Part shown: positions 1 through 64,000 of the stretch, in pieces
How positions within the stretch are numbered: position 1 is the first letter of the stretch
Layout: each line of letters opens with the position of its first letter
Assembly (NCBI GenBank): GCA_903822425.1
Contig: CAIJOY010000044.1
Location: 17,083 to 81,082, forward strand
Length of the DNA: 64,000 nt
From: an uncultured Actinomycetes bacterium
Lineage (GTDB): Bacteria > Actinomycetota > Actinomycetes > Nanopelagicales > Nanopelagicaceae
Direction of reading: 5' to 3'
Notes under the pieces: generated by a model
Databases searched by the model: none
What the model was told of the DNA's origin: nothing
The model's input: only the letters and a program-made list of their open reading frames with translations
Made by a program: the position numbers and the translations under genes

Positions 1-1
1 C

Positions 2-403
2 CCTTTTGAGCAAATTCGTGCAGTGCGTGAAGTAATTGCCGAAATCGGCGGATCGCACATCCCAGAGATAATCGCAATTAATAAAGTAGATATTGCAGAT
101 CCGGCGATCGTCATGCAGATTTTGCGTACCGAACCTTCTAGTTACGCATTTTCGGTGAAAACCGGATTTGGGATGGAGGGGCTTTTACTTGCGATTGAGA
201 ATTCTCTTCCTCACCTAGGAATTGAAATCAATACAGTGATTGCTTATGACCGCGGAGATATCATCAGCGCTATTCATGAACGTGGTGAAATCCTCAGCGA
301 GGAGTATTTACCTCAAGGAACTGCCATCCATGCACGCGTGGATGGTGCGCTAGCCCAGCAAATAGCCTCTCTCCAAGAGGAGACCAATCTCGCAGCGGAA
401 TAA
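2..403 (+). CDS. hflX: GTPase HflX, C-terminal part (5' truncated by window)
   Basis: Frame open from base 2 (PFEQIRAVREVIAEIGG...); NKVD G4 motif; HflX-like C-terminus. Confidence 0.8.
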   Translation, partial: PFEQIRAVREVIAEIGGSHIPEIIAINKVDIADPAIVMQILRTEPSSYAFSVKTGFGMEGLLLAIENSLPHLGIEINTVIAYDRGDIISAIHERGEILSEEYLPQGTAIHARVDGALAQQIASLQEETNLAAE

Positions 404-475
404 TCTCGACACGCCGATGCTTTATTAGGTAGTTCGCAGGTTGATAGGCGAGTATGCGCCCGCTACGGTAAATAT

Positions 476-817
476 TTGCCTAGCACCCTGAAGGACTATG
501 AGTATGAATGCGAGGTGACTGTAGTGGCAACTGACTACGACACCCCCAGAAAGACCGACGAAGAACTCCATGAGGAATCACTCGAAGAGCTCAAAGCACA
601 ACGTGTTGATGCGCAGTCAGGCCGTGTTGATGTTGACGAGGCAGAAGCTGCAGAAACTCTTGAATTACCAGGTGCAGATTTATCTGGTGAAGAACTTTCT
701 GTTCGCGTAGTTCCGCGCCAAGTTGATGAGTTCACCTGTTCTCGTTGTTTCCTGGTGCATCACAATCCACCGGCACGCGGTGAAGGTCCAAAAGCAGTCT
801 GCAAAGAGTGCGCTTAA
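476..817 (+). CDS. DUF4193 family protein
   Basis: Acidic N-terminus with C-terminal FTCSRCFLVHHNP...CKECA zinc-ribbon-like motif typical of actinobacterial DUF4193. Confidence 0.8.
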   Translation: MPSTLKDYEYECEVTVVATDYDTPRKTDEELHEESLEELKAQRVDAQSGRVDVDEAEAAETLELPGADLSGEELSVRVVPRQVDEFTCSRCFLVHHNPPARGEGPKAVCKECA

Positions 818-1254
818 TTTCCTAGCGCTTGTGCAAGAGCTTCAGATTTTTTCGAACTGATTAACCAGTATGGTGTTGGATCTCGCTCATCATTGAGTTC
901 CACTTTTAGACCTTTACTTTGCCAAAAGCGGATTGCCAGGAATGCGTCAGGGTCGGCATTTCGGCCACGAGTCAAAGCCATTTGAGCAGGAGTCAAAATT
1001 GTTACAACTCCGAGGTACTGTAATTCAACATGAGCACGGCCGATAAAGAGTTCACCATCGCGGACTTCTATTCTCATAGCACTTTTGCTTCGAAGTAGAA
1101 CGAGAATGATCGTCAAAAAGAGAAAGACCAGAAGTCCAGCTAGATTACCTAACGCTGCCCAGACTGATAGTGCAAGGGAGAGAAAGAGGAAATATATAAA
1201 GGCAAGCAACCACAGCGGCGGATAGAGAACCTCGCGAAAAGTGGTCGAACCCAT
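814..1254 (-). CDS. DUF3093-like membrane protein
   Basis: ORF 814..1314; start more likely at MGSTTFREVLYPP (1254). Two N-terminal TM helices and the DUF4193/dut neighbourhood fit DUF3093. Confidence 0.7.
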   Translation of the reverse strand: MGSTTFREVLYPPLWLLAFIYFLFLSLALSVWAALGNLAGLLVFLFLTIILVLLRSKSAMRIEVRDGELFIGRAHVELQYLGVVTILTPAQMALTRGRNADPDAFLAIRFWQSKGLKVELNDERDPTPYWLISSKKSEALAQALGN

Positions 1255-1294
1255 AGTGCAGACGTTATCGGATTTATTGAAGTAACCTTGTGCC

Positions 1295-1879
1295 ATGAGC
1301 CGGATCGCCAGCACGACGCCACCAGCTGGCGCGCAAATTCCACAGCGACACGAAAAAGCTCCTGGGATCGGTTCACAAATTCCCTCGCACTTTGGCCATT
1401 GCTTTGGTTGTGGTGATTTGCATCCAACAGGATTGCATTTAATTGCTCACGCTGGCACTGGGGCAAATCTCACTGCAGAATTTACTGTCACGCAGGATCA
1501 TCAAGGAGCTCCCGGCCTAGCTCATGGCGGACTTCTTTCTTTGGCATTTGATGAAGCACTCGGCAAGTTGATGTGGCTTATTCGTTCTCCTGCCGTCACC
1601 GCTCGCCTTGAAACCGATTTCCTTAAACCGGTACCGATGGGTTCGACGCTTCACATCACTGCAGAAATCACTGGTCAAGTGAGCCGAAAGGTATACACCG
1701 CTGCGCAAGGTCGTCTAGATTCTCCCGATGGACCAATTGCTGTTCGTGCATCGGCGCTTTTTGTGATCGTTCCCATGAACCATTTCCTTGATAACGCGCC
1801 CAAGCAATATCTTGAACATATTGCTAAACATCCAGAATTATTGGCATTTGTCGATCCAGATTTCGAGATTAACCCATGA
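1295..1879 (+). CDS. PaaI-like hotdog-fold thioesterase
   Basis: CFGCGDLHPTGLHL...GAPGLAHGGLLSLAFDEALG hotdog motif. Confidence 0.8.
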   Translation: MSRIASTTPPAGAQIPQRHEKAPGIGSQIPSHFGHCFGCGDLHPTGLHLIAHAGTGANLTAEFTVTQDHQGAPGLAHGGLLSLAFDEALGKLMWLIRSPAVTARLETDFLKPVPMGSTLHITAEITGQVSRKVYTAAQGRLDSPDGPIAVRASALFVIVPMNHFLDNAPKQYLEHIAKHPELLAFVDPDFEINP

Positions 1880-2316
1880 CAGTACAAGTTCTCATTCAAC
1901 GTCTAGATGAAGGTGTTCCGCTTCCGCTCTATGCCAAGCCCGGAGATGCCGGTGCAGACTTAGTGACCACAATTGATTTCACTCTACAACCGGGGGAGCG
2001 CAAATTAATTCCTACCGGAATTGCGATTGCTCTGCCAGATGGTTTTGCAGCATTTGTACACCCACGTTCCGGTCTGGCCGTTAAACATGGCGTATCAATT
2101 GTCAACGCACCAGGTACCGTTGATGCGGGCTATCGTGGTGAACTTCAAGTGATTCTTATCAATCAAGATCTCACTGAATCGGTTTCCTTCAAACGTGGAG
2201 ATCGCATCGCGCAAATGGTCATCCAACGTGTAGAGCGTGCAGACTTTCTCGAAGTTTCAGAATTGCCGGGCTCTGGTCGCGGAAGCGGTGGTTTTGGATC
2301 GACGGGGAGAGCATGA
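1876..2316 (+). CDS. dut: dUTP diphosphatase
   Basis: PGDAGADL, PRSGLAVKHG, NAPGTVDAGYRGEL, GDRIAQMV, GSGRGSGGFGSTG motifs. Confidence 0.97.
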   Translation: MTVQVLIQRLDEGVPLPLYAKPGDAGADLVTTIDFTLQPGERKLIPTGIAIALPDGFAAFVHPRSGLAVKHGVSIVNAPGTVDAGYRGELQVILINQDLTESVSFKRGDRIAQMVIQRVERADFLEVSELPGSGRGSGGFGSTGRA

Positions 2317-2930
2317 GTCAGGACGATCACAGCAAAGTAATTAACGCCCTTGGTGGCAAAAAAGGAATTATTGATTCTGGATTACCTGGTTTAATCTTTT
2401 TATTAGCATTCAATTTTGGCCACCACCTTGTCGCGGCAATAGCAGCAGCTCTACTTTCATCGGTAATTCTGACCGTAGTAAGTCTGATTCGTAAAGATAG
2501 TCTTCAATTTGTTCTTTCCGGATTTGTTGGAGTTGCATTTTGTGCGTTTCTGGCATGGCGTACTGGCGATGCGAAGAATTATTACTTGCCAAGTTTGTGG
2601 AAAAACACTGGATTTGCATTGTTATATGCAGGAGCAAATATTGCAGGTTGGCCAATCCTTGGACTCATCCTTGGTCCAATTCTCGGGGAGAATTTCGAAT
2701 GGCGTAAAGTCCCAGCACGAAAGCGCGTCTATATTCGTGCCAGTTGGCTTTGGTTTGGAATGTTCGCTTTTCGTTTAGCTATCCAATATCCACTCTATAA
2801 GAGCAATCATCTCAATGCCCTGGGAGTTGCCAACGTTTTCCTTGGTCTTCCGCTCTATTTTGCCACGCTCTGGGGTACCTGGCTCTTCATCAAATCAGTA
2901 CCGACAGTCAAGATTACTAACCCTGAATAA
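2313..2930 (+). CDS. DUF3159 family membrane protein
   Basis: Multi-TM protein directly after dut, overlapping ATGA. Confidence 0.75.
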   Translation: MSQDDHSKVINALGGKKGIIDSGLPGLIFLLAFNFGHHLVAAIAAALLSSVILTVVSLIRKDSLQFVLSGFVGVAFCAFLAWRTGDAKNYYLPSLWKNTGFALLYAGANIAGWPILGLILGPILGENFEWRKVPARKRVYIRASWLWFGMFAFRLAIQYPLYKSNHLNALGVANVFLGLPLYFATLWGTWLFIKSVPTVKITNPE

Positions 2931-3576
2931 AGCATTCCTTTAAAAGGTTTTCAGCCGCAGTTGAAGCAACAAATAGCAATTCATCTCCCGCACCAAAGAC
3001 ATCGTGAGGTTTGACAGAAATAACGCGCCCATCACGGACGATCGCCGCAAGAGTTGCATTTTCAGGCAAAACAACTTCTTCTACTGTCTTGCCTACGCAC
3101 TTTGAGCTATCTGGCAACGTAAGTTCTACAAGGTTTGCCTGGCCTTTTTTAAAGGAGAAGAGGCGTACAACATCTCCAACGCTGACTGCTTCTTCAACCA
3201 AGGCTGAGATGATGCGAGGAGTTGATACCGCAACATCAACACCCCAGGATGCATCAAAGAGCCATTCATTCTTAGGGTGATTAACTCGGGCAACAACGCG
3301 AGGCACGCCATACTCTGTTTTTCCTAAGAGTGCAGCAACCAAGTTAACTTTGTCATCACCGGTTGCAGCGATGAGAACTTGGCACTCATTGAGCTTGGCT
3401 TTATCTAAGGATGTAATTTCACACGCATCTGCCATCAACCATTCGGCATCTTTAACACTTTCAAGTTTAAGGGCCTTTGGATCTTTATCAATGAGTAAAA
3501 CTTGATGACCATTATCAAGAAGTTCGCGAGCAATAGCACGACCCACATTTCCAGCACCAGCGATCGCAACTCTCAC
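2917..3576 (-). CDS. TrkA-type potassium uptake regulator (NAD-binding plus TrkA-C)
   Basis: MRVAIAGAGNVGRAIARELLDNGHQVLLID Rossmann motif; TrkA-C tail; tandem with second copy. Confidence 0.9.
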   Translation of the reverse strand: MRVAIAGAGNVGRAIARELLDNGHQVLLIDKDPKALKLESVKDAEWLMADACEITSLDKAKLNECQVLIAATGDDKVNLVAALLGKTEYGVPRVVARVNHPKNEWLFDASWGVDVAVSTPRIISALVEEAVSVGDVVRLFSFKKGQANLVELTLPDSSKCVGKTVEEVVLPENATLAAIVRDGRVISVKPHDVFGAGDELLFVASTAAENLLKECFIQG

Positions 3577-4238
3577 GAAGCATCCTCAGGGGAGTGAGCG
3601 AGAGCAGATTCCACAGCAGCAATATCTTTTTCAAGGACCATGACATGTACAAGGTCGCCATCTTGCAGAACGGTATGTTCATCGGGGATCATTCCTTCGC
3701 CCAGACGAGTCAAAAACGCCACTCGTGCGGGTGTGATGTTTTCAATACGAGTGACGGGGTTACCAAACCAACTGCTATCTATGTGCATCTCGCACAATTG
3801 AATAGTGCCGCTGGCATCGCGCCATTCTGAGCGAGAACCTTCTGGCAATATACGACGCAAGATTTGGTCTGTTGTCCATAAAACTGTAGCTACTGTGGGG
3901 ATACCTAGACGCTGATAAATTTCAGCACGTCCTGGATCATAAATTCGAGCGACTACATTTTTAATCCCGTAAGTTTCGCGGGCAACGCGAGCTGCCAAGA
4001 TATTGGAGTTATCGCCATTACTTACAGCAGCAAAAGCGTCGGCTTTCTCAATGCCGGCTTCGCGCAAGGTATCCCGATCAAATCCCACCCCAGCAACTGT
4101 GCTGCCTTGGAAATCAGAGCCTAAACGACGAAAAGCTTCGCGAGATTGGTCAATGATGGCGACCGAATGGCCAGCGGCTTCGAGTTCGATAGCTAGCGTT
4201 GAACCAACTCGACCGCACCCCATAATGACAACATGCAC
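3573..4238 (-). CDS. TrkA-type potassium uptake regulator (second copy)
   Basis: MHVVIMGCGRVGSTLAIELEAAGHSVAIID; overlaps the neighbouring trkA by ATGA. Confidence 0.9.
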   Translation of the reverse strand: MHVVIMGCGRVGSTLAIELEAAGHSVAIIDQSREAFRRLGSDFQGSTVAGVGFDRDTLREAGIEKADAFAAVSNGDNSNILAARVARETYGIKNVVARIYDPGRAEIYQRLGIPTVATVLWTTDQILRRILPEGSRSEWRDASGTIQLCEMHIDSSWFGNPVTRIENITPARVAFLTRLGEGMIPDEHTVLQDGDLVHVMVLEKDIAAVESALAHSPEDAS

Positions 4239-4280
4239 AGGTAAAACCTACACCCAGAAACGGCAATAGGCTTACTGACT

Positions 4281-5480
4281 ATGGCCACAGAGCGCGGGAA
4301 ATCCTTTGAAATTGGTGAACGACATAGCGTCACTATCGAAAAAGTGGCCCATGGAGGACATTTCATCGCGCGCCATGAAGGGCAGGTAATTTTCGTTCGC
4401 CATGCAATTGCAGGTGAAGTTGTTGAAATAGAAATAACCGGCACTGGTTCTAGTTTCGTTCGCGCCGATGCAATAGCAATCAAAGAGCCATCACCAGATC
4501 GCGTGGAACCTCCTTGTGCATTTGCAGGACCCGGCCGATGTGGCGGTTGCGATTTTCAACATATTTCCATCGATCGACAAAGGCAACTCAAAGCTGATGT
4601 TATCCGCGAACAATTTAGTCGTATTGCTAAGCAAGATATTGACATTAAAGTAGAAGAAGTGGGTAAACCATTACATTGGCGTACGCGAGTTTCCAGCGCT
4701 ACCGATAATCAAGGCAAGATTGGTTTCTATGCATCACGAACACACAAGGTTGTCTCGGTGCAGGATTGCTTGATTGCAACAGAAAGTATTGACTATCCCA
4801 AATTAGCTAATCGGATATGGCCTGCTCGTTCGCGTGTTGAGATTTTGGCAAGTTCGAGTGGTGAAGTGAGTGTGGCAATAGCAGATGCAGAACGCGGGTC
4901 AAAAGCACGATTGACGCAAGGAAACATTCTTACTCATGAACAAGTTGCTGGCCACGATCTTCAAGTGAGTCAATCCTCATTTTGGCAGAGCCACGAAGAT
5001 GCTCCGGAGATATTGACTTCTGCGATTGTTGATTTCATCAAACCGGGAGATCACGTTCTGGATCTTTATGGTGGCGTGGGACTATTTACTGCAGCCATGA
5101 TGGACATTGTTGGTGAGAGCGGACGCATAGATCTCATCGAATCAGGTAGTTCTGCGACTCAAGATGCCCGTAAAAACTTTGCCGATTTTCCTAATGTTCA
5201 CGTGCATGTAGGAGAAGTGGGCCGTACGTTGCATAAAATTTCTAAGGCCGATGTAGCACTGCTTGATCCACCCCGAGAAGGTGCGGGCAAAGATGTCATC
5301 GGCCAGATTGTCAGCAAGGGACCGCGCTCTATTATCTACATCGCCTGTGATCCTGCAGCCCTTGCCCGGGATAGTTCTTATTTGAGCGAACATGGATATC
5401 ACCTTTCCTCCTTACGTGCCTTTGATCTCTTTCCCATGACCCACCATGTTGAATGCGTCGCACACTTCACCCGAAAATAG
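4281..5480 (+). CDS. Class I SAM-dependent RNA methyltransferase (TrmA/RlmD family)
   Basis: TRAM-like N-terminus, CAFAGPGRCGGCDFQH Fe-S cysteine motif, DLYGGVGLF and DPPREGAG motifs. Confidence 0.9.
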   Translation: MATERGKSFEIGERHSVTIEKVAHGGHFIARHEGQVIFVRHAIAGEVVEIEITGTGSSFVRADAIAIKEPSPDRVEPPCAFAGPGRCGGCDFQHISIDRQRQLKADVIREQFSRIAKQDIDIKVEEVGKPLHWRTRVSSATDNQGKIGFYASRTHKVVSVQDCLIATESIDYPKLANRIWPARSRVEILASSSGEVSVAIADAERGSKARLTQGNILTHEQVAGHDLQVSQSSFWQSHEDAPEILTSAIVDFIKPGDHVLDLYGGVGLFTAAMMDIVGESGRIDLIESGSSATQDARKNFADFPNVHVHVGEVGRTLHKISKADVALLDPPREGAGKDVIGQIVSKGPRSIIYIACDPAALARDSSYLSEHGYHLSSLRAFDLFPMTHHVECVAHFTRK

Positions 5481-5491
5481 GGTTTTTAGGG

Positions 5492-5509
5492 TATCTTGAT
5501 ATCAAGATA
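5492..5509. promoter_or_regulatory. Perfect 18-bp palindrome upstream of aconitase gene (candidate operator)
   Basis: TATCTTGAT|ATCAAGATA, fully self-complementary, just before the acnA start. Confidence 0.6.
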
Positions 5510-5525
5510 AATGGGGGCACGTGGA

Positions 5526-8183
5526 ATGAGCATTGATTCTTTTAACGCAAAGGGCCATCTTGAGGTCGCAGGAAAACTTTTTGAAATCTTCGATATTTCT
5601 CAGATCGAAGGCGCGGCATCGCTCCCGTTTAGTTTAAAAATTTTGCTAGAAAACCTTCTACGTACTGAAGACGGCGCCAATATAACGGCCGAACAAATCC
5701 GATCACTCGCCCAATGGGATCCCAGCGTTGAGCCAGATACTGAAATCCAATTCACTCCCGCCCGTGTTGTCATGCAAGATTTCACTGGCGTTCCTTGCAT
5801 TGTTGACTTAGCCACCATGCGCGAGGCGATAGTTGAACTTGGGGGAGATCCAGCAAAAGTAAACCCCCTCGCTCCTGCCGAGTTAGTGATTGACCATTCT
5901 GTAATTGCAGATGTTTTCGGAACAAAAGATTCATTCGAACAGAACACAGACATTGAATACGAGCGTAACCGCGAGCGTTATCGTTTCTTACGCTGGGGTC
6001 AGGGCGCTTTTGATGAGTTTAAAGTTGTGCCGCCTGGAACAGGAATTGTTCACCAAGTGAATATCGAATTCCTTGCACGTGTTGTTATGACACGTGAGGT
6101 TGGTGGGGTTTTGCGCGCATACCCAGACACCGTGGTGGGTACAGATTCGCATACAACCATGGTCAACGGCCTGGGAGTATTAGGTTGGGGTGTTGGCGGA
6201 ATTGAGGCAGAAGCAGCCCTGCTCGGACAACCAGTATCAATGTTGATCCCTCGCGTTTTAGGTTTCAAACTCAATGGCAAATTGCCTATAGGCACAACAG
6301 CCACAGATCTTGCACTCACCATCACTGAAATGTTGCGCAAGCACGGCGTTGTTGGAAAATTTGTAGAGTTTTATGGTCCCGGCGTGGTCAGCGTACCGAT
6401 GGCCAATCGTGCGACGATTGGAAACATGAGCCCGGAATATGGCTCAACGTGTGCGATATTTCCGATCGATGAAGAGACACTCAACTATCTGCGCCTTACT
6501 GGCCGCAGTGAAGACCACATTGCTTTGGTTGAGCAATACGCAAAGATGCAGGGCCTGTGGCACGACCCGACTACATCTCCTCGTTTTTCTGAGCAGATTG
6601 AGTTGGACTTATCAACAGTGGTCCCATCCATTGCAGGTCCCAAACGCCCGCAAGATCGTATTTCCCTCAGTGATTCCAAGGCAGCCTTGGCAAGAATATT
6701 GCCCACCTATCTTTCTGAAAAAACCAATCCATCTGCAATTAAGGTCAAAGTTGGCGCACAAGAGACCACAATTAAAAACGGTGACGTTGTTATCGCATCC
6801 ATTACCTCGTGCACCAATACATCAAACCCGTCAGTAATGATTGGTGCTGCTCTTCTTGCTAAGAAAGCTGTAGAAAAAGGTTTGAAATCAAAACCGTGGG
6901 TAAAAACCACTTTGGCACCAGGTTCAAAAGTTGTCACCGATTATTACGATCGTGCTGGCCTGACACCATATATGGAGAAGCTTGGCTTCAATCTTGTGGG
7001 GTATGGCTGCGTTACATGCATCGGAAACTCAGGACCTCTTCCTCTAGAAATTAGCAAAGCAGTGAACGAGCACGATTTGGCAGTGACTGCGGTGCTTTCC
7101 GGTAATCGCAATTTTGAAGGACGCATCAGCCCTGATGTGAAGATGAATTACTTAGCATCACCTCCACTTGTGGTGGCTTACGCTCTTGCTGGCACGATGG
7201 ATCACGATTTTGATCAAGACTCACTTGGAAATGATTCGCAAGGCAACCCAGTTTTCCTCAAAGATATCTGGCCAAGTGCAGCGGAAATCGCCACAGTAAT
7301 CGAGAGTTCAATTTCTTCTGAAATGTTTACAAAAGATTACGCAAGTGTTTTTGATGGGGATCATCGCTGGAAATCTCTTGACACCCCAACTGGTAAAACT
7401 TTCGAATGGGATCTCAAATCAACATACGTCCGCAAACCTCCATATTTCGAGGGCATGCCTAAGGACCCAACACCAGTTACTGATATTTCTGGAGCCCGCG
7501 TGATGGCAATTTTGGGAGATTCAGTCACGACAGATCACATTTCACCAGCTGGCAATATCAAGATGGATTCACCCGCGGGTGCATATTTGATGGCACATGG
7601 TGTGGATCGTAAAGATTTCAACTCGTATGGTTCGCGTCGAGGTAATCATGAAGTAATGATCCGTGGAACTTTTGCCAATATTCGCCTCAAGAACTTGTTA
7701 CTCGATGGCGTAGAGGGCGGATTTACTCGCAATTTCCTCAACGAAGGAGTGCAAGAAAGTATTTACGATGCATCGATTGCCTACCAAAGCGCAGGTGTTC
7801 CGCTAGTTATTCTGGCTGGTAAAGAATATGGATCTGGTTCATCACGTGACTGGGCGGCCAAAGGCACGGCACTGTTGGGGGTTCGCGTTGTTATTGCAGA
7901 ATCCTTTGAACGTATCCATCGCTCAAACTTGATTGGGATGGGCGTATTACCATTGCAATTTAACTCAGGCGAAAACACCGCATCTTTGGGTCTGAGTGGG
8001 AGCGAGATATTTAGCATCACTGGCATCACCGCCCTTAATACTGGCGGTGTGCCCACTCACGTGAATGTCAGAGCAGGGGATAAGAACTTCACCGCCACAG
8101 TGCGCATTGATACTCCCGGAGAAGCCGACTACTACCGCCATGGCGGCATCATGCAGTACGTACTGCGCTCACTTTTGAGCTAG
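5526..8183 (+). CDS. acnA: Aconitate hydratase A
   Basis: Full-length aconitase/IRP1-like ([36 protein letters not shown]). ORF opens at 5511; [14 protein letters not shown] (5526) is the likely start. Confidence 0.97.
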
Positions 8184-8281
8184 TTCTCTCAGATTGAGCT
8201 CTTAATCCTCTCCAAATCCTCAGTTTACTCAGTGGTAGCACTTACTCTGTAAACAATCTTTCGGGAAAGGGAAGGTTCACT

Positions 8282-9649
8282 ATGAGTAAATCCACCAATG
8301 ATGGCTTAGAACGTGGTCTTGGCTTTAAAGGAGTTCTCTCTCTGGCGTTGAGTGATATCACGCCAATGGCTTCTTTGCTTGTGACAGCGGGAGCTGTCCT
8401 TGTGCTCTCTGGAACAGCTGGAGTTTGGGCGTTCACTTTAGGTTGCGCAATCGCGATCACCGTAGCGATGAGCATGGCCGAACTCGGCTCGATGTATCCC
8501 ACCGCAGGTGGACTGTTTTATATCGTCACCAAAGTTCTTGGTCGGCCCGTTGGCTTCCTTGCCATGGTTGATTATGTGCTTCAAGGAATATTTATCCCAG
8601 CAACTTTGGCACTAGGACTTGGCACGTATCTTCATTCCCTCAATCCATCTTTTCCAGTAAATACTTCCTCAGCAGTTGCGATGGTAATCATCACTTTACT
8701 TGCAGTGCTTCGAATTCACATTAGCGCGGTTATTGTAACAATCTGTCTAGCGATTGAATTTGTGGTCTTAGCACTTGTCATGGGCGTTGGTTTGGTTCAT
8801 CTCAACCAACCACTATCCATCTTGACCCATCCAGTAATGCTGACACCTTCCGGATTATCTCCAGTTGCAGGCGCAGCTGTAGTAGCCGCGATTGCTTCTT
8901 CCCTCTTCTCGGTTAACGGGTATGACAGTGCCATTAACTTCTCTGAGGAAGTTAAAGGAAGTGCACGCAATATCGGACGCGCAGTAATGTATTCGGCAAT
9001 TATCGGCGTTGTCCTCGAATTGACCGCATTTGTTTTGGGTCTTTTCGGCACTCGCGATCTGAATGCCTACTTGGGAAGTGCCACACCATTCACAGACTCG
9101 GTGAGCCAAGCTTTAGGTAAGTCAGCCGGAAACGTTGTTCTAGTGGGAGCTCTCTTTGCGATTGTCAATGCAACGTTGGCAATTACTTTGCAGTTTGCCC
9201 GTGTGCTTTGGGCAAGTGGCAGAGACCAAGCATGGCCAACACCTGTCAATAACCTGCTCGGTAAAGTACATCCAAAATATCGCTCACCATGGATTTCAAC
9301 TTTGGTGATTGGTGCAGTAGCAACAGTCTTTTGTTTGAAATCTTCGTTGATTTCTACAGTGACTTTTACTGCAGTTCTCATAGTTATCCTTTACGCACTC
9401 ATTGCAATTTCTGCTCTAGTGAGTCGCATCCGGGACAAGTCATTGGCACGTCCGTTCAAGATGATGTTTTGGCCAATTCCGCCAATCGTCACAATTCTCG
9501 GAGTGGGCTTGACACTGACAAAGCAAAAGACTGGAGACATAAAGATTGTTTTGATTATCGCACTTGTCTCTCTTGTTTACTATTACCTATATCTGAATCG
9601 TTCCAAGCAAGCCAAGTGGGTTGCCCATAACCCAGCTTCTATGGAATAA
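8282..9649 (+). CDS. APC-family amino acid permease
   Basis: 12-TM-like hydrophobicity; SLALSDITPMASLL...; GYDSAINFSEEVKGSARNIGRAV APC signature. Confidence 0.9.
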   Translation: MSKSTNDGLERGLGFKGVLSLALSDITPMASLLVTAGAVLVLSGTAGVWAFTLGCAIAITVAMSMAELGSMYPTAGGLFYIVTKVLGRPVGFLAMVDYVLQGIFIPATLALGLGTYLHSLNPSFPVNTSSAVAMVIITLLAVLRIHISAVIVTICLAIEFVVLALVMGVGLVHLNQPLSILTHPVMLTPSGLSPVAGAAVVAAIASSLFSVNGYDSAINFSEEVKGSARNIGRAVMYSAIIGVVLELTAFVLGLFGTRDLNAYLGSATPFTDSVSQALGKSAGNVVLVGALFAIVNATLAITLQFARVLWASGRDQAWPTPVNNLLGKVHPKYRSPWISTLVIGAVATVFCLKSSLISTVTFTAVLIVILYALIAISALVSRIRDKSLARPFKMMFWPIPPIVTILGVGLTLTKQKTGDIKIVLIIALVSLVYYYLYLNRSKQAKWVAHNPASME

Positions 9650-9661
9650 CAGGAGTAAGAG

Positions 9662-9700
9662 AAAGGTGGCTAGCAACGTTTCATCGCTAGCCACCTTTTT
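9662..9700 (+). terminator. Rho-independent terminator after APC permease
   Basis: AAAGGTGGCTAGC / GCTAGCCACCTTT perfect stem followed by a T-run. Confidence 0.9.
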
Positions 9701-9755
9701 ATTCAATGTTTTGATTATTATCTGATCTAATCTTTAACATCACTTGAGAGGCAAC

Positions 9756-9917
9756 ATGGATCTGAGAGATTTTCCGGAAATTCAAAAGGCGAGTTCAGAG
9801 AAGTTACGCGCATATTGGAGTTATTTACAGTCTAAGCGCGCCAAAGTCGATGAGTCCCAATTGCGAGATAGTGACATAGCAACGATCTACACAGCCCCCT
9901 TGTTGGAGGAGCAATGA
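9756..9917 (+). CDS. 53-aa small protein translationally coupled to amidase (not in ORF track)
   Basis: MDLRDFPEIQKASSEKLRAYWSYLQSKRAKVDESQLRDSDIATIYTAPLLEEQ*; its TGA overlaps the amidase ATG (ATGA). Confidence 0.65.
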   Translation: MDLRDFPEIQKASSEKLRAYWSYLQSKRAKVDESQLRDSDIATIYTAPLLEEQ

Positions 9918-11326
9918 CAAGTGATCTTCACCGGCTCTCGATTTCTGAAGTCTCAAAACTCATTAAGGCCAAGAAAGTATCTCCTGTTGAATTGACTCGA
10001 AATTCTTTGGATCGAATCCAGAAGTTTAATCCGCAGCTCAACGCCTTTATTGCCGTCTATGAAGAAGACGCACTCAAGCAAGCTAGAAGCGCAGAACGTG
10101 AGATCGGACGGGGTAACTATCGCGGCAAGTTACACGGAGTACCGATTGCGATAAAAGATAATCTTTATTTTGCTGGCAAAGTGACAACGATGGGCTCGAA
10201 AATCCATAAAGATTTTGTTTCCGATTTTGATGCAACAGCGGTAGTGAAATTACGAGAAAGTGGCGCGATATTTTTGGGTAAAACCAACATGCACGAGTAC
10301 GCACTTGGTGCTACAACCGATAATCCCTATTACGGTACCTGCCGCAATCCTTGGGATTTATCGCGCATTCCAGGAGGCTCAAGTGGAGGTTCTGCCGCAG
10401 CCGTTGCAGCCTTCCTTGCCTATGGCGCATTAGGCAGTGATACATCGGGATCTATCCGAGTTCCTGCAGCTGCATGTGGTCTTGTGGGCTTTAAACCAAC
10501 GTATGGTCGCGTCAGCAAGTACGGTTGTTTTCCAGAAGCTTGGACTCTAGATCATGTAGGTCCACTCACTCGCACAGTTCAAGACAGTGCCATCATGCTT
10601 GATGCGATAAGTGGATATGACAGCAGTGACCCCACTTCATTGAATGTTGCAAATCCCAAACTCGCGAATAAGGTCAGTGCTGACTTGACGGGGGTTGTCA
10701 TAGGGGTTGAAGAAGAATTCTTTTTTGAATTCGTGGACCATGAAGTTGAAAAAATGGTGCGCGCAACGATCGAAATGCTCAGGCGCCGTGGAGCAAAAAT
10801 CAAAAAAGTGAAGATTCCTTCATTAAAAGACGCCTTCTGGGCGTTGACGATCATAGATACTTCTGAGACAACTGCAGTGCATCAGCCAACTATGAAAACC
10901 CGTGCTCAAGATTATGGAGATGATGTCCGCTTCTTAATCGAATGCGGCTATCTGCCCACCGCCGTTGATTATCTACAAGCACTGCAGTTACGGCGGTTGA
11001 TTCAAAAAGAAGTGGATCATGTTTTTGGAGAGATTGATGTGCTGCTGGCTCCCACGCTGCCCTCAAAAACTCCCAAGGTAGGGGAATTAACGAGCGTGAT
11101 TAATGGAAAGTCCGTTGACACGATCGAAACATGTATGCACAACGTGGGACCTGGCAACTTGTTGGGGCTGCCATCGATTTCGATGCCTTGCGGACTTCTT
11201 GAAGGTATTCCCGTGGGAATAGAGATTATTGGCGCTGCCGGTGATGAGCATTCAGTTCTTAATGTAGGGCGAGCTATAGAGTCTCTCGAACTACTTCAGG
11301 AGGCAATTCCCGCCAACTACTCATAA
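9914..11326 (+). CDS. Amidase signature family protein (GatA-like amidase)
   Basis: Ser-cisSer-Lys motifs: GVPIAIKDN, GGSSGGSAAAVAAF, GSDTSGSIRVPAA. Confidence 0.93.
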   Translation: MTSDLHRLSISEVSKLIKAKKVSPVELTRNSLDRIQKFNPQLNAFIAVYEEDALKQARSAEREIGRGNYRGKLHGVPIAIKDNLYFAGKVTTMGSKIHKDFVSDFDATAVVKLRESGAIFLGKTNMHEYALGATTDNPYYGTCRNPWDLSRIPGGSSGGSAAAVAAFLAYGALGSDTSGSIRVPAAACGLVGFKPTYGRVSKYGCFPEAWTLDHVGPLTRTVQDSAIMLDAISGYDSSDPTSLNVANPKLANKVSADLTGVVIGVEEEFFFEFVDHEVEKMVRATIEMLRRRGAKIKKVKIPSLKDAFWALTIIDTSETTAVHQPTMKTRAQDYGDDVRFLIECGYLPTAVDYLQALQLRRLIQKEVDHVFGEIDVLLAPTLPSKTPKVGELTSVINGKSVDTIETCMHNVGPGNLLGLPSISMPCGLLEGIPVGIEIIGAAGDEHSVLNVGRAIESLELLQEAIPANYS

Positions 11327-11346
11327 CGAGTAATTTGGACGAGACT

Positions 11347-12105
11347 ATGCACATGCAACACGTGGGGTCTGCGGTGAATCAATACCTTGTCATCGTGCCC
11401 ACATTTAATGAGGCACAGAGTGTCCAAGAACTCTTGCCCCAATTACTTAATTTGCCGATAGATATCTTGATTGTTGATGATGGATCACCAGATCGGACTG
11501 CGCAGATATGTAGGGAATTGGATCAAGGCCGCGGCCGGATTAACGTTCTAGAGCGTTCAGAAAAATCCGGGTTAGGTAGTGCCTACTTATTAGGTTTTGC
11601 ATGGGGCCTTGGCCGCGGTTATAGATTTCTCGTTGAGATGGATGCAGATGGCTCCCATCAAGTCGCCGACCTCTCACTTTTGATTCAAAGAGCTTCTCAA
11701 AGCCCAGATGTTGATCTCCTCATTGGATCTCGCTGGGTCAGTGGTGGAAAGGTCGTCAATTGGAGTAAGGGTCGTGAGCTGCTATCGCGTTTTGCCAATC
11801 GTTATTCCAAAATTTTGTTGGGTGGGCATGTAAAAGATATGACAGCTGGATTTCGTATCTATCGAGCTGATTTTTTGCACCGCATGAACCTAGCGACAAT
11901 TTCTAGCGAAGGTTATTGTTTCCAAATTGAGATGACGCGCAGGAGTGCTGATGTTGGCGGTCGAATTCTTGAATTACCCATCATATTTATCGAACGAAAA
12001 TTTGGAGAGAGTAAAATGTCCTCAACCATTGTGCTCGAAGCCATGGCGCGTGTGACGTGGTGGGGGATTCAACGCCCTTTTCGAAAGGTTTCGGCTAGGT
12101 CATAG
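11347..12105 (+). CDS. Polyprenol monophosphomannose synthase-like GT2 glycosyltransferase
   Basis: VPTFNEAQSVQELLPQLL, DDGSPDRT, MDADGSH; DPM1/Ppm1-like. ORF opens at TTG 11335; ATG 11347 is likely. Confidence 0.88.
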   Translation: MHMQHVGSAVNQYLVIVPTFNEAQSVQELLPQLLNLPIDILIVDDGSPDRTAQICRELDQGRGRINVLERSEKSGLGSAYLLGFAWGLGRGYRFLVEMDADGSHQVADLSLLIQRASQSPDVDLLIGSRWVSGGKVVNWSKGRELLSRFANRYSKILLGGHVKDMTAGFRIYRADFLHRMNLATISSEGYCFQIEMTRRSADVGGRILELPIIFIERKFGESKMSSTIVLEAMARVTWWGIQRPFRKVSARS

Positions 12106-12195
12106 TTTCTAGGCTTCCAATCTTCCAATATTCTAGATTTTTAGGCTTCTAGACTTCTAGATGCAAAAGGTGTGGCGACAAACTAGGATTAGGCC

Positions 12196-14115
12196 ATGAT
12201 TGAGCGCATCAAGTCTCCGGCAGATCTTTTGCACCTAGATGCGGCTCAACTCGATGCGCTGGCAGCTGAGATCCGAGATTTTCTTATTGCCAAAGTTTCA
12301 AAATCTGGGGGCCATTTGGGTCCTAATCTTGGAGTTGTTGAGTTAACAATCGCAATCCACCGAAGTTTCAATTCCCCCAAAGACATCGTTCTCTTCGATA
12401 CTGGTCATCAGTCCTATGTACATAAAATTTTAACTGGCCGAGCCGGAGAATTTGATCAACTGCGTCAGCGTGGAGGAATCGCGGGGTATCCCAATCGCGC
12501 AGAGAGCGATCATGATGTCATCGAAAATTCCCATGCATCTACCGCCCTGTCGTGGGGGGATGGAATTTCACGTGGTTTTACCTTAACCGGGCAGCGCGAT
12601 CGCTCTGTAGTGGTTGTTGTAGGAGATGGGGCGCTTACCGGTGGGATGTCGTGGGAAGCGCTCAATAATATTGCCACCTCTCATGATCGCAATTTGGTCA
12701 TCGTCGTTAACGACAATGCACGTTCCTACTCACCGACAATCGGCGGCTTAGCAGATCACTTAGCATCATTGCGTGTTACACGTGGATATGAGCAGATTTT
12801 AAGTTGGGGTAAAAGAACGCTGCAGAAAATACCTGGAGTAGGACCGCTGGTATATGACGCTGTTCATGGAATGAAAAAGGGCATCAAAGATTTTCTTGCG
12901 CCTCAAGGAATGTTTGAAGATCTCGGCTTGAAGTACATGGGGCCCATTGATGGACATGACATCGCCGCTATGGAGAAAGCTCTCCACAAGGCAAAACATT
13001 TTGGCGCACCGGTATTAGTCCATGCCATTACCGAAAAAGGCCGCGGGCATGCCCCAGCTCTCGATGATGAAGCCGAGAAATTTCATGCGGTAGGCATTGT
13101 CGACCCAGTCACAGGTATTCCAGTTAAAAGCGGTGGCACTAGTTGGACCAAAATCTTCTCTCAAGAATTAGTGGCTATTGGTAAAGAAAAACCTGATGTT
13201 GTCGCAATCACTGCTGCGATGTTGGGGCCAACTGGTCTTGAAGCATTTAAAACGAATTTCCCCCACCGCACGATCGATGTTGGCATTGCAGAACAACATG
13301 CAGTGACCAGTGCTGCTGGCTTAGCTTTTGCTGGTATGCATCCTGTTGTCGCTGTCTATGCCACATTTCTCAATCGCGCATTTGATCAACTTTTGTTGGA
13401 TGTTGCTCTCCACCATGCCGGTGTTACATTCGTTCTAGATCGATCTGGAATAACAGGTGATGATGGTCCATCACATCACGGTATTTGGGATTTAGCCCTC
13501 ACGGGCATCGTCCCTACTTTGCATGTTGCTGCGCCCAGAGATGGAGCTCGTTTGCGCGAAACTTTGCGCGAAGCGATCGCCATATCAAATGCCCCATCAC
13601 TCGTGCGCTTTCCTAAAGGTGAAGTCCACGCCGATATTCCAGAGATTGAACGTCGCGATGGCGTTGATGTTCTCTATTTGGGTCAGAATTCAGATGTTTT
13701 GCTCATCAGCGTTGGAGCATTTGCACATTTGGCTATTGATGCTGCAGCCCAGGCGGCGCTGAGCGGAGTAGGCGTTACAGTGATTGATCCTCGATGGGTA
13801 AAACCTTTGCCCATCGCGATTGTGGAAATGGCCCACCGGTATAAGCGCATTGTTGTTCTGGAAGATGGTATCCGCCATGGTGGAATTGCCAGCACGGTAT
13901 CTGAGATGGTGCGGGATGCGGATATATCGGTGCCAATTCATTCCATTGGCGTTCCACTTACTTTCATCGAACATTCCACGCGCACTCAAATTTTGCAAGA
14001 TTTAGGAATCACCGTGGCCGAAGTAAGCGCATCGATAATCAATTGGAGCAAATCCTCTAGAGCAGAGAAGCAACTCCCTTTGGGTGGAAACGCTTCCCAC
14101 ATACAGATTCACTAA
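12196..14115 (+). CDS. dxs: 1-deoxy-D-xylulose-5-phosphate synthase
   Basis: GHLGPNLGVVELTIA, GDGALTGGMSWEALNN, DRSGITGDDGPSHHG motifs. Confidence 0.97.
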   Translation: MIERIKSPADLLHLDAAQLDALAAEIRDFLIAKVSKSGGHLGPNLGVVELTIAIHRSFNSPKDIVLFDTGHQSYVHKILTGRAGEFDQLRQRGGIAGYPNRAESDHDVIENSHASTALSWGDGISRGFTLTGQRDRSVVVVVGDGALTGGMSWEALNNIATSHDRNLVIVVNDNARSYSPTIGGLADHLASLRVTRGYEQILSWGKRTLQKIPGVGPLVYDAVHGMKKGIKDFLAPQGMFEDLGLKYMGPIDGHDIAAMEKALHKAKHFGAPVLVHAITEKGRGHAPALDDEAEKFHAVGIVDPVTGIPVKSGGTSWTKIFSQELVAIGKEKPDVVAITAAMLGPTGLEAFKTNFPHRTIDVGIAEQHAVTSAAGLAFAGMHPVVAVYATFLNRAFDQLLLDVALHHAGVTFVLDRSGITGDDGPSHHGIWDLALTGIVPTLHVAAPRDGARLRETLREAIAISNAPSLVRFPKGEVHADIPEIERRDGVDVLYLGQNSDVLLISVGAFAHLAIDAAAQAALSGVGVTVIDPRWVKPLPIAIVEMAHRYKRIVVLEDGIRHGGIASTVSEMVRDADISVPIHSIGVPLTFIEHSTRTQILQDLGITVAEVSASIINWSKSSRAEKQLPLGGNASHIQIH

Positions 14116-16165
14116 TTCCTTCACGATCCAGGTAAGGCAAGATTCCACCTAATATCATCGGCCATCCGGCGCCGAGCAACATACAAGTATCAATTTCTGC
14201 AGCGGTTGCAACGACACCTTCATCAAGCATCATCCGGGCTTCCTCTGCGAGAGCATTGAGGGCGCGAAGGCGAACTTCCTGGGCAGTAGAAGGTTTATCT
14301 CCTTTTTCGATAAGAGCCACTGCTGCAGGGTTGGCAATCAACTTGCCGTCTTCGCTTTTAATATAGAAAGTTTTAACGCCCTCTGTGACCAGACGTTGCA
14401 TCGTTGGGGAGATGCGATAGCGCGGCCCTAAGTTCTTGTGAAGAGTCTGCGCCACATGAAGTGCAACACCTGGGCCTACAAGTCCAAGTAATTCAAATGG
14501 AGACATAGGAAATCCGACTGAGCGCATTGCGTTATCGGCCACATCCGCTGGTGTTCCCTCGTCCATGGCATCAGTAATTTCTCCCATAAAACGAGTGAGC
14601 AAGCGATTAACGACAAAGCCAGGGGCGTCTTTGGTGATGACCATAGTTTTCTTGAGCTCTTTGCCCACGGAAATAGCAGTAGCCGTTGTTGCATCATCTG
14701 TCGTGCTGGTTCGGGCGACTTCCAACAGGGGCATGATTGCAACGGGATTAAAGAAGTGGAATCCGATAACCCGCTCTGGGTGTTCTAAGCCTTGAGTCAT
14801 AGCTTCAACTGAAAGAGATGAGGTATTGGTAGCCAGAACACATTCGGGACCAACAATTTTTTCAAGTTCTTTAAAAAGTGTTTGCTTGAGGGAAAGTTCT
14901 TCAAAAATTGCTTCAATCACAAAATCTGCCGTTGCAAAGTGTGATTTATCTATTGAACCAGTTACTAATCCAGCAAGTCGGTGAGCGCTTTCCTGGCTCA
15001 TGCGACCTTTCTCTACCAATTTCTTCAGTTCTGCATGCACCCATGCCACGCCTTTATCTACGCGCTCTTGGTCTAAATCTGTCATAAGAATGGGACATTT
15101 CAAGTTACGCACCATGATTAGGGCAAGTTGGGATGCCATTAATCCTGCACCGACTACGCCAACTTTTGTTACTTTGCGAGCAAGTGCAGATTTAGGGGCA
15201 CCTTCAACTTTTTTACGTTTTTTCTGGATCAAATTAAAGGCATATAGCGATGAACGCAATGGATCACTCATTGTTAAATCTGCAAGAGCTTGATCTTCTG
15301 CATCAAAGCCAGCACTACGTGTTGCAGTTTTAGCCTGACCTATCAGTGCCAAAGCGCGAGCGGGTGCATCCATGCTGGCACCACCGTATTTTTTGAACGC
15401 TGCAGCAGAACCAGTTGCAAGGGCTTTTTCCCAGCCAGGATCGTTTGAGTAGTCAACGCGATCAATTTTATTGCGCCCGCTCAAGATGTCGGCGGCAAAT
15501 TTTACAGATCGTTCCAGAAAATCAGCTGGTTCATACACGGCATCGGCAATTCCTAGAGCAAGGGCATCTTTTGCTTTCATCATCGTGTTGTTGTTTAAGG
15601 CATTAAGCATGATTACTTGTACGGCACGTTCTGGGCCAATCATTTTTGGCAAAAGCGTAGCTCCGCCCCATCCTGGGACTAGCCCAAGAAATACTTCTGG
15701 AAGAGCGGTGAATGCAGTGGATGCAAGTGTGCGGTAGGTGCAATGCAGCCCTGCTTCAAGTCCGCCACCTAGAGCCAAGCCATTGATAAATGCAAAAGTA
15801 GGGATATCTAATTCACCTAAACGCCTAAATACATCGTGACCTAGTTTGCCTATAGCCAGTGCTTGTTCACGAGTAGTCAGAAATGAGAGCGCAGATAAAT
15901 CAGCACCAGCGGCAAAAATAAATGGCTTTCCAGTAATTGCTATTGCAGATGGTTTGCGCGAAAGGGCTTGTGAAATAGCAGCGTTGAGTTCGGTGAGGGA
16001 CTGCACGCCGAAAGTATTTGGGCGATTGTGATCTTCACCGTTGTCTAAAGTGATCAGAGCAAGTGAGCCGATAAAACCAAAAGCTGAGAGATCGACATCG
16101 CGGACAAGTGCATGCGTCACTACCTCATCTGGCGCGCCATCTGGAAGTTTGATCTCAGTACTCAT
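14057..16165 (-). CDS. 3-hydroxyacyl-CoA dehydrogenase / enoyl-CoA hydratase bifunctional protein (FadB/FadJ-like)
   Basis: Crotonase half followed by GVVGAGLMASQLA Rossmann half; likely start MSTEIKLPDG (16165). Confidence 0.93.
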   Translation of the reverse strand: MSTEIKLPDGAPDEVVTHALVRDVDLSAFGFIGSLALITLDNGEDHNRPNTFGVQSLTELNAAISQALSRKPSAIAITGKPFIFAAGADLSALSFLTTREQALAIGKLGHDVFRRLGELDIPTFAFINGLALGGGLEAGLHCTYRTLASTAFTALPEVFLGLVPGWGGATLLPKMIGPERAVQVIMLNALNNNTMMKAKDALALGIADAVYEPADFLERSVKFAADILSGRNKIDRVDYSNDPGWEKALATGSAAAFKKYGGASMDAPARALALIGQAKTATRSAGFDAEDQALADLTMSDPLRSSLYAFNLIQKKRKKVEGAPKSALARKVTKVGVVGAGLMASQLALIMVRNLKCPILMTDLDQERVDKGVAWVHAELKKLVEKGRMSQESAHRLAGLVTGSIDKSHFATADFVIEAIFEELSLKQTLFKELEKIVGPECVLATNTSSLSVEAMTQGLEHPERVIGFHFFNPVAIMPLLEVARTSTTDDATTATAISVGKELKKTMVITKDAPGFVVNRLLTRFMGEITDAMDEGTPADVADNAMRSVGFPMSPFELLGLVGPGVALHVAQTLHKNLGPRYRISPTMQRLVTEGVKTFYIKSEDGKLIANPAAVALIEKGDKPSTAQEVRLRALNALAEEARMMLDEGVVATAAEIDTCMLLGAGWPMILGGILPYLDREGISESVCGKRFHPKGVASLL

Positions 16166-16166
16166 C

Positions 16167-17354
16167 CTATTTACCGCCTTTAAAGTGTGGATTTTCCCAA
16201 ATAACAGTGCCGCCCATGCCAAGGCCGATACACATAGTGGTGATGCCATATCGAATTTCTGGATGCTCTTCAAAACTTCTTGTGAGGTTTAAAATAAGTC
16301 GAACACCTGATGAGGCAAGGGGATGGCCTACTGCAATCGCTCCACCAAATGGATTCACATTGGCGGCATCATCTGCGATCCCAAAGTGCTCTAAGAAAGA
16401 AAGAACTTGCACAGCGAATGCTTCATTGATTTCAAAAAGACCGATATCAGAAATTTTTAACCCAGCTTTATTTAGAGCTTTCTCGGTCGATGGAATCGGT
16501 CCATAACCCATGATTTCAGGTTGGACACCTACGAATGCAAAGTTCACAAGACGAGCTTTGACGCCCAAACCTAATTCGTTTGCTTTGTTTTCACTCGCAA
16601 GTATTGCGGCGGTGGCACCGTCGTTGAGTCCAGATGAATTTCCAGCAGTTACGCGCCCAGCCGGACGAAAAGGAGTTTTTAACCCAGCGAGTCCTTCAAG
16701 AGTTGTCGTCGGACGCGGAGGCTCATCGATAGTTGCAATGCCCCAACCCAATTCAGCGCTTCGCACTGCAGTGGGAATCAAATCCCGTTGTATTTTTCCT
16801 TCTGCGTAGGCTTTGGCAGTTTTACGTTGGGAATTGAGGGCATAGCGATCTGCACGTTCTTTGGTGAGGGATGGGAAGCGATCGTGTAAGCGTTCTGCTG
16901 TTGCACCCATAGCAAGTGCATCTTGTTCGACAATTTTTTCAGCAAGGTAGCGGGGGTTGGGATCCAAACCTTCACCGATTGGGTGATTGCCCATGTGTTC
17001 AACACCGCCAGCTATTGCAATGTCGTAGGCACCCATAGCAATGGCGCCAGCAATAGTTGTCACTGCTGTCATTGCTCCAGCACACCAACGATCTATGGAA
17101 TAACCCGGTACCGATTGGGGAAGGCCAGCAAGTAATCCAACGCTTCGTCCTAAGTTCATTCCTTGATCACCACTTTGTGTTGCAGCAGCGATTGCGATGT
17201 CATCGATCTCGGCGGGAGAGAGTTTGGGATTGCGTTCAAGCAAGCCACGAACAGCGCGTACCATCAAATCATCGGCGCGAGTTCCTGAATATAAACTTCC
17301 TGCTTTGCCAAATGGTGTACGCACTGCATCAACAACGACAACGGCAGCAGACAT
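16167..17354 (-). CDS. Acetyl-CoA C-acyltransferase (thiolase, FadA-like)
   Basis: Thiolase motifs: RWCAGAMTAVTTIAGAI, NPFGGAIAVGHPLASSG; abuts fadB-like gene. Confidence 0.93.
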   Translation of the reverse strand: MSAAVVVVDAVRTPFGKAGSLYSGTRADDLMVRAVRGLLERNPKLSPAEIDDIAIAAATQSGDQGMNLGRSVGLLAGLPQSVPGYSIDRWCAGAMTAVTTIAGAIAMGAYDIAIAGGVEHMGNHPIGEGLDPNPRYLAEKIVEQDALAMGATAERLHDRFPSLTKERADRYALNSQRKTAKAYAEGKIQRDLIPTAVRSAELGWGIATIDEPPRPTTTLEGLAGLKTPFRPAGRVTAGNSSGLNDGATAAILASENKANELGLGVKARLVNFAFVGVQPEIMGYGPIPSTEKALNKAGLKISDIGLFEINEAFAVQVLSFLEHFGIADDAANVNPFGGAIAVGHPLASSGVRLILNLTRSFEEHPEIRYGITTMCIGLGMGGTVIWENPHFKGGK

Positions 17355-17387
17355 TGCGGCGACCTTTCCAACGAGTTATTGCAAAGG

Positions 17388-18209
17388 TTACCCGTGGGTA
17401 GTCGAAAGTGGAACTTTCTTGGGTGTGAGGTAGGCCCAGAGCGTGAGACCCAAAAATAGGGACCATCCCAATAGTTGCGTCCACGAGGTGGTGGTATCAA
17501 AACCTATCGTGCCGGCCAAAAATGTGGCAAGCAGTGAATCTTGTGCCATCCATGAGGTGATATCCCATGCAAAGAAATCAGCTCCGGGCAACCATCCCAG
17601 TTCTTGATATTCGTGAATGCCGTAGGAGAGAACTCCAGCGGCAACGATGATCAAAGCCATGCCCGTGTAGGTAAAGAATTTTGTTAAGTTGAGTTTGACC
17701 GATCGGTTGTAGATCAAATAACCCAAAGTCACAGAGGCGACTAATCCCAAGAGCAAGCCGATAGAGGCGGCAGAGGCGACACCGACCGTTTTAAAATTTG
17801 TATAGACAAAAAGCGCTGTTTCCAAGCCTTCGCGCACCACTGCAAAAAATGCCGTTGTGGCCAAAGCGATAGGCCCGGCAACTAGGGCGTTTTCAACCTT
17901 TCCATGGAGATCATCACGCAAGCCGCGTGCGGCGCGTTGCATCCAGAAGACCATGGCAGTGACCAAGACCACCGCCAGCAAAGAGGTCGTGCCCGAAAAG
18001 AATTGCTGGCCTCGAGGCGATAGCTCAGCTGAGGTAAAGGAGAGAAAACCGCCTAATGCAAAGCTGGCCACAACTGCGATCCCAACACCGCTCCAGAGGG
18101 CGGGCAGAAGGCGGCGACGGTTGGATTTAACGAGGTAGGCCACGAGTATGCCCACGATGAGAGCGGCTTCTAGGCCCTCTCGAAGGGCGATAATAAAGGT
18201 GCTGAGCAC
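17388..18209 (-). CDS. FTR1-family iron permease (EfeU-like)
   Basis: Two REGLE motifs (LREGLEAALIVG, VVREGLETALF) in a 7-TM protein. Confidence 0.92.
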   Translation of the reverse strand: MLSTFIIALREGLEAALIVGILVAYLVKSNRRRLLPALWSGVGIAVVASFALGGFLSFTSAELSPRGQQFFSGTTSLLAVVLVTAMVFWMQRAARGLRDDLHGKVENALVAGPIALATTAFFAVVREGLETALFVYTNFKTVGVASAASIGLLLGLVASVTLGYLIYNRSVKLNLTKFFTYTGMALIIVAAGVLSYGIHEYQELGWLPGADFFAWDITSWMAQDSLLATFLAGTIGFDTTTSWTQLLGWSLFLGLTLWAYLTPKKVPLSTTHG

Positions 18210-18236
18210 CTACCAAGGGTAGAACCTACCCCTTAT

Positions 18237-18260
18237 TTACGCAACTTCTTTGTTGCGTAA
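18237..18260. terminator. Intergenic hairpin between RNase D-like and FTR1 genes
   Basis: Perfect stem TTACGCAAC-ttcttt-GTTGCGTAA; no clear U-tract, so the role is uncertain. Confidence 0.4.
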
Positions 18261-18264
18261 TTCA

Positions 18265-19566
18265 TCACACCTTCTCGCCCGTCTCGCCCGTCTCTCCCGT
18301 CTCCACTGTCTCAGGATCAAGGGCGTCGGCACGGGGATGCTTTTCTAAAAGTGCTTGAGTCAATATGGGGGCAACGATAGAAATTTGCCATGGGCGAGCA
18401 CCTAAGGAAACAAGTGCGGCGCTGACATCGGCGGGAGTGTTCCAGCAGATACGCCGAAGAAAATCTGGAGTGAGTAAGTTTTCAGGGGGAATATTTAAGG
18501 CGATTGCTTGTTGGTCTATGCCAAATCGAGCATGAGATAGATGTGCAAACTTAGTGGGGTACTTATCGCGCCAGATCTTAATGGGAGGCAACGAAGTATC
18601 TGAATCCAGACGAGTGGGTGGCCATACACTTTCATCCATTGCAACTCCAGCTGCAATAGCATCGAGCCAGAGCTGAGTATTTTCAAACCACCGCGCTCGC
18701 ATACCGATCGGACGTAGAACTTTCTCCATCTCTTTGCGATTGGTAGGTGCATGGACAGAGAGTTCCAAAATTGCTGCGTCGTTGAGTAACTTGCCTCCGG
18801 CTACATCACTCTCGCGTGCAAGATCATCGCGCACATGCCACAGCGTTTTAATAATCGCCAATTGTTTACGACTTTTAATTTTATGCATCCCAGAGGTTCT
18901 GCGCCAAGGGTCGATGCGTGGCGGCGGCGGTGGTGCTTGCAGGATTGATGCAAATTCTTCAAGAGCCCATTCTAGTTTTCCTTGGGCTTGCAAAGATTCT
19001 GCGATTTTCTCGCGAAGCTCTACCAACAGCTCCACATCCAAAGCAGCATACGTGAGCCATTCTTGTGGCATGGGGCGTGTAGACCAGTCCACAGCACTAT
19101 GTTCTTTTGCCAATGCAAAACCGAGTTGTGTTTCAACCAATGGCCCCAGACCTACTCTAGGAAATCCTGCAATGCGCCCGCCCAACTCAGTATCAAAAAG
19201 ACGTGTGGGATGGAGTCCAATATCGCGCAAGCAGGGCAAATCCTGAGTGCTGGCATGCAAAATAACTTCATCACTGCGCAGTAGATCATTGAGTTGTTTA
19301 AATAAGGGATGGGGATGTGCAAATGCAATGGGGTCGATGAGGTGAAGACCTCCGGCAGTTCGTTTGATTTGTATTAAATATGCACGAGGGTTGTATTTAT
19401 ATCCAGAGGCACGTTCTGCATCAATGGCGAAAGCACCCGTACCTTGACTCAATTGCGAGAGTGCTTCTTGGAGACCGCTTTCGGAATTGATCAGGTCAGG
19501 AGTTCCACCCAGCGGCTCTAAAAGTGGGGTAGCACGTACTTCTTCTGGTTCTGTGCTGGCATCCAT
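18265..19566 (-). CDS. Ribonuclease D-like 3'-5' exonuclease with HRDC domain
   Basis: DEDD motifs (FAIDAERASGYKY, LHASTQDLPCL, YAALDVELLVEL); repetitive C-terminus ETVETGETGETGEKV. Confidence 0.93.
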   Translation of the reverse strand: MDASTEPEEVRATPLLEPLGGTPDLINSESGLQEALSQLSQGTGAFAIDAERASGYKYNPRAYLIQIKRTAGGLHLIDPIAFAHPHPLFKQLNDLLRSDEVILHASTQDLPCLRDIGLHPTRLFDTELGGRIAGFPRVGLGPLVETQLGFALAKEHSAVDWSTRPMPQEWLTYAALDVELLVELREKIAESLQAQGKLEWALEEFASILQAPPPPPRIDPWRRTSGMHKIKSRKQLAIIKTLWHVRDDLARESDVAGGKLLNDAAILELSVHAPTNRKEMEKVLRPIGMRARWFENTQLWLDAIAAGVAMDESVWPPTRLDSDTSLPPIKIWRDKYPTKFAHLSHARFGIDQQAIALNIPPENLLTPDFLRRICWNTPADVSAALVSLGARPWQISIVAPILTQALLEKHPRADALDPETVETGETGETGEKV

Positions 19567-19569
19567 TAA

Positions 19570-20166
19570 TTACCGACGGGCTTGAGAGATCGATGTAATC
19601 GCAGAAACACCTTCTGGAATTGGTGTTAAGCCTGCGATTTCAGATAACAAATTGCACCAGCCAGAAAGATGTGTGGTGAGTTGGGATGCAATTGATTCTG
19701 ATTGTGAAAATATTGGTGTCCAGGATGCACGAATTTCGATTTCAGCCTCATTATTGCGAGGCGATAATTTTCCAAAAGATTCACTTGCTACACGAGTGAC
19801 GGTGCCACTTGCGGCAGTTGTTTCACAGCCAGCAAGCGCCAATGCATCTTGCAACCATTTCCATCCAGCTTCGGGAAGCAATGGATCCTCTTGCATCATC
19901 GCATCTACATCGGCGCGTACATATGTTACGCAGCGAAATTCTCCATCCCAAGTATCTTGACCGCCTGGTTCGTGCAAAAGGACAAAGCGTCCAGAAGCAA
20001 TTTCATCTTCAGCATCGCCCAAAAGCCCATTGCTAACATCGGCTGTAATGGCAAATGCATAGGTGGCCAATTTTTGTGGAGCAGGGACTTCCTCAAGCAA
20101 GATTTCCACTCGAGGCTTAAATCCTTGCAGCGCTTGCACTACATCAGAAAACTCCAGCGCATCCAT
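19570..20166 (-). CDS. DUF3000 family protein
   Basis: Actinobacterial protein next to RNase D; EVPAPQKLATYAFAITADV and GRFVLLHEPGGQDTWDGEFRCVTYVRA resemble DUF3000. Confidence 0.75.
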   Translation of the reverse strand: MDALEFSDVVQALQGFKPRVEILLEEVPAPQKLATYAFAITADVSNGLLGDAEDEIASGRFVLLHEPGGQDTWDGEFRCVTYVRADVDAMMQEDPLLPEAGWKWLQDALALAGCETTAASGTVTRVASESFGKLSPRNNEAEIEIRASWTPIFSQSESIASQLTTHLSGWCNLLSEIAGLTPIPEGVSAITSISQARR

Positions 20167-20227
20167 TACTCAAATGTAAAGAATGAAATTGTCCAATAGT
20201 GGGAGGCGGGGCGGTAACCTAGCCCAC

Positions 20228-21067
20228 ATGGCTATCTTGTTTGCGATTTTCTCCAGCTTGCTCTGGGGGAGCGCTGATTTTCAAGGTGGGCGCTTGGCGA
20301 AATCTCATCCGGCAATCGCTGTGGCTGGTGCATCACAAGCAATGGGACTTGCCTGTGGAGTAATTCTGGTGAGTTTCACTGGTGCATGGAGAGTTCCTGG
20401 TTTCGGTTTACATGGTTATATCTTTTCTGGAATTCTTGCAGGGCTTGCTGGTTATGGCGGACTCATCTGTTTATATGCAGGGTTGGCAACAGGCAAGATG
20501 GGAGTTGTCTCACCAATAAGTTCGTTAAGTTCGGTAATACCCGTAACGATCGCACTCGTTGGTGGAGAAATTCTTTCTGGTTTGCAAGGTTTAGGTATTG
20601 CAACGGCCGTATTAGGTGCTTTCTGTGCAAGTGGGCCTGAACTTTCTCGAGGCATTTCTATGCGGCCCGTTGTGTTAGCCACCGGAGCCGCCCTCGGATT
20701 TGGCACTGCCTTGACTTTTATGGCTCGTGGCTCCGTAACCAGCGCCGTGATGACCATGGTTACCATGCGTATGACGACTTTCTTGGTTTCGGGAATCATC
20801 GCACTCAAAGTAGGAAATCTCGGAGGATTTGCTCGCAAAGATTTATCAATGTTGCTTTTTATTGGTGCTGCTGATTTTTTCGCGAACGTTCTTGTGGGAG
20901 TTGCATCAAAGATTGGCCCGGTATCTGTCGTGATGGTCCTTGGCTCTCTTTTCCCAATTATGACTGCAGTTTTAGCGTTTAAAATTCTTCATGAACGTCT
21001 ACATCCTGTGCAATATGTAGGGATTGTTTTAGCAATTGGTGGAGTTGCCCTTCTATCGGTTAGCTAA
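20228..21067 (+). CDS. EamA/DMT-superfamily transporter
   Basis: MAILFAIFSSLLWGSADFQGGR..., 10-TM DMT pattern. Confidence 0.87.
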   Translation: MAILFAIFSSLLWGSADFQGGRLAKSHPAIAVAGASQAMGLACGVILVSFTGAWRVPGFGLHGYIFSGILAGLAGYGGLICLYAGLATGKMGVVSPISSLSSVIPVTIALVGGEILSGLQGLGIATAVLGAFCASGPELSRGISMRPVVLATGAALGFGTALTFMARGSVTSAVMTMVTMRMTTFLVSGIIALKVGNLGGFARKDLSMLLFIGAADFFANVLVGVASKIGPVSVVMVLGSLFPIMTAVLAFKILHERLHPVQYVGIVLAIGGVALLSVS

Positions 21068-21071
21068 AGCA

Positions 21072-21560
21072 TTATCTGCATTCATAGAAGATGGTGTCAG
21101 ATTCGCTACTTTTTTCGATGTGTGAAAAGTGGCTGAGCAACTGTTCTAATTGCACGAGATTTTCACCACCCACTACTTCGGTGACACTGAGAGATAACTC
21201 ATCGATGAGACCTTGAGTGAGAAGTTCAGAGATGAAGGCAATGCCACCCTCAACAGCAATAGTGCTACCAAATTCGCTCCGGGCTTTTTCGATTGCTTCA
21301 GAAGGATGCATATTCCACCAATGTGCGCGTGGATTTGTGAGCAATAAATCAGGTGAAGTATGTGAAACAATAATGAGATCGACGGGTGTTTTTGCATATC
21401 GTTCATGTCTTGCCGTATTACCGCCAATAACGATGCAGTCTGCATTTCGGCGCTGAGACAGGAAACGCACTCGATCCTCAGGAGAGGAAATTGCCTCTGA
21501 TGTAGCGCCTTTGGTGGTTGAACCATCGGCGCCAAGAACGAGTGATGCTCTAACAGCCAT
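21072..21560 (-). CDS. RibD C-terminal-like (dihydrofolate-reductase-type) reductase
   Basis: RASLVLGADGSTTKG, RRNADCIVIGGNTARHERY and VEGGI motifs of the RibD reductase family. Confidence 0.8.
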   Translation of the reverse strand: MAVRASLVLGADGSTTKGATSEAISSPEDRVRFLSQRRNADCIVIGGNTARHERYAKTPVDLIIVSHTSPDLLLTNPRAHWWNMHPSEAIEKARSEFGSTIAVEGGIAFISELLTQGLIDELSLSVTEVVGGENLVQLEQLLSHFSHIEKSSESDTIFYECR

Positions 21561-21691
21561 GAGGCAAAGATAGCGATAGCAGTTGCTGCGCCCACAGCCT
21601 GCGGCGTAAAAGCGTGAATTGGAGCCAATTCACAGGCTTTAAGCGTGTAGATAGGTTGAGTCTCAGGGTCCACCCCCGTTAGCCTTTCGAA

Positions 21692-22711
21692 ATGAATTCG
21701 CGCACAAAAATTGCCTGGGTGCTGAGCATGGGCGCTTTCCTAGCCCCGTTAGCCCTTTCCCAACCCATGGCACATGCTGCGCAGACTTTGGAAGATGTAC
21801 AAATCAGAGTTCAAGTGTTGCAAGAAGATGCTGCCGCAGCAGCTGAAGGGGCACAAAGTGCGAAAGTAGAATTGGTGCAACTCAACAGAACTCTCACTGG
21901 AATCAAACAAGAAGCCGCTGTTCAAGGGCAAACCGTTGAAACGTTGCGTAAATCTTTGGGTGCTATCGCTTTGGAACAATACAGATCCGGTGGGATGAGT
22001 CAGAGCTTGGAGCTTCTTTTCTCATCAGACCCTACTTTGTACTTGTCGGCTGCTGGCTCTTTGGAAGCGTTAACTCGTGGTAAATCCCTTCAGCTGCGCA
22101 AATTTTCTGCGGCTCAGCAGCGACTGAATGCAACCACAATGACGGTAAATGACAAAGTGGCTCAAGTGGCCGCAACGCAAGCGCGTTTGAGCACTCAGCT
22201 GGCGCAAGCCCAAGCAAAATTGAAAGAAGCTGAGGTTCTTCTTGCAAAACTCAAAAAAGCTGATCGCGAAAGATTAGCAAAATTGGCACTTGCTAGAGAA
22301 AATGCTGATCAAAAATCTTCTTTAGCACTTGCCAAAAAGGCCAGTGGGATTTCCGGCCGTGCAGGAATTGCACTTAAATTTGCTCTCAAACAAATTGGAG
22401 ATATTTACGTCTTTGGTGGGGCCGGAATGACGTATTGGGACTGTTCGGGATTAACGATGCGTGCACTGCAAGCAACGGGAATTTCCTTGCCACACTCGGC
22501 TGCCGCTCAGGCGCATTATGGAAAGTATGTGGCACTGAATGCTCTTAAAGCAGGGGACCTTGTCTTTTTTGGTTCGCCAATTTCGCATGTGGGTATTTAC
22601 ATGGGCAACCATCGAATGGTGCATGCCCCACATACTGGGGCACGGGTAAAAGTTGTTGCCTTTGGTTCAAGTTTGGGCTCTAAAAGATTAGTCGCAGCAA
22701 GACGATTCTAG
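21692..22711 (+). CDS. Secreted NlpC/P60-family peptidoglycan hydrolase (coiled-coil plus NlpC/P60)
   Basis: Signal peptide, Ala-rich coiled coil, C-terminal YWDCSGLTMRAL...SHVGIYMGNHRMVHAP catalytic Cys/His motifs. Confidence 0.92.
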   Translation: MNSRTKIAWVLSMGAFLAPLALSQPMAHAAQTLEDVQIRVQVLQEDAAAAAEGAQSAKVELVQLNRTLTGIKQEAAVQGQTVETLRKSLGAIALEQYRSGGMSQSLELLFSSDPTLYLSAAGSLEALTRGKSLQLRKFSAAQQRLNATTMTVNDKVAQVAATQARLSTQLAQAQAKLKEAEVLLAKLKKADRERLAKLALARENADQKSSLALAKKASGISGRAGIALKFALKQIGDIYVFGGAGMTYWDCSGLTMRALQATGISLPHSAAAQAHYGKYVALNALKAGDLVFFGSPISHVGIYMGNHRMVHAPHTGARVKVVAFGSSLGSKRLVAARRF

Positions 22712-23851
22712 ATGGAGAAAATCCTTTTCGTCACAAATGATTTTGGCCCGCGGGCTGGTGGCATAGAAACTTTGCTTATTGGTTTTATCGAGCATCTGCC
22801 AAAGAACCGCGTCGTTGTTTACACCTCCAGCCAAGGAGATACCTCTGATTACGATGCGCAATGGATGAAAAATTTCGGAGTTCGAGTTGTCCGCGACAAG
22901 GCAAAAATTCTCCTACCGACCCCACGAGTGGCACGCGCTGTGGCGCATTTAGCCCAATCATGTGGCGCAACCGTTGCTTGTTTTGGCACAGCCGCCCCGC
23001 TAGGAATTCTGGCCAAAACATTACGAAAAGCCGGAGTTAAAAGGATTGTGGCATTGACGATGGGCCATGAAGTCTGGTGGGTGAAAGTGCCGCCATTTTC
23101 GTGGGCTATCCGATATATCGGTAATTCGGTCGACGCGCTTACTTATCTGGCTGATTTCACCCGTGTAGCAATCTCTCAAGGCTTATCCAAGCAAGCAGCT
23201 GATGCAATGGTAAAGATTGCTCCGGGGATCGACACAGCGCACTTCAATACAGATGTAGATTCCAAAAAATTACGCGCAGAGTTAACCCTTACTGACAAAG
23301 CAGTAATTGTTTCTGTTGGACGCCTTGTTCATCGCAAAGGCCAAGATAAGTTGGTGGCTGCCTTGCCACAGATTCTTGCCGCAATTCCTAATGCTCACCT
23401 GCTGCTGGTGGGACAGGGCCCGCATCGCGAGCAATTGGAATCAATCGCTGCTAAGTGCGAGGTTACGGATTCAATTACTTTTGCTGGTCGTGTCCCTTAT
23501 GAACGATTGCCAGAATATATTCGCGTAGGCGATATTTTTGCAATGCCTTCGCGAGATCGTCTTTTTGGCCTAGAAGTTGAAGGTTTAGGAATCGTTTATC
23601 TTGAAGCAAGCGCGTGTGGACTGCCAGTTGTTGTTGGCAATTCTGGTGGCGCACCCGATGCGCTTGTTCCAAATATTACTGGAATTTTAGTAGACGGTAC
23701 CAACATTGATGAAATAGCACAGGCGTGTATCGCACTTCTTGCAGATCTTGATCGTGCTGCTGCCATGGGAGCAGCGGGCAAGCAGTGGATACACGATGCA
23801 TGGTCTTGGTCGTACTGGTCTGGTGAATTTGAGAGAGTCTTGCAAATCTAA
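22712..23851 (+). CDS. GT4 glycosyltransferase, PimB-like
   Basis: TNDFGPRAGGIETLL, VGRLVHRKGQDKLV, FGLEVEGLGIVYLEASACGLPVV motifs. Confidence 0.87.
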   Translation: MEKILFVTNDFGPRAGGIETLLIGFIEHLPKNRVVVYTSSQGDTSDYDAQWMKNFGVRVVRDKAKILLPTPRVARAVAHLAQSCGATVACFGTAAPLGILAKTLRKAGVKRIVALTMGHEVWWVKVPPFSWAIRYIGNSVDALTYLADFTRVAISQGLSKQAADAMVKIAPGIDTAHFNTDVDSKKLRAELTLTDKAVIVSVGRLVHRKGQDKLVAALPQILAAIPNAHLLLVGQGPHREQLESIAAKCEVTDSITFAGRVPYERLPEYIRVGDIFAMPSRDRLFGLEVEGLGIVYLEASACGLPVVVGNSGGAPDALVPNITGILVDGTNIDEIAQACIALLADLDRAAAMGAAGKQWIHDAWSWSYWSGEFERVLQI

Positions 23852-24471
23852 ATAATGAGTGAATGTTTTATGGCAACAACTACTGCTTCAGTGCGCTTGG
23901 AAACACGGAGCTTTCTGTAAATCGCAGATAAATGTGTCTTGACCGTGGCCTCTGAAATAAAGAGCTCACGAGCTATTTGCGATGCATTAAATCCTGTAGG
24001 CAGAAGTGAAAGTACTTGCATTTCACGCGCGGTTAGTCCGAAACCTACTTTCTTTCTTGAAATTGCGGCACTTAACCCACGTGCTATAAAACTAGCTGGT
24101 GAGATAAAAGAGTGCGATAGAGCGGCAATCACTTCAGTCAGTGGGGCGCTTTTTAGAACGTAGGCACTTGCACCGGCTTGCAAACAGGCAAGTAAATGCG
24201 CATCATCATCACTCAGAGTCAAGACGACGATTGCAATCGTTGAGGAAATCCCACGAGCCCAAGTGATAATTTCGAGACCACTGCCATCGGGCAAATTCAG
24301 GTCGACAATGATTGCTGTGGGACTTTTATGAGCGATTTGTGCGAAAGCCTCACTCTTGGATGCGGCTTCACCCACGACGTTAAATCCGGCGTTGCTGAGG
24401 GCGCTGGAGAGCCCCGCACGGACAACTTGGTGGTCATCAACAATGAGGACAGAAATTTTGGAGTTATCCAT
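23848..24471 (-). CDS. NarL/FixJ-type response regulator (REC plus LuxR HTH)
   Basis: VLIVDDHQVVRAGL, IIVDLNLPDGSGLE, C-terminal LTAREMQVLSLLPTGFNASQIARELFISEATVKTHLSAIYRKL. Confidence 0.95.
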   Translation of the reverse strand: MDNSKISVLIVDDHQVVRAGLSSALSNAGFNVVGEAASKSEAFAQIAHKSPTAIIVDLNLPDGSGLEIITWARGISSTIAIVVLTLSDDDAHLLACLQAGASAYVLKSAPLTEVIAALSHSFISPASFIARGLSAAISRKKVGFGLTAREMQVLSLLPTGFNASQIARELFISEATVKTHLSAIYRKLRVSKRTEAVVVAIKHSLII

Positions 24472-25051
24472 GACGCGGGATCTGAATAATTATAGATGTG
24501 CCCATGGAATCAGAATTCATGGCAAAAGCTGCCCCTAGATTTGTGCAACGCTCTTGAATCCCGAGTATTCCATAACGAGATCGTACGGATTGAGCACCAC
24601 CTACACCGTCATCGCTCATGGAGAGAAAAAGGGAATCGTTCTTCTCCCAAATGTGCAATTTTACATGCGATGCTGCTGAGTGCTCGACAGTATTTCTTAA
24701 TAGTTCGCCAACAATTTTTAAAAGCTGATACTGCACCTCTGGTAAAAGAGGCGTGAGATTTTCCGCAAGATCTAGATCAACCAGATAGCCCTCACACAAC
24801 TCACTGACCAGGATTTTAATGTGAACAGATAATTTTGAGGATTCGGATTGACGCAGTTGAAAAATTTCTGCACGTACTTTTTCGATGAGTTCCGTAATGT
24901 TAAACCTCAGCGTACGAAGTTGAATGCGTGTCGTTATCGGGGTATCGGGGGCAGATAAAATCAGGTCAAGGCTGTAGCCCACACCGACAAGATCTTGAGC
25001 TATTCCATCGTGTAGCTCTTGTGCGACTTGGATGCGCTCAGAGCTCGTCAT
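24464..25051 (-). CDS. Sensor-less histidine kinase (HisKA_3 plus HATPase)
   Basis: H-box QELHDGIAQDLVGVGYSLDL; N-box ELLRNTVEHSAA; MSDDGVGG; overlaps the RR gene. Confidence 0.9.
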   Translation of the reverse strand: MTSSERIQVAQELHDGIAQDLVGVGYSLDLILSAPDTPITTRIQLRTLRFNITELIEKVRAEIFQLRQSESSKLSVHIKILVSELCEGYLVDLDLAENLTPLLPEVQYQLLKIVGELLRNTVEHSAASHVKLHIWEKNDSLFLSMSDDGVGGAQSVRSRYGILGIQERCTNLGAAFAMNSDSMGTSIIIQIPRHG

Positions 25052-25060
25052 TTCCTCGCT

Positions 25061-26848
25061 CTAGTTGTAGAGCGCCTCAATCTCTGCTGCAAATTCTTTA
25101 GCTACTACATGCCTCTTGATTGAAAGTTTTGCAGTGAGCTGGCCACCGGCAATTGACCAATCAGTTGGCAAGATGCTGAATTTACGAATCGATTCTGCTT
25201 TGCTGACCGCCTTGTTGGCTTCATCAACGCCAGTCTGGATGACTGCTAGCAAATCTGGATCATTGGTGAGTTGGGCAATTGTTGCTCCGTCTTTCTTATT
25301 AATGGCAATCCAAGATTTGAGTGCATCACCATCGACGGTAACAAGAGCTGCGATAAAGGGTTTGTTATCTCCAACCACCATGCATTGGCTCACTAGTGGA
25401 TGTGCTCGCAGGCGATCCTCCAAAACTGCTGGCGCAACATTTTTACCACCAGATGTAACTATTAATTCTTTTTTGCGGCCAACGATGTAAAGGAAACCTT
25501 CATCATCAATTCGGCCCAAATCCCCAGACTTAAACCAACGATCATCTGTAAATACTTCCGTATTGGCCGCGTCGTTTTGCCAGTACCCACGCATCACGAT
25601 CGGTCCTTTGATAAGGACTTCGCCATCATCGGCAATTTTTACCGATGTACCAGGGATTGGGCGGCCGACAGATCCCACTCGATGATCAGTGGTGAGGTTG
25701 AGAGTGGCGCCAGCAGTAGTTTCTGTTAATCCGTAGCCTTCAAGAATTCGTACTCCAGCACCTCTGTAAAAGTGCCCTAAGCGCTCACCTAGGGGAGCGC
25801 CACCAGAAATAGCTGCCTCAACTCTTCCGCCCATCCCCGTGCGAATTTTAGAAAATACTAATTTATCAAAAAGGGCATGTTTGATTTTAAGGATGAGAGG
25901 AATGCGAGATTTATCCATAGCTTGGCTGTATGCAATCGCCACTGCTGCAGCTTTCCTAAAGATCTCACCTTTTCCGCCGGCTTCTGCACGGGCTTCGGCA
26001 CCGTTGTAAATTTTTTCAAATATTCGTGGAACAGCCAAGACGAAAGTAGGTTTAAAGGACGCTAAGTCAACTGGCAAGCGACCTGCCGGGTCAGAACAAT
26101 GAGCCATGTGTAAACCGGCATGTATCGCACCAATTTGAACCATGCGACCAAAGACATGAGCGACGGGGAGAAATAGAAGGGTAGATCCACCAGGTTTTAG
26201 GAAAAGATCACTTGCACCTTGAACCACATTCCCGCACTCGGATAAGAAGTTTCCATGAGTTAATTGCACTCCTTTTGGCTTTCCTGTTGTTCCAGAAGTG
26301 TAAATAAGTGTTGCCAATGTGTCTGGCAGCAGCGAGTTTCTGCGGCGATCAATCTCATCATCGGAAATGTGTGCACCAGTGGTTGCCAAGACATGGAGCA
26401 CATCTTCGGTCATGGTCCAGACATGCTTAGTTGTTGTAGGCAATATAGGTGTTGCAAGATCACGGTGTGCTGGAGTTTCAACGACAAGACCTACCGCACC
26501 TGAATCACTTAAAATCCACTGCACCTGTTCGGCTGATGAAGTGTCGTAAATCGGGACGACACAGCCGCCAGCAAACCAGATAGCAAAGTCCAAAATGGTC
26601 CATTCATACCGAGTACGCGCCATGATTGCTACGCGATCGCCCATTTGAATTCCGGCAGCAATCAATCCTTTTGCGCTAGCACGAACTTCAGATTCAAACT
26701 CTCGAGCCGTAACGGATTGCCATCCATCACCCAGAGGACGAGAAAGCATGATGCGTTCTGGTTCAAACCATGCTCTCTCCGTGATCAAGTTCGTGAGATT
26801 TCCGGCAGTTGCCGCTGGAACAAGGGCAGGTATGGTCACTTCGTTCAT
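25061..26848 (-). CDS. Long-chain fatty-acid--CoA ligase (FadD15-like AMP-binding)
   Basis: LIYTSGTTGKPKGVQLTH, EGYGLTETTAG, SGDLGRIDDEGFLYIVGRKKELI. Confidence 0.94.
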   Translation of the reverse strand: MNEVTIPALVPAATAGNLTNLITERAWFEPERIMLSRPLGDGWQSVTAREFESEVRASAKGLIAAGIQMGDRVAIMARTRYEWTILDFAIWFAGGCVVPIYDTSSAEQVQWILSDSGAVGLVVETPAHRDLATPILPTTTKHVWTMTEDVLHVLATTGAHISDDEIDRRRNSLLPDTLATLIYTSGTTGKPKGVQLTHGNFLSECGNVVQGASDLFLKPGGSTLLFLPVAHVFGRMVQIGAIHAGLHMAHCSDPAGRLPVDLASFKPTFVLAVPRIFEKIYNGAEARAEAGGKGEIFRKAAAVAIAYSQAMDKSRIPLILKIKHALFDKLVFSKIRTGMGGRVEAAISGGAPLGERLGHFYRGAGVRILEGYGLTETTAGATLNLTTDHRVGSVGRPIPGTSVKIADDGEVLIKGPIVMRGYWQNDAANTEVFTDDRWFKSGDLGRIDDEGFLYIVGRKKELIVTSGGKNVAPAVLEDRLRAHPLVSQCMVVGDNKPFIAALVTVDGDALKSWIAINKKDGATIAQLTNDPDLLAVIQTGVDEANKAVSKAESIRKFSILPTDWSIAGGQLTAKLSIKRHVVAKEFAAEIEALYN

Positions 26849-26902
26849 GGAGCTAACGCTAGCGCGTGTTCTGCGTAAAGGGGAAGGGGGTAACCTTTCT
26901 CC

Positions 26903-27340
26903 ATGAGCGAAATTTCCAGCGGCAGTATTTCAATCGAGGCATCCCCGGCCCACATACAGAGCATCCTGTTTGACATTGCCAGTTACCCAACGTGGTCAAG
27001 TGCCATCAAGAAGGTTGAAATTCTTAGCACCGATGGTGACGGACGTGTAACTTCGGCGAAACTTTCCATCGATGCCGGAGCGATGAAGGACAGAGTCATC
27101 TTAGATTATGACTGGAGTAACGCCCCTGGCCGCTTGGAGTTTTCACTTTCCGATGCGGATTTGTTAACTGAGATGGATGGTGCCTATGTCATTGCACCTG
27201 ATGGTGATGACTCAACTGATGTTACCTACGAATTAACAGTCGCCTTATCGATGCCAGTACCAGCGATAATGCGCAAAAAAACCGAACAAGCAACAATTGA
27301 TTTAGCACTGAAACAATTGAAGGCTTTCGCGGAAAAGTAA
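26903..27340 (+). CDS. SRPBCC (polyketide cyclase/START-like) protein
   Basis: IEASPAHIQSILFDIASYPTWSSAIKKVEIL START-like pattern. Confidence 0.82.
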   Translation: MSEISSGSISIEASPAHIQSILFDIASYPTWSSAIKKVEILSTDGDGRVTSAKLSIDAGAMKDRVILDYDWSNAPGRLEFSLSDADLLTEMDGAYVIAPDGDDSTDVTYELTVALSMPVPAIMRKKTEQATIDLALKQLKAFAEK

Positions 27341-28285
27341 ATGTCTTTTTCCATTGGAGTAGATGTTGGCGGCACCAAAGTATTAGGTGGCGTTGTTGAT
27401 GAATCTGGAAATATTCTCGCCCGAGCTCGGCGTGATACTCCTCGCGAAGGTGGCAAATTTCTGACTCAAGCGATTGCAGATGTGGCACGCGATCTCATGA
27501 GTCAATGGGATGTTTCCACGGTAGGAATTTCAGCTGCGGGATTTGTCTCCTCTGATCGTAAAACAATGTTGGGAACACCAAACATCTCGGGTTGGAACGG
27601 CGTTGACCTAGATCATGAATTAGGAGCATTGATTGGATTGCCGGTAGTGATCGAAAACGATGCTAATGCTGCTGCCTGGGGTGAAGCGCGCTATGGGGCT
27701 GGACGAAATGAAACGCAATTAATGTTACTGACCATTGGTACCGGCTTAGGCGGCGGGATCGTTGTTGATGGGAAGCTTCACCGTGGCGGCTTTGGTGTGG
27801 CCGCAGAGTTTGGACATATGAGGGTTGTTCCTGATGGTCATGTGTGTGGTTGTGGCGCACGAGGTTGTTTTGAGCAATATGCATCAGGAAGTGCACTCCT
27901 GCGCCACGCTCGAGAAGCTGCTGCGGCTGCACCAGAGGCAGCCGGGCATCTGCTTTCACTCGGTGATGGGAGCGTTGCCGGTATTACAGGTCAACACATT
28001 ACTGATGCTGCGCGCGCTGGTGATGAAATCGCACTACAAGCATTTAGTACAACTGCTTATTGGTTAGGGGCGGGTATCGCTTCTCTGTCAGTGTTGCTAG
28101 ATCCAACGTGCGTGGTGATAGGTGGCGGTGTTATTGATGCAGGCGAAATTCTTTTAACGCCAACTCGTCACTCGATGGAGGAGCACATGGCATTTCGCGG
28201 CAAGCACCCATCACCAAAAATTGTGGCGGCGCAGCTAGGCAATGAATCAGGCTTGGTCGGTGTTGCCGACTTAGCTCGGAGGTAG
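27341..28285 (+). CDS. ROK-family glucokinase
   Basis: IGVDVGGTKVLGGVVDESG; ENDANAAAWGEARYGAG; EFGHMRVVPDGHVCGCGARGCFEQYASG zinc motif. Confidence 0.94.
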   Translation: MSFSIGVDVGGTKVLGGVVDESGNILARARRDTPREGGKFLTQAIADVARDLMSQWDVSTVGISAAGFVSSDRKTMLGTPNISGWNGVDLDHELGALIGLPVVIENDANAAAWGEARYGAGRNETQLMLLTIGTGLGGGIVVDGKLHRGGFGVAAEFGHMRVVPDGHVCGCGARGCFEQYASGSALLRHAREAAAAAPEAAGHLLSLGDGSVAGITGQHITDAARAGDEIALQAFSTTAYWLGAGIASLSVLLDPTCVVIGGGVIDAGEILLTPTRHSMEEHMAFRGKHPSPKIVAAQLGNESGLVGVADLARR

Positions 28286-28292
28286 AAAAGAA

Positions 28293-29273
28293 TTAAAGAA
28301 TCGCACCGTCATCATCGGTGGGGAAATCTCGTAAGCGGTAGAGAAATGCAGCTAAGCCGCCAAAGAAAGTAAGCACTCCAGGCCAAGGTTCAATTCCAAA
28401 AGGATTGAAATGCGTCGCTGCCGAAACGATGGCATAAATTGGACCGGCAACCATTGCAATAATCGCATTTCTCTTTGCGCCATCACTTATAGGCGCTAGT
28501 GCGGGATTAGGTCGCTCAAAGTGATCATCAGGATCCAGGCGGTCGAGTTCATCTAGGTAAGTACTCGGTGAGGACTGGTCAAGTGAAAGTCCAGCGACTA
28601 TTGATTGAAATTCGGCATCAATTAAATCGCTGTCATCCTCATTTTCAATCTCACTGAGCCAGACCCCACTAGAGATCTCGTTAATGAATGCCATCGATTC
28701 CTCAAGCAGTAAAGGTGCATCATGTTCATCTTGTTGTGTGTGAAACGAACTTTCTAAGATTATTTCACGGATGAAGGCTGAAGAGACTTCATCGGCTATA
28801 TATGTTGAATCATCTTGGTACTGAATTCCAACTTGCTCGGCATATAGCAACAGCATCGGCTGCTCAATCAGGTAGAGATCTTTTTCGATATCCGCCCAAC
28901 GCTTAGACAAGCGCAAATTCGGCGGCAACATTGGTTCGACAAGAATGAGACCTTCAATTTCTTGTCCGAAACTTTCTGCTAAGCGCAGCGCTAATGATGC
29001 ACCGATTGCGTATCCAAAAATAAAAACTTTAGAGCACCGAGATTTCAGAAGATGTAATTCATCCACACAAATATCGAAAGTTTCTTCCCATTGCGACTTT
29101 CCGATCTTGCGCCAATCATCGGCAAGGGATGTATTCGAGGGAGAAATCACTGTTTGCCCCGCCGCATGAAGAGCATGAGCCCAGCTCTGCGATTGTGGGA
29201 ATTGATTGAGAAGCAGGACCCCGACGTCCCCTCCAAATAACTCAATACGATCTGGAATTGGGATCTGCGTCAC
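28293..29273 (-). CDS. Degenerate alpha/beta-hydrolase-like domain fused to C-terminal two-TM domain
   Basis: FGYAIGASLALRLAE replaces the GxSxG nucleophile elbow; HDAPLLLEESMAFI retained; TM helices at the C-terminus. Confidence 0.7.
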   Translation of the reverse strand: MTQIPIPDRIELFGGDVGVLLLNQFPQSQSWAHALHAAGQTVISPSNTSLADDWRKIGKSQWEETFDICVDELHLLKSRCSKVFIFGYAIGASLALRLAESFGQEIEGLILVEPMLPPNLRLSKRWADIEKDLYLIEQPMLLLYAEQVGIQYQDDSTYIADEVSSAFIREIILESSFHTQQDEHDAPLLLEESMAFINEISSGVWLSEIENEDDSDLIDAEFQSIVAGLSLDQSSPSTYLDELDRLDPDDHFERPNPALAPISDGAKRNAIIAMVAGPIYAIVSAATHFNPFGIEPWPGVLTFFGGLAAFLYRLRDFPTDDDGAIL

Positions 29274-29368
29274 CCTCCTATACTGGCGTAAATGTAGAGT
29301 GTCATAAAGTCGGTGAAGGCACTAAATTGGGGCACTCGCGAATGTAAGGGTTGTCGGAAGGGGAGTCA

Positions 29369-30052
29369 ATGGAGAACGTGCCATACGGCTTGCTTCGCGC
29401 TTTCCTCACGCCGTTTTTGATGCTTTTGTTTCGCCCAAAAGTAAAAGGTTTGCGCAATGTTCCCATCAATGGTCCAGTGATCATCGCCTCCAACCATCTT
29501 TCCTTTAGCGATTCTATTTTTATGCCCTTAGTAGTTCCTAGAAAAGTTACTTTCCTGGCTAAGAGTGAATATTTCACTTCACCTGGACCCAAGGGTCTGC
29601 TCAAGAAACTCACTTTTATTGCCCTCGGGCAAGTTCCGGTAGATCGTTCCGGTGGACGTCGAAGCGAAGCTGCTTTGATAACCGGTCTGAGCGTTCTCGC
29701 TGAAGGAAATTGTTTAGGAATCTACCCCGAAGGAACTCGCTCGCCCGATGGACGTCTGTATAAGGGGCGCACCGGAATTGCTCGATTAGCAATCGAATCT
29801 GGTGCACCAATTATCCCTGTAGCAATGTTTAATACCGAGAAAATTCAACCCACTGGGAAACTACTTCCAAAAATTATGCGTGTGAAAATGGTTTTTGGGG
29901 AGCCAATCTACATAAAAGGCGATCCCACCGATTTACAGGTATTGCGCAATGAAACTGACTCTTTGATGCGCATACTTCAAGGGTTATCTGGCCAAGAGTA
30001 CGTCGATATTTATGCTACAAAAGCTAAAGCTGACAAAAAAGAGGAAGACTAA
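29369..30052 (+). CDS. 1-acyl-sn-glycerol-3-phosphate acyltransferase (PlsC-like)
   Basis: ASNHLSFSDSIFMP (NHxxxxD) and YPEGTRSPDGRLYKGRTG; good SD before ATG 29369. Confidence 0.93.
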   Translation: MENVPYGLLRAFLTPFLMLLFRPKVKGLRNVPINGPVIIASNHLSFSDSIFMPLVVPRKVTFLAKSEYFTSPGPKGLLKKLTFIALGQVPVDRSGGRRSEAALITGLSVLAEGNCLGIYPEGTRSPDGRLYKGRTGIARLAIESGAPIIPVAMFNTEKIQPTGKLLPKIMRVKMVFGEPIYIKGDPTDLQVLRNETDSLMRILQGLSGQEYVDIYATKAKADKKEED

Positions 30053-30729
30053 CTTTCAAGAGCTAAGCGCTGAGTTAAGTAGGTGCATGTTGAACATTCC
30101 AGGCCGGACTCAGGAAATTCACCCTCTAGGACGCTAATGAGGTCTCGCATAACATTCTCGAATTGCACTCTATCGCGCTCTACGGGCAGATAATGCTGAG
30201 TTACCCCGAAACCAAATTGACCATCAACATTCTGCGCAACGCCATTGAGTCTCCAGACCAGTAAACCCATCGATGCGACGGTGAATGCCTTTCCGGTCAA
30301 CGGATTTTCAAGAGCAAACGCGTATGCCTCTAACTGAGGGGAGTAGAAAGCGCCATTGTCGCGATCAGAATCGGAAACTTTACAATCAATCAGACCCACA
30401 GTGCCATCGTCATTATGCGCCAGCAGATCGTAGATTCCATTGATTCGCCAGCGAGTTTTTATTCCATCAACTTCGATGTAGGTGCTTTTGACCCATTGAC
30501 CCCATTGCTTCACAACTCCGGGGCGCAATGATGGGTCGATTTCCGGCATTGATCTGCGCCGGAAGTGTTCCTCTTGCGCCTGTGATAGTGGTTTTACGAG
30601 TGGAAATTGTCCTGGCATGATCACTTTGTACCAGTACTTAATCCATAGGCATCGTTTGCATGTTGACAGGCCAAAAGTAAGGTCTGACGGTGCAATAAAT
30701 TCACGAGCAGGTAAGGCGGGTCTTTTCAT
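30049..30729 (-). CDS. PD-(D/E)XK (RecB/Cas4-like) nuclease-fold protein with four conserved-looking cysteines
   Basis: INGIYDLLAHNDDGTVGLIDCKVSD...YSPQLEAYAFALE core; CKRC near N-terminus and CSTC near C-terminus. Confidence 0.75.
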   Translation of the reverse strand: MKRPALPAREFIAPSDLTFGLSTCKRCLWIKYWYKVIMPGQFPLVKPLSQAQEEHFRRRSMPEIDPSLRPGVVKQWGQWVKSTYIEVDGIKTRWRINGIYDLLAHNDDGTVGLIDCKVSDSDRDNGAFYSPQLEAYAFALENPLTGKAFTVASMGLLVWRLNGVAQNVDGQFGFGVTQHYLPVERDRVQFENVMRDLISVLEGEFPESGLECSTCTYLTQRLALES

Positions 30730-30739
30730 GTTCCCAGTA

Positions 30740-31387
30740 TTACCCAACCAACTGACGAAATGCTGTGAGTAGAACAAAGAAACCAAGGCCCACCATGACT
30801 GCGCCTCCGATGGTACGTAATGTCACAAGACGAGAGGCATCAGTGGCCAGCCATTCGCGCGCAGTGCCAGCAACCAACCCCCATGTTCCATCAGAAAACC
30901 AACACATCAAGGCAAATAGCGCACCGAGAAAAAGAAGTTGTAGCGTGGCACTTCCTCGATCCCGATCAATAAATTGCGGCAAAATGGCGGCATAAAATAC
31001 GAGCGTCTTAGGATTAAGGACGGCTACCCAGAAACCATCGCGCATAGATTCGAATGCTGACGGTTGGGCAGTATTTCTTGCAGTCATATTGGCAGCATGT
31101 TCGTGGCGATGCCTGAGCGCTTGAATTCCTAAGTAAACCAAATAAACGCCACCACCCCATTGAACAGCCGCAAATGCTAGATCCGATCTTTGCAAAATCG
31201 GCCCTAATCCAATGGCGATTAATGCCGATAAGAGGAAGGAACCAGCGGCATTACCGGTAACGGTGAAGAATGCAGTTTTTCTACCCCAAGAAACTGCTCG
31301 AGCAATGATAAAAAGCACGCTAGGTCCTGGTGCCAAAATAATAATGATGGATGTCGCAAGGTATTCGCCCAGTCGACTCGGAATCAT
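30740..31387 (-). CDS. LysE/RhtB-family amino-acid exporter
   Basis: IIILAPGPSVLFIIARAVSWGRKTAFFTVTGNAAGSF LysE signature. Confidence 0.92.
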   Translation of the reverse strand: MIPSRLGEYLATSIIIILAPGPSVLFIIARAVSWGRKTAFFTVTGNAAGSFLLSALIAIGLGPILQRSDLAFAAVQWGGGVYLVYLGIQALRHRHEHAANMTARNTAQPSAFESMRDGFWVAVLNPKTLVFYAAILPQFIDRDRGSATLQLLFLGALFALMCWFSDGTWGLVAGTAREWLATDASRLVTLRTIGGAVMVGLGFFVLLTAFRQLVG

Positions 31388-31409
31388 GTGAGTGATCGTA
31401 CAAGAAATG

Positions 31410-31448
31410 CTTAAGGGGCGGGAGAGTTTCCTCTGCCCGCCCCTTAAG
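31410..31448 (-). terminator. Strong hairpin downstream of NCS2 permease
   Basis: CTTAAGGGGCGGGAGAG...CTCTGCCCGCCCCTTAAG stem between the LysE start and the permease stop. Confidence 0.75.
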
Positions 31449-31462
31449 GAGTACCTTTTTAG

Positions 31463-32722
31463 TTAGGAGTTACCACGTGCTTGTGAGATTGAGTTAAGCA
31501 CTTGATATCCCACTACTGCAACCAACGTTGCATTGATGATTCCACCGAAGGAGTAGTTTCCGCTCGTCCATGACATATTTGAGATGCCAATAATGAGCGC
31601 AGAAGCTGCGATCACCAAGTTTGTGGAGTTTGCGAAGTTCACTTTTCCTTCAATCCAGATGCGTGCACCTAGAACACCAATCATTCCAAACAGTGCCACG
31701 CCAACTCCGCCCAAAACTCCAACCGGAGTTGAACTCAGGACAGCTCCAAATTTTGGCGATAGAGATAGCAGGATTGCACCTACGCCAGCGATCCAATAAG
31801 CCGCTGTTGAATAGACGCGAGTAGCAGCCATGACACCGATATTTTCTGCATACGTTGTTGTGCCAGATCCTCCGCCTGCACCCGCAAGTGTTGTAGCAAC
31901 GCCATCTGCGAAAAGGGCTTTGCCCATTTGATCATCTAAGTTTTTACCTGTCATTGCAGATACCGCTTTAACGTGTCCAACGTTTTCTGCAATGAGAACG
32001 AGAACTACAGGTAGAAAGAGCAAAACGGCACTCATATTAAACTTAGGGCTAGTAAATGCTGGCATCGCAAACATTTTCGCTGCCGAAATGGCATCTGTTT
32101 TTACATCTCCCATGAGGTAGGCAGCGAGGTATCCGACGACCAAACCTAGAAAGATGCTGATGCGTCCCATAAAGCCTCTAGAGAATGCACCGATCAAGCC
32201 GATTGCAGCCAGAGTGATGATTCCAACGGTTGGTCCCTGAACAAAGTTATCTCGTGCAGCTCCAGCCAAGTTTAAACCAATGACCATAACGATTGTTCCA
32301 GTGACCAATGGTGGCAAAAGCCAGTTAATCCAGCCAACGCCCGCGGCCTGAACGATCAAACCGATGACGGCCAAGATGACACCAGTAGCGAGGACTCCTC
32401 CAAGTGCGTATGCCATTCCTCCGCCAGCTTTTGCAGCAGCGATAGGAGCTATGAATGCAAATGATGAACCAAGGTAGCTTGGAACTTTGTTGTTGGTGAT
32501 AGTAAGGAACAAGAGAGTTCCGATACCGGAAAAGAACAGTGTTGTTGTTGGTGGTAGACCCGTAAGGATGGGCACAAGAAAAGTGGCACCAAACATTGCT
32601 GCAATGTGCTGGACACCGACACCGATGGTGCGGGGCCAGCTAAGACGCTCATCAGTTGACACAACCTCGCCTGCACCAATGGTTTTGCCAGTGCCATGAA
32701 GTTTCCATGAGAGTAATGACAT
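31463..32722 (-). CDS. NCS2-family nucleobase (uracil/xanthine) permease
   Basis: VGVQHIAAMFGATFLVPILTGLPP; VLIAENVGHVKAVSAMTGKNLD; GGSGTTTYAENIGVMAATRVYS. Confidence 0.94.
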   Translation of the reverse strand: MSLLSWKLHGTGKTIGAGEVVSTDERLSWPRTIGVGVQHIAAMFGATFLVPILTGLPPTTTLFFSGIGTLLFLTITNNKVPSYLGSSFAFIAPIAAAKAGGGMAYALGGVLATGVILAVIGLIVQAAGVGWINWLLPPLVTGTIVMVIGLNLAGAARDNFVQGPTVGIITLAAIGLIGAFSRGFMGRISIFLGLVVGYLAAYLMGDVKTDAISAAKMFAMPAFTSPKFNMSAVLLFLPVVLVLIAENVGHVKAVSAMTGKNLDDQMGKALFADGVATTLAGAGGGSGTTTYAENIGVMAATRVYSTAAYWIAGVGAILLSLSPKFGAVLSSTPVGVLGGVGVALFGMIGVLGARIWIEGKVNFANSTNLVIAASALIIGISNMSWTSGNYSFGGIINATLVAVVGYQVLNSISQARGNS

Positions 32723-32867
32723 TGATCATTCCTTCCTCAGCGCCGCTAGGCCAGGATGGCAGCAGCTATGAATGTGCGGGGAGTGGTAAAAGGGTAGAAC
32801 TTGTAGATTTCGCCCTTGCGCTTACTTTCTAGTACGCCACGCCGAGGAGTTCTCTGTATATGCGGCA

Positions 32868-32906
32868 AAGAAAACGCCCCCCGAATAAATCAAGGAGCGT
32901 TTTCTT
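32868..32906 (-). terminator. Intrinsic terminator downstream of 32932-33540 gene
   Basis: AAGAAAACGC / GCGTTTTCTT inverted repeat with loop containing CCGAATAAATCA. Confidence 0.75.
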
Positions 32907-32931
32907 CTTCACCCTCACGGAGAGTAGAGGG

Positions 32932-33510
32932 CTAAATCGTCGCCTCTTGCGAAGTACGACGAAGATTCATCCATCCTGCCAAGGAAAGAAGCAGGAACAC
33001 AAAGCCGGCAATCAGAGCTACTCCGGCAGATATGCGTGCAACTTGGCCTAACTCCCAGAATGCATATGCAGTCAACAGTGTTCCACGAAGCATCGTGCCC
33101 TTAAAGACTGTATCCAACGTTGCTGCTGCTTTTGCGGCGTCGGCTTGCAGAGTTGGATCAGCAGGATTTGCAGCGAGAGCGCCAGCGGCAGTGCGGTTAG
33201 TTCCTGATGCTGCTGCATATGTTGGCATGGCAGATAAATGGAAACCTAGATAATGGTCGGCATACATCTGTGCTTGTTTACCAGTTGACATTACTTTTCC
33301 GCCATTGTCTTTAAAGAATGCGGTGGTGGCAGCATCTTCAGCGGTATTACTTGTTTCGGCGGGAAGAGTGATTTGTTGAGCAGCGAGCTGATTCGATACT
33401 GCGCTGTCGGCAAAACTATATCCCCAGTTAAGCAAACCAGCTGCAATAAGTAGAAATAATCCGAGTCCTGCTCCGACTAAGCTGACAAGTCCGTCAAACG
33501 TACGACGTTT
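32932..33510 (-). CDS. Conserved actinobacterial-type membrane protein (two TM, extracytoplasmic middle)
   Basis: Likely start MKRRTFDGLVSL; TM at both ends. Function unknown. Confidence 0.65.
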   Translation of the reverse strand, partial: KRRTFDGLVSLVGAGLGLFLLIAAGLLNWGYSFADSAVSNQLAAQQITLPAETSNTAEDAATTAFFKDNGGKVMSTGKQAQMYADHYLGFHLSAMPTYAAASGTNRTAAGALAANPADPTLQADAAKAAATLDTVFKGTMLRGTLLTAYAFWELGQVARISAGVALIAGFVFLLLSLAGWMNLRRTSQEATI

Positions 33511-33645
33511 CATTTTCGTTTCTCCTTTAATGATTCTCACTACGAGAACATTGCAAGAGTATGCGCAAACAATTGAACTATCTCGAATTTCGGGAGTGGT
33601 AACCCCCCGCTTAATGTGATTTAGATTAAAATGTAGTGCAGTTCA

Positions 33646-33963
33646 CTACACGTGACGCCCACACAATGACTGACCGTCTGGGCCAAGTTCAAAATGTGAG
33701 CAAGCAACCGCGAGGCGATCAAATGCCTTATCTCCAAAATGTGTGCGGTAGGCCAAGGCGAGTAGTACGCGCAGATTAGTCTCGGCATCGGCCTTGATAC
33801 CAAAAGCTTTCGCCGTGCGGCTGACGGTGTTCTCGACAACTTTTTCTGTGTGGGCCGTTTCACGCGCAATTGAGCCATTGGATTTTCCTTCGCACAGAAG
33901 GTCCATAACTAAACGTTCAAAGGGTGTTAATTCTCGTGCTGCAATCGTGATATCTATAGCCAT
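33646..33963 (-). CDS. Stand-alone LuxR-type HTH protein
   Basis: LTPFERLVMDLLCEGKSNGSIARETAHTEKVVENTVSRTAKAFGI; no receiver domain. Confidence 0.75.
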   Translation of the reverse strand: MAIDITIAARELTPFERLVMDLLCEGKSNGSIARETAHTEKVVENTVSRTAKAFGIKADAETNLRVLLALAYRTHFGDKAFDRLAVACSHFELGPDGQSLCGRHV

Positions 33964-34041
33964 ATTGGTTTTTCCGGCCTCTCCGCCTAGTAGACCATCA
34001 TTCTACATTCCAGAAGCGTTGAACAGCCGTAAGATTGCCAA

Positions 34042-34788
34042 ATGGATGAAATATTGGCAACCCGTGATGGAGCAATCCTGAGTATTACCTTAAACCGCCC
34101 TCAAAAGATGAACGCTATCAACCGTTCTATGTATGGTGAGCTTGTTCGCATCTTTCGTGAAGCAGCAGGAGATTTTGGAGTTCGCGTATTAGTCATGAGA
34201 GCCGAAGGCACTAATTTTACTGCTGGCAATGATATTCATGATTTTATAGATGCTCCGCCAACTGGACCAGAATCCGAGGGTTTTCAGTTCTTACAGGAGC
34301 TACATAATTTCCCTAAACCTTTGATCGCTGTTGTGCAGGGAAATGCTGTTGGCATTGGAACGACAATGTTGCTGCATTGTGACGTAGTTTTTGCAACTCC
34401 CACCGCAAAGTTTTCGATGCCCTTTGTTTCTCTTGGTCTAGTGCCAGAAGCAGGGTCGAGCTACCTCTTCCCGCAGTTGGTTGGCTATCAACGTGCCGCA
34501 AGAATATTTCTCACCGGTGAAAGTTTTGATTCTTCGCAAGCTCGGGAAATGGGCTTGGTAACCATTGTTGCCGATGATGCACAAGCGCAAGGTGAGACCA
34601 TGGCAAAAAAGATTGCAGCTCAGCCACCAACTGCCATCATCAATACTAAAGCGCTGCTTAAGAGCAGATCACATGATGCTATTTCCGCAGTGATGCAAGT
34701 CGAAGGCGAACTTTTCCGTCTAGCTCTGCAATCCGATGAAGCCATGGAAGCATTTATGAAATTCACGGCATCTAAGGAGAAATCATGA
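34042..34788 (+). CDS. Enoyl-CoA hydratase/isomerase family protein
   Basis: LNRPQKMNAINRSMYGEL; NFTAGNDIHDF; AVVQGNAVGIGTTMLLHCDVV. Confidence 0.92.
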   Translation: MDEILATRDGAILSITLNRPQKMNAINRSMYGELVRIFREAAGDFGVRVLVMRAEGTNFTAGNDIHDFIDAPPTGPESEGFQFLQELHNFPKPLIAVVQGNAVGIGTTMLLHCDVVFATPTAKFSMPFVSLGLVPEAGSSYLFPQLVGYQRAARIFLTGESFDSSQAREMGLVTIVADDAQAQGETMAKKIAAQPPTAIINTKALLKSRSHDAISAVMQVEGELFRLALQSDEAMEAFMKFTASKEKS

Positions 34789-35615
34789 GTATGCAGGGCA
34801 AGAAAATATTCATTACTGGAGGCTCTCGCGGTATTGGCTTAGCAATCGCACTTCGCGCAGCACGCGATGGCGCCAGCATCGCGATCGCCGCCAAAACCAG
34901 TGAAGTGAATCCTAAGTTGCCCGGAACAATCTTCACGGCAGCAGATGAAATCCGAGCAGCGGGAGGAAATGCCCTTCCGATCAAATGCGATTTAAGGGAT
35001 GAAAACCAGATTAGCGCCGCTGTTGAGCAAGCAGCTAAAGAATTTGGTGGAATCGATATATTGATCAACAATGCCAGCGCGATCAATCTCACCCGTACGG
35101 AGGAGACTCCAGCGAAGCGTTTTGATTTGATGTTTGATGTCAATGTCCGAGGCACCTTCCTGACATCACAAGCGGCCTTGCCTCATCTGCGCCAATCATC
35201 TGAGGCTGGGAGAAACGCACACATCCTGACTCTTTCGCCTCCTCTTTCGATGAAAGCTAAATGGTTTAAAAATCACCTTGCCTACACGATGGCCAAATAT
35301 GGGATGAGCATGTGTGTGTTGGGAATGGCCGAGGAATTTCGTCGCGACGCCATTGCGGTCAACGCTCTGTGGCCAAGGACTGCAATAGATACCGCCGCCT
35401 TAGCGATGATTCCGGGAATCGATACTGCAGCGTGCAGAACACCTGAAATCTTGGCAGATGCCGCTTATGTAATTTTGAACCGCTCGGCCAAGGAATGTAC
35501 AGGCAATTTCTTTGTCGATGATGAAGTGCTGGCCTCGGAGGGAATAACAGACCTTGAAAAATATTCAGTTGTGCCTGGCACTACCGATTTCTTAAACGAT
35601 TTCTTTCTGGATTAA
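34785..35615 (+). CDS. Short-chain dehydrogenase/reductase (HSDL2-like)
   Basis: TGGSRGIGLAIALRAARDGASI; NNASAINL; YTMAKYGMS. Confidence 0.9.
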   Translation: MSMQGKKIFITGGSRGIGLAIALRAARDGASIAIAAKTSEVNPKLPGTIFTAADEIRAAGGNALPIKCDLRDENQISAAVEQAAKEFGGIDILINNASAINLTRTEETPAKRFDLMFDVNVRGTFLTSQAALPHLRQSSEAGRNAHILTLSPPLSMKAKWFKNHLAYTMAKYGMSMCVLGMAEEFRRDAIAVNALWPRTAIDTAALAMIPGIDTAACRTPEILADAAYVILNRSAKECTGNFFVDDEVLASEGITDLEKYSVVPGTTDFLNDFFLD

Positions 35616-35617
35616 GA

Positions 35618-37135
35618 TTGCTCACGGGAGCATCTTTCAAGAGGCACGTAGATAAGGACATCATGACAATCCAATCGGTTAATCCGCGTACAGGTGAGAG
35701 CTTTGGACCCAAATTTGCCTCAACAACTGCGCAAGCCCTAGATGAGATAGTGGCAGCTAGCGAACGTGCTTGTGAAGTGTGGTCAATGATGGCCGCTGAT
35801 GAACGCGGAAGGATTCTCAACGCTGTCGCTGATGCACTTGATGCGCATGCTGAAAAATTGGTAGAGATTGCCGATCTAGAAACTGGTCTTGGCAAAGTCC
35901 GCTTAACAGGGGAAGTCGGCCGTACGACATTTCAAATCAGATCTTTTGCCACCGCATTAATCGCTGGGGATTTCATTTCACCAACAGTGGATGCAGCAGT
36001 GGATGGCGCTCCACCGCAAGGCCATCCTAAGTTCTTGCGCACGGTGCGGGCAATCGGACCAGTTGCAGTATTTGGAGCGAGTAATTTCCCTTTCGCTTTT
36101 AGCGTTTTAGGTGGAGACACAGCATCTGCCCTCGCTGCCGGTTGCTCTGTTGTTGTGAAAGCACATCCGGCTCATCCTCAAACTTCGCAAACCACTGTTG
36201 ATATTGCAATTAAGGCTATGTCTGATGCTGGGGCTCCGGCAGGAACCCTTGCCATCGGCCATGGATTTGAATTTGGCAAGGCGATTATTACCGACCCGCG
36301 CATTTGTGCTGGTGCATTCACTGGATCTAAAGCTGGAGGCCGCGCCCTATTTGATTTGGCCCAATCACGTCCGAACCCAATTCCTTTTTATGGAGAACTG
36401 GGTAGCGTGAATCCAGTTGTCGTCACCGAAAGTGGCTTGGCCGATCCTGCAACTTTTGCTGGGGCTTACCTGGATTCACTCTTGATGGGTAATGGGCAGT
36501 TCTGTACAAACCCTGGACTTCTTTTTGTCCCTGAGAATTCAGAATTTCTTCAAGCACTTCAAGAACAACTTCTTTTGCGAGACGCCGGACCATTTTTGAG
36601 CGAAGCGACAAAGGTGCTGCATGACAAAGTGCGCACTGCGTTGGAGGAAGCAACCGGGGCAAAGAAGGTTTCTGGCAAAGCCGTTGATTCACTTGGTTTT
36701 TTCTCAACTCCTGAAATCTTGATTACAAGCGCGGGTCAAATGATGAAAGATCCATCCAAACTCAGCGCAGAATGCTTTGGACCAACAGGAATCGTCATTA
36801 CATATTCCAAGGTTGCAGAAGTCATTTCTTTACTTGCCCACCTTGAAGGCGCCTTGGTTGGGTGCTTGTTTGCAGCACCGACTGATCACTCTGCTGTTGC
36901 CCTTGTACACGCACTTGCAAAGATGTCTGGTCGCGTTGCCTTTAACGCATGGCCCACTGGAGTAGCAGTTGCTGCTGGTCAACACCATGGGGGACCTTAC
37001 CCAGCTTCCACTTCTACTTTGCATACCTCTGTTGGTATTCATGCGATCGAACGTTTCTTACGCCCGGTAACTTTCCAAGGATTTCCCGATGAGTTATATG
37101 CCGCAATAAGCCACGACTCGGTGAAAGGAAAATAA
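35618..37135 (+). CDS. Aldehyde dehydrogenase, alpha-ketoglutarate-semialdehyde-dehydrogenase-like (NADP type)
   Basis: FGASNFPFAFSVLGGDTASALAAGC; FYGELGSVNPVVV; GNGQFCTNPGLLF catalytic Cys. Confidence 0.87.
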   Translation: MLTGASFKRHVDKDIMTIQSVNPRTGESFGPKFASTTAQALDEIVAASERACEVWSMMAADERGRILNAVADALDAHAEKLVEIADLETGLGKVRLTGEVGRTTFQIRSFATALIAGDFISPTVDAAVDGAPPQGHPKFLRTVRAIGPVAVFGASNFPFAFSVLGGDTASALAAGCSVVVKAHPAHPQTSQTTVDIAIKAMSDAGAPAGTLAIGHGFEFGKAIITDPRICAGAFTGSKAGGRALFDLAQSRPNPIPFYGELGSVNPVVVTESGLADPATFAGAYLDSLLMGNGQFCTNPGLLFVPENSEFLQALQEQLLLRDAGPFLSEATKVLHDKVRTALEEATGAKKVSGKAVDSLGFFSTPEILITSAGQMMKDPSKLSAECFGPTGIVITYSKVAEVISLLAHLEGALVGCLFAAPTDHSAVALVHALAKMSGRVAFNAWPTGVAVAAGQHHGGPYPASTSTLHTSVGIHAIERFLRPVTFQGFPDELYAAISHDSVKGK

Positions 37136-37136
37136 G

Positions 37137-37982
37137 ATGCGTTTAGCCCGCTTAGGAGATTTTGGAAAAGAAAGAGCTGCAGTTGTTATTAATGACCTCG
37201 AAGCAGTATTTGTTGATGATCTCATTGGTGACTGGAGCAGGACTGGATTAGAAAATGGGGCTCTGCAAAAAATCAAGACTGCCGATTTGACTTCGCGTCC
37301 CACGATTAAGATTTCCGATTACCGTTTAGGCTCACCTGTTGCGCGTCCCACAAAAGTAATTTGCGTTGGCTTGAATTATGCCCAGCATGCTGCAGAGACA
37401 GGGGCTACGCCGCCGGCCGAGCCGGTCGTTTTCATGAAAGCTCCAGATACAGTGATTGGTGGCTTTGATGACATCATCGTGCCTCCTCATTCGATAAAAA
37501 CTGATTACGAAGTAGAAATTTGCGTAGTTATTGGCAAGAACGCGTTGTACTTGAAATCACCTGAACAATCTCGCGAACATATCTTGGGATACACCATCTC
37601 CCAAGACGTCTCTGAACGCCACTGGCAGATTGAGCGCAGCGGACAATGGGTTAAGGGAAAATCTTTTCCATCTTTTAATCCGATGGGGCCTTGGATCGTT
37701 ACCGCAGATGCTCTAGACCCCACCGATATCAACCTTTGGTGCACCGTGGATGGAGAGATGCGTCAAAATTCTCGAACTTCAGACATGATTTTCGGGATTG
37801 ATCATTGCATCTGGTACATCAGCCAATTTATGGAACTCAAAGCTGGTGATGTCATTAATACCGGGACACCACAAGGTGTTGGTATGGGCTTTAAGCCCGA
37901 GAAGTACATTCTTGGGGGAGAAGTTGTTGAGACTGGGATCGAAGGCATCGGCAGGATCAAATCCACAGTGACTAACGCTTAA
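37137..37982 (+). CDS. Fumarylacetoacetate-hydrolase-family protein (2,4-diketo-3-deoxy-sugar-acid-hydrolase-like)
   Basis: KVICVGLNYAQHAAETG; DYEVEICVVIG; NTGTPQGVGMG. Confidence 0.88.
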   Translation: MRLARLGDFGKERAAVVINDLEAVFVDDLIGDWSRTGLENGALQKIKTADLTSRPTIKISDYRLGSPVARPTKVICVGLNYAQHAAETGATPPAEPVVFMKAPDTVIGGFDDIIVPPHSIKTDYEVEICVVIGKNALYLKSPEQSREHILGYTISQDVSERHWQIERSGQWVKGKSFPSFNPMGPWIVTADALDPTDINLWCTVDGEMRQNSRTSDMIFGIDHCIWYISQFMELKAGDVINTGTPQGVGMGFKPEKYILGGEVVETGIEGIGRIKSTVTNA

Positions 37983-39253
37983 AAGGGTTTGCTGAATACC
38001 GTTTCCTCTGTAGCTTCAAGTTCTAGCAGTCGATTCCACTTTGCGGTGCGTTCTGAACCATGTGTAGATCCCACCTTGATCTGCCCTGCATTCCACCCGG
38101 TGGCCAAATCAGCTAACCAAGAATCTTCACTCTCGCCTGAGCGAGCAGAAACTATTGTGCCTAGTCCACTGTATTGGGCTTGCGTTAAGACATCATGAGT
38201 AGATGTCACAAGTCCATTTTGATTAGGTTTGATTAAAATTGCATTCGCGCTCCTACCCTTGATACCTCTACTCAATCGGCGTGTGTTGGTAGTGAACAAG
38301 TCATCGCCGACAACTTGTATAGGGCGGGGTAGTTGCTTCATAAATAATTCCCATGAGTCCCAGTCGTCCTCGGCGAATGGATCTTCAATGGAAATAATCG
38401 GATGTGTGGCTACAAGTGCGAGTAATAGTTGGCTCCATTGCTCTGGGGTGTATTGCAACCCTTGACTACGAGATTCGTATTTTTCATCTTTATAGAACTG
38501 CGTCGCTGCGATATCCAGAGCAAGTGAGACATCAACTCTTGGATTGAGACCCACCGATTCGATGCAATGTGTGATGAACCCACAAGCCATATCTGAAGAA
38601 GCAAATGGAAGTCCCAAACCACCTTCATCTGCCACCAAGTTGGTCATAAATCCATCGGAGGCACCAAGTTCAGCAGCTTTCTCTCGAATAGCAGATACCC
38701 ACGTCAGCCCTTGAGCAAAAGTTTTTGCGCCATGTGGAATTACTAGGACATCTTGAATATCTAAAGCGCCAGCGGCATGTGCTCCACCTGAAAGAATATT
38801 GACCATGGGCATCGGAATTTTTAAGGCACCATGAGGTTGGTAAAACCGAGCGAGTGAAACCTTTCGTACATGAGCAGAAGCAATAGCACCTACTAGGGAG
38901 GTGGCTAGAGTTGCATTTGCGCCTAATATTTCATGCCGGGATGTTGAATCCAATTCATGCAAAATCGCATCAATTTTTTCAGAGTTGGGTTCAAGTTTGA
39001 GTAAGCGCGGGCGAATAATTTCGTTGATGTTGGATACCGCCTGGTGAACGCTTTTGCCGAGAAAGAGTTTTTCGCTTATTTCGGTTTCTCCATCACGAAG
39101 TTCAAGTGCTTCGTGCGCACCTGTAGATGCACCAGACGGAACTGTCGCTTTGTGAACTGAGCCATCACTTAACATCATGCGAGCACAAACCGTTGGGCGG
39201 CCTCGCGAATCTAGGACTTGGATGCCTTGAAAATTGCTGATAACGGTTGTCAT
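37979..39253 (-). CDS. Enolase paralog with altered active site
   Basis: Enolase-like along its length (DSRGRPTV, PSGASTGAHEALELRDG, SIEDPFAEDDW, VGDDLFTTN) but SARSGESED instead of SHRSGETED and DIQD instead of DIQE. Confidence 0.88.
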   Translation of the reverse strand: MTTVISNFQGIQVLDSRGRPTVCARMMLSDGSVHKATVPSGASTGAHEALELRDGETEISEKLFLGKSVHQAVSNINEIIRPRLLKLEPNSEKIDAILHELDSTSRHEILGANATLATSLVGAIASAHVRKVSLARFYQPHGALKIPMPMVNILSGGAHAAGALDIQDVLVIPHGAKTFAQGLTWVSAIREKAAELGASDGFMTNLVADEGGLGLPFASSDMACGFITHCIESVGLNPRVDVSLALDIAATQFYKDEKYESRSQGLQYTPEQWSQLLLALVATHPIISIEDPFAEDDWDSWELFMKQLPRPIQVVGDDLFTTNTRRLSRGIKGRSANAILIKPNQNGLVTSTHDVLTQAQYSGLGTIVSARSGESEDSWLADLATGWNAGQIKVGSTHGSERTAKWNRLLELEATEETVFSKPF

Positions 39254-40236
39254 GATTGAAAGAATACTTCACGTATGGATGGAGGATTTTGCAGCCGAAG
39301 AATTCTTAAGCAACGCTCACGAACTCTGTTTTGCCCCTGCCAATCAAGATATCCGGCAGGAGAGACTCCATCTACTCGGGCAAGAGCGATAGTTGCCAGG
39401 TGCCAAGCCAGAGAGGGATCTGGGCTGTGATAAGAATTTTGGTAGGCCGAGATAAATGAGGACGCACAGAGTGCAAGGCAATTGCGATCGCGGTCGTTAT
39501 CGAGATGCTCTTGCTTACACAAAAAATGCCCAAGCAAAAATGCCAAGTCAAAGACAGGATTTCCCGTGTGTGCCACTTCAAAGTCCAAGACGATCGCGTG
39601 ATTTTCGTGAGTAACTAAAATGTTTTTTGGCGAGAAATCTCCGTGAACAAGCGATGTCCTATTTCCCTCAAGTTCATCAATGAGCTTTTGTAGGAGAGGA
39701 GCTATGTCGGTATGAATTGGTGCTAGTGAACGGTAGAAAGGATTGATGCGCAGCTGTTCAAAAAGTTCATCTTCAATAAACTCATTCAAAAGCTCAGGAT
39801 TGGTACTGGAGGATTTGTGCCAACTTCCTACTGTCTCACCCAATTGATGAGCGACATCAGCTGAAATCTTTCCTGAAAGCAGATCCTCTTTCCAATTGGT
39901 GCATCTACTATCGGCTCGATCCAGGACTACCACGAATCGATCCGGATCTAAGTAGCGGAGCCGGGGAACCCTCTCTGGCGTAATTGCATGAAGGACGTCT
40001 AAAGCCCTGGCTTCAACGATTGCGCGCCTGGGGTCGGCCAACCACGTACTTTTCACTCGCAGTTGAGGTAAAGCTTGTTTGAGAACATACTCTTTGCCTT
40101 CAGCGCAAAGCGCGATCACTACATTGGAAACCCCGCCAGTGAGTAATTGGACATCGACTTTACTCGAGGAAGAAAATAATCCCTGTTCTATCACGTAAGC
40201 AGTTACGGAATTTTCATCCAGAAGTTCTGCTGTCAT
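39250..40236 (-). CDS. APH/choline-kinase-fold phosphotransferase
   Basis: LVHGDFSPKNILV and LDFEVAHTGNPVFDLAFLL catalytic motifs. Confidence 0.87.
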   Translation of the reverse strand: MTAELLDENSVTAYVIEQGLFSSSSKVDVQLLTGGVSNVVIALCAEGKEYVLKQALPQLRVKSTWLADPRRAIVEARALDVLHAITPERVPRLRYLDPDRFVVVLDRADSRCTNWKEDLLSGKISADVAHQLGETVGSWHKSSSTNPELLNEFIEDELFEQLRINPFYRSLAPIHTDIAPLLQKLIDELEGNRTSLVHGDFSPKNILVTHENHAIVLDFEVAHTGNPVFDLAFLLGHFLCKQEHLDNDRDRNCLALCASSFISAYQNSYHSPDPSLAWHLATIALARVDGVSPAGYLDWQGQNRVRERCLRILRLQNPPSIREVFFQS

Positions 40237-40240
40237 TGAT

Positions 40241-40915
40241 TTAAGGCAGATAAGTTATGGAATGAGCATTATCAACTAACAAACTTTGACCCGATATCGC
40301 GGTATTGAGATTGCTGCCCAACAGAAAAACACTGTTTCCAATGTCTTGCGGTGTTGGCAAATTTCCGACTGGGGTTGATTCGACTAAGTGCGCAAACTGC
40401 GCTGGATCTAGCGTTGCTGCTGTCATAGGAGATTCAACTACGCCCGGTAAAATACCGTTGACAAGGATTTGGTGAGATCGCCCTAGATCCACTGCTAGTG
40501 ATCGGACAAGTCCTCCAACTGCGGCCTTGGAGATGGTGTAAGCCAATTTTTCTTTGCGAGTAAAAATTTCCGCTAGGGAACTCAAGATCACAACCTTGCC
40601 TTTTTTGGCGATGGCGTTGGCTTCCATGAGGTGCTTGATTTGATCCACAATAAAACCAACATTTGCTTCAAATATATTGGTTACTTGTTCATGGGTGGTT
40701 GCAGAGTAAGACCCGTTCATATTTGCACCTTGAGCGAATACGACAGCATCGAAAACATGGGGAAATTCTTCATTTGGCATGAGAATTTCGTTGGGCAAGG
40801 ATGAGCTTTTGCGCACCATGGGAAAAACTTCCCACCCATGAGAGGTGTAAACAGATGCAATGCCACTACCGAGTGCACCAGTAGCGCCGTAGAGAAGAAC
40901 TCTAAATTTACTCAT
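40241..40915 (-). CDS. Short-chain dehydrogenase/reductase-like
   Basis: YGATGALGSGIASVYTSHGWEVF; YTISKAAVGGLVRSLAVDLG. Confidence 0.85.
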   Translation of the reverse strand: MSKFRVLLYGATGALGSGIASVYTSHGWEVFPMVRKSSSLPNEILMPNEEFPHVFDAVVFAQGANMNGSYSATTHEQVTNIFEANVGFIVDQIKHLMEANAIAKKGKVVILSSLAEIFTRKEKLAYTISKAAVGGLVRSLAVDLGRSHQILVNGILPGVVESPMTAATLDPAQFAHLVESTPVGNLPTPQDIGNSVFLLGSNLNTAISGQSLLVDNAHSITYLP

Positions 40916-40917
40916 GC

Positions 40918-41847
40918 TTATTTCTCGTAACCATAGCGAGTGAGCATGGAGTGTCCTATTGACGCGCGGCGAACGCGTTCGCGGCCAGTGGATTCGACCA
41001 ATCCTTGGATATGCGCGCCAGAAGGGTAGAGACCGGGAGAGTTGCGGACAGTAAATTTCAAGTAGATAGGTGCGGCTACCCGAACTAAGTCAGGCACTTC
41101 ATAGTGGCGAACTACGCCACCAAAATCATCTGGCCCTTCAACGTAGATATCTAGCGGGACATCGACTTGAGCGCGAATTGCAGCAATGTGTTGAAGAGAG
41201 AGGTCTGTAGCAAGGTTGAGCGTGGAGGCGCCAAGATCTACCAAAGCTTGAGCGGTTGCGGGATTGGTGCACGGCATTGCAACGGAGGTTTTGAGAATGA
41301 AATCTTTTGGTAAATCACCGTTTGCCTTGGCTTCACCTAATACTTTAAGCAAACCGATGTCTCCTACGAGAACTGAACGAAGGCCAAGTGATGCCGCGTG
41401 AAGAACATCTTCCACTGCGTAGCGAAGTTGATCTGCTCCTCGAAGTGTAGGTGAGGCAACACCGCCAGCAGATGAGAGAGGTTGTTTTCCAATATCCCAC
41501 GCAGCGCGAGGTCCTACGAACAGACACACTTCGAGTTTGTTGGTTTCTCCAAGTTCGATCATCTCGATGATCTCTGAATCGGTTTGCATCATGATGCCCG
41601 AACCTTGCGAGATTCGGTGGAAGGTGAGTGTACGTTTTTTAGCCTCGTCCAAAATTGCGCGAAAAGCTGCAGGGCCTTCTACTGAAGGGATTTCGATTTT
41701 CCATCGTGATCCATCTGGAAACCGTTTGGCAGATTCAGGGATTCCATCTGCGTCCTGGGTTTGAATCGATTGCTTGCTGAGGAGTGCAATGGATTTTGAC
41801 ATGGGACCACTGGAATCTCGAGTTGAAGGCCAACCTTGTTCGCTCAC
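40918..41847 (-). CDS. U32-peptidase-like / TIM-barrel protein
   Basis: IEIPSVEGPAAFRAILDEAKKR, TFHRISQGSGIMM, VYLKFTVRN..., resembling U32-type actinobacterial proteins; recognition by eye only. Confidence 0.6.
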   Translation of the reverse strand: MSEQGWPSTRDSSGPMSKSIALLSKQSIQTQDADGIPESAKRFPDGSRWKIEIPSVEGPAAFRAILDEAKKRTLTFHRISQGSGIMMQTDSEIIEMIELGETNKLEVCLFVGPRAAWDIGKQPLSSAGGVASPTLRGADQLRYAVEDVLHAASLGLRSVLVGDIGLLKVLGEAKANGDLPKDFILKTSVAMPCTNPATAQALVDLGASTLNLATDLSLQHIAAIRAQVDVPLDIYVEGPDDFGGVVRHYEVPDLVRVAAPIYLKFTVRNSPGLYPSGAHIQGLVESTGRERVRRASIGHSMLTRYGYEK

Positions 41848-41949
41848 GTGAACCCCTTACCTTAGTTTTCCAATGAGAAAGGCTCTCACACCTATCCCTG
41901 AAATAAAACTCGCAAAACATTAGACTGGCTCCACAAGGCTCTCGAAAGG

Positions 41950-42714
41950 TTGGAATTCATGGTCGACAAGAGAGATTTTGCCGGGCAAGTTGTCGTGGTT
42001 GTTGGGGCCGGCAACGGAATTGGTCGCGCAACGGTAGGTCTGTTGAAAGAACGTGGCGCGCGCGTGATTGCTTTTGATAACAATGGCGAAGCACTCAAGG
42101 CTCTTCGTGCAGAGTTCTCATTAGATGAGACGCAAATTTCCACTCTTGATGTTTCTGATGAAGAGCAAGTTCGCGAGAGCATCGCTCAGGTGCTGGCGCA
42201 AGAAAAGCGGATAGATGCGCTAGTCAACAGTGCAGGCATGACTGGTCCTACCAATCGCAAATTAGAGGAAGTGCTCTGGTCTGAGTTTGAGAAGACTTTA
42301 CGTGTAAACCTTTTTGGGGCAATCTGGTTAACGCAACAGGTATTGCCCATTATGAAAGCCCAGAAATATGGTCGAATCGTTCACGTTACGTCGATTGCTG
42401 GCAAAGAAGGAAATCCTGGTATGGCTCCTTACAACACATCTAAGTCTGGGATGATTGGTTTTGTTAAAGGAATTGCTAAGGAAGTTGCTCCGGAGGGGAT
42501 TACGATCAACGCAGTTGCCCCGGCTGTTATACGAACTCCGATGAACGCCGAAACGAGCGAGGAAACTTTAAAGTACATGATTGCTCGGATTCCAATGGGA
42601 CGAGTAGGCGAAGCTGAAGAAGTAGCTGAAACTATTTGTTTTGCAGCATCTCGTGCTTGTTCGTTTACAACCGGATTTACTTTCGATACTTCAGGTGGAC
42701 GCGCTACGTACTAA
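41950..42714 (+). CDS. Short-chain dehydrogenase/reductase (FabG / ketodeoxy-sugar-acid-dehydrogenase-like)
   Basis: VVGAGNGIGRATVGLLKERG; NSAGMTG; YNTSKSGMIGFVKGIAKEVA. Confidence 0.9.
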   Translation: MEFMVDKRDFAGQVVVVVGAGNGIGRATVGLLKERGARVIAFDNNGEALKALRAEFSLDETQISTLDVSDEEQVRESIAQVLAQEKRIDALVNSAGMTGPTNRKLEEVLWSEFEKTLRVNLFGAIWLTQQVLPIMKAQKYGRIVHVTSIAGKEGNPGMAPYNTSKSGMIGFVKGIAKEVAPEGITINAVAPAVIRTPMNAETSEETLKYMIARIPMGRVGEAEEVAETICFAASRACSFTTGFTFDTSGGRATY

Positions 42715-43476
42715 CTGTTGCAGGCCAGCGACAATCTGAGCAAGTCCACAAGTTGGTGTAAGTACGTCATCCAGGAATGTATCGGCGCGAATTTCCATCA
42801 TGATCGCCTCTACTCGTGCATCCTTTTCATAATGTTTCAGAGGAACATAAGTTCCAGAATATGGTTGATTTTCGACGATATCTCCGATGAAGGCGAAGGC
42901 GCTTCGGGCAGATTCATATAGGGATCGAGAAGTATGGAAAGGATCAGTTCCTATGCAAATAGCAGGGCGTAGATCATCTTTGTTCATAGAGTTGGCATGT
43001 GCAATCGGGCGGTAGGAATGCACATCAATGATGAGGCATCTATTTAGCGCTAGGAGACGCTCATTGACAAGCGCTTCAATGGCCAAGGCGTATGGATGAA
43101 AATATTTATCTAGTAATTCTTGGTCGAATTCAGAAGTTCGCAGTTTAAGGCCATGTGAATTCTTGTGATAAACCGCGCCCATTCCTACCGAATTCATTGC
43201 TTCTCGATCATCCGGAAAGCGCTCTGGATCGATAACCAGTCGGGAGAGTTCATTGATAAATATCCACGGTTGTTTGCCCGCGATCTTGGCAGATTCGTAG
43301 GCGAGTTGGTCTGTATGAGAATCAGTCATTTCATCGAGTTCTAGTTTGAGTTGGGCGTCATCGAGCAATATCCCGGTGCGTACCCTCGATGGAATCTCAC
43401 GGGAAGAATGAGGAACATGCAAAATTACATGAGAATCAGGATCCCCTGGAATTATCTTGAAGGAGCTCACGGGCAC
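42691..43476 (-). CDS. N-formylglutamate amidohydrolase family protein
   Basis: HVPHSSREIPSRVR; DSHTDQLAYESA; RLVIDPERFPDDREAMNSVGMGAVYHKN; IDVHSYRP. Confidence 0.88.
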   Translation of the reverse strand: MPVSSFKIIPGDPDSHVILHVPHSSREIPSRVRTGILLDDAQLKLELDEMTDSHTDQLAYESAKIAGKQPWIFINELSRLVIDPERFPDDREAMNSVGMGAVYHKNSHGLKLRTSEFDQELLDKYFHPYALAIEALVNERLLALNRCLIIDVHSYRPIAHANSMNKDDLRPAICIGTDPFHTSRSLYESARSAFAFIGDIVENQPYSGTYVPLKHYEKDARVEAIMMEIRADTFLDDVLTPTCGLAQIVAGLQQLVRSAST

Positions 43477-43478
43477 AA

Positions 43479-44228
43479 TTACAAACGACCGGCCTCATGA
43501 ACGCGCTTGAGGAAGTCTTGAGTTCGTGGATCAGTAGGGTTTTCTAGAACTCTCGATGGCGGGCCATATTCCACAATTCTTCCTTGATGCAGAAAACAAA
43601 CTTCATCGGCAACTTGTTTGGCAAAACCCATTTCATGAGTGGCAATAACCATCGTCATGCCTTCATGTTTAAGATCACGCACGGTGCTGAGAACTTCATT
43701 GACTAAAACTGGATCCAGAGCCGAGGTGACTTCATCTAAAAGTAGAAGGCGTGGTTTCAGAGCGAGGGATCTAATGATGGCAACGCGTTGTTGTTGACCA
43801 CCGCTGAGGCGATCCGGATATTGATCGGCTTTATCACTGAGGCCAAATCGAATAAGAAGTTCTTTAGCTTGTTCGCGCGCTTGTTCGCGAGAGAGTCCTT
43901 GTACACGGATGGGAGCCAGGGTGATGTTTTCTATTACGCTCATATGAGGGAAGAGATTGAAAGATTGAAAGACCATACCTAATTTGCGTCGTACTTCATC
44001 AGAGTTGACTCGGGGATCACTAATTTCAATACCATCAAGCTTGATCACTCCGTCATCAATACCATCAAGCAAGTTGATGCATCGCAGCAAGGTGGATTTC
44101 CCAGAACCAGAAGCACCAATAAACACGGTTGCTGTATGTACCGGAACATCTATCGAAATATCTTGGAGCACAACGTCTTTGCCGAAGGATTTTCGAAGAT
44201 TCTCAATCGCAAGAACTGGAGTTGTCAT
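43479..44228 (-). CDS. Polar amino-acid ABC transporter ATP-binding protein
   Basis: GASGSGKSTLLRCIN, LSGGQQQRVAI, LLLDEVTSALDP. Confidence 0.96.
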   Translation of the reverse strand: MTTPVLAIENLRKSFGKDVVLQDISIDVPVHTATVFIGASGSGKSTLLRCINLLDGIDDGVIKLDGIEISDPRVNSDEVRRKLGMVFQSFNLFPHMSVIENITLAPIRVQGLSREQAREQAKELLIRFGLSDKADQYPDRLSGGQQQRVAIIRSLALKPRLLLLDEVTSALDPVLVNEVLSTVRDLKHEGMTMVIATHEMGFAKQVADEVCFLHQGRIVEYGPPSRVLENPTDPRTQDFLKRVHEAGRL

Positions 44229-45124
44229 GCTAAACCTTGAGCATTCTGGCGCTGAATCGCTTTGCGCATTGTGTGATCTGTAAATCGAGTCAGAGGCACA
44301 GTTAATAGAAGAAAGAGCAAAGCAGCCATGACGTAGGGGGTGTAATTGAAACTTCGACTGCTGGAAATTTGTGCGGCACGAACGGCATCGGTAACGCCAA
44401 GAATTGAAACCAAACCTGTGTCTTTTATAAGGGAAACCAAGTCATTGAGGAGTGGGGGAGTCACGCGACGAAGGGCCTGCGGCAACACCACATGACGCAA
44501 CGTTTGAAAGTTTGTGAGTCCTAATGAGCGAGCAGCAGCCCGCTGACTTGGGTGGACAGTAAGGATTCCGCTGCGAAGTACTTCTGCCACATAAGCTGAG
44601 TAAGTGATGATGACGGCAGTTGTTCCTAGGACCATGACATTGCGCGTGAGCCCCGGAAGACGTAGTGCCGGAATTCCAAAACCAACGAGCAAAATAATGA
44701 GCAACATAGGTACGCCACGAAAAACATCTACATAGACAGTGGCAAGAAGTCGAAATGGAGTGAGAGCTGGAGACCGTGAAGTTCGAGTAAGAGCCAAAAT
44801 TAATCCAAAAACGCTCACGCAGGATGCTGCGATCACAGTGAGCAAGATGTTAGTCGTGAACCCGAGAATAACTTTAGGCAGAATTTCAAAACCGTAAGCC
44901 CATGCGAAAAAAGTATCGGTCAAACTTTTCCAGCCAGGAGAAGTTACAAGAACTGCAGCCAAAGTTCCCAGTACCAAAAAGCTCGAGATTGTTGCGATCA
45001 TAATGTTCCGACGGTTTTGGTCGGATCTAATTTTGCGACGTTGAAGTTCTAGATTGCTAGGTTTCCACAAGGAAGAGGCGCGACCTCCTTCATCAGAGGC
45101 CGCGCCACCTTCTTGTTCAGTCAT
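44225..45124 (-). CDS. Polar amino-acid ABC transporter permease
   Basis: AYVAEVLRSGILTVHPSQRAAARSLGLTNFQTLRHVVLPQALRRVTPPL EAA loop. Confidence 0.95.
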   Translation of the reverse strand: MTEQEGGAASDEGGRASSLWKPSNLELQRRKIRSDQNRRNIMIATISSFLVLGTLAAVLVTSPGWKSLTDTFFAWAYGFEILPKVILGFTTNILLTVIAASCVSVFGLILALTRTSRSPALTPFRLLATVYVDVFRGVPMLLIILLVGFGIPALRLPGLTRNVMVLGTTAVIITYSAYVAEVLRSGILTVHPSQRAAARSLGLTNFQTLRHVVLPQALRRVTPPLLNDLVSLIKDTGLVSILGVTDAVRAAQISSSRSFNYTPYVMAALLFLLLTVPLTRFTDHTMRKAIQRQNAQGLA

Positions 45125-45159
45125 TCGTTTTCCATCAGGTAGATGAGACGATTTTCAAA

Positions 45160-46020
45160 TTACTTGAGAACCGGAGCTCCAGCCGCTGTTGTCAGCCACT
45201 TGTCTTGAATGGTTTGCAATTCTCCGCTTGTGCGGATTGCATCGAGAGCTTGAGTTACGCATGCAGTGATTGGGCTGTCTTTTGCAAGCAAGAGTCCAGC
45301 ACCTTGATCATTTGAGTCACGGTTTTCAATCTGGCCAACAATGATTCCGTTGGTGACTTCAGCAGCCGATAGATAGAAGGCAGTTGGGAGGTCTACAACT
45401 AAGCCATCAATCTGACCATTTTTTAACGCAGCAACTGCTGCAGCGTTGTCGTTGAAAACTTGAGCTTTCAGACCCAGTTGAACTTCAATAGTGTCCAAAG
45501 AAGTTGAACCAACAGCAGCTCCCAATTTCGCACCTTTCAAGCCAGCAAGAGTCGTAACGCCTTCAATCTTGCTTCCCTTTGCAGAGACGATCGCCTGATT
45601 GGAGAAATAGTAAGCACTTGAGAAGTCAACAACCTTTGCGCGATCGGCTGTAATTGAGTATTGCTGAATGTTGAAATCGAAAGTTTTTGGTCCAGGTGTA
45701 ATCGCAGAATCAAATGTTGTACGAACCCATGTGACTGCGGAATTTTCGTACCCAAGTTGCTTGGCGACTGCATAAGCAACTGCTGCTTCAAAGCCCTCGC
45801 CAGATTCTGGCTTGTCGTTCAGAACCCATGGTTCATATGCTGGCTCGCCAGTTGCGATTGTCAGTACACCTGGTGTGAGAGTCTGGAGAGAAGCTGGTGC
45901 ACAACTTGTTGTATCAGTTGCAGAACTAGCAGTGTTAGTTTCTGCTTTGGCGCATGATGAAAGCCCTAGCGCAAGAAGTACGGTGACCGCCGCGAGGGTA
46001 AGAGTTTTATTGGTTTTCAT
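45160..46020 (-). CDS. Amino-acid ABC transporter substrate-binding lipoprotein
   Basis: Lipobox LGLSSCAKA; SBP family 3 architecture. Confidence 0.94.
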   Translation of the reverse strand: MKTNKTLTLAAVTVLLALGLSSCAKAETNTASSATDTTSCAPASLQTLTPGVLTIATGEPAYEPWVLNDKPESGEGFEAAVAYAVAKQLGYENSAVTWVRTTFDSAITPGPKTFDFNIQQYSITADRAKVVDFSSAYYFSNQAIVSAKGSKIEGVTTLAGLKGAKLGAAVGSTSLDTIEVQLGLKAQVFNDNAAAVAALKNGQIDGLVVDLPTAFYLSAAEVTNGIIVGQIENRDSNDQGAGLLLAKDSPITACVTQALDAIRTSGELQTIQDKWLTTAAGAPVLK

Positions 46021-46065
46021 GAGATACCTTTCCGATTTTCGTCGCTTGCCATAACGATTGCTATG

Positions 46066-46150
46066 GCCTGGTCTTCACCCGGAGCACCCCACCGCGATGG
46101 AGGGTTGCCGATCAGCAAGCCGGGGCTATGTGCTGATACTCATGACCTGT
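46066..46150 (-). promoter_or_regulatory. SAM-IV riboswitch
   Basis: Minus strand GGTCATGAGTATCAGCACATAGCCCCGGCTTGCTGATCGGCAACCCTCCATCGCGGTGGGGTGCTCCGGGTGAAGACCAGG matches the remembered actinobacterial SAM-IV consensus, including closing GGTC/GACC and a covarying ATCAGC/GCTGAT stem. Confidence 0.9.
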
Positions 46151-46233
46151 CGCGAAGGCTACCAATTACTGTGAAAAATTGCGAAATAGGCGCCATGAAA
46201 AATCCCTGAAGGATCTCCACTAGCCTAGGTCTC

Positions 46234-46788
46234 ATGCATACACTGGCGGGCAGGGTTATTGCCGTAGGAATGCTGACGCTTTCTGTCCTTGGCGGAGTAC
46301 TTCCCTATGCAAATGCTCATTCCGAATTGGTTAGTTCAACGCCACAACGTGATGAGATTCTCGTAGCCCTTCCCAGGCAAGTACTCCTCACTTTTAACGA
46401 AAATTTGATGGAAATGGGCGCCTCTGAAGGCAATGTGGTGGTGGTCAAAGATCAACAAGGGATGCAGATTGATGATGGTCTTTCACAAGTTACTGGCAGT
46501 GGAATCGCAGTTGGTCTGATTGATAAAGGACAGATAGGGCTCATGCAAGTTTCTTATCGGGTTGTCTCTGAAGATGGTCATGTCGTGACCGGAGACTTTT
46601 CATTCACTGTGAACTCCAATGATGGGCAACCAGATGTTCAAGCCACTGTTGCAGCTTCCCCGCTTGCAGAGGTAACTCAGCCACGCTCGAACAATGCACT
46701 GCAGAGAGTTCTACTCATTTCATTTTCACTTGCGGCATTTGCAATGTGGTTTATGGCGCATAGACGCCGCAACGGCAGCAGGGATTAG
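46234..46788 (+). CDS. CopC/YcnJ-N-type copper-resistance domain protein
   Basis: Signal peptide then AHSELVSSTPQRDEILVALPRQVLLTFNE...; C-terminal TM. Confidence 0.9.
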   Translation: MHTLAGRVIAVGMLTLSVLGGVLPYANAHSELVSSTPQRDEILVALPRQVLLTFNENLMEMGASEGNVVVVKDQQGMQIDDGLSQVTGSGIAVGLIDKGQIGLMQVSYRVVSEDGHVVTGDFSFTVNSNDGQPDVQATVAASPLAEVTQPRSNNALQRVLLISFSLAAFAMWFMAHRRRNGSRD

Positions 46789-48045
46789 TTGATCAGGGGT
46801 TTTCTGCCACATCGTTTTGATTACGATCTCAGCAGGAAAACTTTCTCCAGAGATCTCGTTGCTGGTATCACCGTCGCGGTTGTTGCGCTGCCTTTGGCAC
46901 TCGGTTTTGGTATCACATCTGGAATGTCTGCTGCTGCGGGATTGACCACAGCAATTATTGCTGGATTTATTGCTGCCATCTTTGGAGGTTCCAATTTTCA
47001 AGTAAGTGGGCCGACTGGCGCGATGACTGTCATTCTTATTCCTATCATTCACAGCTACGGAGTAAAGGCCATACCTTTCTTGGGTGTTATTGCCGGCTTG
47101 ATGGTGATTGCAATGTCACTTTTTCGGTTAGGTTCTTTTCTGAATCGAATTCCTTGGGGAGTAGTGGAAGGGTTCACCGTCGGAATCGCCTGCGTAATTG
47201 GGTTACAACAACTTCCTCTTGCACTCGGAGTCCCTAAAGGCGGTGGAGATAGAACACTTGGCGTCGCACTTGCAACGGTGAGAAACGCATTGCATGCGGG
47301 AATTCACTGGGCCACGTTGAGTGTTGTCGTGTTTACGTTGACCGTCAAATTTACTTTCCCAATGCTTTCGCGATGGCTGAAATTTCGCGTCCATATTCCA
47401 GCAAGTTTTGTTGCCATTGTTGCCTCGTTGATAGGTGTGAAAGTTGCTCATATATCCACAGCGACTATTGGGGAAATTCCTCGCAGCATTGCAAGTTGGC
47501 GCGCTTCAGATCTTCGATGGGTTGATGCACCACATTTGCTTTGGCCCGCATTTTTGATCGCAATTTTATGCGCCATCGAATCTTTGCTTTCAGCACGCGT
47601 AGCTGATGGAATGGTGCATGTCGATGAGAAGGCCCGCTACCTTCCAGATCGCGAATTATTCGGACAAGGATTAGCAACTGCCATCGCTTCCATCTTTGGT
47701 GGAATGCCAGCCACGGGCGCGATTGCTCGGACCAGCGTCAATGTTCGATCACGCGCACAGACACGGATGGCATCAATCATTCACGCCGGTGTACTTTTAT
47801 TTCTGGCTTTAGTGCTTGCACCTTGGGTAAGCCAAATTCCTGCAGCTGCAATTGCAGGAGTTCTCATAGGTACGAGTTACAGAATTCTCAATCCAACTTC
47901 TTTGCGCGAATCACTGCAAACTACCAAGAGTGAAGCATCTGTCCTAATAGTGACTGCAGTGGCAACTCTTGCAATCGATCTCATTTGGGGAATTGGTCTA
48001 GGAATCGCCCTTTATTCACTCCTCAAGCGAGCGAAAAAGATTTAG
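46789..48045 (+). CDS. SulP-family anion transporter
   Basis: DLVAGITVAVVALPLALGFGITSG; SGPTGAMTVIL; no STAS domain. Confidence 0.92.
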   Translation: MIRGFLPHRFDYDLSRKTFSRDLVAGITVAVVALPLALGFGITSGMSAAAGLTTAIIAGFIAAIFGGSNFQVSGPTGAMTVILIPIIHSYGVKAIPFLGVIAGLMVIAMSLFRLGSFLNRIPWGVVEGFTVGIACVIGLQQLPLALGVPKGGGDRTLGVALATVRNALHAGIHWATLSVVVFTLTVKFTFPMLSRWLKFRVHIPASFVAIVASLIGVKVAHISTATIGEIPRSIASWRASDLRWVDAPHLLWPAFLIAILCAIESLLSARVADGMVHVDEKARYLPDRELFGQGLATAIASIFGGMPATGAIARTSVNVRSRAQTRMASIIHAGVLLFLALVLAPWVSQIPAAAIAGVLIGTSYRILNPTSLRESLQTTKSEASVLIVTAVATLAIDLIWGIGLGIALYSLLKRAKKI

Positions 48046-49883
48046 TTTTCATCTCTCCAAGAGTGCCAAAGATCAGCGTAGGAACCTTCGGCTTCCATCA
48101 ATTCCTGATGTGAACCCCATTCGGTGATCTTGCCATCTTCCATGACAGCAATAACATCAGCATCATGCGCAGTTTGGAGTCGATGAGCAATCGCAATGAC
48201 TGTTCGGTTTGCTAAGACAGCAGACAGCGAAGACTCCAGATGTCGAGCGGCACGTTGATCCATCAGCGATGTTGCTTCATCCAAAATCAAGGTATGTGGA
48301 TCGGCTAGAACAAGACGGGCGAGAGCTACTTGTTGGGCTTGCGCCGGCAGAAGTCTCATTCCTCCAGTTCCGAGGATTGCTTCTAGCCCCTTTTCAAGCT
48401 CGCGGGCCCAGATATCTGCATCTACGGCGCGCAGAGCTTCCCATATTTCAGATTCTGTTGCTTGAGGATTTGCCAGCATAATATTTTCGCGAAGTGTGCC
48501 AGAAAAAATGTGATGTTCTTGCGTGACAAGTGCGACGTGTTTACGTGCTTTTTCCACTGGTAGGTAACCGATTTCAGAGCCGCCCACTGTCACACTTCCG
48601 GATCGCGGTGCTTGAATCCCAGCAAGCAATTTGCCTAACGTTGATTTGCCTGCGCCAGATGGTCCAACGATGGCGATACGTGTTCCAGGTTCGACAAGGA
48701 ATGAAAGGCCATTGAGCACATCACGTCCATCTTTATATCCATACTTCACATCTTTGCCTTCGACTAAAGATCCTTCGGGTTGGGAATCGCGTACTTCACG
48801 ATCTGGAACTTCATGGACTCCGAGAAGGCGTGACAATGAAGCTTTTCCGCTTTGCAACTCGTCAATCCACCAAAGCATTCCTTCCAGTGGTCCGACGAGC
48901 ATTTCTGAGTACAAAAGTGCAGCTGTAATTTGTGCAATAGACATTTGTCCAAGGAGATAGAAATGACTGCCTACAAGAAGAATGACGGCTAAAGGAATGA
49001 TGTAACCGCCTTCAACGAATGGAAACCATTGTGAACGAAGACGTAAGGTGTATCTCTCCCATTGGATCCAACGGCCAAGTGCAGCATCACTTCGTTCGAT
49101 GCGGTCATTACCTAACCCCAGTGCTTCGATCGTGCGACCAGATTCGGCCGATTCGACAAGGGTGGAATTCATCAGGGCATAAGAGGAAGCGACAACTCGA
49201 TAAGCCTGGGGGGAGCGCCGTAAGTAGCGACGGGTAATGGCAAAGACGAATGGCATAGCCATAAGGACAACGGCGATAAAGATTGGCGCAGTGAAGCCGA
49301 TGGCAATCAAAATACTCACGATCGAGATGATGCAGATGGTGATAATTGGAATCGCATCGCGAACTGCCCATGTAATGTGATCAATGTCGGTTGTCGTGCG
49401 GCTGAGAAGTTCTCCGCTGCCGGCACGTTCAACGATATTTGGGGGAAGTTGGACGACCGTTTCCAAAAATCGCTCTCTCAATGATGAAAGCACAAATTCA
49501 CCAAGAATGGAAGCTCGTACCCGAGTCCAGTAGGCAAAGAATGCACCAATAAGCAATGCACTAGCAGCGATAGCAAGAGTGAAAAGGATGCGCGCTTGGG
49601 CGGGATCTTTGCTGAGGTCGCCTAAAAGATTGCCAAAAACTCGTGGTGATACTAGTTCGGCAAGCGTGGTTACCAATTGTAAGAGTGCCACGATAATAAA
49701 TCCCTTACGGTGTTTGCCAACCAAAGAAAACATTTCCGAGTTGACGGTTTTGTTCGATGCAATCGGCAGGCGCGAAGAAGATCGATCTAGCCCAAAGTTG
49801 AGTGCAATCCGAGTAGACCATGTAGGAGGCGGTGCAAAGGCACTGGGTGGCAGGAAATCTTGATTAACTGGTTTAGCTCTCAT
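48042..49883 (-). CDS. ABC exporter half-transporter with canonical Walker A but degenerate signature motif
   Basis: GPSGAGKSTLGK; LLPAQAQQVALARL; LILDEATSLMD. Confidence 0.93.
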   Translation of the reverse strand: MRAKPVNQDFLPPSAFAPPPTWSTRIALNFGLDRSSSRLPIASNKTVNSEMFSLVGKHRKGFIIVALLQLVTTLAELVSPRVFGNLLGDLSKDPAQARILFTLAIAASALLIGAFFAYWTRVRASILGEFVLSSLRERFLETVVQLPPNIVERAGSGELLSRTTTDIDHITWAVRDAIPIITICIISIVSILIAIGFTAPIFIAVVLMAMPFVFAITRRYLRRSPQAYRVVASSYALMNSTLVESAESGRTIEALGLGNDRIERSDAALGRWIQWERYTLRLRSQWFPFVEGGYIIPLAVILLVGSHFYLLGQMSIAQITAALLYSEMLVGPLEGMLWWIDELQSGKASLSRLLGVHEVPDREVRDSQPEGSLVEGKDVKYGYKDGRDVLNGLSFLVEPGTRIAIVGPSGAGKSTLGKLLAGIQAPRSGSVTVGGSEIGYLPVEKARKHVALVTQEHHIFSGTLRENIMLANPQATESEIWEALRAVDADIWARELEKGLEAILGTGGMRLLPAQAQQVALARLVLADPHTLILDEATSLMDQRAARHLESSLSAVLANRTVIAIAHRLQTAHDADVIAVMEDGKITEWGSHQELMEAEGSYADLWHSWRDEN

Positions 49884-51619
49884 GAGCCCCTCGTCACTAA
49901 CTCGCGATACTCCTGCGAGTTGCTCGAGAGGTTTTGGTGAGTACCTTGCTCAGCAACTTTTCCATTGGTTAACAAAATTACTCGACTGGCACGATCAAGG
50001 ATCAATGGAGACGTGGTAAAAATTACTGTTGTTTTCCCCTGTCTCAGGTGTGCCATACGTTGCGCGATACGGGATTCGGTGTGCGCATCAACTGCGCTGG
50101 TGGGGTCATCCAAAATCAAAATCGGGCTATCTACATAAAGGGTGCGAGCAAGTGCCAACCTTTGACGCTGACCGCCGCTCAGAGTTCGACCTCGTTCGAC
50201 AACTTCGGCTGCCAAACCTTCTCCATCCAAAGAATCTATAAGATCTTGCATCGATGCAGCTTGAATCGCGTCATCGATGCTTAGACGCCCAGAATGTGAA
50301 ACGTTAAAAACTGATCCAATGGTGCCCGAAAGGATTGCCGGTTCTTTCTCTTGAGAGTAAATAATTCTGCGAATCGATTCTCTTGTGAAAGTAGTGAGTG
50401 AGATTCCATCGAGATGGACATACTCTGCGTCAACGTAACCTCCTAGGCGGTCACAGATTTCATCAGCTAATAGAGCGTTATCACTCACGATTGCAACAAA
50501 TTCACCCGGGAGAATTTCTATACCGGATTTTTGGTCAAATAATTTTCCATCCACCTTTGGTGCTTGATTGTTACCCCAAATATTGATCGAAGTTATAGAC
50601 AAGAGATGAATGATGCGGCGGGATGAAACCACCGATGATGTTAATCGTTGAGCACTTTCTGTCATCACCTTCATGGGTAGAACTAGAAATGCGCTATAAC
50701 CATAAAAAGTAAGAAGTTCTCCCACTTTCATTTTCCCATCAACTACCAAATTTCCACCTGCGTAGATAACGACGAGAATAAGTGCACCTGGTAGAAGGAT
50801 TTGTAGTCCATCTAGAAATGATCGCATTTTTGCTGTGCGTACAGCTGCAGCGCGTACCTCTTGCGAGGCTTTCTTAAATCGAGCGATGAACACCTCTTCA
50901 CCACCGATTCCACGCAGAACACGTAAGCCGGCAACGGTATCGGCAGCGAGATCGGATGCAGCGCTCAATTTTTTACGTTGTTCTGCTTCACGCGCTTGTA
51001 ATGGTTTGATGATGGGAGCAATTCCTAATGTGATGAGAGGTACTCCAAGCACGACGACCAGTCCGATCGTAGAGGCAGATTTGATCAACATCACTGAAAC
51101 GAAAATAAAGGAGAGAATTGCTCCCATTAATCGAGGCATCATGTCGAAAGTTCGTGCCACTCTTTCTACGTCATTGCTGTTTACTGAAACCACTTCACCG
51201 GTAGAGACGAGCCGGGGAAGATCTGCGCCCAGTGCAGCTGCTTTTCGCGCGATAATCTGTTGAAGTCTGGTGGCAGCCACGACCCAGCCACCAAACGCCC
51301 TGCGGTGGCGTAAAACACTAGCCATCGGTTGAAAAAGGGCAATGAGAAGAATTGTCGTGACGCCCCGATTAAGTGCGGTTTGATCCTTATCGGCTATCGC
51401 TTGTATCGCTTGTCCAAGAAATTTGGGCATTATCGCAAGGCTGACAAAACTGATAACACCAAAAAAAGTTCCACTGATAATAATCCACCACTGATTTTTG
51501 CCCATCCACCACAAGAATGCTGGAATCGATGAAAGGCTCGGATCTCCTGGGTCAGAAAAGGGGACATGGTCAATCGGAGTTCTGGGAGCTCGACGATGAA
51601 AAGGCACAAGTGAAGACAT
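49880..51619 (-). CDS. ABC exporter half-transporter with degenerate Walker A and canonical LSGGQ
   Basis: Walker A position reads VSDNALLADE; LSGGQRQRLALARTL; ILILDDPTSAVD; overlaps partner by ATGA. Confidence 0.92.
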   Translation of the reverse strand: MSSLVPFHRRAPRTPIDHVPFSDPGDPSLSSIPAFLWWMGKNQWWIIISGTFFGVISFVSLAIMPKFLGQAIQAIADKDQTALNRGVTTILLIALFQPMASVLRHRRAFGGWVVAATRLQQIIARKAAALGADLPRLVSTGEVVSVNSNDVERVARTFDMMPRLMGAILSFIFVSVMLIKSASTIGLVVVLGVPLITLGIAPIIKPLQAREAEQRKKLSAASDLAADTVAGLRVLRGIGGEEVFIARFKKASQEVRAAAVRTAKMRSFLDGLQILLPGALILVVIYAGGNLVVDGKMKVGELLTFYGYSAFLVLPMKVMTESAQRLTSSVVSSRRIIHLLSITSINIWGNNQAPKVDGKLFDQKSGIEILPGEFVAIVSDNALLADEICDRLGGYVDAEYVHLDGISLTTFTRESIRRIIYSQEKEPAILSGTIGSVFNVSHSGRLSIDDAIQAASMQDLIDSLDGEGLAAEVVERGRTLSGGQRQRLALARTLYVDSPILILDDPTSAVDAHTESRIAQRMAHLRQGKTTVIFTTSPLILDRASRVILLTNGKVAEQGTHQNLSSNSQEYRELVTRGS

Positions 51620-51694
51620 AACCTGGTTAGCCTATACCGCTACACCAGTGGATTTGAACCCTCGCAAGTAGAATTACACGCTAGTACGGAGGAG

Positions 51695-53128
51695 ATGATG
51701 GTGCGATTTTTTGAAGTAAAAATAGAAGATAATGCGATCAATTTTATTGGTGAGAATGAACGTGCAGGATCTGCGCGCGACCTCTTCTGGCCATGGTGTG
51801 GCGCTAACGTCTCTCTCCTTGCTCTTTCCTTTGGGGCGTTCTTTCTGGGATTTGGCATTTCATTTTCCCAAGTGTGTATTGCGGCAGTAGTGGGTGTGGT
51901 TTTATCTTTCTTATTAGTCGGAGTTAGTTCGCTGGCGGGCAAACGCTCGAACGCCCCCACGATGACCTTATCTAGGGCCGCATTTGGAGTGCGCGGAAAT
52001 CTCATCCCAGGATTGTTGTCTTACCTGATATTTGTAGGATGGGAAACAGTTCTTGTTTCTTTGGCAACTTTGGCAGCTCAAACAGTATTTGCTCGAGTAG
52101 GAAATTTCGATCACAACGCCGCGCGCATCCTCGGGCTAATCGTTGCGGTTTCTCTCACAGTTTTTGGGGGAGTATTGGGTTTTCATGTCATTATGAAATT
52201 GCAGAAATGGCTGACGATCGCAACTGGCCTTATGAGCGTTGGATATATTGCCTTAACTTTCAGCCATGTTAATTGGAGCGCCGTTTCATCCATCCATGCG
52301 GGAAATCTTCAAGCAGTTATTGGCGCCACGATATTTGGCGTAACAGGCATTGGCCTCGGTTGGGTAAATTCAGCTGCAGATTATTCACGCTATTTGCCAC
52401 GGAGTGTTTCAAGTCGGGCCGTTGTGGGCTGGACTGTATTTGGCGCATCACTTGTGCCAATCATCTTGGTCATTTATGGCTCATTATTGGCAGGTAGCAG
52501 CAAGGAGCTCAGCGACAAAATTTCCATGGATCCAATCGGGGCCCTAACAACGTTGGTTCCGACGTGGTATCTAGTTCCATTCGCTTGTGTGGCGGTGTTG
52601 GGACTCATCGGTGGGGCAGTCCTTGATCTGTATTCATCTGGGTTGGCACTTGTATCTATCGGGCTTCCTGTACGTCGCCACATTGCTGCATCAATCGATG
52701 CATGCATTATGTTTGCTGGAACTATCTACATTGTTTGGTTTGCCGGAAATTTTTCGATCCCATTTCAGGGATTCCTCATTACCCTTGGGGTCCCTATTGC
52801 TGTCTGGTCAGCAATTTTTGTTGCAGATGTCATGATGCGCAAGGTGGATTACACCGAATCCGAACTCTTTGATCCTAACGGCAGATACGGATCTTGGAAT
52901 TTTAGATCGATCGCACTCGTCGTAGGTGGATCGATTATCGGTTGGGGTTTTGTAACAAATTCCTCTGCTTCCTGGCTTTCCTGGCAGGGATATTTCTTAG
53001 GATTGATCGGCGGCAAAGAAGGTGCTTGGTCGTATGCAAATGTTGGGGTGATCGTGGCATTACTGATCGGTTTCTTTGGCCATATTCTTCTGTCTAGATC
53101 TTCTATAAAACGACAAGAGAATCGTTAA
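51695..53128 (+). CDS. NCS1-family nucleobase permease (CodB-like)
   Basis: 12-TM; FWPWCGANVSLLALSFGAFFLGFGISF; GWVNSAADYSRYLP; VLDLYSSGLAL. Confidence 0.9.
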   Translation: MMVRFFEVKIEDNAINFIGENERAGSARDLFWPWCGANVSLLALSFGAFFLGFGISFSQVCIAAVVGVVLSFLLVGVSSLAGKRSNAPTMTLSRAAFGVRGNLIPGLLSYLIFVGWETVLVSLATLAAQTVFARVGNFDHNAARILGLIVAVSLTVFGGVLGFHVIMKLQKWLTIATGLMSVGYIALTFSHVNWSAVSSIHAGNLQAVIGATIFGVTGIGLGWVNSAADYSRYLPRSVSSRAVVGWTVFGASLVPIILVIYGSLLAGSSKELSDKISMDPIGALTTLVPTWYLVPFACVAVLGLIGGAVLDLYSSGLALVSIGLPVRRHIAASIDACIMFAGTIYIVWFAGNFSIPFQGFLITLGVPIAVWSAIFVADVMMRKVDYTESELFDPNGRYGSWNFRSIALVVGGSIIGWGFVTNSSASWLSWQGYFLGLIGGKEGAWSYANVGVIVALLIGFFGHILLSRSSIKRQENR

Positions 53129-54091
53129 TCCGAAGGCCGCCGAGATAAGAGCAGAGAGTAATAGTCCCAGTCTCACCTGTGCTACATAGACGGGATCTGT
53201 ATAAGCGAGTTCTGCGATAAAGAGTGAAACTGTTAAGCCCATTCCTGCGAGTGCTCCAGCACCAGAAATTTCAGTAAAGGTGAGACTTGCGGGTTTTTTT
53301 GCGATTCCAAATGCGATCGCAAGCCAAGCGAAAAGCAAAATTCCGACAAATTTTCCAACAACTCGGCCGATGACAATACCGAGAGTAACGGGAGATGACA
53401 TCTGTGCACCCAAAGATGAAAAATCAATCCTGATACCGATGTTTGCTAAAGCAAAGAGTGGAATCACTAGAAATGAACTCCAAGGATGGATCAGATCTAT
53501 CAAACGCTGCGTGGGCAAGCTGTGAGTTGAGGGAACTACCCAAGCCAGCAGAACTGCTCCAATGGTTGAGGCAATCCGAAGTGGGCTGATGCCTCCAGAA
53601 TAGAACGTTCCCAGTACAAGAATTGAGCCAAGGTCATCAGCGATGGCAAGAGTAAGCAGGAAGATTTTGAGTGATGGATTCACGCGCGAACCTAGAAGCG
53701 CCAATGCTCCAATGGAAAGGGCAATATCTGTTGGCATTGCAATTGCCCACCCATTATTTGCCGCGGTGCCCGTAGTAAAGAAGTGAAAGATCAAGGCAGG
53801 TGTTGCCATTCCACCGATTGCAGAGATGATGGGCAGAGCCGCAGACTTTGGATTTCGAAGTTCCCCATCGACAAATTCTCGTTTGATCTCAAGTCCTACA
53901 AGGAAAAAAAAGATACTCATTAAGCCTTCGCTGATGAAAGGCGCCAGGGGTGTAAAAAAATTTGCGTAACCTTGCTTCACAGGGGAATTCGCAAAAAATA
54001 GGGCAAGAGCGCATGCCGCGACAAGGGCAATGCCGCCGGAGGATTCCACGGCAATGAACTTCTTGAGTGCGGCGGGGATTTTGCTCACCAT
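53060..54091 (-). CDS. nhaA: Na+/H+ antiporter NhaA
   Basis: ESSGGIALVAACALALFFANSP; FFLVGLEIKREFVDGELR; MPTDIALSIGALALLG; DDLGSILVLGTFYS. Confidence 0.96.
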   Translation of the reverse strand: MVSKIPAALKKFIAVESSGGIALVAACALALFFANSPVKQGYANFFTPLAPFISEGLMSIFFFLVGLEIKREFVDGELRNPKSAALPIISAIGGMATPALIFHFFTTGTAANNGWAIAMPTDIALSIGALALLGSRVNPSLKIFLLTLAIADDLGSILVLGTFYSGGISPLRIASTIGAVLLAWVVPSTHSLPTQRLIDLIHPWSSFLVIPLFALANIGIRIDFSSLGAQMSSPVTLGIVIGRVVGKFVGILLFAWLAIAFGIAKKPASLTFTEISGAGALAGMGLTVSLFIAELAYTDPVYVAQVRLGLLLSALISAAFGLTILLSFYRRSRQKNMAKETDQ

Positions 54092-54118
54092 GAGGCAAGG
54101 TTATAGGTAATGAAATGA

Positions 54119-54154
54119 CTCTGGCCCCGACTCTTGGGGGAGTCGGGGCCAGAG
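54119..54154. terminator. Perfect 15-bp hairpin downstream of cytochrome b module
   Basis: CTCTGGCCCCGACTC-ttgggg-GAGTCGGGGCCAGAG; no U-tract on either side. Confidence 0.6.
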
Positions 54155-54163
54155 CTTAGCTAG

Positions 54164-55096
54164 TTAGAGATTGTTATCTCTGTAGTACCTGCGCCAAATT
54201 AAGCGGTGGAATGGAATTAATCGAGGCAAGCGGTTGATGAAAGGCAACTTAGGCATAAAGACAAAGCCCAATGTTAAGAGCATCAACATTGCGAAGATCT
54301 CAGAATCTGCATTCTCGGATGACTTGAATGGTTCGATTTGATACAAGAAGCTGAACATCCATAACCAGGATTGCCCTGGATATGAACCAGTTTCATTCAT
54401 CATGCCCCATTGATCTCCATGCAGATGTTTTGTTGCACCAAGTTCATCGAAGTAACCCCCATCTGCTAGAAAAAGCATGGGCATTGTGAAATCCCCTGGT
54501 AGGGGAGTGACTTCGGTGGTTAATAAACCATCCAAACTTCCTTCTTGTGCCAGATGCAGCAGCCCATTGGCTAATACAGGTACTGGTCCGAAAGTAGCAT
54601 CCACAGTGACTTTGCTGGCATCACCAGCAGTTTCGATCGCAGCTGCGTAATCTTGCGCCCATTTTGTCTGCTGATCTGTTGATGCAGAAAGCCAGGTCGC
54701 ACGTGCAGTGGCGACATCAGGATCAATGCTTGATTTCAATGGAGTCAGCACGAAATCTGATGAAGGGTTCACCGGGATAGTAACTCCAGACCACTTCTGT
54801 AATTTCAAAGGTCCAAGTTTTAGTCCTTCTGCTGCATTGTTATATGGAGGGCCATATGCGGCACTGATAGTTGTGCCGGCAAGTTCACCTGTTGTAGTGG
54901 CAACAAAATCAGAGGGTGCTGTTTGACTCCATTGCTGCAAAGTAACTGCTCGTTCATCGGGAGATGAGAATATTGCAGCGCATGCGCCGATGAGGAGAGT
55001 GACCACAACAAGTGCAATCACTAATTCCTTAATGAGGTCATATGGACGCTTAGGTCCGCTCCATTTGGCCAGATCTACATTGCGTTCCTTACTCAC
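54164..55096 (-). CDS. Membrane-anchored partner protein of cytochrome b (function unknown)
   Basis: N-terminal TM, about 200-aa extracytoplasmic domain, C-terminal TM; overlaps the cytochrome b gene; no CxxCH or Rieske motif. Confidence 0.7.
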   Translation of the reverse strand: MSKERNVDLAKWSGPKRPYDLIKELVIALVVVTLLIGACAAIFSSPDERAVTLQQWSQTAPSDFVATTTGELAGTTISAAYGPPYNNAAEGLKLGPLKLQKWSGVTIPVNPSSDFVLTPLKSSIDPDVATARATWLSASTDQQTKWAQDYAAAIETAGDASKVTVDATFGPVPVLANGLLHLAQEGSLDGLLTTEVTPLPGDFTMPMLFLADGGYFDELGATKHLHGDQWGMMNETGSYPGQSWLWMFSFLYQIEPFKSSENADSEIFAMLMLLTLGFVFMPKLPFINRLPRLIPFHRLIWRRYYRDNNL

Positions 55097-55710
55097 TTGC
55101 CACCCCCAGCGATCTCTTTAGCATCTAGCGGAGGCACGACTCCATTTTTGCGAACAAGAATGATGTGCCAGACGACGATGATGCCTACAACAAAAGGTAA
55201 AAGAGCAACATGTAGAAGAAGTGCTTGACCGGAATTGAGAGTATTGAAAAATGAACCAATTCCCACGGAGTTCAAACCATCCTTTGCCTGAGTAGCGATC
55301 CACTGCGAATCGAAATCTCCTTGGATGAGGTATCCCGTAAATGCTGTTGCAAGTGACCCAAGAAAACAGAATGTTCCAGTAACCCAGGTTTGGAAACGCC
55401 TACCGCGCCAAGCTGCCATCCAGAACTTTCCCCAGAGGTGCACGACCATAAACACAAAGAAAAGCTCCACTGCCCAAAGATGCACAGAGTTCCAATAGTG
55501 ACCAACGCTGGAGGTGTGCCACCATGTTGCCCCCTTAGACGTTAATACAAACCCTGATGCGATGATCACAACCAGGGCAGCAAGTGTTGCCACACCAAAA
55601 ACATAAATCCATGAGGCTACGTAGGAAGGTTGGTTATCTGGTAGAGCATCTTGGGGATCAATCTTTTCGATTGTTGCCCGTCGAACTTTTGTCGTCCACA
55701 TTGTTGTCAT
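55093..55710 (-). CDS. Cytochrome b N-terminal domain (cytochrome b6-like)
   Basis: Helix B HLWAVELFFVFMVVH and helix D HVALLPFVVGIIVVWH heme-ligand pairs. Confidence 0.9.
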   Translation of the reverse strand: MTTMWTTKVRRATIEKIDPQDALPDNQPSYVASWIYVFGVATLAALVVIIASGFVLTSKGATWWHTSSVGHYWNSVHLWAVELFFVFMVVHLWGKFWMAAWRGRRFQTWVTGTFCFLGSLATAFTGYLIQGDFDSQWIATQAKDGLNSVGIGSFFNTLNSGQALLLHVALLPFVVGIIVVWHIILVRKNGVVPPLDAKEIAGGGK

Positions 55711-55715
55711 GTGCG

Positions 55716-55877
55716 TTACTTCCCATCGCTTTTATGAGTAGGAAAAGGAATCACAAGTGCAAGGATGAAAAAAACAATAATGAGACCGATCATGATGAGG
55801 TTTGGAACTGAAACTGAGATGAACCCGAAAGTAATAAATTTTGCTGGGCCATCAAGTGAAATAGCTAGTGGGACCAT
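55716..55877 (-). CDS. 53-aa single-TM protein upstream of cytochrome b
   Basis: Likely start MVPLAISLDGPAKF behind SD AAAAAGGAGAAAAAC; the track ORF extends to 55976. Confidence 0.7.
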   Translation of the reverse strand: MVPLAISLDGPAKFITFGFISVSVPNLIMIGLIIVFFILALVIPFPTHKSDGK

Positions 55878-56070
55878 GTTTTTCTCCTTTTTGATCCACA
55901 TGTAGCAGATCGCAATGAGACCACTATGTATGATGACAGTGAGGCAGTCCCACAAAATTGCTACGAATGAGTGCATTCCTCAATTGTTTGGGTGGTAGCA
56001 CTTCTATTTCTTTCAGCACCTCGTCTCAAACTTGACATCACTCCAGTTCAAGGATGAGCAAAGATCTCAC

Positions 56071-56113
56071 AATAAAAATCCCCCGCCGAATAAATCAGCG
56101 GGGGATTTTTATT
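56071..56113 (-). terminator. Bidirectional-type intrinsic terminator of glnA
   Basis: AATAAAAATCCCCCGC / GCGGGGGATTTTTATT perfect arms. Confidence 0.93.
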
Positions 56114-56121
56114 ACGAATTT

Positions 56122-57552
56122 CTAGAGGTCGTAGTACAACTCGAACTCGGCTGGGTGTGGACGCAGACGAACATAATCAACTTCTGATTCGCGCTTGAAA
56201 TGAATCCATGTGTCGATGAGGTCTTTAGTAAAGACGCCACCGCGAGTAAGGAATTCATTGTCGCGCTCGAGGTTATCCAGCACTGCATCAAGTGAACCAG
56301 GAACTTGAGGAATAGATGCTGCCTCCTCTGGGCTCAGTTCGTAGAGATCTTTATCTACTGGAAGTGGTGGTTCGATTTTGTTAATAATTCCATCAAGGCC
56401 AGCCATCAACATAGCTGCGAAAGCTAGGTATGGATTGGATGATGGATCTGGGCATCGAAATTCGATGCGCTTAGCTTTTGGATTTGATCCGGTAATCGGA
56501 ATTCGAATACAGGCAGAACGGTTTCGCGCGGAGTAAACAAGGTTTACTGGCGCTTCATAACCTGGAACTAGTCGGCGATAAGAGTTAACAGTTGGGTTAG
56601 TAAAGGCAAGTAGTGAGGGTGCGTGCTTGAGAAGACCACCGACATACCAACGGGCGATGTCAGAAAGATCGCCATAGCCTTCACCCCAAAATAGTGGCTT
56701 GCCATCTTTCCACAGAGACTGATGGACGTGCATTCCCGAACCATTATCGCCAAAGAGTGGTTTTGGCATAAATGTTGCAGTCTTGCCACCTTGCCATGCA
56801 GTGTTTTTGATGACGTACTTAAATTTCATCAAGTCATCGCCAGCTTGAAGAATGTCACTAAAGCGGTAGTTTATTTCCATCTGTCCTGCGGTGCCGACTT
56901 CGTGATGTGCGCGCTCGACGAGAAGTCCAACTTCTCCAAGCTTCATCACCATTTCATCGCGCAGATCTGCATACTGATCAGTTGGAGAAACAGGGAAGTA
57001 GCCACCTTTTACGCGTGTGCGATATCCGCGGTTGGGAGTTCCGTCAGCGTCTTTTTCAATACCAGTGTTCCATGCACCTTCATATGAATCGATGTGGTGA
57101 AATGCTTCATTGATGCCAGTTGAGAATCGCACGGCATCGAACACGTAGAACTCAGCTTCGGGAGCAAAAAATGCTGTGTCAGCGATTCCCGTTGAACGCA
57201 TGTAGTCAACAGCTTTAGCGACGATGCCTCGTGGGTCACGGCTGTAGGCCGAATTATCTACTGGGTTGTGTACCGAGAAGTTAATGATGAGGGTCTTCTC
57301 TTTACGAAATGGATCGATAAATGCAGATCCAGGTACTGGAAGCAATTTCATGTCAGATTCATGAATTGCTTGGAAACCACGGATAGATGAACCATCAAAC
57401 ATCAAACCATCGGTGAAGACCGCTTCATCAAAGGATTCGATAGGGACGTTGAAGTGATGTTGGATTCCGGGCAGATCGATGAAACGGACATCGACTAACT
57501 TCACATTCTCTTTTTTGATGTAAGCAAAAATTTCTGCTGAGTTCTTAAACAT
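56122..57552 (-). CDS. glnA: Glutamine synthetase type I
   Basis: [29 protein letters not shown] start with [44 protein letters not shown] adenylylation-type Tyr. Confidence 0.97.
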
Positions 57553-57732
57553 ATGTCTCCCATTGACCCATTGACCGACCAATTCCGCAACGTGCGGAAA
57601 AGCTACCGAGGAGCTCACCGTTGAGCGTTAAATCTTGTGCTGACTGTAGGACTTTTTCATGAAATGGTGATAACTCGGGTGTTACAGCCATGTTAAGAAA
57701 TCACCCGCCTCTGGGCACATTAGGCTCAGGCC

Positions 57733-58095
57733 GTGGATTACGGGTGGAAAAGGGTTGGGATGTGGCGCCGAGTTTTTGCCATCAGCATCGATTGGGCAAT
57801 GTCGTATGCCATTGCTGTCGCACTTTTGCCCAGAACCAACGGTATGCGCCAGATTGGCCCGATGCTCATCTTTTTCGCGGAAGTTGCAATTTTGGTGACG
57901 CTGCAAGGAGCATCGGCTGGCCAGCGAATCGTGAAATGTAAAGTGGTGCGTTTTAATGATGGTGGCGCACCTTCACCACTTCAAGCACTGATTCGTACGT
58001 TTTTGCTCTGCTTAGTGGTGACAGCAGTAACTTTTGATGAAAACGGACGCGGAATTCACGAACGATTAAGCGGAACAGTCTTAACTATCGCTTAG
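57733..58095 (+). CDS. RDD-family membrane protein
   Basis: RRVFAISIDWAMSYAIA; ASAGQRIVKCKVVR; glnA/DUF4191 synteny. Confidence 0.83.
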   Translation: MDYGWKRVGMWRRVFAISIDWAMSYAIAVALLPRTNGMRQIGPMLIFFAEVAILVTLQGASAGQRIVKCKVVRFNDGGAPSPLQALIRTFLLCLVVTAVTFDENGRGIHERLSGTVLTIA

Positions 58096-58765
58096 GAACC
58101 TTGACGTTTTTAGGCATGGGACCCTTTGGAATTGGCATGGATAGTCCGCCTACTGCTTTAAGTCGATTGCGCACTTCACGCATCTGAGATGTGCTGAGCT
58201 TTTTAGGCATCTTTTTGAGATGCTTTTGCAATTTACGTAAAGGGACTTGGCCGTTTTCATCGCCAACAATTACTTCATGCACGGGAACGCCTGGAGCGAA
58301 ACGCTCCATTTTCTTTTTTTCATCAATTAAAAGTGAACGAACAGCATTTCCGCCTTCACCAACGAGAACAATTCCAGGGCGACCAACGCTTCGATGGACC
58401 ATGTCTTGTGTGCGAGTCACAGCAACCGCAGGAGTTGTTACCCAACCTTTACGAATAGCCATCAGCACACTTGCACCAGCGCCAATTTGATCTTCAATAG
58501 CTGTGTATGCCGCGCGACCTGCAATGCGAGTAAAGAAGAAAAGAGATGCAAGAGTTGCTAGGGGTAGCGCTACAAAAGCAGCATAAATGGGGTGGCCCCA
58601 CAGTGCACCGAGTGCAATACCAATAACCCATACACCGATAAAGATTGCAGCAAGGGCTGCGCCGATCCATGGTTTGACGCTTTTGGTAACGCTATAGGCC
58701 TCGCGAATAGTTTTGAAGCGTGGCTCTTTTGGCTCACTGGGGGTTTTCTTTTTTCTATTGAACAT
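58085..58765 (-). CDS. DUF4191 family membrane protein
   Basis: Two TM plus basic tail; next to lipA/lipB; RPGIVLVGEGGNAVRSLLIDEKKK. Confidence 0.85.
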   Translation of the reverse strand: MFNRKKKTPSEPKEPRFKTIREAYSVTKSVKPWIGAALAAIFIGVWVIGIALGALWGHPIYAAFVALPLATLASLFFFTRIAGRAAYTAIEDQIGAGASVLMAIRKGWVTTPAVAVTRTQDMVHRSVGRPGIVLVGEGGNAVRSLLIDEKKKMERFAPGVPVHEVIVGDENGQVPLRKLQKHLKKMPKKLSTSQMREVRNRLKAVGGLSMPIPKGPMPKNVKVPKR

Positions 58766-58770
58766 GGGCG

Positions 58771-59469
58771 TTAGTTTAGGGGAGCAGGTGCGCTTCCACC
58801 AAGGCGCAGCGGAGCCCAGCGTTGACCCTCATGGGAATCGGGATAGCGATCTTGCACTTGGTGCAGCATCTCCACCATGGTCGCTCGTAGCGCCACTTCA
58901 GCTGCGGCGACATCATCATCTTTGGAGAAGAGGATCGGTTTGCCGACATAAATGGTGATGGGAACATGTTTGCGTCTTAAATCCTTGGGAACACCTTTGG
59001 TCCATATTCGCTGACTGCCCCAAATGATTGTGGGGATGATAGGAACTCCGGCTCCCATGGCCAGCCGTACCACTCCAGTTTTTAGTCCTTTGATTTCGAA
59101 ACTTTTCGAAATCGTTGCCTCCGGAAAAATACCAATAACTTCGCCAGCTCGAAGTGCGCGCATCGCTGCAACAAAAGAGGCAGAGCCACTGGAGCGATCA
59201 ACGTTGATGTGGTGCATGCCGCGCATTAGCGGACCAGCGAATTTATTATCGAAGATTTCTTTCTTAGCCATAAAACGTACGTATCTCTTAGCCGGCAAAA
59301 CCGCTGTGCCAGCAAGGGCAAAATCCAAATATCCAATGTGGTTCATGGCCAAGATAGCGCCACCTTTTCGGGGTAAGTTTTCCTCACCCTCGATTGTCAT
59401 TTTTAATCCCAAGTAGCGCCAAAATAATTTAACCGCTCCTATGACGGGCGGATAAACTAGGTCAGCCAT
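58771..59469 (-). CDS. 1-acyl-sn-glycerol-3-phosphate acyltransferase (second PlsC-like)
   Basis: [13 protein letters not shown] and [13 protein letters not shown] motifs. Confidence 0.9.
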
Positions 59470-60394
59470 TATTTACCCGGGCTTGCATCGCTTGTTTGTA
59501 GAGGCGACCTGCGCGATAACTTGAGCGCACCAGCGGTCCGCTCATAACTCCAAGAAATCCTATTGTTTTTGCTTCATCGGCAAGCTCAACAAACTCTTCT
59601 GGCTTAACCCAACGTTCGACAGGGTGGTGTTTTGTCGTAGGTCGTAAATATTGAGTGATAGTGATGAGGTCACAGCCCGCATTGTGTAAATCATGTAATG
59701 CCTGGCTGACTTCTTCGCGCGTCTCACCCAGACCAAGGATAAGGTTGGATTTGGTGATTAAGCCAAAGTCACGCGCCATGGTAATAACTCCTAGAGAGCG
59801 TTCATAAGTAAATGCTGGGCGGATAGTTTTGAAAATTCGCGGGACAGTTTCGACATTATGGGCAAAAACCTCTGGACGAGTTTCAAAAACTTGATTAAGT
59901 AAGTGTGCATGTCCACTGAAATCTGGTGCGAGCATTTCAACACCGGTGTTGGGGTTGAGTTCGTGCACCTTTCGAATTGTTTCAGCGTAGAGCCAGGCGC
60001 CTTCATCATCTAAATCATCTCGAGCGACTCCAGTGATCGTTGCATATGCCAGATCCATAGTTTTGATGGATTCTGCTACTCGCCTTGGTTCATCGCGATC
60101 GAGGGGTTGTGGTTTGCCAGTGTCGATATTGCAGAAATCGCAGCGTCTAGTGCACGCTTCTCCACCTATGAGGAATGTTGCTTCGCGATCTTCCCAACAT
60201 TCGAAGATATTTGGACATGCCGCTTCTTGGCAAACAGTATGTAAACCTTCACTCTTAACAAGGGAACGTAATCGTGTGTATTCAGGTCCCATATTTGCAC
60301 GCGTCTTTATCCATTCGGGTTTGCGTTCAATGGGTGTCAATGCATTACGTGCTTCAATACGTAAAAGTTTGCGCCCTTCTGGTGCGATCGTCAT
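59462..60394 (-). CDS. lipA: Lipoyl synthase
   Basis: [37 protein letters not shown] radical-SAM and auxiliary cysteines. Confidence 0.98.
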
Positions 60395-61053
60395 ATGCTC
60401 ACCCTTTGAAGTGCTTCATACATAAGTCCCTCAACAACTGGTAGAACTTCATCGACGGTGATATCTCGCCCCAACTCTTGTGCCATTGAGGTAACGCCAG
60501 CATCAGGAATTCCACAAGGAATTATTCGCTCAAATGCAGAAAGATCTGGGTTTACATTGAGTGCGAAACCATGCATTGTGACGCCTTTTGCAAATCGAAT
60601 TCCTATTGCCGCAATTTTTCGATCACCGTGTGAATCGCGCAACCACACGCCAGATCGCTCACAGTATCTCTCAGCGCTGATTCCAAACTCTTTGCAAGCA
60701 TCGATCAAAGCTGTTTCAATTTCACGGACAAAACCGACTACGTCATGGCGTTTGGCTAATCGGACAATCGGGTAACCAACTATTTGTCCTGGGCCATGCC
60801 AAGTAATTTTGCCGCCACGATCGACATCTATGACAGGGGTTCCATCTACAGGTTTTTCTGAATCCAGGGTGCGCCGTCCAGCGGTAAATACCGAAGGGTG
60901 CTCTAGGAGCATCAAAGTGTTGGGCCGAAGACCCTGAGCGATTTCTTCGTGAAGTGTGCGCTGGATCCGCCAAGCCTGTTGGTATTCCACAATTCCCGAA
61001 CGCGCAAAGGCGATCGAAGGTTGGCAGGTAGAGGTTTGAACTGGCACTGCCAC
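60391..61053 (-). CDS. lipB: Lipoyl(octanoyl) transferase
   Basis: [52 protein letters not shown]. Confidence 0.97.
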
Positions 61054-61142
61054 AGCCTAAAGGTAGGATTGCACTCTTACCTGCCATGGCCACCAGCACG
61101 CGTAGTTGGGCCGGGAGGTTTTACTCGAAAGGTTAGTCAATC

Positions 61143-63347
61143 GTGTCTGATTCCACACTCCTTAGCCCCGTGTCCAAGAAGTCCACATCCAATCGTCGTC
61201 GCTTTTGGAGCGCGATCTTGGTCATTTTTATCTGGTTTGGCGCCAGTGGAGTTTTCGGACCTCTTTTTGGCAAACTTTCAACAGTTCAGGAAAACGACAA
61301 TTCAGCATTCTTACCTGACAGCGCCGAGTCAACTGAGGCATCGGCCATTGTTGCTAAATTTTCGAAAGATGCGAATACTCAAATTCCAACGTTGGTATTG
61401 CTAGAAGGCGCGGTGGATCCAGTAAAGCTCGCGGCCATCAACGCACATCTGCAATCGCTTCCAACAAAACACATTGAGTTCCTAGCACCATACAAAGGCA
61501 CCTTAGATACGGGCCTGCCTTTATCAAAATATTTTGTACCGGGCCAGCCATTGTTTGCCTACCAAGCCACCGACGGCAAAGCAATTCTCATCAACTTGCC
61601 AGTGACATCTGATGTAGCAGGGGCCCAACTCGCTAATGACAAACCAGTTTTGACTGCAATGATAAAAACAATACGCACCGACATGACACAGTGGGCCACT
61701 GCGCATGGATTTGTCAGTCACGTGACGGGGATTGGAGCACTCTTTAGCGATCTCTTTGGTGCATTCGGCGGAATTGATTCAAGTCTTCTCCTGGCCACCC
61801 TCGGTGTCGTTTCCTTTATTTTGATTTTGGTGTATCGCTCACCGTTTCTTTGGATCTTGCCGCTCATTTCAGCAGTATTTGCGCTATCTACCGCTGGTGG
61901 GATTATCTATATTTTAACGAAGAATGATTTCATTAAACTGAATGGGCAGTCGCAGGGAATTCTTTCGGTACTAGTACTAGGTGCTGCTACAGACTACGCG
62001 CTCTTACTTATTGCTCGCTATCGTGAAGAGTTGCACCATCATTCATCACGGTTTGACGCGATGAGAGCTGCTTATCGAGGTGTTTTTGAACCGATTTTGG
62101 CATCGGGCTCAACAGTTGCAATCAGTTTGCTTGTTTTGTTGCTCAGCGATTTAGGCAGCAACCGAGGATTAGGTCCAGTTGGTGCAATTGGTATTGCAGC
62201 AGCGATGCTAACAATTCTTACTTTGCTACCAGCCCTCCTTGTGGTTTTTGGTCGCTGGATTTTCTGGCCACGTATTCCGCGATTTGATGATCGCGATGCA
62301 AATTTGCAAGGAATTTGGTCAAAAGTGGGAGCCAATGTTGCCAAGCGCCCTCGCAAACTTTGGATTGCCACCGCAACTGGCCTCATTATCCTTGCCGGAT
62401 TTGCAACAACTCTTCAAGCAGATGGTTTATCTACATCGCAATCATTTACAACTCGTCCGGAATCTGTGGTTGGCCAGGACCTCTTGTTGAAACATTTCCC
62501 TGGCGGGCAAGGTCAACCCACCGAAGTTGTCGTTAAGCAATCACAAATTGATCAAGTGAGTACGGCACTTCTTGGTGTTAAAGGGGTATCGAGCGTAGAT
62601 CCAATGCGTGTCTCAGTGTCTATTCCAGGTGCCCCAACTCCTGCTATCAAAGTTGTCGATGGGTTAGTAATTCTCAATGCGACCTTGGATCAAGCCCCTG
62701 ACTCCGTCGGTGCACGTAATCTGGTTCCAACCATCCGTGCTGCTGTGCATGCAATTGATCCAACAATTCTTGTTGGAGGCAGCAGCGCCGTTTCCTATGA
62801 TGTGGATCAAGCATCCCGCCATGATAATCGCCTGATAATCCCTGTTGTCTTGCTACTTATCGGACTAATCCTTTCCTTACTCCTGAGAAGTATTGTTGCT
62901 TCAGCGCTGCTGCTTATCACCGTAGTGCTTTCTTATGCGGCGACACTAGGTGTATGTCAACTGGTCTTCCACAACATTTTCCATTTCCCCGGAGCAGATA
63001 CATCCTTCCCGCTCTTTGCATTCGTATTCCTCGTTGCACTTGGAATTGATTACAACATCTTCCTGATGACTCGCGTGAGAGAGGAAAGTGCCAAGATCGG
63101 CACTCGGGCTGGAGTTATTAAGGGATTAACAGTCACTGGTGGTGTTATTACTTCAGCAGGAGTTGTTCTTGCAGCAACGTTTGCAGTGCTGGGCATCTTG
63201 CCGTTAGTTTTCTTAGCCGAATTAGGATTCGCTGTTGGGTTCGGAGTACTGCTTGATACCATTATCGTGCGTTCAATTCTGGTGCCTTCACTTGTGCACG
63301 ATATTGGCGGCAAGATTTGGTGGCCATCAAAACTTCAGGACAGTTAA
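61143..63347 (+). CDS. MMPL/RND-family transporter
   Basis: Twelve-TM RND layout; VLVLGAATDYALLLIARYREEL and FVFLVALGIDYNIFLMTRVREES. Confidence 0.94.
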   Translation: MSDSTLLSPVSKKSTSNRRRFWSAILVIFIWFGASGVFGPLFGKLSTVQENDNSAFLPDSAESTEASAIVAKFSKDANTQIPTLVLLEGAVDPVKLAAINAHLQSLPTKHIEFLAPYKGTLDTGLPLSKYFVPGQPLFAYQATDGKAILINLPVTSDVAGAQLANDKPVLTAMIKTIRTDMTQWATAHGFVSHVTGIGALFSDLFGAFGGIDSSLLLATLGVVSFILILVYRSPFLWILPLISAVFALSTAGGIIYILTKNDFIKLNGQSQGILSVLVLGAATDYALLLIARYREELHHHSSRFDAMRAAYRGVFEPILASGSTVAISLLVLLLSDLGSNRGLGPVGAIGIAAAMLTILTLLPALLVVFGRWIFWPRIPRFDDRDANLQGIWSKVGANVAKRPRKLWIATATGLIILAGFATTLQADGLSTSQSFTTRPESVVGQDLLLKHFPGGQGQPTEVVVKQSQIDQVSTALLGVKGVSSVDPMRVSVSIPGAPTPAIKVVDGLVILNATLDQAPDSVGARNLVPTIRAAVHAIDPTILVGGSSAVSYDVDQASRHDNRLIIPVVLLLIGLILSLLLRSIVASALLLITVVLSYAATLGVCQLVFHNIFHFPGADTSFPLFAFVFLVALGIDYNIFLMTRVREESAKIGTRAGVIKGLTVTGGVITSAGVVLAATFAVLGILPLVFLAELGFAVGFGVLLDTIIVRSILVPSLVHDIGGKIWWPSKLQDS

Positions 63348-63355
63348 TCCAATAA

Positions 63356-64000
63356 TTAACTTGTAGCATCCACCAATGCATCGATTGCTGCGCCTACATG
63401 TGGGTAATCGAACATGAAACCAGCTTGGGTGAGCACATCGGGTAATACTTTTTTTGATCCCAACATCTCGCTGGCAAATCCTCCGAATGCAATTTTCAGT
63501 GCAAGCCCAGGCACCGGAAATAGCGCCGGACGGTGCATAGAACGTGCCAAGCACGCGGTGAACTCTTGATTGGTTACTGGATTTGGTGCGCTCAAGTTGA
63601 TGGGACCGGCTAGGGGGTTTTGCAGGGCGAAGGTGATTGCCCGAACAACATCATGCAAAGTGATCCAAGACCACCACTGTTTGCCAGATCCTAGCCGTCC
63701 GCCGATACCAAAACGAAAAAGGGGGATCATCTTCCCAAGTGCCCCACCAGTGGGATCAAGGACTAAACCTGTACGAAGTTTTACTGTACGAACATCTCCG
63801 GCTAAATCTGCTGCCGCTTCCCATTGCCTGCACACTGCAGCAAGAAAATCTTCCCCGCCGCGATCCTTTTCGGTGACTGCACGGTTGCCTGTTTCTCCAT
63901 ACCAGCCCATGGCACTTGCACAAATAAACACTTGAGGTTTTACTGCGGCAACAGCATGAGCAATCGTTGTTGTGCCAAGAAGTCTGGAGTTAAGAATCTC
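63356..64000 (-). CDS. TIGR01777-type NAD-dependent epimerase/dehydratase (5' end beyond window)
   Basis: EILNSRLLGTTTIAHAVAAVKPQVFICASAMGWYGETGNRAVTE reads through the window edge; C-terminal DUF1731-like. Confidence 0.88.
   Translation of the reverse strand, partial: EILNSRLLGTTTIAHAVAAVKPQVFICASAMGWYGETGNRAVTEKDRGGEDFLAAVCRQWEAAADLAGDVRTVKLRTGLVLDPTGGALGKMIPLFRFGIGGRLGSGKQWWSWITLHDVVRAITFALQNPLAGPINLSAPNPVTNQEFTACLARSMHRPALFPVPGLALKIAFGGFASEMLGSKKVLPDVLTQAGFMFDYPHVGAAIDALVDATS

Follow-up and report, generated by a model that had tools for sequence, protein, structure and literature searches.

A SAM-IV leader, a PAAT importer and a PF05013 hydrolase distinct from HutG in the Nanopelagicaceae: a candidate operon for sulfur amino acid scavenging

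Proteins of one PF05013 (FGase) subfamily are labelled N-formylglutamate amidohydrolase by default in databases, a function that belongs to histidine degradation. In the window (the whole stretch of DNA analysed here, 64,000 nucleotides from an uncultured actinobacterium of the Nanopelagicaceae), a gene of this subfamily is the last of four same-strand genes that encode an amino acid importer and stand behind a SAM-IV riboswitch, which raises the question of what such an enzyme does in this setting. The answer to which we give slightly better than an even chance is a SAM-repressed operon for sulfur amino acid scavenging, in which the importer is combined with an amide hydrolase, other than HutG, that would act on a blocked form and so set free methionine or a related amino acid. 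The locus consists of the following features.

46037..46147, minus strand: SAM-IV riboswitch aptamer (RF00634), full length (1-116 of 116) by the Rfam covariance model
46018..46033, minus strand: Shine-Dalgarno sequence GGAAAGG (46033-46027) and ATG (46020-46018) of the SBP gene, read from the sequence
45160..46020, minus strand: PAAT-family substrate-binding lipoprotein (SBP; SBP_bac_3), 286 aa; PF00497 E 1.4e-22, with PDB relatives
44225..45124, minus strand: PAAT permease, 299 aa; PF00528 E 1.3e-20, TIGR01726 HEQRo_perm_3TM above cut-off
43479..44228, minus strand: PAAT ATPase (GlnQ-like), 249 aa; PF00005 E 4.4e-32
42691..43476, minus strand: predicted amide hydrolase of PF05013 (FGase family), 261 aa, GTG start; PF05013 E 1.8e-38
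41950..42714, plus strand: convergent SDR gene (PF13561), which bounds the operon and lies outside the system

The aptamer was the only Rfam match within the 64-kb window (score 103.6 bits, gathering score 38, E 5.8e-18). Its end at 46037 lies 3 nt from the Shine-Dalgarno sequence of the SBP gene and about 16 nt from the ATG of this gene. Since no space is left for a terminator after the aptamer, control at the translation start is the likely output, which would be passed on to the downstream genes by coupling. The position beside the Shine-Dalgarno sequence is also suggestive of SAM binding and repression. RNA folding of the leader alone gave no clear signal (z -1.1).

The four genes are closely packed, with 35 nt between SBP and permease, a 4-nt overlap of permease and ATPase, and 2 nt between ATPase and FGase, and the 3' ends of the FGase and SDR genes overlap by 24 nt. 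No terminator-like hairpin was found between the genes in a hairpin scan, which returned 5 candidate sites where 3.9 were expected from shuffled sequences; the strongest candidate on the coding strand, a 12-bp stem at 45106-45077, falls inside the reading frame of the permease and lacks a clean T run. Likewise, a promoter scan detected no convincing internal promoter (2 sites against 4.6 expected). A complete importer set is present in one operon (SBP_bac_3, BPD_transp_1 of the HEQRo type and a GlnQ-like ATPase, for which the best NCBIfam model was GlnQ at 300 bits where 379 are needed), and the hydrolase scored well above the gathering score of PF05013 (133.3 against 28.9 bits). In the preliminary description of this DNA, a SAM-IV leader and four tightly spaced genes with no terminator between them had been taken as one operon. 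The coordinates, the Rfam and Pfam matches and the hairpin scan agree with that arrangement, and the gene order, which is kept in relatives, supports the operon.

The conservation of the locus was followed through genomes of the family, whose named relatives include Candidatus Nanopelagicaceae and the isolate IMCC26077; the cultured strain IMCC26077 (CP015606) itself has the operon (loci L093/L137). SAM-IV was nearly universal (191/201 genomes), and PF05013 was patchy, being found in 34/201 genomes and 9/17 genera of the family and in 41/296 genomes of the order sample. Among the 39 loci with enough contig, window included and many genera represented, PF05013 lay directly behind the PAAT transporter in 38, with a distance of -4 to +3 nt from ATPase stop to FGase start in nearly all of them. 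The neighbourhood survey proposed in the preliminary description, carried out here on relatives, therefore found the pairing to be conserved, and the objection that it might not be falls away. Protein distances of FGase and transporter were correlated (r 0.79–0.85) much as those of SBP and permease (0.86), and this matched divergence indicates that the block descends as a unit. Adjacency by itself is no proof of a shared pathway.

SAM-IV directly preceded the SBP gene in about 19 of 31 complete operons, and was absent from this position in about 12 (eight in genus g15, four in g16). The short g16 leader was considered as a new methionine RNA and rejected, as its pattern occurred once per genome, at the operon locus only, and thus forms no regulon. 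Directly downstream of the FGase gene, 11 loci carried either SAM-IV-metY-metX (MetY and MetX identities were verified by NCBIfam) or SAM-IV at the contig end, and SAM-IV also precedes metX in the source genome of the window. The suggested link to the SAM/methionine regulon is thus borne out by the leader itself and by the metY-metX adjacency in relatives.

The hydrolase is an accessory module that is separable from the transporter. Locus L277, from a 99% complete genome of the same genus as the window, has SAM-IV, SBP (80%), permease (83%) and ATPase (86%), followed by an SDR gene that reads as the same convergent neighbour, with no FGase at this locus or found elsewhere in the genome. Three further loci (L098, L099 and L102) have the order SAM-IV-transporter-SAM-IV-metX, again without FGase. 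At L090 all that is left of the transporter after a deletion is a fragment of the signal peptide of the SBP, and SAM-IV lies directly before an intact FGase gene; as this locus comes from a metagenome assembly, misassembly is possible there. The window and L277 form a natural presence/absence pair for the hydrolase, which makes a clean comparison possible.

The SBP was grouped with polar amino acid SBPs by profile, PDB and fold matches, and the nearest folds of its predicted structure were polar amino acid and opine SBPs. Arg127 and Asp210 were invariant in 32 orthologues, from operons with and without FGase, as was Ser122. In polar amino acid SBPs such an Arg/Asp pair normally grips the head group of a free alpha-amino acid, with the Asp210-type residue holding the alpha-amino group. 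In the alignment with 6h30, Asp210 lies opposite chain residues 160 and 393, which by an implied constant offset of 24 are E184 and D417 of GlnPQ. The GlnPQ mutants E184W and D417F showed no ligand binding (PMC8025302). The head-group residues, as aligned, argue for a ligand with a free alpha-amino acid head and against one that is N-formylated or N-acylated, without being decisive.

The preliminary description had proposed that the transporter imports N-formyl or N-acyl methionine, which the FGase would then deacylate. This claim loses weight in view of the SBP, which has retained the Arg and Asp for a free alpha-amino acid head group: Arg127, Ser122 and Asp210 do not vary, and Asp210 aligns with the two GlnPQ residues and would find no partner in a neutral N-acyl group. 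Moreover, the same transporter is kept in L277, L098, L099 and L102, all of which are without FGase. In favour of such an import are the conserved pairing of the transporter with the hydrolase and the presence of SocA-type PAAT SBPs among the nearest folds, SocA being an opine-type SBP of the same fold that accepts N-substituted amino acids. Taken together, import of N-acylated methionine is considered unlikely, while still deserving some weight.

The SBP residues agree with import of gamma-glutamyl compounds (glutathione-like, or gamma-Glu-Met/Cys), of which the SBP would hold the glutamyl head and the FGase would cut the gamma-amide. The predicted structure of the hydrolase (pLDDT 86.5) had its best fold matches in 2q7s and 2odf, and poly-gamma-glutamate hydrolases came next after the FGase family (3a9l, E 5e-6), although this match is remote (10% identity). 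We know of no PF05013 enzyme with gamma-glutamyl amide activity, which was counted against this explanation. Glutathione-binding SBPs have been predicted in the pneumococcal methionine regulon (PMC5359408), but were absent among the best sequence and fold matches listed for the SBP of the window. Gamma-glutamyl import is accordingly regarded as rather improbable.

The family label points to HutG, and here the hydrolase of the window stands clearly apart. Against the HutG equivalog model TIGR02017 it scored 33 bits (cut-off 278.75), whereas HutGs taken from hut operons scored 314–398 bits and shared 16–23% identity with it. The alignment showed P22, H23, T51, D52, R79, D83, R86, D151, H153, S154, G208 and E228 to be common to window-type FGases and HutGs, and the residues of catalytic type (P22, H23, D52, R79, D83, R86, D151, H153 and E228) are therefore kept. 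The HutG motifs IRSxxPRLFEG and NGRFxGGxxTRHYG were absent, with HSYRxxxH...RPxxCIGTDxFHT and NxPYxGTYVPL found throughout instead, and at the catalytic-type Glu an ExR pattern takes the place of the residues that follow it in HutG. Shared core residues combined with replaced HutG motifs indicate that the enzyme is a member of a distinct, non-HutG subfamily of PF05013 that looks active. An attempt to derive a non-acidic substrate by comparison with the cationic pocket residues of HutG was abandoned, since TRHYG is replaced by the VPL motif, yet Arg230 is gained beside Glu228.

An ordinary HutG, acting as N-formylglutamate deformylase in histidine degradation and present at this locus by chance, would fit the PF05013 membership and the hutU-hutI-hutH genes found elsewhere in the genome (contig C32). 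However, these genes lie beside an arginase-family formimidoylglutamase (PF00491 E 6e-55; TIGR01227 158 bits, below the cut-off of 229). Arginase-type formimidoylglutamases convert formiminoglutamate to glutamate and formamide, bypassing N-formylglutamate. Over the 201 genomes, PF05013 showed no significant co-occurrence with hutU (hutU in 16/34 genomes with PF05013 and 59/167 of the others, Fisher p=0.24), and hutU was absent from 18 of the 34 FGase-bearing genomes, including the near-complete G009, G017 and G019. With the low TIGR02017 score and the missing motifs, a role in histidine degradation is very unlikely and was rejected. The earlier statement that no hut genes are visible holds for the window and not for the genome, so the argument built on it fails genome-wide; the conclusion that the hydrolase stands outside histidine degradation survives on other grounds, namely the arginase-type enzyme of the genome, the lack of co-occurrence and the 33-bit score. 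Least probable of all is metabolite repair, in which the enzyme would remove the N-acetyl group of N-acetylhomoserine formed spontaneously, by an O-to-N acetyl shift, from the MetX product O-acetylhomoserine: the metY-metX neighbourhood of 11 Nanopelagicaceae and 3 Streptomyces loci is in its favour, but in the window and about 20 other loci the FGase accompanies the transporter and not metX, and a literature search for N-acetylhomoserine returned nothing.

Relatives of the same FGase subfamily (45–57% identity) occur in Streptomyces, Nocardia, Fodinicola, Rhodococcus and others. The neighbourhoods, in Streptomyces and Rhodococcus among others, were mostly unrelated, and no linkage of SAM-IV and FGase was found in the 12 outgroup loci scanned with Rfam. 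In three Streptomyces loci (L144, L154 and L250) metY, metX and FGase run in one direction, which probably represents one event. Many Rhodococcus plasmids carry an FGase relative among unannotated plasmid genes, and these unrelated settings stand against extending a methionine-related role to the subfamily as a whole.

The scavenging operon is therefore the reading that we prefer. At low SAM, the leader would leave the ribosome-binding site of the SBP gene free, and the tightly coupled genes would be made. What the importer takes up would have a free alpha-amino acid head group, and methionine itself or a sulfur compound bearing such a group is the most likely choice. The cytosolic PF05013 enzyme would cut an amide, so that an N-formyl/N-acyl or gamma-glutamyl form yields methionine or a different sulfur amino acid. 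As an accessory, the hydrolase would widen or complete the salvage and could be lost without loss of the transporter. The analysis shows the anatomy of the operon, the aptamer, the conserved linkage, the separability of the hydrolase, its place outside the HutG subfamily and the head-group residues of the SBP; that SAM represses the four genes together, that the product is a sulfur amino acid and which amide is cut are what we infer. Counted in favour of scavenging were the full-length SAM-IV beside the SBP start, the 38/39 linkage, the matched divergence of FGase and transporter, the metY-metX adjacency, the metY-metX-FGase order in Streptomyces, the SAM-IV-FGase order at L090, the kept fold and catalytic-type residues and the pneumococcal hmrB analogue (see below); counted against it were the approximately 12 operons without SAM-IV before the SBP gene, the unrelated neighbourhoods in Streptomyces and Rhodococcus and the probable single origin of the three Streptomyces metY-metX cases.

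A more specific proposal, to which we give well under an even chance, is that the actinobacterial subfamily of PF05013 marked by VIDPERFPDxRE and NxPYxGTYVPL may be a sulfur amino acid amide hydrolase of a SAM-IV-controlled uptake operon in abundant freshwater bacteria. Examples of such an activity are hydrolysis of N-formyl- or N-acyl-methionine, or of gamma-glutamyl-methionine. This would provide a testable function for the default-labelled subfamily, and suggests that sulfur amino acids are recovered from blocked forms, under SAM control, in very abundant genome-reduced freshwater actinobacteria. The importance would rise if the enzyme acts on N-formyl-Met or gamma-glutamyl sulfur compounds.

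A literature search returned no paper joining SAM-IV with a PF05013 hydrolase or with the PAAT importer arrangement, and none on SAM-IV with N-formylglutamate or on N-formylmethionine plus amidohydrolase; a description may exist elsewhere. With HutG (TIGR02017) the enzyme shares the Pfam family, the fold and the core polar residues, and differs from it in identity, in the score below the curated cut-off, in the pocket motifs and in having no hut link. Among solved structures, two come closest to it in both sequence profile and fold, at about 15% identity: 2q7s from Ralstonia, titled N-formylglutamate amidohydrolase in the PDB, and 2odf (Agrobacterium Atu2144), titled hypothetical protein. In Bacillus subtilis, operons of the ytm/snd type likewise serve the salvage of sulfur compounds and encode both a PAAT importer and amide hydrolases that act on N-acetylated forms of these compounds, but the hydrolase family and the regulator differ from those of the window.

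SAM-IV control of metXY is known in Actinomycetales (PMC4239095). The window has the same riboswitch class, and SAM-IV-metY-metX is adjacent in relatives, but here SAM-IV precedes genes for a PAAT importer and an amide hydrolase. Of the arrangements known, the one that comes closest is metQ-hmrB-metNP of Streptococcus pneumoniae, a methionine-responsive importer operon that contains a gene for a predicted N-acyl-amino-acid amidohydrolase and shows increased expression without methionine (PMC5359408). As far as can be read from sequence, the anatomy and conservation of the window operon fit this likeness, with about 12 relatives lacking the upstream SAM-IV. The components differ in each case: the importer is MetQNP in S. 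pneumoniae and of the PAAT type in the window, the hydrolase belongs to the M20 family in the former and to PF05013 in the latter, and control is exerted there by the protein CmhR and here, probably, by the SAM-IV RNA.

Four loci of genus g16, a Nanopelagicaceae-type relative (L085, L257, L259 and L260), had no SAM-IV riboswitch upstream of the gene for the substrate-binding protein (SBP), and carried a short conserved leader, GCCNAGCCCACNANCGAAAGGCAYG, directly 5' of its ATG. This leader was found in one copy per genome, only at the SBP-transporter locus. SAM-IV was also missing upstream of the SBP gene in eight loci of genus g15 (L070, L075, L077, L080, L082, L087, L088 and L092), where a TTTAGAAT box followed by a conserved hairpin, TTCCCGAATTCGGGGAA, lies 60–100 nt upstream of the SBP ATG. 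In those g15 loci where the contig continues, SAM-IV-metY-metX was located 3' of the gene for the amide hydrolase (FGase).

Two further relatives carry rearranged loci. In L090 (G049:C86) the transporter genes are gone, through either natural deletion or misassembly; an intact FGase gene immediately follows SAM-IV and what is left of the sequence for the SBP signal peptide. In L097 (G086:C43), two tandem SAM-IV aptamers (28–140 and 284–397, reversed orientation), spaced by ~143 nt, lie upstream of metX. The arrangement looks as though an intervening transporter had been lost, and a tandem riboswitch may have arisen through gene loss.

Large Rhodococcus plasmids (L279, L280 and others) commonly carry a member of the same FGase subfamily, surrounded by hypothetical genes; a conserved ~374-aa protein encoded after FGase on several of them had no Pfam match. 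Streptomyces loci L144, L154 and L250 showed co-directional metY-metX-FGase, and a SAM riboswitch search at two of the three gave no match.

Other gene blocks were noted in the window and on another contig (locus L272) of its own genome:

L272, 4241–7125 and 7164–12451: hut cluster and TldD/PmbA-like pair
Window, 37979–41847, minus strand: compact four-gene block

The hut cluster comprises hutU-hutI-hutH and a convergent arginase-type formimidoylglutamase, and the TldD/PmbA-like pair is divergently oriented relative to it. The four-gene block resembles a small catabolic operon; its products are a protein with a U32-peptidase-like match, an SDR, an APH-type kinase and a second enolase-like protein.
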